A stretch of 28,989 bases of DNA from positions 1-28,989 of IMG/VR virus record IMGVR_UViG_3300030060_006618; one strand, given 5' to 3'. Each line of letters begins with the position of its first letter. Within the stretch, counting starts at the first letter, position 1. The stretch comes from a virus. A program made the translations under genes and the position numbers. Shown here in pieces: positions 1-28,989 of the stretch. The notes under the pieces are model-generated. The model saw nothing but the letters and a program-made list of their open reading frames with translations. It did no database searches and was not told where the DNA came from.

Positions 1-1365
1 ACCACCGTCGATATCTGCGGTATCTGCGACTAATGAATCTATTTGTGCTGTTCCATCTATGAATAGATCCTGCCACTCATTATCAGATGATCCAAGATCT
101 CTAGCATCATCTGTGGAAGGAACTAAATCACTATCAAATCTACCAAGTGCAGAAATTGTAGTATAATAATAGGATCCCTCTGTTTCTGTTACGCTACCAA
201 GATCTACATTACCTTTTGCATTCAGTAAACCTTCAAATATTGCATCATGAGGAGTATTAACTGCATTTGAATGAGTAATGATAGCATTACCCATGTAACC
301 ATGAGCAGTACACTGATAATGTAAAACAGCAGGTGTAGTGTCTGAGATCGTAATCTCAGTATAAGTATTCTGAAAACTTACACCTGTAGTATAATTGTGT
401 GTTTTACCTGCATCAAGATAAAACTTTAATGGATGACTGCCTGTATTATCATGTACAAATCTGTATGTTTTACCTGGAGTGAAGTGTAGTATTGGTGATT
501 CTACACCATCAATTTTATATCCATTACTACTTCCTGATCCATTATACCTATGTGCTGCGGTCTTCTCTGCAACAGTTACAGCAAAGTTCTGTGTAGAAGC
601 AGAATGTGGTGCTTGTAAATATGAAAATCCCTTTAACGCTGTTGTAGTTGTAACACCAGATACATTAGCACCGTCTGTTTCGACTGTCCCATCAAAAAAT
701 GCATTTCTCCACTCTTTCGTAGATGAACCAATATCATAAGTTCCATCATCTGTAGGTACTAAACTTGACGCAAATTCTCCACCGACTACAACATCGTCAC
801 CATCTCCGTCACCAAGTCTGATTGTTCCGCCACGGAATGTAACGATACCTATGAATTCCGACTCACCTTTTACGAAAAGATCATCAGTAATTGAAACAGC
901 AGCACCAACATGTAGACTCTTTTCAATACCAACACCACCTTCAACTATTAAAGCTCCTGTATCTTTACTAGTTGAATCTGTAGTATCTGATATTGTAATT
1001 GAACCAGCAAGTGTACCACCTGTCATCCAACTTAAATTACCACTTCCATCATTCTGAAGAATACCATTAGTAACGTTAGCATTTGGGAAAGTGTATGTTA
1101 AGTTTGCAGCTAATGATGCTGGAGACTTAAATTCTATATAATTATCGCCATTATCTGAACCTTCAACAATCCTTACTGCAGAACCAGCAGTGGTTGTTTC
1201 TCTTGTCCAATATCGATGAGATCCAAAGAATTTATTATTAGCAGCGTCGTTATCTAATCCAACATAGAAATCATATTTATCCGTGGCAAAACCAGGCTCA
1301 CCTGCACGAAGTGCTGGTAGATCGGCAACTAGACCTCTTTTAAACTTTAATACAGGAGCAGCCAT
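1..1365 (-). CDS. Tail fibre / fibre-like virion protein, N-terminal 455 residues (runs off window)
   Basis: The minus strand is open from an ATG at 1365 to the window edge, 455 codons without a stop. I translated it by hand. The N-terminus (MAAPVLKFKRG, then LRAGEPGFATDKYDFYVG and NKFFGSHRYWTR) matches the conserved head of fibre proteins of T4-like marine phages. A tail-spike-like stretch follows. Then comes a repeat with the pattern [F]xS.LVP..D...LGSS..EW...F.DGT, seen at about residues 198-228 and 406-438. Between these copies, residues about 270-360, lies a cupredoxin-like segment with H311, C352, H355 and M358 spaced like type-I copper ligands. A late promoter-like octamer and an AAGGT ribosome site precede the start. 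The role inferred is receptor binding or adhesion at the tail. The family call is firm from the N-terminus; the metal site is inferred. Confidence 0.85.
   Translation of the reverse strand, partial: MAAPVLKFKRGLVADLPALRAGEPGFATDKYDFYVGLDNDAANNKFFGSHRYWTRETTTAGSAVRIVEGSDNGDNYIEFKSPASLAANLTYTFPNANVTNGILQNDGSGNLSWMTGGTLAGSITISDTTDSTSKDTGALIVEGGVGIEKSLHVGAAVSITDDLFVKGESEFIGIVTFRGGTIRLGDGDGDDVVVGGEFASSLVPTDDGTYDIGSSTKEWRNAFFDGTVETDGANVSGVTTTTALKGFSYLQAPHSASTQNFAVTVAEKTAAHRYNGSGSSNGYKIDGVESPILHFTPGKTYRFVHDNTGSHPLKFYLDAGKTHNYTTGVSFQNTYTEITISDTTPAVLHYQCTAHGYMGNAIITHSNAVNTPHDAIFEGLLNAKGNVDLGSVTETEGSYYYTTISALGRFDSDLVPSTDDARDLGSSDNEWQDLFIDGTAQIDSLVADTADIDGG
286..560 (-). other. Cupredoxin-like domain inside the tail fibre
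   Basis: Residues about 270-360 of the fibre read as a small beta domain that ends in YQCTAHGYMGNAI, preceded by TPGKTYRFVHDNTGSHPLKF about 40 residues earlier. His, then C-x2-H-x2-M, is the ligand order and loop spacing of amicyanin-type copper proteins (H311, C352, H355, M358). I see all four residues. Copper binding itself is an inference, and a fold-only relative that binds no metal is possible. Confidence 0.55.
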
Positions 1366-1398
1366 CTATAATTTACCTTTTAGTAATATTTATTAAAA
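1366..1398 (-). promoter_or_regulatory. Late promoter-like octamer AATAAATA plus ribosome site before the fibre gene
   Basis: AATAAATA lies at 1394-1387, 21 bases before the fibre ATG, and is followed by AAGGTAAATT as a ribosome-binding site. The octamer fits the T4-type late (gp55-dependent) consensus TATAAATA with a relaxed first base, as in marine T4-like phages. The cassette is nearly identical to the one at 1665-1699. Confidence 0.65.
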
Positions 1399-1400
1399 TT

Positions 1401-1664
1401 TTATGTAAACGTTCCCCCATCAAAAGCATCATCGTCAACTGAATCTGCCAGATCAAGAACTTGGGCAGGATCAACATGTTTGTATTTATTATCTGTTGAA
1501 TCAAACATTAACAAAGTATTACCACTCCTTCCTGTTATATCAACATCCTGTATATTTTCAATTTTATCCAAAGATGAAGATCCCGATGAAGCTGCTGCTC
1601 TTTGTGATGAAACTACTTTTCTTGCTGAAGTTTGACCTAATCTTACTTTAATGGATCTAGACAT
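1401..1664 (-). CDS. Small fibre-cluster virion protein (87 aa)
   Basis: This 87-residue protein begins MSRSIKVRLGQTSARKV and ends in an acidic tail rich in Asp and Gly (ADSVDDDAFDGGTFT). Short proteins with an IKVxLGQxxAxKV start and a central 'IQDVDITG..GNTLLMFDSTDNKYKHV' type segment sit next to tail fibres in T4-like marine phages and are treated as structural or fibre-associated. The middle segment (about residues 36-63) resembles the fibre motif in which a phage sequence describes 'D..GKxLxYxxxxxxW'. It has its own late promoter-like octamer and AAGGT ribosome site. It could be a fibre adaptor or a trimerisation partner; no catalytic motif is visible. Confidence 0.7.
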   Translation of the reverse strand: MSRSIKVRLGQTSARKVVSSQRAAASSGSSSLDKIENIQDVDITGRSGNTLLMFDSTDNKYKHVDPAQVLDLADSVDDDAFDGGTFT

Positions 1665-1699
1665 GTCTAAAATTTACCTTATAGTAATATTTATTAAAT
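1665..1699 (-). promoter_or_regulatory. Late promoter-like octamer AATAAATA plus ribosome site before the 87-aa gene
   Basis: AATAAATA lies at 1695-1688, 23 bases upstream of the ATG at 1664. It is followed by TTACTA, then TAAGGTAAATTTTAGAC and the start. It differs from the 1366-1398 cassette by two substitutions and a 2-base insertion. Confidence 0.65.
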
Positions 1700-1721
1700 G
1701 TTTTTTGTAACTTTGATAGAA

Positions 1722-2063
1722 TTATCTTGTAACCGCTTGAGAAACTACAACCATACCTTCAACAACACATTCCATAAAACCAGTTGTATCAGTAATTATA
1801 ACATCATATACATGTCTTCCCACCTTCAATTCTGCAGTTTGGGTTGTTGATAAACCAATTTGCACTTGACCACCAGTAGCATCAAAAATAGAACTGGTAA
1901 ATGTAGTGATTCCAGTATTTGCACCAGCATGTTTTCGCATTTGTGCAGAGACATCAAAACCAGTTAGATCTAGAGGAGAGTTGCTAACTCCATCCTCTAA
2001 AGTAAAAACTTGTTTAAATGATGTTCCAGTCTTTATTGATAAATTGCTAGTGTATACAGCCAT
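1722..2063 (-). CDS. Ig-like / BppU-type small virion protein (113 aa)
   Basis: The protein starts MAVYTSNLSIKTGTSFKQVF and has the alternating polar/hydrophobic pattern of an all-beta domain, with LDLTGFDVSAQMRKHAG near residues 31-47 and a final VEGMVVVSQAVTR strand. The 'tGtsf...f.l.d....pldLTG..v.aqmR' pattern is shared by baseplate upper-protein (BppU/DUF2479-like) N-domains and by small structural proteins of marine T4-like phages. The role inferred is a beta-sandwich baseplate or fibre-linking protein. Its promoter octamer overlaps the stop codon of the gene before it, and 57 bases separate its stop from the next ATG. The structural role is likely; the exact position in the virion is unknown. 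Confidence 0.65.
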   Translation of the reverse strand: MAVYTSNLSIKTGTSFKQVFTLEDGVSNSPLDLTGFDVSAQMRKHAGANTGITTFTSSIFDATGGQVQIGLSTTQTAELKVGRHVYDVIITDTTGFMECVVEGMVVVSQAVTR

Positions 2064-2083
2064 ACAAAATCACTAATCTTAAG

Positions 2084-2091
2084 TATTTATC
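2084..2091 (-). promoter_or_regulatory. Late promoter-like octamer GATAAATA containing the upstream stop codon
   Basis: GATAAATA ends 20 bases before the ATG at 2063. Its internal TAA (2089-2087) is also the stop codon of the 63-aa gene, so promoter and stop codon are fused. The spacing to the start matches the other late-like sites in the window. Confidence 0.55.
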
Positions 2092-2278
2092 TATCTAAAA
2101 GTTGTCTTAACTGGTTTTTTAACTCGTCAATTTCATTTCTGAGATCCTCTAATTCTCTTTTTTCAGTTAATTTTTTATTCTTTGCTTTAATATAATTAGA
2201 ATATCCGTTTGTATCAGTGTTTACAATTGCACCTGATTCTTCACGGTATAGATGTTTATGTCCTTTTACTGGTATCAT
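2087..2278 (-). CDS. Small coiled-coil virion-associated protein (63 aa)
   Basis: The start MIPVKGHKHLYREESGAIVNTDTNGYSNYIK is a conserved signature of a small protein found beside baseplate and fibre genes in T4-like marine phages. Residues about 34-63 (KNKKLTEKRELEDLRNEIDELKNQLRQLLDR by region) form heptad repeats of a charged coiled coil, which suggests oligomerisation. It starts inside the TAATG junction with the 117-aa gene, so the two are probably translationally coupled. Its stop lies inside a late promoter-like octamer. Function is not known; a role as a structural linker is inferred from neighbours and from the coiled coil. Confidence 0.7.
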   Translation of the reverse strand: MIPVKGHKHLYREESGAIVNTDTNGYSNYIKAKNKKLTEKRELEDLRNEIDELKNQLRQLLDR

Positions 2279-2631
2279 TATCCTTTTGGAAATACTCCTT
2301 TTGGTGAGTTTACTGCTGATTGTCCCTTTTTAACATAAGGGTTACTAAAATATTTAAAAGGACTTAAACCACCAGGTCCTTCAGATCTTGATTTTATTTT
2401 ATTATCATTATCTTTAAAAAATTTCATAACCTCTGGTTCTTTATAGTAGTTGTCTAATTCTTTAGAACCAGTTTTATCCAATATATTATTTGGATACCGA
2501 TTTCCACTTTTAAGTTTATGGATTGGTGAATTGTGTCCATAATCAAACGGACCAACCTCCTGTCTTCCAGTCTTTTGATCTATGAACGGATTTTTTGATT
2601 GGTCTTCTTGAAATTGTTGAAAAGATTTCAT
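2278..2631 (-). CDS. Hypothetical protein with capsid-targeting-like N-terminus (117 aa)
   Basis: The first ten residues, MKSFQQFQED, resemble the T4 capsid-targeting sequence MKTYQEFIAE found on internal proteins IPI-IPIII, which is removed by the gp21 protease. The rest is Lys-, Asn-, Pro- and Gly-rich and looks largely disordered, with no hydrophobic segment or catalytic motif. The ATG overlaps the stop of the 70-aa gene as ATGA (2631-2628), and its TAA overlaps the next ATG at 2278. Its neighbour at 2628-2840 has the same kind of N-terminus. I cannot assign a function. An internal head protein or a core-associated protein is an inference from the N-terminus alone; the location among tail genes would allow a tail role instead. 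Confidence 0.65.
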   Translation of the reverse strand: MKSFQQFQEDQSKNPFIDQKTGRQEVGPFDYGHNSPIHKLKSGNRYPNNILDKTGSKELDNYYKEPEVMKFFKDNDNKIKSRSEGPGGLSPFKYFSNPYVKKGQSAVNSPKGVFPKG

Positions 2632-2840
2632 GCTGATTTAACCTTTTTATTAGTTTTCTTTTTAACAAGAGGTAGTGGTAAATTAAATCCTGTACTCTTT
2701 CTAAATTTTCTATTACTCTTATCTATAACATCAAGCGTTCTTATCCTATTTGTAATTGCATCATCGATAGTTACAGGTATATCATCATACATTTTTGGAG
2801 ATACGCTAAGATTCTCCATAAACTCTTTAAATGTTTTCAT
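2628..2840 (-). CDS. Small basic protein with capsid-targeting-like N-terminus (70 aa)
   Basis: It begins MKTFKEFMEN, matching M-K-T-[FY]-x-E-F of the T4 capsid-targeting peptide. It ends in a strongly basic segment (VKKKTNKKVKSA), which would suit DNA contact. The body contains a DAITNRIRTLDVIDKSNRKFRKS stretch that may be helical. Overlaps tie it to both neighbours: its ATG shares bases with the stop of the 28-aa gene, and its TGA shares bases with the 117-aa start. No enzymatic motif is visible. The candidate role is a packaged internal protein, with moderate to low certainty; the gene itself is well supported by codon overlap and context. Confidence 0.65.
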   Translation of the reverse strand: MKTFKEFMENLSVSPKMYDDIPVTIDDAITNRIRTLDVIDKSNRKFRKSTGFNLPLPLVKKKTNKKVKSA

Positions 2841-2923
2841 AGTAGTATGCTCATGGAAACTGCTGCACCAACTGCTATCCAGAATATTTTAGGGACTAAT
2901 TTTAGCGGAACTGGATACCTCAT
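2837..2923 (-). CDS. 28-aa single-pass membrane microprotein
   Basis: Reading the minus strand from the ATG at 2923 gives MRYPVPLKLVPKIFWIAVGAAVSMSILL and a TGA at 2839-2837. Residues about 12-28 form one hydrophobic helix with a GxxxA-like small-residue face, preceded by two lysines. This gives a likely inside-positive N-terminus. The start lies in a TAATG junction with the preceding gene, and the TGA lies in an ATGA junction with the next gene, so the 87-base frame exactly bridges two genes that would otherwise be separated by an unexplained gap. That exact fit is the main evidence that it is translated. Function is unknown; a small membrane peptide tied to lysis or to tail insertion is only speculation. 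Confidence 0.55.
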   Translation of the reverse strand: MRYPVPLKLVPKIFWIAVGAAVSMSILL

Positions 2924-3186
2924 TATTTATTCTGCAACCTCTCTACAACTGTCTCTGCTTGCATAGGTGCAACATCATTCAAACCATTTGCATCAAACCA
3001 AGGAGCATCTTCCCAACTAAATCCATCACCAAAAGTATTATCAGGAGACATTACGTACCAATGACATTTTGCATCTGGAATATCTACTGCACACACTGCC
3101 CAATCATCATTCCACTGAGGAACTTGAACATACATCACTGGGAGATGATTAGCAAAAAACGAAAGAATTATTGAAAAAAAGATCAT
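2923..3186 (-). CDS. Conserved small phage protein with hydrophobic N-terminus (87 aa)
   Basis: The first about 12 residues (MIFFSIILSFFA) are strongly hydrophobic and could be a signal anchor or a short membrane segment. A Trp-rich soluble domain follows, with WNDDWAVCAVDIPDAKCHWYV at about 25-45 and a second FSWEDAPWFDANG stretch at about 56-68. Two cysteines (about C32 and C41) could pair if the protein is exported. The start overlaps the stop of the 2345-aa gene as ATGA (3186-3183) and its TAA overlaps the next ATG, so it is part of a coupled string. Similar small proteins lie in the baseplate/fibre region of marine T4-like phages, but I do not know a function. Confidence 0.65.
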   Translation of the reverse strand: MIFFSIILSFFANHLPVMYVQVPQWNDDWAVCAVDIPDAKCHWYVMSPDNTFGDGFSWEDAPWFDANGLNDVAPMQAETVVERLQNK

Positions 3187-6100
3187 GCCAGTGCTATGAC
3201 TCTTAGATCCTTAAATCTTGGTGCTCTTGCTTCATTTGTTCCACTCATTACAATCTTAATTTGAAATCCTGTAAATTGTTCAAGTTCATCAACACTAAAT
3301 TGATATTCTTTAAATTCGCCTTCAGAGCTTGAACCCACAAATGCATCAGGTCTACCGCTATTATTATTCACATTAATAATATCATCACCAAAACCATCAC
3401 CATCTGTATCTCTAAGATTATCAAAACCAGGAAATAGTTCAAACGCTTGCTCAACACCACTTGAATCAGTGCGAGTTAATTTATAAAGAACTCTGAAATC
3501 TGCAGATGAATGTCTAAAAGATCCAACAAGAACTTTAAGTGATGTTGCTGGTTGTTTAAGGTTTACTACTTTACTTACATAAGTTGATGCATGAGGATCA
3601 TCCTCTTCAAGATTTACTCTACCATCAAACGCATAATCTGTGATTGGATTGTTAAGTCTATTCCTACCTAATATAATTGCAGTCCCATTTACTGCATTTA
3701 TCATTGGGGATAGATTTGAATCCGATGAATTAAGAGTTAAACCAACTGTTAATGACTTACTCTTAGGTAAACTAGTTAATCTTGTAGTCTCATTTCTTTC
3801 TGATGCAACAATTCTAGGTGTTGTAAGGTTATTTAAGTTGTTAATTGAAACTTCTTCAAATCCTTGATCTAAGAAAGATATTTCCGATCCACCTGCACTT
3901 GTTCCAGACACTGTTCTAATTTGACCAGAAATAGTTGTACCATCACCTGGTGTAATTACATTAAATGTCGGAGTAATTGTGTTAAATTGGATGTTTCTTG
4001 TTCCCTTACATTCTGATCCACCAACTTGATTTTCATCTGAGAAACTAAGTTGATCATCACCAGAGGACATATCACCTCTAGGTATTTCTATATGATAATT
4101 ATCTAAATCTCTATTTGATTTAAGAAGAGAGTCAGATGGTAATGTATGTGTTGTATTAATTCTATTCAAAGATACACCATTCAGTTCGTATGAGAATAAT
4201 TTTGAGTTAGTAATACTATGAGATCTTTGGATTGAATCGTCGATACCTCTTGAAGAAATTCCAAGTGATCCTGCAGGTGAAACACCAGCAGTTATTGAAT
4301 CATAAAATATAATTTCACCATTCACTTGTGCAAATCCAGAGGTTGTATGTATTCCATTCTGGAAATTAAATGAAGTTGTGTCTGCTACAGATACGCTAGT
4401 ATCATTTACTCCAAAATCTGCAGTTAGAGATGTTGGTGCAGTGTTTGGTTTTATACCTGATAATTTGATTACATTATTATCAGCATGCATACCATGACTG
4501 AATTGCCCAACTTCAATTACATTTCCTTCAAATAATTTATTTATGACAGTTGAACTTGTAATAGTAGTATTAGCCATAGCCACAGCACTACTACCATTAT
4601 ATACAACCAGAGGGCGACCCGCAGTAAATTCTTGGCCTTGTACATTTGTTAAATAAAGTGTGTTTTTAGATGATAAAGCAGTAACAGTAATTTGAGCACC
4701 AGTTCCTTTAATCATGGTGGTCGTGGTTAGACCTAGAACATCGCCCACAACATAACCAGATCCACCACTGATACTAGATGGATCAGCGTCAATTTTTCCT
4801 TCTGAGTTAATTACAATGGTAGCTGTAGCACCTGATCCTGACCCAGTGATATTGTAAAAAGGAACAGATGAGTATGTACCTTCTGAATAACCAATACCTA
4901 TATTGGTTCTAACCAGTGCATTAGCAACTCCTCCTGCATTTTCCACAATACCTGATATGGCAGTTGAAGTAGTTTCATCACTTACTTTAGCACCTGGTAT
5001 TAAAACTGAATCTAATACATCTGTATTACTAATTACAACTTTTAATTTGCGTGGTAGGGTTTTGATTGGATCAACTGGAAGAATAGATGAGTGACTATCA
5101 ATTACTTGTTTTGGATTATAGAAGAATGCGGTGCCTGATGTGGTGCTGAAGTTACACTTGTAAAGTTTAAACTTCATATCCTCAAACTGACTCGCAGTCC
5201 AGATAGTTCCGTTCTGAGATTTGAACAAACTACCGCCAACATATTGTTTAGTCACTAAAACACTTTCTGCATCAGGTAATGTAGTTGTATTAACTGTTTT
5301 TTCACCCATTCTCGCAACCCACAATTCATATAGATTAGATTGAGGTGCTAAGATAACTATTGCATACTCTCTACCAGATGATAAGAAAACTGGAGATGGG
5401 AATGTAACTTTTGTTGCAATTGTTCCATCAGTTGATGTAGTAATTTGTGATGGATCTAAAGTTACCTCAGAATGATCAGATGCAAGATTTAAAGTAGGGG
5501 TTCCTAATTCAACTGTTCTTAGTGAAACTGTTACTTTTTGAGTAGGATCCACGTTCGCAAAGAATAAATCAATAGATGATAGGAACGCTCCTGTTTCATC
5601 GACTGTAAAAGTTTGTGCTAGTGGATCACAGGGTTGAGGAGGTCTACGAACAATAACCTCAGTTTGTAGAAATGTATCTACTATACCATTTGCCTCATAG
5701 GTTGTCTCTGCAGAACTTATTATTAGACTTCCCTTCAATCTCTTAGCGTTTGTTTCACTTGATGATAACTTAAATGATTTAGTTCCAGTTGTGAATCTAA
5801 GTGGTGGGAGTGGATTACTAAATGGATCTCTGAAGAAGAATGACCCTAATAGATCACCAAATGTATCAGGTATTAATTGAACGCTTGATACAGTTGCTTG
5901 TGCACCACTTGTTTCACCGAGTAAAACCATTCCTGCTGCTACAAATCCAAAATATTTTCCTAGAACTTCATCAACCAATGAATTGATATCAACATTTAGA
6001 ATTGTAGATGTTGAGGAATAAGCACTTGGAAGATTGATTGTCCTATCATAAGGATTCAAACTAAATGTTGTTGTTGGACTTCCACCAGGACCAGTTTTAT

Positions 6101-9100
6101 GATTTGGTGCATATGCTCTAACACTAAACAAGTGTGAAGATCCAATATAACCTTTTACTGTTTCACCAATAATAAATGATCCAGAGGTCATTGAAATCTG
6201 AATTAATTTAGGTATAATATCAATACCACTTGTGTTATCAAAGAAAGCATATTGTCTACCCAATGGTCTCAACCCATTTGCTTCAAACGCTACGTTTCTT
6301 GATCTGATGTGAGTATCAGGTACACTTGATGTTTTAATAGTTTCAATAAATGTTCCATTAAATCCACCAGTAATTCTTCTTGTTCCACCATCAACAAATA
6401 TATTTCTAACCCATGAATCTGATTCTGGATTTAAAATAATTGTACCAGTAAAATCTATCATATTGAATGGGTTTACATTTTCAACTCTTGACGCTAATGG
6501 TTGTGTAATCCAATCCTTTTCAGTATACTTAAGTGTAATATTGTCACCAGTTTTTTGAACATTAGAATCTAATAATTCAAGATTAGCAGAAAAATCTGCT
6601 GTATCAGTGTTTATTGAAGGTTCAAGAGCTGGTTCAGGCGATATTGAGTAAAAATCTATAGGTGATGCAAATTCACCTACATCAGTAAGAGTGCTTCCTG
6701 TGGTTGATGAGTCTTGTCTTGCTGTATCTTTAAAATCATCAACAAAGAAACCAGATTTAAATCTATCAAGATTATCGACATCTCTCACCTGAAGAGTTTT
6801 TGTATCAAGTTCTAATAATGACAGTGACGTTACGACCTCTAGATTTTCTATTCGATCCTCAAGTTTACCAATGTCTCTCATCGTATATCTACGATTATCA
6901 ATAACTGAAATTACAGCATCATCTGTATTATAAAGATATCCAGGAAGTTCAATGGTTGCAATATCCATCGCATCCTCAACATTTATAGGTACTTTAGGAT
7001 CATCGGAAGAAACACCCTTAACTACACTTATTACACCATTTTTACCTATTACAACCTTATCAATTCTAGGTAGATAGTACTCATAACCTAATAATGAACT
7101 TTCGTTTGGTGTAATAATTAAAGATGGATTTGTAGATGCTGAAAAATTTCTACTTGAAAACGCAAATGGTGATGCATCACTTGCTGTAAATCTCTGAACT
7201 CTGGGTCTAAAATCAATTGTATCTGACGCTCTAATTCCTGATATATTTGGTATATCATTTTTAAATGAGATTTCAGGATATGAATTTACGGTAAATGCGT
7301 CTCCCGTATCATCATCAGGTACATCAAACCAATTAAATATGACTAAAAGTTGTCTTGATGGAATATAATTATTTTTTCTTACAATTCTCCCATAATCATA
7401 GAATTGATCTCTCTGACCTTTATCTAAGGTATATTCTTGAGTTATATCTTGGAAATTTCCATCATCAACTACTTGAACTGTTGAAACAATTTTAGATTCG
7501 TCAAATGTTGCAATTTCACCTACAGAAAATTTAGATGAATTAAGATATGATATTTCTACTTTGGTGGAAGATGATCTTGTAACCACTTGAGCAACCGCAC
7601 CACTAGATGAACCTATAACCTTTTCGCCAAGTATTGATGCGGTGTCGAGATTCAATCCTGATGGAAATGTAATTGAATCAAGTGTAGGTGGGAGTGTATT
7701 TAATGATTCATATACACCTACTATCTTAACAATATCTGGAAGATTTAATGATATTGAACTATCTTCAATTCTTGTTCCAAAATAAATGCTCGTGGTTAAT
7801 CCACTTACTGCAGTTGAAGCTGCTGAAACTGTTCTGTTTACAATAGTTTTTTCACTTCTAATAAATTCTTTAACTTTACTTTGAATCCCTAATTTTTTAA
7901 CAGTAGTATTAACCACCACATTTGATTCATTTTCTTTTAGACCAGTAAATTTAACCGTATCACCACCATTTGCAAGAGTTACTTGGTCTGATGTAAGATC
8001 TTCAACAACACCATCAGAATAAGATACATAGTATCTTTCTGCATCAAATACTTCAAATAACGCACTAGTTAAACCTATATTTGAATTACTAATTGGAACA
8101 TTTAATTCGCCAGTGACAGAATTTGTTGATTGACCTGTGACTTGTTTACTAACAAGTAAATTTGAAGATCCAAGATTGAGTGTTGATATATTATCATCAT
8201 CAATTTTTGTAAATAAACCCCCATTTTCACTTACAATCGGTGATCCAACTGTTATATTTGTTAGAACTGCACTATCAGGTAGTGTTCCTGTGCATATACC
8301 AGTTACATCTTGAACTATTTCGACTTTTGCAGTTGTGACTCCAACACTCTCAACTCTATTAAAAGTTTCATCTTCCTGACCAGCAACAGAATACTTAATT
8401 ATGTCTCCTACCTTCAAACTTGAAATAATTTTTGACTTTGGACTTGTTATTACACCGTTTGTTGCAATTTCAACTTGATCAGCGATTCCCAATCCTTTTA
8501 ATTGTGTTTTTTGTAAAACAACGTCCCCACCAAAATCAACTGAAAATCCTGATAAACCACTTGTTGCTTGATGTACAGATTTTACATCACGAATACTATG
8601 AGATATTATAGATTTAATTGTTCTGACTATTGATTGGTCTCCATTTAGTATAATTTGCTCTCCAACTATAAATGTTCCTGAAGTTTGTGTTAATTGAACA
8701 GCAGTTGAACTACTTACGGTTGTTTCAACAAATCCTGTTGCTCCACTACTTACTCCCTTAATAAATGAAGTTGCTGGACATTGTAATGCACTTAAAGCAA
8801 CGTTTATCTCTAGATTTGTGAAAGTTTGAATATCATAAACATATAGATCATGTTCTGTTGATGCATTTGTGTAGGGTGCATCTGCTAAATTGTGTGTATA
8901 AACTCTTGCTGTACCTATTTTTGTCCCATTAGCAGTGGTGCCACTACCTCTTCTCTTATTATATAAGTCTACAGTTAATGTTGATCCAACTTTTATTTCA
9001 GGTGTGCCATGAACATTATTCAATTTGAATTTTGTGCCAAATTCAAATGGAACCTGAGCAGCATCAATTTTTTCAACATCTCTTGGTTTATCTACATCTA

Positions 9101-10220
9101 AAACTGTTGTACCGACTGTATCAATATCGTATCCTTTTACATATGCAGTTCCAGCAGATACTTTTACCGCCATCAAATCTTCTGATGGTGTATTACCCTG
9201 CTCAGTTTGTTGACCTTCAAAATAAACTCCCTCATTGGATTCACGATCATTGAGTGATTCCTTAACCTCAATATCAAAGTTATCTACTGAATAGTTTCCA
9301 GACTCGTCAAATGTTCTCTTTGCAAAATAATCTCTAATTAAATTGTAATTTGATTTATTTTGTAATTTTTTAATTTCACCATTATCAATTCTTAATAATT
9401 CTACAAAAGATTTATCATCATAATCATTTAATGATTTTTTGGATAAAGTTGCAGTTATCTTTAATCTATCTGCACCTGGTGCTGCAAAGTTTGAAAATCC
9501 TCTGGCGTTATCGTATAATGAATCATCATCCTTAGATGAAATAATCTCCTCAAGAATAGTTAAACCGACTCTATATGAGGGTGTATTTGTGTATGGATCA
9601 AGTATTATGTCACTCTTCGCTACATCTACAAATGTACCTCTAACAAAAAATACACCTTGTCCAACTGATGCAAGTGATCCAATTGCTGTTGCATCTTCAG
9701 GTATCAATGTTGCAATAGTCTCACCTGAAGATATTGTGGTATTACCATAAGTGAATGTGTCTTCTGTAACTAATACCTCACCATTTTCAAAACTTGCGAT
9801 GCTATTATCGGTGCCAGATTGAATGTATTTTACATACAAAGTTACATCAGTGTACTGAGAAGAGTCTGTGGGAGTATAACAATCGTTTACGACTGCAACT
9901 ATTCCAGATGTTTGACCTCTTAACCTTTTACCTTTTAGTTGCTCCTTATATACAGTAACATCAATACCCAAATGCTCTGGATTTATTTTAACTGAATTAT
10001 ACTCTGCATTGTAATTAATATTACCAGGAATCACCATTGATCCCTCTTTAAATATATGACTACCAAAAGATTCTATCTGATTTTGTAAGATAGATTGCAA
10101 CTGCGTTAATTCTCTTGCCTGAACAGGAAAACCAGGTTTAAACAGCACTCGATAAAAATTGTCATCCTTATCGAAATCGTCAAAAAAGGGATTTATATTT
10201 AAGTTCGTTTTCTGAGGCAT
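3183..10220 (-). CDS. Giant virion structural protein, DUF4815-type N-terminus (2345 aa)
   Basis: The N-terminus (NINPFFDDFDKDDNFYRVLFKPG, PVQARELTQLQSILQNQIESFG, then FKEGSMVIPG) is the hallmark of DUF4815 virion proteins encoded after the baseplate wedge genes of T4-like marine phages. The protein is almost entirely predicted beta and Ser/Thr/Asn/Gly-rich. Visible repeated modules include a 'GGSGY' module near residues 1790-1835 and a 'vNGEIIfYdsi...RGid...HS' module near 1935-2000. The C-terminus (about 2190-2345) has the LKVLVGSFRHSSADFRVLYKLT domain and ends KEYQFSVDELEQFTGFQIKIVMSGTN..RFKDLRVIALA, a discoidin-like pattern. It starts 3 bases after gp8 ends and overlaps the next ATG. The role inferred is baseplate periphery, tail fibre attachment or host contact. 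Confidence 0.85.
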   Translation of the reverse strand: MPQKTNLNINPFFDDFDKDDNFYRVLFKPGFPVQARELTQLQSILQNQIESFGSHIFKEGSMVIPGNINYNAEYNSVKINPEHLGIDVTVYKEQLKGKRLRGQTSGIVAVVNDCYTPTDSSQYTDVTLYVKYIQSGTDNSIASFENGEVLVTEDTFTYGNTTISSGETIATLIPEDATAIGSLASVGQGVFFVRGTFVDVAKSDIILDPYTNTPSYRVGLTILEEIISSKDDDSLYDNARGFSNFAAPGADRLKITATLSKKSLNDYDDKSFVELLRIDNGEIKKLQNKSNYNLIRDYFAKRTFDESGNYSVDNFDIEVKESLNDRESNEGVYFEGQQTEQGNTPSEDLMAVKVSAGTAYVKGYDIDTVGTTVLDVDKPRDVEKIDAAQVPFEFGTKFKLNNVHGTPEIKVGSTLTVDLYNKRRGSGTTANGTKIGTARVYTHNLADAPYTNASTEHDLYVYDIQTFTNLEINVALSALQCPATSFIKGVSSGATGFVETTVSSSTAVQLTQTSGTFIVGEQIILNGDQSIVRTIKSIISHSIRDVKSVHQATSGLSGFSVDFGGDVVLQKTQLKGLGIADQVEIATNGVITSPKSKIISSLKVGDIIKYSVAGQEDETFNRVESVGVTTAKVEIVQDVTGICTGTLPDSAVLTNITVGSPIVSENGGLFTKIDDDNISTLNLGSSNLLVSKQVTGQSTNSVTGELNVPISNSNIGLTSALFEVFDAERYYVSYSDGVVEDLTSDQVTLANGGDTVKFTGLKENESNVVVNTTVKKLGIQSKVKEFIRSEKTIVNRTVSAASTAVSGLTTSIYFGTRIEDSSISLNLPDIVKIVGVYESLNTLPPTLDSITFPSGLNLDTASILGEKVIGSSSGAVAQVVTRSSSTKVEISYLNSSKFSVGEIATFDESKIVSTVQVVDDGNFQDITQEYTLDKGQRDQFYDYGRIVRKNNYIPSRQLLVIFNWFDVPDDDTGDAFTVNSYPEISFKNDIPNISGIRASDTIDFRPRVQRFTASDASPFAFSSRNFSASTNPSLIITPNESSLLGYEYYLPRIDKVVIGKNGVISVVKGVSSDDPKVPINVEDAMDIATIELPGYLYNTDDAVISVIDNRRYTMRDIGKLEDRIENLEVVTSLSLLELDTKTLQVRDVDNLDRFKSGFFVDDFKDTARQDSSTTGSTLTDVGEFASPIDFYSISPEPALEPSINTDTADFSANLELLDSNVQKTGDNITLKYTEKDWITQPLASRVENVNPFNMIDFTGTIILNPESDSWVRNIFVDGGTRRITGGFNGTFIETIKTSSVPDTHIRSRNVAFEANGLRPLGRQYAFFDNTSGIDIIPKLIQISMTSGSFIIGETVKGYIGSSHLFSVRAYAPNHKTGPGGSPTTTFSLNPYDRTINLPSAYSSTSTILNVDINSLVDEVLGKYFGFVAAGMVLLGETSGAQATVSSVQLIPDTFGDLLGSFFFRDPFSNPLPPLRFTTGTKSFKLSSSETNAKRLKGSLIISSAETTYEANGIVDTFLQTEVIVRRPPQPCDPLAQTFTVDETGAFLSSIDLFFANVDPTQKVTVSLRTVELGTPTLNLASDHSEVTLDPSQITTSTDGTIATKVTFPSPVFLSSGREYAIVILAPQSNLYELWVARMGEKTVNTTTLPDAESVLVTKQYVGGSLFKSQNGTIWTASQFEDMKFKLYKCNFSTTSGTAFFYNPKQVIDSHSSILPVDPIKTLPRKLKVVISNTDVLDSVLIPGAKVSDETTSTAISGIVENAGGVANALVRTNIGIGYSEGTYSSVPFYNITGSGSGATATIVINSEGKIDADPSSISGGSGYVVGDVLGLTTTTMIKGTGAQITVTALSSKNTLYLTNVQGQEFTAGRPLVVYNGSSAVAMANTTITSSTVINKLFEGNVIEVGQFSHGMHADNNVIKLSGIKPNTAPTSLTADFGVNDTSVSVADTTSFNFQNGIHTTSGFAQVNGEIIFYDSITAGVSPAGSLGISSRGIDDSIQRSHSITNSKLFSYELNGVSLNRINTTHTLPSDSLLKSNRDLDNYHIEIPRGDMSSGDDQLSFSDENQVGGSECKGTRNIQFNTITPTFNVITPGDGTTISGQIRTVSGTSAGGSEISFLDQGFEEVSINNLNNLTTPRIVASERNETTRLTSLPKSKSLTVGLTLNSSDSNLSPMINAVNGTAIILGRNRLNNPITDYAFDGRVNLEEDDPHASTYVSKVVNLKQPATSLKVLVGSFRHSSADFRVLYKLTRTDSSGVEQAFELFPGFDNLRDTDGDGFGDDIINVNNNSGRPDAFVGSSSEGEFKEYQFSVDELEQFTGFQIKIVMSGTNEARAPRFKDLRVIALA

Positions 10221-10223
10221 TTT

Positions 10224-11777
10224 TTAGAATTCCAGAATAATTTTAACGTCTTCTTTTTGTCTAGCATTTCTTGTAATCAAAGGTCGATTATCAAGATAAA
10301 TTATATCACCTGACTTTTTATTTATCTCAGGATTAGCAACCCCCTGTGTGAATTGCATATCTAGAGAAATTAATTTGGTTCCAGTGGGATTAGTGCTGAT
10401 TCCTGTAAATTCAGTATCTATAGTACTATCAAATCCTTGATTTCCCTTTACATTATTCGTATTAGAAGCAAAAGGTAGCACTTTTGAATTGGTGCTTACA
10501 CCAATATAATCTGTCGAGTCAAATGTTGTGGGATTTAACGCATTTGACCTGTCTTGCACAAACTTAATGACTTTAGTTTCATTATCATACGCAGCGACAA
10601 ATCCTTTTGCTTCTCCCCCAGTCACCTCTTGTTTTATAATCTCCCCTACTACTGGTTCGGTATTAAATGATTGTAATTTAAGTGCACCTACTGAAGAAAA
10701 GGTGGGATCAGTGAATAAATTAGTCGATCCAATAGAAGTTGGATTTTTCACAATCCCTATTTGTGAGAAACTAGTATTTACAGGAAAATCATTTGTTGTT
10801 GAAGTATCGAATCTAGCAAAAACTAATACTCTATCGGATCCCAACTCTTTGTAAATATCATGACCATGACCCTTTGATGGTGGGATTATTGGTATAAGTT
10901 TTGCTTTAACATCAGCATTATTATTATCAACTAAACCCAGATCCACAATACCATAGGTGTAACCTTTACCACCAGATGCAACCACTGCACTGGTTACTTT
11001 ACCATTTACAACGTCAATTACAACACTCGCTCCAGTTCCATCACCTAATATGGGAACCTCTTTACCAGTGATGTCTGCGTAACCATTTCCCTGATTATCG
11101 ATGTATACTTTCTTAATTTGATTATTATTGACATCTGAATCACCATTATCTCTGACCGCAACTACTTGAGAGTCTGATGATGTGCTCCAATCATTTGATA
11201 TGGAAATGAAATCTGTTGAATCAAATTTTATAATATCACTTGGCGATACAGTAAAGAGATACTTCCAAAGGTATCCATCACCACTAGTTCCTGCTGCTGA
11301 TGGTTCCAAATCTGTAAAGGTTGGTTCATCAAGGGATGCGTTTCCAGTAGTGGATATTCCCGAAGAACCATTATCAATACAGATGTATACTTTAAAATCA
11401 CTATTCATAACATAGTAATTTGCATCATATAGACGAGAGGATCCAGTATTTGGTGATTTGTTAGAACTACTGTAATCATGACGATACATTTCATACTTAG
11501 TCCCCCTTGTCCAAGTAACCTTCCTCACTAATCTTCTTACATTATTTGAAGTTACTTTTTTTCCAAACGACATATTATCACCCACAAAATTCATGTAGTT
11601 GATACTATCGGTTGGGTCTGGGGTATCAGTATTCCAGTCTGTTTCTCTACCAAACCCAGAGGTTGTCGGATTAGACAGACCAACAAAAACATAATAAGAA
11701 TTGTTAGAATCCGTGATGTTATCTACAAAATTACTAGCATTTAATATTCTAAACTGATCTGTTACAATAGCGGCCAT
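10224..11777 (-). CDS. 8: Baseplate wedge subunit gp8
   Basis: The start MAAIVTDQFRILNASNFVD, the SYYVFVGLSNPT strand, RRLVRKVTWTRGTKYEMYRHDYS near residues 82-104, SRLYDANYYVMNSDFKVYICIDNG near 113-137 and GDGYLWKYLFTVSPSDIIKFDSTDFI near 167-192 are the conserved core of gp8 of T4-like marine phages. gp8 is a beta-sandwich wedge protein that binds gp7 and gp10 family members in the baseplate. At 517 residues it is longer than T4 gp8 (334 aa). A GGxGY-type repeat insert at about 220-285 (NQGNGYADITG and SGGKGYTYG) probably accounts for part of the excess. A perfect TATAAATA late promoter precedes it. Position directly after the gp7-position gene supports the call. Confidence 0.92.
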   Translation of the reverse strand: MAAIVTDQFRILNASNFVDNITDSNNSYYVFVGLSNPTTSGFGRETDWNTDTPDPTDSINYMNFVGDNMSFGKKVTSNNVRRLVRKVTWTRGTKYEMYRHDYSSSNKSPNTGSSRLYDANYYVMNSDFKVYICIDNGSSGISTTGNASLDEPTFTDLEPSAAGTSGDGYLWKYLFTVSPSDIIKFDSTDFISISNDWSTSSDSQVVAVRDNGDSDVNNNQIKKVYIDNQGNGYADITGKEVPILGDGTGASVVIDVVNGKVTSAVVASGGKGYTYGIVDLGLVDNNNADVKAKLIPIIPPSKGHGHDIYKELGSDRVLVFARFDTSTTNDFPVNTSFSQIGIVKNPTSIGSTNLFTDPTFSSVGALKLQSFNTEPVVGEIIKQEVTGGEAKGFVAAYDNETKVIKFVQDRSNALNPTTFDSTDYIGVSTNSKVLPFASNTNNVKGNQGFDSTIDTEFTGISTNPTGTKLISLDMQFTQGVANPEINKKSGDIIYLDNRPLITRNARQKEDVKIILEF

Positions 11778-11796
11778 CGAATTGGGTTTTTTTCTA

Positions 11797-11804
11797 TATT
11801 TATA
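11797..11804 (-). promoter_or_regulatory. T4-type late promoter TATAAATA before gp8
   Basis: TATAAATA is an exact match to the T4 late promoter consensus and ends 19 bases before the gp8 ATG. It lies in the 67-base intergenic gap, the largest on this part of the minus strand. Confidence 0.8.
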
Positions 11805-11844
11805 AGATAGAGACTAGTTAACAGTATTTACTGCTGTAAGTGTA

Positions 11845-14800
11845 TTAACCAAATAATTTAGTTAGTGCACCAGTATCCCTTAATCCAGTCCCTCGTCTCT
11901 GTATAATCGGGAATGTAGTAAGACCAGCATCTATAGTTAATCCAGTTACACCAATTGATATTGGGGAACTAGATCTACCAAATCCTTGTATCTTACCAAA
12001 GGATAGTTTACCACAAGCACTAAGTTCTGTTCCAGTTGTTGCTATGCCAACTACGCTAGTGGTTGATAGTATATTACAAGTAAGAAGACCAACATTTACC
12101 ACCCTTGAGAAAGCATCTACTTTGTATACATTATTTAAAAATGTGGTTCCGATACCAACTATCGATAAATCATGACCATCTATGGATGTTACGCCAGAAC
12201 CAGTTACTGTATCTGATACGTAGATTATATCATTTGTTGATATTGCTGATATACTTGGGTGGGTAACAAAGAACTCAAGAGCAAGTGTGTTACTACCAGT
12301 GCCTGTTGCTGTCTGTATTCCAGTAATAATACCAGAGAATCCAGTAGCAATACCAGCATCCGTAATATTTTCAAGTGATATAGTTGGGATCGATGTAATA
12401 ACTTGAGGTGGATGTGCTTGTGAATATCCAAAACCAGGATTTACTATTACAGTCGATGTAACAACTCCATTTTCAATAGTTGCAGTTGCTGTTGCAGTAG
12501 ATCCTATACCAGTGACTCCATTCGTTCCGTCTGGGAGGAAATTAGTTTGAACTCCGACTGAGAATGGTTTAGCAATTTTTACACTTACAGTTCCAGTTTG
12601 ACCAGACCCACCATCATTTATAGTAAGTGCACTAATTGTACCTGCTGCAGATACAGTTGCTGTGATAGCTGCTGCAACTGAATCACCTGAAGTATTTACT
12701 AATAAAGCATCAATTTTTATAGGACTGGTTGATTCATAATCAAATAATTTTGCATTATCTACAAAAATTTTCTGATCTGTGGTATTCAAATCGCTTATAA
12801 TTCTTGCGGTTGGATAAACTAGTGGTTCTATAGAATCTCTGGATTTTGATACAAATTCACCCGAAATTTCTTTATCGACTTTTTGTTTTGTCCAACTTAA
12901 TAATTTTGGTTGATTACTTATACCAACTTCCGTATATAAATTGGTTTCTATTTTATCGGATGTAGCAATATTATAAACTGTTCTTGGTTTCTGTGATTGA
13001 CTATTAGTTATGTTATTATTCTTTTTAAGTGTTACAATATCACCTTTTTTAACACTTTCAACGACGTTGACAGATTTACTATCCACACCTCTTGTTCCTC
13101 TATAGAAGAAAATATCTACCTTATCATCTACTGCGGGTGCTTCAGTAAAGACAAAAGATGTTCCTCCTTCAAAAATGTAATGTTGTGCAGGTTCTTGAAT
13201 TACACCATTCACAAATATAAGAAGAACTGAATTTAAATCAAAATCTGGAATATCAGTTTCAAAACTTAATAATTCATTATTAACTTCTAAAGGAAATCTT
13301 CTTCTAAATCCATCTTGCAAATTCTTTATAGAATCGACATTATCCAATTCACCAAACTGCCATGCAGCAAATGAATCAGTAAATGTCTCAAGCACTGTCA
13401 GTTCAAAATCATTAACAACGGATGGTAAATTACGATCTGTTACAAGACCAACTGGTTTAAATACATCACCTTTTCTGAATCCATATCCCTGTCTTGCAAT
13501 TTTAAATGAAGTTACCTCATGAAGAGTTGATCCTATACCAACGGTGCTAGCAGGTGCCACATCAACTGATACTAATAAATTTCTACCTGTTTCTTCTGTT
13601 GCACCTTTATCTAATCTTGAAACCCCAACAACTTCAAGATTTTCATAAGATGGTGGTGTAATGTTAACTTGTGGATTTACATATCCAGAACCAGCAGAGG
13701 TAACACTAAATGTTAATGTTCCACCAACTCCAACAGTTGCACTAATTACTGCTCCTGAACCTGCACCACCACCTTCACCAACATTTATTGTAATGGTGTC
13801 ATCAGTAACTGCGGTAATTGTGGTTTGTTGACCAACAATAGGATCACCACTTGATGATGTGGGAGTTGGACCTGAACGTGGGTATGGATGTAATGATGAA
13901 AAATGATCCTTCGAGCATCTGAATACTATACCACCAGTATCAATACCAACCGTATCATTAACTGCTAAATCATGATCAGGTATTGTGATTACTAAAACAC
14001 CCGTGCTTGATGTGTAAACTGCATTTGTTGCTGTATACTCTGGACCATTAAAATTACCTTTTCTTATAGATCCAATACCAGCACTTTCAAATCTATGTTC
14101 ATATTCAATATCAGTGATATTTACTGATACATTACCTCTATATCCTGAACCATGAATATCAGAAGTCCCTATTCCAACTGCAGTAATCTCACCACTCTGA
14201 TTTTTAACTGCAGTAACTGCTGCACCAACTAAAGGTGCAAATCCTAAACCATTAGTAGATCCAAGTGATACAATTACACCACCTCTTGGTAATTGGTTTT
14301 TGTTAATGTCTTCATCAGATAATATAATGTCATTGTTATTATCAGTAATACCTGTGAATGTAACGCTTGTAATACCTGCAGCACCCTCAATAAAACTATA
14401 AATGTTGCCAGCATTATTTTCTGTAGTGGGAGTTTGGAATATATCATTTAAAAATACAAGACCACTTCCAGTTTCAATACCAGTGGTATTTGACCCCTCG
14501 ACAGTAAGTGTGTATGTTGCACCAATACCTGTAAAGTCTCTACTGATATTATCAAATACTTTATTATCTGTATAATCTTGTCTTAGGTAAACTCTACCAC
14601 CAAATGTTGATCTAGCTTCAGGAATTAAAGTGGTTTTACTAATAATATTATCATTATTACCTATTGGAGGTTCTACAAAGTGTATTTTATCACCTACAAG
14701 GTTATAAGAACCTAGATGAATTCGTGCAGTTGATCCATCATTATGAGATACCTCAGTTGTTCCTACCACTCCTCTTTCGACCTCAACTAGGGAGAAAGTT

Positions 14801-17800
14801 CCAGATCCAATGATGGGACCTATAGCATTATCACCTAAACCTACCAACTTCACTAACATAAACTCATCATCAACTTTAAGTAAATCACCACTGGCGATAG
14901 TACCTATGCCTGATAGAGAGAATATGGTATCTCCTACGCCAATAGATCCACCATTATTGGAAAGTGTGTGTGTAAGTTTTGTAAATGCAATCGGACTTTG
15001 TGCAATACCATCTATTGATATAATTGATTTGGATAATTTTTTATCCATGCTAAGAGTATGGGCGTTACCAGAACCAATTGAAGAAAATACTATCGCTGTA
15101 CCTGCGAGAGCGTTTGATCTTGATGTCGCAAGTTTAAACTCAGATGTTGTCGTTTTAATTGCATAAACTGTTGATGGTATATTACTACCACCACTTTGAA
15201 TTGATGATCCTGAAACTCCAGAGAATGATGAACCTGCAGCGTATGTTAATTTTTCTCCCGTATTAAAGAAATGATTTGGAATATTAAATAAACCTGTTGA
15301 AATATCTAAGGTTGTTGAAGGATCGAATGTTTTTTGAAATATTGGAACATCCTTATGTTTTACAGTAAAAGCAGTTTGATTTACTCTCGACCCATTTTTA
15401 GCACTATATGTTGCAGTAAAAACATCCTCTCTGACTGAACCATAAGTGATTGGATTAGGTAAATTTCTATTATCAAGTGTAGTTTGTATGATTTCACTAT
15501 AAATTTGAACTGTTGTAATTCCTGTTACACCATTATCTGGATAGAATTTTATGTTCAAGTCTGAACCACTATATTCTGACCCAAAAGTACCGATCCCAGT
15601 TGTATTACCTACTCCCACTGGTAAAAATGGAAATTGAGTTATGTACGAATCAGTTGCATCATTTATAATTAAGAATTGGTGTAAAGCAGAACTATTACCA
15701 TTTTCTACCTTAGCCACTGATTTTATTGTGGTTACATCGGAAGGATCAACAGTAAATATAGTATCAGTTGAATTGATGCTGGCACTATTTGACTGTAATC
15801 GAGCAGAATTAACTGACGAATCTGGTTGATCTGTAGATTTAAATATTTGTGACCCATTTCCAACTGAAATGGTACCAAATCCAACTATTTTTGTTCTTAC
15901 TGTTACCCTATTAGTATCTGTGTTGGTAAAATCGATATTAATTACACCAGATTTTATATTTGAGTTAAATGTTCCTATAAATCTATCAGAAATATTATCA
16001 TTATCATCATTATCGAAATAAAATTCAGATTTAAAAGTATCCGATTCATTATGATCTACAAAAATCTCTGCATAAGTCCTTTCAAGAGTAGTGTCATTTA
16101 TAATTTCAGCGTTAACAAAGTATGATTCAAGTTTATCAATATCTCTTTGAACTAGATTTACGGTAGACCCAACACCAACTGATTGATTAGAGGAAATTAA
16201 ATCAACAAAACCAATACTTAGAAACTCAGACCCAATACCTGAAGAGGTAAATTTATTTTTAATAAATTTAATATCATAATCTGTATTGAATTTTTCAAAA
16301 GGTGTGAAACGCAAATCCACATCATTTCCATCCATAACACCTTGAATATTTGCTATTTCATTTGACCTATTACCAATTGATCCTTTTTGAACTGATATAA
16401 TTGAACCTGATGGTGATGGTAAGGTAATTATCTCAGTTGCCTGTCTTTCACTTCCATTTGGATCCACTACCTGAACTAAAAATCTTGAGAATCCATCTAA
16501 TAAACTATATTGATGTAGTTCAGTATTTAAATCAGATGCGTTTTCTCCTCTTGCAAAGTTTATACTAAAATCATCAATAGAAAGAACTTGATTGCTAATA
16601 CAATCAATATAATCTGATAATTTTTTATTATTAAATTTAACAAATTTTGATTTTGTAGGATTTATTTCATCTGGAAATGTATCAACATCTAAAACTTCAG
16701 CAAATGAATTTAAAGAATCTACCCTTTCATCGGTAATTATATCTAAAGTTGTTGTGCTACTTGATTCAACTGTTGTACCAATTCCAACTCGAACATCAAC
16801 TATATTTGTAATTTCCGTATCTGAAAAGTTCTTAAGACCCGTTGGATGTAAAATTCCATTCACGGATGATGCTAATATATCATATGTTTGACCACTCTTA
16901 ATGGTATAAGATAAATTTTGATAATAATCATTATCTGGTAAAACTTGATAGTCTAAATTTAATTTTCCAATATCATTTGACCACCCAACATTTTTCTTCG
17001 TAGAGTAATCTACTTTAAATATTGCTCGATTTTCTACTAAATTTTTAATTGTTGCAGTAGTTCCTGATACCTGACCGAATATAATATCACCAACATTTAA
17101 ATCATATGAACCAAAAACTTTGATACTATCATTCAAAGTTTCTGTAATTATTAAATCTCTATCAACAAAATTAGAACCTTCTTTCGTTAATATCTTTTCA
17201 CCTTCATTAAAAGATCTCGATGATTGAGTTACCTTGAATGTTGGATAATTTGTCTTTTTGACTAAAGATGCAAATGAATTTTGACTTGTAACTGCAATAC
17301 CAGGATTAGATGTAACAAATTTTGAAGCATCATAAACTAATTCTGCAGGGTTAGAATTTGAATATTCAATAACTTCAAAGAAATTATACTTATTATCAGC
17401 AGAGTTAAAACCATCACCTTCATTGTTGATGTTTACTATGCCTTCAACAAAAACTTCATCTCCTACTGCAAAGGGAACTTGAGAAAATCCTGAAATAGGA
17501 GTTGCGAGAATACAAGTAACAATACCAGCAGTATTAGAAATACAACTGTTAATTCCAATACCATTATCATTATTTTCAGCGAAAACTATATTAGTTACCT
17601 CATTCAATCCTACTGGTGTTTCAATTACTTCAATTTCATCAATAGATGATCCTTGAATTTTTGCATTTATGACACCAGATTCATACCTTAGACCAGTTTC
17701 AGGATTGACTAGAGATAATGTGGGTGGATTAGTGTAATTTTTACCACCACTTATTATTTCTATACTTGTAATTTCATTATTATCAACAACTGTAATATTT

Positions 17801-20800
17801 GGTGATATGTAAATTTCAGGATTTAGAGTTTTATCTGCAGAAAAATCAAATCCTTGATCTTTTATTGTAAATTCATTTAGTTTTCCTATACTGTTAGATA
17901 ATGGAATAATATCTGCACTGATTCCATTAGTTGAAACTATACTAACAAATTCTGGTAAAGATTTGTAGTTAGCACCACCAAATGTAAGATTTACAGATCC
18001 CACACCACCTTCTGCAGAATTAGATTTAGTTGTATATGATAAATCAGCAGTTGTTTTAATGTAAGATAATTGTTCTGGTAATTTTTTAACAGATATATCA
18101 AATGTTGTTGTTCCTATCCCTGCAATTTTGTAAGATCCATTGTAAACACTATTTTCATAGTTTATTTCCGAATAATTCGCCACATCAGTGTCTGCAGTGC
18201 TAATAAAACCTGATTTTTCTAAACAATAATAAATTTTAGAAGGGAGATTATCATCATAATAAACTGTCACTGTACTTCCAGCACCAATCACAGTAAAGTT
18301 AGTAGTAGATCCTATGGAAACTAATTCATTATTAAATTGTCTATCATAAAATATTTTTAAATTATATCCACTAAGTGAAGCATCAGAGGTATCAAAAACT
18401 AAATTATTGTTTTTAATAACTGGAATTGGTGGATTGATTTTTGAAATTTCATGAGAGGAACCCTGTGATCCTAAATCAATAATTAAAGGAGGTTTATTTA
18501 AACTATTAACACGAGTTAGTGAGAGATTGAAATTATTATCATCTATTCTGTAAACGTAATAAGAACCTGTACCCAATCCACTTATGAAATCACTAGAATC
18601 ATAAAATATCTTTTCACCTGTTTCAAATCCATGTGAAGTAAGTTCAAAATGATTACTGTCAACATAAACAGACGTATTTCCGAAAGATATTGGATTTACT
18701 AAAAGTTTGTCCTTCAGTGAATTATATTTTAATAATATTGATTCTGATGTTCCTATACCTAACGATTGTTTTGGTTTTACTGTTAATTGTATGATATCAT
18801 CATTTAATAGTCCATGTGACGTTGAAACTGATACAGTTGCTTTCAGTTTATCAACCTTTGCAGTTACTTGTGTAAAATTAGATTCAATTGAGTACTTGAA
18901 GTCAGTATCATCATCATTTGAGGTGAATGATCTGAAAAATAAACCATCAGTTGTAGTAGTTAATCCTACCTCTGTGGTCAAACCAATTAAGTTTTTAGAT
19001 TTGTTTATAACAAATAATTGTTGAGATGATCCAGTTTCTGGGATATTAAACGTATTACTATCACTTAAATCAGAAACAACTATGCTGTTAGATCCCCCTT
19101 TCGTTAAAGTTATTTGTTGATTTTGTGTAAATGGGTGATCAGGTATGAATATACTTTGATTTAAAATTGATGTTGGGATAGGTATATTACCGATAATAAT
19201 ATTTGATACAGTCGATACACCTGTAACAGTTCCTATACCTAATTCTTGTGTTGGATTAAAAAATATCTTATCATCTAATTTTGATTCAAAATAAGGTGTC
19301 TTAAGTGGTATTGTAAATTTATCTGTAATTTCTGTAATTTCAGTTGAAGATGTGTGAATTCCTGAAGTTTCCTCTGTATATGCACGAATCACTTTTCTAT
19401 CATTAAATATATTGAGCACTGATAATCTAGCAGTGCCTATACCGATTGTTGATCCAACTGATATTGTAGGTATTGTTGAAACAAACATATCAGTCACAAT
19501 ACCTGCAGAAGTTATTGCTGGAGTGTCTAAAATTAACCTAGTTTTTTCAGATGAAACACCAATAACATGTTGTCCAGTTAATTTTGAAACAAACGTTGAT
19601 ACACCAGAAATTACAATTGTATCATTATCTAATAATCTGTGGGTCTCATTTGTATGAATTGATAATTCACCAGTTTTATTCCAAATAATAGATGCGTTTT
19701 GATGTCCCTCTCTTTGTGTTTCTATATTTTCAATTGTTATTCCTTTAATTGAATCAACAAATGCACTAATACCACCACCATTTGTATCTGTATTATCAAA
19801 TTTTAAAATATCTCCTACTTTATATCCTTCTCCTGATTCATGTATATCAAATCCACTCACTGATCCTCTAGTAACTGAATCAATTGTAGATGATTTAAGA
19901 AAAATTTCATTTGGTTCATTTATGAAATCATTATCAGAACCCACATCTGCAACAGCATATGGTAAAGTATTTCTCAGTAAATCAGAATTATTAAAGTCGA
20001 AATCTTGATTTGTATTTTGATCTAATAATTTAGATCTGTAAGTATCACCTATGAAATATGGAAATACTGCAGTTTGATTAGTTACTTCAATACCAACAAA
20101 ATATGCATAAACACCATTTTCAAATTCTGGTGTCACGCAGAACCTACCATTATGCTTATCTAAATCACCAGAGTTATTGAATTTATAATCCTCTACAAAA
20201 AATCCATCAGCAAAATCAGTTGGTCTATCGATCACATCCGATGTAGATAAAACATAACTTGATACTAGATTTCTAATATCTGAATCTTTTGTTGGGTCAT
20301 CATATGCATAAGCACCATATATTGGATTTCCATCATATGCCCAACCGATAATTGGTGAGTGTTTTATTGAATCATCACCAAATTCAGAGAGACCAATCGC
20401 AGTTGAGTAACCCACTAAACCATACTGTATACCGCCCTCAGTATCATCTAAAATTTCATTCCCATGTCTTTCATGGTTATTGACTATTAAACCCCTTACA
20501 GACGCTTCTAGGAACGCATTAGAACCAGATGATGTAGCAGTTATGGTTGTGGAAGAAGATGTGTAACCTATTCCTGTGTTTATTACAACTACGTTTATCA
20601 CTTTTTCATTTTCTACAATCGCTCTTAATCTTGCACCAGTAGCGGATCCTATACCTACAACCTCTAAATCTGGTGGTGAAGTATATTCACTACCACCATT
20701 TGTTACTTGAACATTTATTATTTTACCACCATCTATAATTGGTTTAAATTCTGCATTTTTTCCTGTTTTAATGTTAATATTTGGTTTTTTATGAAAATTA

Positions 20801-23800
20801 ATTGTTTTAGATCCATAACCTGTTCCTTTTTCATACAGATAAACATCAGAAATTGATCCTTTTATTATAGGAGTTGCAGTAATTATTCCAACACCACCAA
20901 TAATATCTGCACTAACTGTAACAGAAATAGGTGGATATGCAAAAAACTGCTCACCAATACCAGTAGAATTGATTTTTGTGTAATTATTTCTATCAAAATC
21001 TACAGTTATTGTTCCTGCTGCACCCGCATTTGCCAGTCTAAATTCATTTTCATTTAATTTTATAACTTTATATTGAAGATTTACATCTAAACCATCTATT
21101 ATGGTTCCATCTGTTGAGTATGTAACCACTTCTCCACTATTAAAACCATGGTTTTCAAAGAAAATAGAATCTTTAGTGGTGCTAATTCCACTTGAATTTA
21201 CTATTAACTTACGATTTTCAAAGTCAGAACCTGGTTTAATTACTGATATTTTTGAAATTGTTTTGTTTTTTTTCTTAGTTCTAAATTTATGTAAACCTGA
21301 AGTTTCTGCAGTTGTGAAACCGACTGTATTAATACCTGCATTATAATCACCAATTGTTTCATATAAATTAATTGATCTATTATTGATGACTTCTGCAACG
21401 TAAACCGAACCATCATTTAAAGTCAAACCTGTAATAAGATTAACACCATCACGAAAAGCGGTGGTAAGAATACCTACACCTATTGCAGTATTACCACTTG
21501 TGCTATAAATTATTTCATCACCACTTATTAAATTGTGATTTTCCACAAAAGTAATATTATCATTATCTACATCAACACCGCCACCAACTGTTGATTGTCT
21601 AGCATCAAAAGATATAGTTCTACTTCTTTCCTCTAATTGTGCTTCAAGAATACTTCCAGATGAATTACCTCCTGAAATACTTATTGATGATATTTTCTTA
21701 ATATCAAAATCTTGTGGATCAATTAGTACTTCCTTTAATTGCCCCTTCACTACTGGTTGAACAAGTGCGGTTGTTAGACCTGATTCAACGCTAACTGCAG
21801 GTGCATTTAATACATCAAAGTTTTCACCCCCATTAAACAATCTAACGCTCTCTAGCGGTCCATAATAGACTTTATCGTCAGACTTATAGTTTATTATCTC
21901 AACACCATTTACAAGCATTCCAAGGGCACCTGGTGTGGTTACAGTGTTCTTTCCAGTTTTTAAGTCAAGTTTGCCTGGAAACTTACCTAATAATTTTTGA
22001 GGATAAACAAATTGTGATTTTTGAGTGAATAGTGTAAATTTATGAAACCCTGAATTATTGGGTGCTGAAAAATATTCATGAGTTGGTATTGTAGAGTTAT
22101 CTGCATCAATAAGAGATCTTGATCTGTATAATTTTATTTTTTTACGATCAGTTAAGACCTTTACAAAATATGAGGTTCCATCCTCTAATCCATCAAGTGT
22201 ATTATTTTCAGCATTATAAATTACCTCCTCACCAGTTAAAAAAGACACCTCAGAGTCAAAAACAATTGTGCTAAATTTTAGTTTATTTGAATCAAATTCC
22301 TCCAAATTTGTAGATTGAATTGATGTTATAACTGCTTGATCTAGATTTTTTGTTAATGTATACGATGGAAGTGAACTTGATGCAACATAGAAATTTTTAT
22401 CTTTCTCTGTATACATATTTTGAACATCTGCAGTAATTAATCCATCACCATATATTAAAGGTGCTCCAGAACTGTCAGCAACCTCTAATTTTCTCCTTAA
22501 GGAATATTCCTTATTAGCATCTGGCACGAAATTTCCACCAGTATCTAAGGTTACCTGTTTTCCAGAAATCGTTTCAATTTTTGCATTTGAAAATTCAACA
22601 ATTTCCGATGAACCTGATAATATATCAACTTTATCTCCCACCTTTAAAGATGATCGATCAGGTATAGTTTTTAAATTATAACCATTATTAGTGTTTTCTA
22701 CAAAAAATCTAGAACTAGTGTTATAAATCCAAGAATTTGCAAATGTTTGTTTAAATGTTTTATTAGAGTCTGGATTTTTTATTTTTTCACCAACATTTTT
22801 TACATATATTTCTTGACCCTCAGCAATATTGTTGAAATCAGTTATAGTTTCAATATCAGATAAAACACCTGTGATACGAACTTCAACTTTTTTATCCAAG
22901 TCTCCATTTTCGTAACCAAAAAATACTTCATCCTTGCGAATATTTGATTTTACGTCAATCGGATCAGTTACACCATCGCAATCCAAAAATTGATTTACTG
23001 TTTTTGATCCATAAGTAATAATATTATTCCCTGATAAAATAGTTCCTGTTATTCCAAATCCAATAGTGCTATCAACTGTGATTACTGAGGATCCTACAGA
23101 TACTGGATTTATATTTTGTGTTTTTGCTTGTACTTCAAAAGTTCCTTCGATTAAATCTCTATCATCAAATCCAGCAAATAATCCAATCTTATAGAAAGTG
23201 CTAATTCCTGATCTTGTAAATATTTCTACCTCTGAAACGGATCCCTGTGTATCTAAATCAGTTGATTTTTTAATTGTTTGCCCAATTAACTTACTTGGAT
23301 CTCCAGATATGCTTTCAACAACAATTATCTCTCTTCTCAAATACTCTGCAGATGAAGGTTTAGGTAAATATTGCTCCAAATCTACAACTTTTGGTGTTTC
23401 CCCAAATAAAACCTTAAAAAGTATCTTAAATGATTCTTCGGTTCCCTTCGCTTCGTAAAATGCTCTTGCACCTTTAATAAAATTATTAACATCAAGATCA
23501 GATACAAAATCTACGTTCTCTAAACCTGGTGTTAATGTATATTTTAACTTTTTATAAAATTCTTTTAGAAAATTTGCACTTAAATTAAGAACATCTTTTC
23601 CAGCATCATGTTCTGCTTGATTTGTTTCCTCAAAAAGAAGTTCTTCTCTATTTAAATTTGTCCTGTAACTACTAATACCACTAAAACCTCTTACAACTCC
23701 TGTAAAAGTGTTTGTAGTTACACCAGTATAAGTAAATATTTCATCATCAATCTTAAAAAGACCATATTGATCAGGAAAACCTTTTGTAGAGAATACTTGA

Positions 23801-24057
23801 ATACTATTAGTTGTCGATGTAATATCAGAGTAGAGTGTAGTTTTACCTGATATTACCTCTGGGGTTAAATTATCTAATTTAATGTACTGATCTAAGTTAT
23901 CAGCAAGATCAGCAACACCTGATTGATGTTCTTGGGAAATATAATACTGTTTTAAAAAGTCAAGCGTCTTTGGACTCTCTGTCCGAATAAAATCAGGGAG
24001 TTGATTCGCTAGTATTTGCTGAACCTGTACTCGTTTCTCAAAACCAGTTTGTATCAT
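11845..24057 (-). CDS. 7: Giant baseplate wedge protein in gp7 position (4070 aa)
   Basis: It lies between gp6 and gp8, the place of gp7, the wedge initiator. Its N-terminus (KRVQVQQILANQLPDFIRTESPKTLDFLKQYYISQE, then NFLKEFYKKLKYTLTPGLENVDF and FIKGARAFYEAKGTEESFKILFKVLFGETP) is the conserved head of this protein in T4-like marine phages. T4 gp7 has 1032 residues, so this is about four times larger. Visible parts: a KIDDEIFTYTG/RGFSG module near 70-140; HGF..GE.V.YS modules near 590-660, 820-925, 957-1040, 1800-1875 and 2910-3005; a YHYH domain near 1193-1343; GGxGY modules near 1070-1170, 2020-2120, 3450-3470 and 3812-3885; and a VNGVIQEPAQHYIFEGGTSF segment inside 3585-3775. It probably forms the wedge plus a large beta-rich outer part. 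Calling it gp7 rests on position and N-terminal resemblance. Confidence 0.8.
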   Translation of the reverse strand: MIQTGFEKRVQVQQILANQLPDFIRTESPKTLDFLKQYYISQEHQSGVADLADNLDQYIKLDNLTPEVISGKTTLYSDITSTTNSIQVFSTKGFPDQYGLFKIDDEIFTYTGVTTNTFTGVVRGFSGISSYRTNLNREELLFEETNQAEHDAGKDVLNLSANFLKEFYKKLKYTLTPGLENVDFVSDLDVNNFIKGARAFYEAKGTEESFKILFKVLFGETPKVVDLEQYLPKPSSAEYLRREIIVVESISGDPSKLIGQTIKKSTDLDTQGSVSEVEIFTRSGISTFYKIGLFAGFDDRDLIEGTFEVQAKTQNINPVSVGSSVITVDSTIGFGITGTILSGNNIITYGSKTVNQFLDCDGVTDPIDVKSNIRKDEVFFGYENGDLDKKVEVRITGVLSDIETITDFNNIAEGQEIYVKNVGEKIKNPDSNKTFKQTFANSWIYNTSSRFFVENTNNGYNLKTIPDRSSLKVGDKVDILSGSSEIVEFSNAKIETISGKQVTLDTGGNFVPDANKEYSLRRKLEVADSSGAPLIYGDGLITADVQNMYTEKDKNFYVASSSLPSYTLTKNLDQAVITSIQSTNLEEFDSNKLKFSTIVFDSEVSFLTGEEVIYNAENNTLDGLEDGTSYFVKVLTDRKKIKLYRSRSLIDADNSTIPTHEYFSAPNNSGFHKFTLFTQKSQFVYPQKLLGKFPGKLDLKTGKNTVTTPGALGMLVNGVEIINYKSDDKVYYGPLESVRLFNGGENFDVLNAPAVSVESGLTTALVQPVVKGQLKEVLIDPQDFDIKKISSISISGGNSSGSILEAQLEERSRTISFDARQSTVGGGVDVDNDNITFVENHNLISGDEIIYSTSGNTAIGVGILTTAFRDGVNLITGLTLNDGSVYVAEVINNRSINLYETIGDYNAGINTVGFTTAETSGLHKFRTKKKNKTISKISVIKPGSDFENRKLIVNSSGISTTKDSIFFENHGFNSGEVVTYSTDGTIIDGLDVNLQYKVIKLNENEFRLANAGAAGTITVDFDRNNYTKINSTGIGEQFFAYPPISVTVSADIIGGVGIITATPIIKGSISDVYLYEKGTGYGSKTINFHKKPNINIKTGKNAEFKPIIDGGKIINVQVTNGGSEYTSPPDLEVVGIGSATGARLRAIVENEKVINVVVINTGIGYTSSSTTITATSSGSNAFLEASVRGLIVNNHERHGNEILDDTEGGIQYGLVGYSTAIGLSEFGDDSIKHSPIIGWAYDGNPIYGAYAYDDPTKDSDIRNLVSSYVLSTSDVIDRPTDFADGFFVEDYKFNNSGDLDKHNGRFCVTPEFENGVYAYFVGIEVTNQTAVFPYFIGDTYRSKLLDQNTNQDFDFNNSDLLRNTLPYAVADVGSDNDFINEPNEIFLKSSTIDSVTRGSVSGFDIHESGEGYKVGDILKFDNTDTNGGGISAFVDSIKGITIENIETQREGHQNASIIWNKTGELSIHTNETHRLLDNDTIVISGVSTFVSKLTGQHVIGVSSEKTRLILDTPAITSAGIVTDMFVSTIPTISVGSTIGIGTARLSVLNIFNDRKVIRAYTEETSGIHTSSTEITEITDKFTIPLKTPYFESKLDDKIFFNPTQELGIGTVTGVSTVSNIIIGNIPIPTSILNQSIFIPDHPFTQNQQITLTKGGSNSIVVSDLSDSNTFNIPETGSSQQLFVINKSKNLIGLTTEVGLTTTTDGLFFRSFTSNDDDTDFKYSIESNFTQVTAKVDKLKATVSVSTSHGLLNDDIIQLTVKPKQSLGIGTSESILLKYNSLKDKLLVNPISFGNTSVYVDSNHFELTSHGFETGEKIFYDSSDFISGLGTGSYYVYRIDDNNFNLSLTRVNSLNKPPLIIDLGSQGSSHEISKINPPIPVIKNNNLVFDTSDASLSGYNLKIFYDRQFNNELVSIGSTTNFTVIGAGSTVTVYYDDNLPSKIYYCLEKSGFISTADTDVANYSEINYENSVYNGSYKIAGIGTTTFDISVKKLPEQLSYIKTTADLSYTTKSNSAEGGVGSVNLTFGGANYKSLPEFVSIVSTNGISADIIPLSNSIGKLNEFTIKDQGFDFSADKTLNPEIYISPNITVVDNNEITSIEIISGGKNYTNPPTLSLVNPETGLRYESGVINAKIQGSSIDEIEVIETPVGLNEVTNIVFAENNDNGIGINSCISNTAGIVTCILATPISGFSQVPFAVGDEVFVEGIVNINNEGDGFNSADNKYNFFEVIEYSNSNPAELVYDASKFVTSNPGIAVTSQNSFASLVKKTNYPTFKVTQSSRSFNEGEKILTKEGSNFVDRDLIITETLNDSIKVFGSYDLNVGDIIFGQVSGTTATIKNLVENRAIFKVDYSTKKNVGWSNDIGKLNLDYQVLPDNDYYQNLSYTIKSGQTYDILASSVNGILHPTGLKNFSDTEITNIVDVRVGIGTTVESSSTTTLDIITDERVDSLNSFAEVLDVDTFPDEINPTKSKFVKFNNKKLSDYIDCISNQVLSIDDFSINFARGENASDLNTELHQYSLLDGFSRFLVQVVDPNGSERQATEIITLPSPSGSIISVQKGSIGNRSNEIANIQGVMDGNDVDLRFTPFEKFNTDYDIKFIKNKFTSSGIGSEFLSIGFVDLISSNQSVGVGSTVNLVQRDIDKLESYFVNAEIINDTTLERTYAEIFVDHNESDTFKSEFYFDNDDNDNISDRFIGTFNSNIKSGVINIDFTNTDTNRVTVRTKIVGFGTISVGNGSQIFKSTDQPDSSVNSARLQSNSASINSTDTIFTVDPSDVTTIKSVAKVENGNSSALHQFLIINDATDSYITQFPFLPVGVGNTTGIGTFGSEYSGSDLNIKFYPDNGVTGITTVQIYSEIIQTTLDNRNLPNPITYGSVREDVFTATYSAKNGSRVNQTAFTVKHKDVPIFQKTFDPSTTLDISTGLFNIPNHFFNTGEKLTYAAGSSFSGVSGSSIQSGGSNIPSTVYAIKTTTSEFKLATSRSNALAGTAIVFSSIGSGNAHTLSMDKKLSKSIISIDGIAQSPIAFTKLTHTLSNNGGSIGVGDTIFSLSGIGTIASGDLLKVDDEFMLVKLVGLGDNAIGPIIGSGTFSLVEVERGVVGTTEVSHNDGSTARIHLGSYNLVGDKIHFVEPPIGNNDNIISKTTLIPEARSTFGGRVYLRQDYTDNKVFDNISRDFTGIGATYTLTVEGSNTTGIETGSGLVFLNDIFQTPTTENNAGNIYSFIEGAAGITSVTFTGITDNNNDIILSDEDINKNQLPRGGVIVSLGSTNGLGFAPLVGAAVTAVKNQSGEITAVGIGTSDIHGSGYRGNVSVNITDIEYEHRFESAGIGSIRKGNFNGPEYTATNAVYTSSTGVLVITIPDHDLAVNDTVGIDTGGIVFRCSKDHFSSLHPYPRSGPTPTSSSGDPIVGQQTTITAVTDDTITINVGEGGGAGSGAVISATVGVGGTLTFSVTSAGSGYVNPQVNITPPSYENLEVVGVSRLDKGATEETGRNLLVSVDVAPASTVGIGSTLHEVTSFKIARQGYGFRKGDVFKPVGLVTDRNLPSVVNDFELTVLETFTDSFAAWQFGELDNVDSIKNLQDGFRRRFPLEVNNELLSFETDIPDFDLNSVLLIFVNGVIQEPAQHYIFEGGTSFVFTEAPAVDDKVDIFFYRGTRGVDSKSVNVVESVKKGDIVTLKKNNNITNSQSQKPRTVYNIATSDKIETNLYTEVGISNQPKLLSWTKQKVDKEISGEFVSKSRDSIEPLVYPTARIISDLNTTDQKIFVDNAKLFDYESTSPIKIDALLVNTSGDSVAAAITATVSAAGTISALTINDGGSGQTGTVSVKIAKPFSVGVQTNFLPDGTNGVTGIGSTATATATIENGVVTSTVIVNPGFGYSQAHPPQVITSIPTISLENITDAGIATGFSGIITGIQTATGTGSNTLALEFFVTHPSISAISTNDIIYVSDTVTGSGVTSIDGHDLSIVGIGTTFLNNVYKVDAFSRVVNVGLLTCNILSTTSVVGIATTGTELSACGKLSFGKIQGFGRSSSPISIGVTGLTIDAGLTTFPIIQRRGTGLRDTGALTKLFG
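12595..23850 (-). repeat. Repeated beta modules of the giant baseplate protein
   Basis: At least three module families recur at protein level. (A) 'ENHGFNSGE.V.YS....I.GL.....Y.V....N.F.LA' is seen in DNA at about 22070-22290, 21280-21600, 20940-21185, 18430-18660 and 15045-15320. (B) 'V.NGGSEYTSPP.L.V.G' is seen at about 20545-20845, 17710-17990, 13650-13705 and 12405-12620. (C) 'KIDDEIFTYTG...FTGVVRG..G' is seen at about 23640-23850 and 14700-14900. Copies are diverged, so this is old protein-domain duplication rather than recent DNA repeat. Confidence 0.6.
20028..20480 (-). other. YHYH domain embedded in the giant baseplate protein
   Basis: Residues about 1193-1343 contain IIGWAYDGNPIYGAYAYDDP, then VEDYKFNNSGDLDKHNGRFCVTPEF, ENGVYAYFVGIEV and FPYFIGDTYRS. 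These match the Pfam YHYH domain pattern (G-[YW]-A-x-DG-x-PIYG, LD-x-x-NGR-x-CVTPE, NG-x-YAYF, YPYFIG), a domain of secreted and viral marine proteins of unclear function. Order and spacing of all blocks are kept. Confidence 0.8.
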
Positions 24058-24060
24058 TTC

Positions 24061-26052
24061 TTAGTATCCGCCCCCAGACGATGATGAACCTGAAGTAGTT
24101 GTGTTTGTGCTCATATTTGATGATGAAGTAGTTGAAGTTGATACAGAGGGAGTTAATGTAACCGATGTATCACCTCTTTTTAGATTTCCATTCAAAGAAC
24201 TTGATGTTGTTTTATATCCGACACCAGAAATCTGTTCACCAGATGAAATTGTATCCTTAACCATATTTATTGTACTATCTGCAATGGAAAAACTCAAATA
24301 TAAGTCTTTTAATCCAATGACATCGTTTGAGTCAGGAAACGCTTGTATTTCAATAACATTATTTGGTTGAGCAGTTGATGTAATATTTAAGGTATTAACT
24401 ATAATTTCACCCTTGTCGTAATCAATTGATCCTGCAGATTTAATAACAACTGTAAATTTATTACTATCAGTGGATTCTTTGACTACGGAAAGAGTGCCCA
24501 TACTATTATCAGTATTTGGAACATCTGTGAAATACAAAGTTCCTGTTTGATTTGCTAAAGTGAATCCTGTACTTTTGATATTAAATCCACCACTATCTCT
24601 CTTGAACTTATTACCATAGCATAATTCATATTGTGCTGACTGATTTAATAATGCTTTCAAGTTCCTTCTGATAATCACTCTTGTGATATTTGAAGTTATA
24701 GACTGATCAGAATCATCAATAATTTGACCTAATTTACTATATCTGAATCTGCCACCAAACTGATTGATTGAGGATGATGAGAATGAGTTTAAAACACTTA
24801 TGATAGTACTCTTCACATCATTTACATTAGTGACTTGAGAACTATTATAGTAGACTGCACTGTCTATCTCAACAAAAAGAACCTTCAAGTCAATGATTTT
24901 TTGATTTATTCCAGATAATGCATAATTTTTTAGTTTTGATTGTATATTTTGTTTATCAAAATCAGATACAAAATCACCATTCTTAGGTTTTATGCTAATC
25001 AGTACCTGTCCAAACTCTGGTGGATCAAGTTCCTCGCCCCCTACAACCGACACAGACTCTGTATTAGGGTAAATGGACTGAATGATCGCTTCATAGTCTC
25101 TGGCGGTCACTGCACGGTACTGAGAGGCATATATGCGTGGTGCAAAATACTTAATTGAGTTAATACTTTCAATATCACCACCATTTGCAGCAGATTGATT
25201 TGTTGTAATTGATATAGTATTAGTTGGAACAACAGGAACATCTGAAGAATCTAAAACACGACCAGCATAACTGAAATTAGTTGATCCATTTCCACCTATA
25301 CCATCAGTAACAATGTAAGTTGCAGTAATTATTGTTCCATTTTCAAGTTTTTTACCAAAATAACCGTCTCCAAACAATAATTCATACTTTTCATCTTGAA
25401 CTTCTTGAATTAAATAGGTTTCTGACGTTGCATCAATGTTTAAAATGTTATCTGCTAGGGAAAATTCACGACCTAGACCTGTATCGTTTGGTCCTTTGAC
25501 GTTTACAACGATTGTTGAACTGTCAATAAACGAATTATCAAGTAAAAATCTCTGATCTAGTGACCCATCAACTAAAAATTGCTTACTTAAATATGTTCCT
25601 TGAAGAATATCGATATTATTGAAGGTTGCAACACCATTATTGACCGTTGTGGTGATGTTTGATGGTATAGAAAACGTAATTGTTTGATTTTCAGACGCAC
25701 CAATACACACTAAACCTGCTGCAAGTGTTAGTGTGGGGGTAGTAGATGTAGTGTTTATTGAAAAACTGACCTGTGCTTTCGCTGCTGACCTAGAACGAGG
25801 CACATATCCGATGTTTCGAGCTAAAGAAACAACGTTTTCTCTCAATGTTGCCGAATCCAAGAAGGATTCGTTCACAATCATGTTTGAGTTAAACGCTGTT
25901 ATGTAAGTATTATATGCTAAAGTATCAATTAAGACTGAAAAATTAGATCCCTCAAAGTCAAAATCCTTAAAATTCGAGTTTGCTCGTAAATAACTCTTTA
26001 TTTGTGACTTGATTTGATCAAAATCGAGATTAGTGAACTTAGTGAAAGGCAT
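24061..26052 (-). CDS. 6: Baseplate wedge subunit gp6
   Basis: At 663 residues it is almost the same length as T4 gp6 (660). The N-terminus (FTNLDFDQIKSQIKSYLRANSNFKDFDFEGSNFSVLIDTLAYNTYITAFNSNMIVNESFLDSATLRENVVSLARNIGYVPRS by blocks) is the typical gp6/Baseplate_J start, and the DEKYELLFGDGYFGKKLENG block (about 216-236) is the conserved 'yEv.FGDG..G..p..G' core. APRIYASQYRAVTARDYEAIIQSIYP follows near 308-334. gp6 dimers join neighbouring wedges into the baseplate ring. The last about 30 residues are a Ser/Thr/Gly-rich tail ending SSSSGGGY, unlike the rest of the protein. It starts 1 base after the gp25 stop, and the gp7-position gene starts 3 bases after it. Confidence 0.94.
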   Translation of the reverse strand: MPFTKFTNLDFDQIKSQIKSYLRANSNFKDFDFEGSNFSVLIDTLAYNTYITAFNSNMIVNESFLDSATLRENVVSLARNIGYVPRSRSAAKAQVSFSINTTSTTPTLTLAAGLVCIGASENQTITFSIPSNITTTVNNGVATFNNIDILQGTYLSKQFLVDGSLDQRFLLDNSFIDSSTIVVNVKGPNDTGLGREFSLADNILNIDATSETYLIQEVQDEKYELLFGDGYFGKKLENGTIITATYIVTDGIGGNGSTNFSYAGRVLDSSDVPVVPTNTISITTNQSAANGGDIESINSIKYFAPRIYASQYRAVTARDYEAIIQSIYPNTESVSVVGGEELDPPEFGQVLISIKPKNGDFVSDFDKQNIQSKLKNYALSGINQKIIDLKVLFVEIDSAVYYNSSQVTNVNDVKSTIISVLNSFSSSSINQFGGRFRYSKLGQIIDDSDQSITSNITRVIIRRNLKALLNQSAQYELCYGNKFKRDSGGFNIKSTGFTLANQTGTLYFTDVPNTDNSMGTLSVVKESTDSNKFTVVIKSAGSIDYDKGEIIVNTLNITSTAQPNNVIEIQAFPDSNDVIGLKDLYLSFSIADSTINMVKDTISSGEQISGVGYKTTSSSLNGNLKRGDTSVTLTPSVSTSTTSSSNMSTNTTTSGSSSSGGGY

Positions 26053-26053
26053 A

Positions 26054-26455
26054 TTATCGAGTTGCTTCTAAGATAAATGAGAATTCTTGAGGTGGAAACT
26101 CTTGTCCTACGATATCAAAGAAGATTGTTACGTCAAAATTGTTCTGATCAGGTCTTGGATCAACTTGAACTTGAACATTATTGACTCTCGGTTCAAAGTT
26201 TTGTAAAGTTGTGATGATTTCTTGCTCAATTAAGGTTGAAGTTCCAAAATCATACAAGTCAAATAGACTTTCATAGACTGATGAACCCAAAATTGAATTA
26301 AAAAACCGTTCACCAGGAATAGTTTGCACTAAATTACGGACAGAACGACGAATTGCATTCTCATTCTTAAGAACTGGCAGATCTTTTGTGATTGGATGAG
26401 GGTCAAAAGACAAACTGATGTCCTTAAATGACCTTGAAACTCGTTGTCCGTACAT
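26054..26455 (-). CDS. 25: Baseplate wedge subunit gp25
   Basis: The 133-residue protein has the T4 gp25 (GpW/Gp25 family, lysozyme-like fold) pattern. It has a Phe-rich N-terminus (FKDISLSFDPHPITKDLPVLKNENAIRRSVRNLVQT), PGERFFNSILGSSV near 48-61, and the conserved EPR triplet in NFEPRVNNVQVQVDP near 87-101. The EPR arginine region forms the sheath-starting core bundle with gp6 and gp53 in T4. Length is the same as in T4 (132 aa). A single base separates it from gp6, so the two are co-translated. A late promoter-like octamer is 21 bases upstream of its ATG. Confidence 0.95.
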   Translation of the reverse strand: MYGQRVSRSFKDISLSFDPHPITKDLPVLKNENAIRRSVRNLVQTIPGERFFNSILGSSVYESLFDLYDFGTSTLIEQEIITTLQNFEPRVNNVQVQVDPRPDQNNFDVTIFFDIVGQEFPPQEFSFILEATR

Positions 26456-26471
26456 TTATTAAGAGTTTACT

Positions 26472-26492
26472 CACTTTATTTATGTGAGTTTT
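26472..26492 (-). promoter_or_regulatory. Late promoter-like CATAAATA inside a hairpin loop, before gp25
   Basis: CATAAATA lies at 26484-26477, 21 bases before the gp25 ATG. It sits in the 9-base loop of an inverted repeat: ACTCAC on one side and GTGAGT on the other (26469-26474 with 26484-26489). The first base of the octamer is the last base of one arm. No U-run follows on the minus strand, so the hairpin is not a standard terminator for these genes. Confidence 0.5.
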
Positions 26493-26498
26493 ACAACA

Positions 26499-26621
26499 CT
26501 ATCCTATTTTTGGTTTTTTCCCTTCTTTTTCTTTATAATAATAAGCATCAACACCATATTCACTGATCAATTTTCGACCAGATCTAATAAATTCTTCAGA
26601 TTTATCGACTTTAACCACCAT
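26499..26621 (-). CDS. Small Lys/Tyr-rich protein (40 aa)
   Basis: The minus-strand frame from the ATG at 26621 reads MVVKVDKSEEFIRSGRKLISEYGVDAYYYKEKEGKKPKIG and stops with TAG at 26501-26499. A strong ribosome site (AGAGGT) is 4 bases before the ATG, and a GATAAATA octamer is 18 bases upstream. This is one of the better start signals in the window. The sequence has a short amphipathic helix (residues 8-22), a YYY run and a basic tail. Codon use (AAA, GAA, GTT) is like its neighbours. I do not recognise a function. The start signals, together with the fit between the two neighbouring genes, support real expression. Confidence 0.65.
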   Translation of the reverse strand: MVVKVDKSEEFIRSGRKLISEYGVDAYYYKEKEGKKPKIG

Positions 26622-26639
26622 TTTACCTCTTTAATAACT

Positions 26640-26647
26640 TATTTATC
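26640..26647 (-). promoter_or_regulatory. Late promoter-like octamer GATAAATA containing the upstream stop codon
   Basis: GATAAATA ends 18 bases before the ATG at 26621. Its TAA (26645-26643) is the stop codon of the 247-aa gene. This is the same arrangement as at 2084-2091. It would drive the 40-aa gene, gp25, gp6 and the giant gp7-position gene. Confidence 0.6.
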
Positions 26648-27386
26648 CCAATTCTGGTTCAATTCTAAGGTTTATGGTCTCTGCATTTGCCGTATTCCCC
26701 GTTCCTACAGGTTCAAATGGCATTCTTTCCTCATTTTCTTTACGTTCTTTCGCTGTTTTCCAGAAATAATTGTCTTCAGAACCTAACCCATCACGATCAT
26801 GACCATTCTCAACCTGATAATAAACCGTTGAAACCTTAAAATCAGGTGTCTCTGGTGTCTCTGGTGTAATACTATTATCAAATATTCTCATTCGATTGTT
26901 TGGATATAAAGCAAACTGCCCATTATCCAGTTCAAGAAGGTTGTGAGACTTGTGTTCAGCGGGTTGTTCACTTGTTGAGTAATCAATCCCATCTATACTC
27001 TCATGATAATTATCCAAAGTACAAATATATGTGCCTGTTTGAGTTCCAAAGTCTCTTGTATAGATTTCATAATGCATGGAACCGATGAATTGTTTTTGAA
27101 CAGCAACAACTCCATAGTCCATACAGTTCCAGAACTGTAGATTATGTAACGTCATATCAGGTTCTGGAGTCTCAGGAGACGAGACAAAAGCAGCGATTGG
27201 TAGTTTATCATATATCGCAGCATACTCAGGTAGATAAGTTTCAAAGTAAAAGGCACGACCAGGTATGCTCTTTGCAGCGACCCAAACCCCTTTTGTAAAT
27301 TCGCCATGACCAGATTGATGATCAGTCAGATATTCTTTTCTTACCCATACTTCATATGATGGTAAGTTTGTGATGAGTGTGCTCAT
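26643..27386 (-). CDS. Conserved marine T4-like phage protein (247 aa)
   Basis: The start MSTLITNLPSYEVWVRKEYLTDHQSGHGEFTKGVWVAAKSIPGRAFYFETYLPEY (residues 1-55, in blocks) and the later LHNLQFWNCMDYGVVAVQKQFI and GTYICTLDNYHES blocks are a recognisable conserved protein of T4-like marine phages, always near gp25/gp6. It has no signal peptide or membrane segment. A Pro/Glu/Thr-rich linker appears twice (SPETPEPD near 70 and TPETPETPDF near 176). The tail is charged. The ATG overlaps the stop of the zinc-ribbon gene as ATGA. Its own stop lies in a late promoter-like octamer. Function is unknown; the conserved position suggests a role in virion assembly, which is an inference. Confidence 0.75.
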   Translation of the reverse strand: MSTLITNLPSYEVWVRKEYLTDHQSGHGEFTKGVWVAAKSIPGRAFYFETYLPEYAAIYDKLPIAAFVSSPETPEPDMTLHNLQFWNCMDYGVVAVQKQFIGSMHYEIYTRDFGTQTGTYICTLDNYHESIDGIDYSTSEQPAEHKSHNLLELDNGQFALYPNNRMRIFDNSITPETPETPDFKVSTVYYQVENGHDRDGLGSEDNYFWKTAKERKENEERMPFEPVGTGNTANAETINLRIEPELG

Positions 27387-27538
27387 GTGTCTTGATTTGG
27401 ATAATAAACTTCAACGTATGAATTACATTTGGGGCAGGAGAGATTCGTGATGATGGAGTAAGTTTCTTCCAGTCCATAGTCCTCTCCAGAAAAATCAGAA
27501 CCCCAGATCAACTCCGTTCCGCAGTGCCAGCAGTTCAC
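27383..27538 (-). CDS. Zinc-ribbon small protein, GTG start (51 aa)
   Basis: The frame from a GTG at 27538 reads (M)NCWHCGTELIWGSDFSGE, continues to ITNLSCPKCNSYVEVYYPNQDT and stops with TGA at 27385-27383. Two C-x2-C pairs (C3/C6 and C35/C38) form a rubredoxin-like or zinc-ribbon knuckle pair, with 28 residues between them. MNCWHC and LSCPKC are hallmarks of a small protein conserved next to gp25 in T4-like marine phages. The GTG start is supported because it overlaps the previous stop by four bases (GTGA), and no ATG occurs in this frame before C3. Its TGA overlaps the next ATG. It may bind nucleic acid or protein through zinc; no partner is known. Confidence 0.85.
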   Translation of the reverse strand: MNCWHCGTELIWGSDFSGEDYGLEETYSIITNLSCPKCNSYVEVYYPNQDT

Positions 27539-27672
27539 CTACCCTGACCTCGTGACCTTCGTTTTGGTTTGTTACGAGAGGTCGCGGAATATCTGGTATG
27601 TTTACCCTTTCCCTGACTTGTCTTCTTCGGTTTTGATAGGATCGAAGTTCCTGTATTGAATGTTTTTGCCAT
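27535..27672 (-). CDS. Small strongly basic protein (45 aa)
   Basis: The frame from the ATG at 27672 reads MAKTFNTGTSILSKPKKTSQ, continues GKGKHTRYSATSRNKPKRRSRGQGR and stops with TGA at 27537-27535. About a third of the residues are Lys or Arg, with no acidic residue at all. Very small proteins of this pattern (MAK.FNTGTS.LSKPKKTS, then SRN..K...RGQGR) are conserved in this location in T4-like marine phages. The start lies in a TGATG junction with the 55-aa gene and the stop in a GTGA junction with the zinc-ribbon gene. It should bind nucleic acid or a membrane surface, but its role is unknown. Confidence 0.8.
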   Translation of the reverse strand: MAKTFNTGTSILSKPKKTSQGKGKHTRYSATSRNKPKRRSRGQGR

Positions 27673-27839
27673 CAATCACAAATTTCAGTAGTTAACGAGA
27701 GGGGATTCGGAAATTTTCCCTCATAATATTTTTGTGCTATATCTTCCATCATATCACAATACTCATCAGTCGTCAAGTTATCACCCAATACCTCACCATT
27801 ATGACGAATGCGATATCTATATGATTCTGGTTTTTTCAT
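27672..27839 (-). CDS. Small conserved phage protein (55 aa)
   Basis: I place the start at the ATG at 27839, giving MKKPESYRYRIRHNGEVLGDNLTTDEYCDMMEDIAQKYYEG and a short tail. A longer frame begins at 27968, but its extra residues (MLRRCKSLSLVRYRI...) overlap the glycosyltransferase gene deeply and look like an out-of-frame shadow. The shorter start overlaps that gene by only 23 bases. The protein reads as a small alpha/beta fold: two strands (YRYRIRHNGEVLG), then a D-E-Y-x-x-M-M-E-D-I-A helix. The 'Y.Y.i..nGe.l.dNLt..Ey.d.ME..A.Ky' pattern recurs in marine T4-like phages. Function is unknown. Its TGA overlaps the next ATG by one base. Confidence 0.75.
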   Translation of the reverse strand: MKKPESYRYRIRHNGEVLGDNLTTDEYCDMMEDIAQKYYEGKFPNPLSLTTEICD

Positions 27840-28581
27840 GTCCGACACGTATTCTTGGATCACACCATATTTCAAATCCTGCCTCTTTTGCATCGAGACA
27901 AAACGAGACATCTTCGCCACACATATCCTGTACCTCACCAGACTCAAAGACTTGCATCTTCGGAGCAAACCAAGGATACTTCATCTCCTCATGCTCAAAG
28001 ACACCCTTCTTGATAAGTAACCACCCAAAACCTGTATAGTCAACTGTAAAAGGTTTCTTTCTCTTCGCCATAGTTTCGAGAGTCTCATGGTTCATCACTC
28101 CACCGTTCTTACGGAAGTCATCCTCCTCCATCCAGTGAGCAACTGAACTTGTATTCCCATCCTCTGTACAATACCAACCAGATGCAAGATCTTTGTCCAT
28201 CAATACTAACTGATAGAACTTCTCTGTATTAAAAACGATATCAGAGTCAATCCATATCTGATAGTCATACTTTAACTTACCATCCCATGGAATCTGATCA
28301 GCACCACGCAGAACATTTGCACCCAAACATTTGCATCGGGCAAAGTTCACCATACTGCTGTAATCCTGAGATATCTGTATCTGTGCTCCTGCCTGTACAA
28401 TATCAAAACATAATTGTACAAAATTCTTTAAGTAGGTGTATGATACTCCTCGACCTGGTAAACAAAAGACAATCGATTTACCTCTGATCATCTCCTTTGC
28501 TTTATTATAATCCCATTCTGGTTTTGCCGATGCTTTTTTCGCAATGGGCGATTTCGCTTTGACTGTAAATCCTTTAGCCAT
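27817..28581 (-). CDS. GT-A fold glycosyltransferase (254 aa)
   Basis: An N-terminal Lys/Ala-rich tail (about 1-22) precedes a Rossmann-like domain. Conserved features are IVFCLPGRGVSYTYLKNF (37-54), the metal-binding DxD triad in YQIWIDSDIVF (D112, S113, D114), the GWYCTED loop (135-141), DYTGFGWLLIKKGVFE (181-196), the GEDVSFCLDAKEAG helix (222-235) with a likely catalytic or acceptor-binding acidic pair, and WCDPRIRVGHEK (239-250), whose His can complete the metal site. It should transfer a sugar from a nucleotide-sugar. Substrate and acceptor cannot be read; candidates are phage DNA, virion protein or host surface glycan. It has a host-type promoter 15-50 bases upstream, unlike the late genes downstream. 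Confidence 0.85.
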   Translation of the reverse strand: MAKGFTVKAKSPIAKKASAKPEWDYNKAKEMIRGKSIVFCLPGRGVSYTYLKNFVQLCFDIVQAGAQIQISQDYSSMVNFARCKCLGANVLRGADQIPWDGKLKYDYQIWIDSDIVFNTEKFYQLVLMDKDLASGWYCTEDGNTSSVAHWMEEDDFRKNGGVMNHETLETMAKRKKPFTVDYTGFGWLLIKKGVFEHEEMKYPWFAPKMQVFESGEVQDMCGEDVSFCLDAKEAGFEIWCDPRIRVGHEKTRII

Positions 28582-28603
28582 AATAACGTGTAATTACAAA
28601 TTC

Positions 28604-28632
28604 ATTATACCACTTATATAGGAATCAGTCAA
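28604..28632 (-). promoter_or_regulatory. Near-consensus sigma70 promoter before the glycosyltransferase
   Basis: On the minus strand TTGACT (28632-28627) and TATAAT (28609-28604) are separated by exactly 17 bases, and the -10 box is preceded by TGG, an extended -10. The start site should fall near 28597, leaving a leader of about 15 bases before the ATG at 28581. The -35 box overlaps the stop codon of the upstream gene (28631-28629). Confidence 0.8.
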
Positions 28633-28817
28633 TAAGATGATTCTGATAATGAACCTGTAGTTAGTGTGTTATCCGTCTCTATACTTGTATAAGTAATATC
28701 TTCAGTAAAATATGATCGGTATATACGACTCCATATAATATCAAACTCCGATTGATTTAAATCTTTAAACAGGCATTCCTGCTTAAAGTATATGTGATAA
28801 GTTTTAGTCTCGTTCAT
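28629..28817 (-). CDS. Small conserved phage protein (62 aa from ATG)
   Basis: From the ATG at 28817 the protein is MNETKTYHIYFKQECLFKDLNQSEFDIIWSRIYRSYFTED (first 40 residues) and ends SESSY. A TTG three codons upstream (28826) has a GGAG three bases before it and could be the true start, adding MSS. The gene overlaps the end of the AbrB-like gene in either case. The 'KTYHIY.K..CLF..L...EF..IW' pattern with a C-terminal -SSY/H is typical of a small protein in marine T4-like phages. No known motif, signal or membrane segment is visible. Function is unknown. Confidence 0.7.
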   Translation of the reverse strand: MNETKTYHIYFKQECLFKDLNQSEFDIIWSRIYRSYFTEDITYTSIETDNTLTTGSLSESSY

Positions 28818-28974
28818 TGACGACAATTACTCCATCATCGACTTTAATATTGAGTTCTGTTCCATCATACCAGTTCATCTCATTGATAATCCACTCAGGA
28901 ATTTTTATCAGGTATTCGTGAGTATAATCATCGACCTCTACGGACGAAAAATTTTCTGAGAAATTTTTTTGCAT
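28804..28974 (-). CDS. AbrB/SpoVT-like small protein (about 56 aa)
   Basis: I prefer the ATG at 28974 (MQKNFSENFSSVEVDDYT...), which has a GGA nine bases upstream. An ATG at the very edge (28989) is also in frame, so the true start could lie further out. The pattern VEVDDYTHEYLIKIPEWIINEMNWYDGTELNIKVDDGVIVV, seen in blocks, matches the AbrB/SpoVT swapped-hairpin fold: V...G.Y.I.IP..I...L.W..Gd.L.i...dg.i.v. Such proteins act as dimeric DNA-binding regulators or antitoxins in bacteria. In marine T4-like phages small relatives occur without a toxin, and none is visible in this window. The fold call is moderate; DNA binding is inferred. Confidence 0.55.
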   Translation of the reverse strand: MQKNFSENFSSVEVDDYTHEYLIKIPEWIINEMNWYDGTELNIKVDDGVIVVNERD

Positions 28975-28989
28975 ACAATGAATCCACAT

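Follow-up and report, generated by a model that had tools for sequence, protein, structure and literature searches.

Can an adhesion protein on a phage virion carry the metal site of a blue copper protein? This question is raised by a gene at the edge of a viral contig, found in the 28,989-nucleotide stretch analyzed here (hereafter, the window; IMG/VR record IMGVR_UViG_3300030060_006618). A sequence-only reading had proposed that the encoded tail fiber contains a type-1-copper-like site, with His311 followed by Cys352-x2-His355-x2-Met358 in the order and spacing of amicyanin-type cupredoxins, or alternatively a metal-free cupredoxin fold in which the ligand residues merely persist. The four residues are present in the translation exactly as described, and the span originally assigned to the site (286–560) falls within the domain limits that we obtain here (271–600). 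Cys352 is the sole cysteine among the 455 available residues of the fiber, and a Cys-x2-His sequence is absent from every other protein in the window. Known blue copper domains act as electron carriers, either soluble or membrane-bound, or form parts of enzymes. The cupredoxin fold is a known one, and it is the use in a virion that is unusual.

The assignment of the protein as a phage tail fiber rests on its match to PHROG 30742 (tail fiber; E = 4.5e-46), on an Mtd_N-like domain at its N-terminus and on its neighbors. Its gene is located downstream of a baseplate cluster of T4-like type in the window, where the neighboring gp6 is 63% identical to that of S-SKS1 and other neighbors match baseplate wedge PHROGs. 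The C-terminal ∼180 residues of the fiber lie off the contig; full-length homologues (L009 and L011) contain 637 residues. In the translation, the sequence SSLVPTDDGTYDIGSSTKEWRNAFFDGT before the cupredoxin domain mirrors the repeat SDLVPSTDDARDLGSSDNEWQDLFIDGT that follows it. Because similar shaft-like repeats are found on both flanks, the domain is apparently set among the repeats of the fiber shaft. The features discussed below are collected in Table 1.

Table 1. Positions in the window of the fiber gene, its domains and putative copper ligands, and of the second protein with a copy of the domain
Feature	Position	Strand	Basis or remark
Tail-fiber protein	1..1365	minus	455 aa from ATG; 3' end beyond contig edge
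Mtd_N-like N-terminal domain, residues 7-36	1258..1347	minus	Pfam PF18454, E 4e-6, above cut-off
Cupredoxin-like domain, residues about 256-365	271..600	minus	AF2 model, PDB structural matches, sequence profile
Shaft-like repeat SDLVPSTDDARDLGSSDNEWQDLFIDGT after cupredoxin domain	1..270	minus	translation
His311, putative N-terminal equatorial copper ligand, Pro312 next	433..435	minus	translation, homologue conservation
Cys352, putative thiolate copper ligand	310..312	minus	translation, homologue conservation
His355, putative second equatorial His ligand	301..303	minus	translation, homologue conservation
Met358, putative axial ligand	292..294	minus	translation, homologue conservation
4070-aa baseplate wedge protein with ligand-less domain copy	11845..24057	minus	PHROG 2885

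An AlphaFold2 model of the fiber domain calculated with 36 aligned relatives is confident (pLDDT 92.7, pTM 0.85) and forms the Greek-key β-sandwich of a cupredoxin; a model calculated from the single sequence of the domain was uninformative (pLDDT 42). All seven PDB matches of the confident model at E<1e-3 are to rusticyanin (top E = 2.9e-4), followed by multicopper oxidases, copper nitrite reductase, amicyanin and plastocyanin. With VIA-align, the N-terminal cupredoxin domain of Hyphomicrobium nitrite reductase superposes over 93 residues at 3.1 Å with a Z-score of 9.0, a value that is modest alone, and almost all of the top matches of the model are proteins of the cupredoxin fold. The best structural matches (rusticyanin, the Hyphomicrobium N-domain and the multicopper oxidases) are periplasmic redox proteins or enzymes, whereas the phage domain lacks catalytic copper sites. 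Secondary structure assigned to the model by DSSP (model numbering) places the first histidine, H59, directly ahead of strand E61–64, the cysteine, C100, at the end of strand E95–100, and H103 and M106 before strand E108–111. The predicted placement is therefore that of cupredoxins, with a histidine before strand 4, a cysteine ending strand 7 and the second histidine and the methionine in the 7–8 loop. The structure prediction called for by the sequence-only reading thus yields a confident cupredoxin with the ligands at the expected positions along its strands. The model is also matched in BFVD by A0A481Z7Q7 and A0A481YY19, metagenomic 'beta-sandwich proteins' of pithovirus and marseillevirus, with TM-scores of about 0.76–0.81.

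We then asked how the four residues fare in homologues. Viral contigs were scanned with six patterns, five of which lack the Cys-x2-His-x2-Met loop, giving 48 loci. The pattern used to scan genome contigs contained the Cys-x2-His loop, and its hits are thus not independent evidence for conservation of the ligands; the conservation counts given here come from the viral-contig loci found with the other patterns and from whole-genome profile searches. His311 and Pro312 are invariant in 40 distinct domain sequences of close homologues, and Cys352, His355 and Met358 are invariant in the 39 sequences that extend as far as the loop, whereas the spacer between His355 and Met358 varies (GY, PY, AK, SL, DR, VK and others). 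Among viral-contig domains that do not contain the literal QCTAHGYM, 30 of 31 keep the four ligands and the remaining one ends at a contig edge. The wider family retains all four in 54 of 56 clusters, with variable residues between them. Free loss of His311 or Met358 among homologues, which would have spoken against the site, is not what we observe: both are invariant in close relatives, and in distant relatives the four ligands are retained or lost jointly. The His ... Cys-x(n)-His-x(n)-Met set that marks type-1 copper sites is thus present and conserved. A disulfide was considered as the main reason for conservation of Cys352 and rejected, because this is the only cysteine available and is conserved jointly with the histidines and the methionine.

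The joint behavior of the ligands is most apparent when degenerate copies from the whole-genome searches are included and only clusters that have a residue at each of the four positions are counted. Clustering at 70% gives 73 clusters, 60 with four ligands, one with three, three with one and nine with none; at 40%, the corresponding numbers for 23 clusters are 16, one, two and four. None of 20,000 column permutations was as extreme as the observed pattern, a comparison that is descriptive since it does not correct for sequence relatedness. One variant, at 87724–88077 of P-RSM6, reads His, Cys, His, Gln, with Gln in place of Met in a stellacyanin-like manner; Gln is the known axial ligand of stellacyanin. 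Both states occur in the window itself, with a complete domain in the fiber and a ligand-less copy at about residues 1853–1950 of the open frame of the 4070-residue baseplate protein. This copy (GYNLKIFYD ... YYCLEKSGF) has Tyr in place of the first His and no Cys-x2-His-x2-Met. Its match is weak (iterated HMM, E = 0.0036), and similar copies in P-SSM2 and in another viral contig support it. Joint retention of the ligands, with joint loss where they are dispensable, resembles the behavior of a metal site, and the sequence pattern would most likely reflect type-1 copper. The copies that lack the site indicate that copper is not required for the fold itself. Elsewhere in the same baseplate protein, residues 1228–1326 match the YHYH domain (PF14240, E = 1.2e-25), which may also be metal-related.

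Searched on its own against Pfam, NCBIfam and PDB sequences, the window sequence returned weak matches at best. The four residues align with the four copper ligands of amicyanin (3ply) in phmmer, in agreement with the proposed amicyanin-type order and spacing, but at E = 0.44 this weak alignment shows register only. The phage domain resembles amicyanin in the order and loop length of Cys-x2-His-x2-Met and in the upstream His before strand 4; it differs in its weak overall sequence similarity, in lying within a virion fiber without a signal peptide, and in having His-Pro where amicyanin has His-Asn. In the NCBIfam search, which included the amicyanin model TIGR02657, no model matched the domain above cut-off. 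The window domain likewise has no match to PF00127 at its gathering score of 21.2 bits, with related cyanophage domains scoring just under it at 16.7–21.0 bits, or to the At5g54830-like domain PF25489 (gathering score 27 bits), which is matched weakly by 15 of 36 close relatives (best E = 1.4e-4) and above cut-off by a Marinifilum lipoprotein homologue. Some family members may already be flagged as cupredoxin-like by automatic domain databases.

With the family profile, a multicopper oxidase is detected at E = 0.004 and pseudoazurin at E = 0.03, and hhalign against 14 alphaproteobacterial cellular cupredoxins gives E = 4.6e-5 and a probability of 68%, with the His and the Cys-x2-His aligned. 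The strongest link comes from the Prochlorococcus single-cell genome AG-418-M08, which encodes a secreted 148-residue protein. This protein matches PF00127 (Copper-bind; E = 3e-8, 34.4 bits) and shares 45% identity across 112 residues with a cyanophage ACG-2014j domain, which in turn belongs to the family of the window domain (profile search, E = 4e-6). Through this chain, homology to copper proteins is supported by sequence in addition to fold, and the Prochlorococcus protein could be a cellular donor of the phage domain or a recipient of it. Cyanophages carry soluble plastocyanin (petE) genes; these are host-metabolism genes, whereas the fiber copy is a virion domain.

The domain is present across many virion proteins. 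A proximal-fiber query from P-SSM2 matched 346 of 50,697 phage records. Most of these are myoviruses of Synechococcus and Prochlorococcus, and the match lies mostly in the gp9 baseplate-fiber connector. The version in the window matches 22 phage records, including phages of Methylophilales and Pelagibacter, and a profile search found one to five copies in 26 of 27 phage records. Cellular copies occur in Bacteroidota, in a Marinifilum lipoprotein and in secreted proteins with repeated His-x-His-rich segments. At the Marinifilum loci (L062–L065, L172) and those of other Bacteroidota (L173–L176), the copies are either stand-alone lipoproteins or fused to repeats rich in SHPGHIH-like sequences, and both forms are apparently secreted. 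Several MAG loci among the genome contigs that encode large fiber-like proteins resemble contigs of phages that were assigned to bacterial or archaeal genomes during binning.

The best reading of these results is that residues 256–365 of the fiber are a true cupredoxin of the plastocyanin/azurin superfamily with a full type-1 ligand set, which would act as a copper-stabilized surface decoration or adhesion domain and not as an electron carrier. We give this reading a probability of roughly two in three. The type-1-copper-like site of the original proposal is thus supported by both the predicted fold and the conservation of its ligands. The domain would fold metal-free in the host cytoplasm and acquire copper once the cell has lysed, or from the lysate; bound copper, most likely one ion per fiber chain, would then lock the β-sandwich. 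Placed among the repeats of a presumably trimeric shaft, it would sit on the virion surface as a rigid domain for decoration or adhesion. With no evident partner, electron transfer is an unlikely role. Several points count against this reading: we know of no electron-transfer partner of the virion, free copper is scarce in the cytoplasm, the compartment of virion assembly, and the first His is followed by Pro instead of the Asn usual in plastocyanin and amicyanin. The type-1 sites of multicopper oxidases likewise have His-Pro. A broader version, in which many marine T4-like phages bear type-1 copper, one per cupredoxin domain, in fibers and baseplates, with effects on stability or attachment, is more tentative, and we would put it somewhat short of an even chance.

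Other readings are less probable. The motif is short, and the window sequence alone scores weakly against known cupredoxins (E = 0.1–0.8), as expected if it had arisen by chance within an unrelated β-sandwich; however, the loop appears in only 24 of 200,000 shuffles of the fiber protein (about 1 in 8,000), and the fold and the homology chain also argue against such an origin. Conservation in homologues makes chance irrelevant as an explanation and rules it out as the source of the motif, leaving this reading a negligible probability. Alternatively, the domain could be a metal-free cupredoxin decoration whose residues are kept for packing, for hydrogen bonds or by recent descent. Phage virions commonly carry β-sandwich decoration domains, and the ligand-less copies in the same genomes, including that in the 4070-residue protein of the window, indicate that virions can make use of the fold without a bound metal. 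This explanation is nevertheless quite improbable, given that four residues spread over two segments are invariant while their neighbors vary, that 16 of 23 clusters below 40% identity keep all of them, and that they are lost together.

Conservation of the ligands is equally expected if the site holds another metal (Zn, Fe or Hg), or if copper serves mainly for scavenging or delivery, as a copper counterpart of iron-bearing docking fibers. Cyanobacterial hosts need copper. Iron-binding HxH motifs have been described in marine phage fibers, together with a Trojan Horse hypothesis in which fiber metal aids docking to a host metal receptor (PMC11705849). T4 gp37 and the marine HxH fibers share with the domain described here a metal, putative in our case, on an adhesion fiber (PMC11705849), but there octahedral iron is held by HxH pairs and not by a cupredoxin domain. 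By analogy, a copper version of the Trojan Horse idea is possible. We consider these options unlikely, because a cupredoxin fold bearing His-Cys-His-Met typifies type-1 copper and nothing in the analysis ties the domain to a metal receptor.

We found no description of cupredoxin domains in phage virions in the literature searched, whose coverage was partial, with subscription papers mostly outside it. That abundant ocean phages have a conserved and complete putative copper site in their adhesion and baseplate proteins suggests a second type of metal-dependent virion beside the iron HxH fibers. It also supplies a biochemical hypothesis for domains so far annotated only as tail fiber, gp9 connector or hypothetical, and makes an effect of copper on phage stability or adsorption directly testable. 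If the broader copper reading is true, virions would carry copper unnoticed through seawater, with a bearing on seawater copper speciation.
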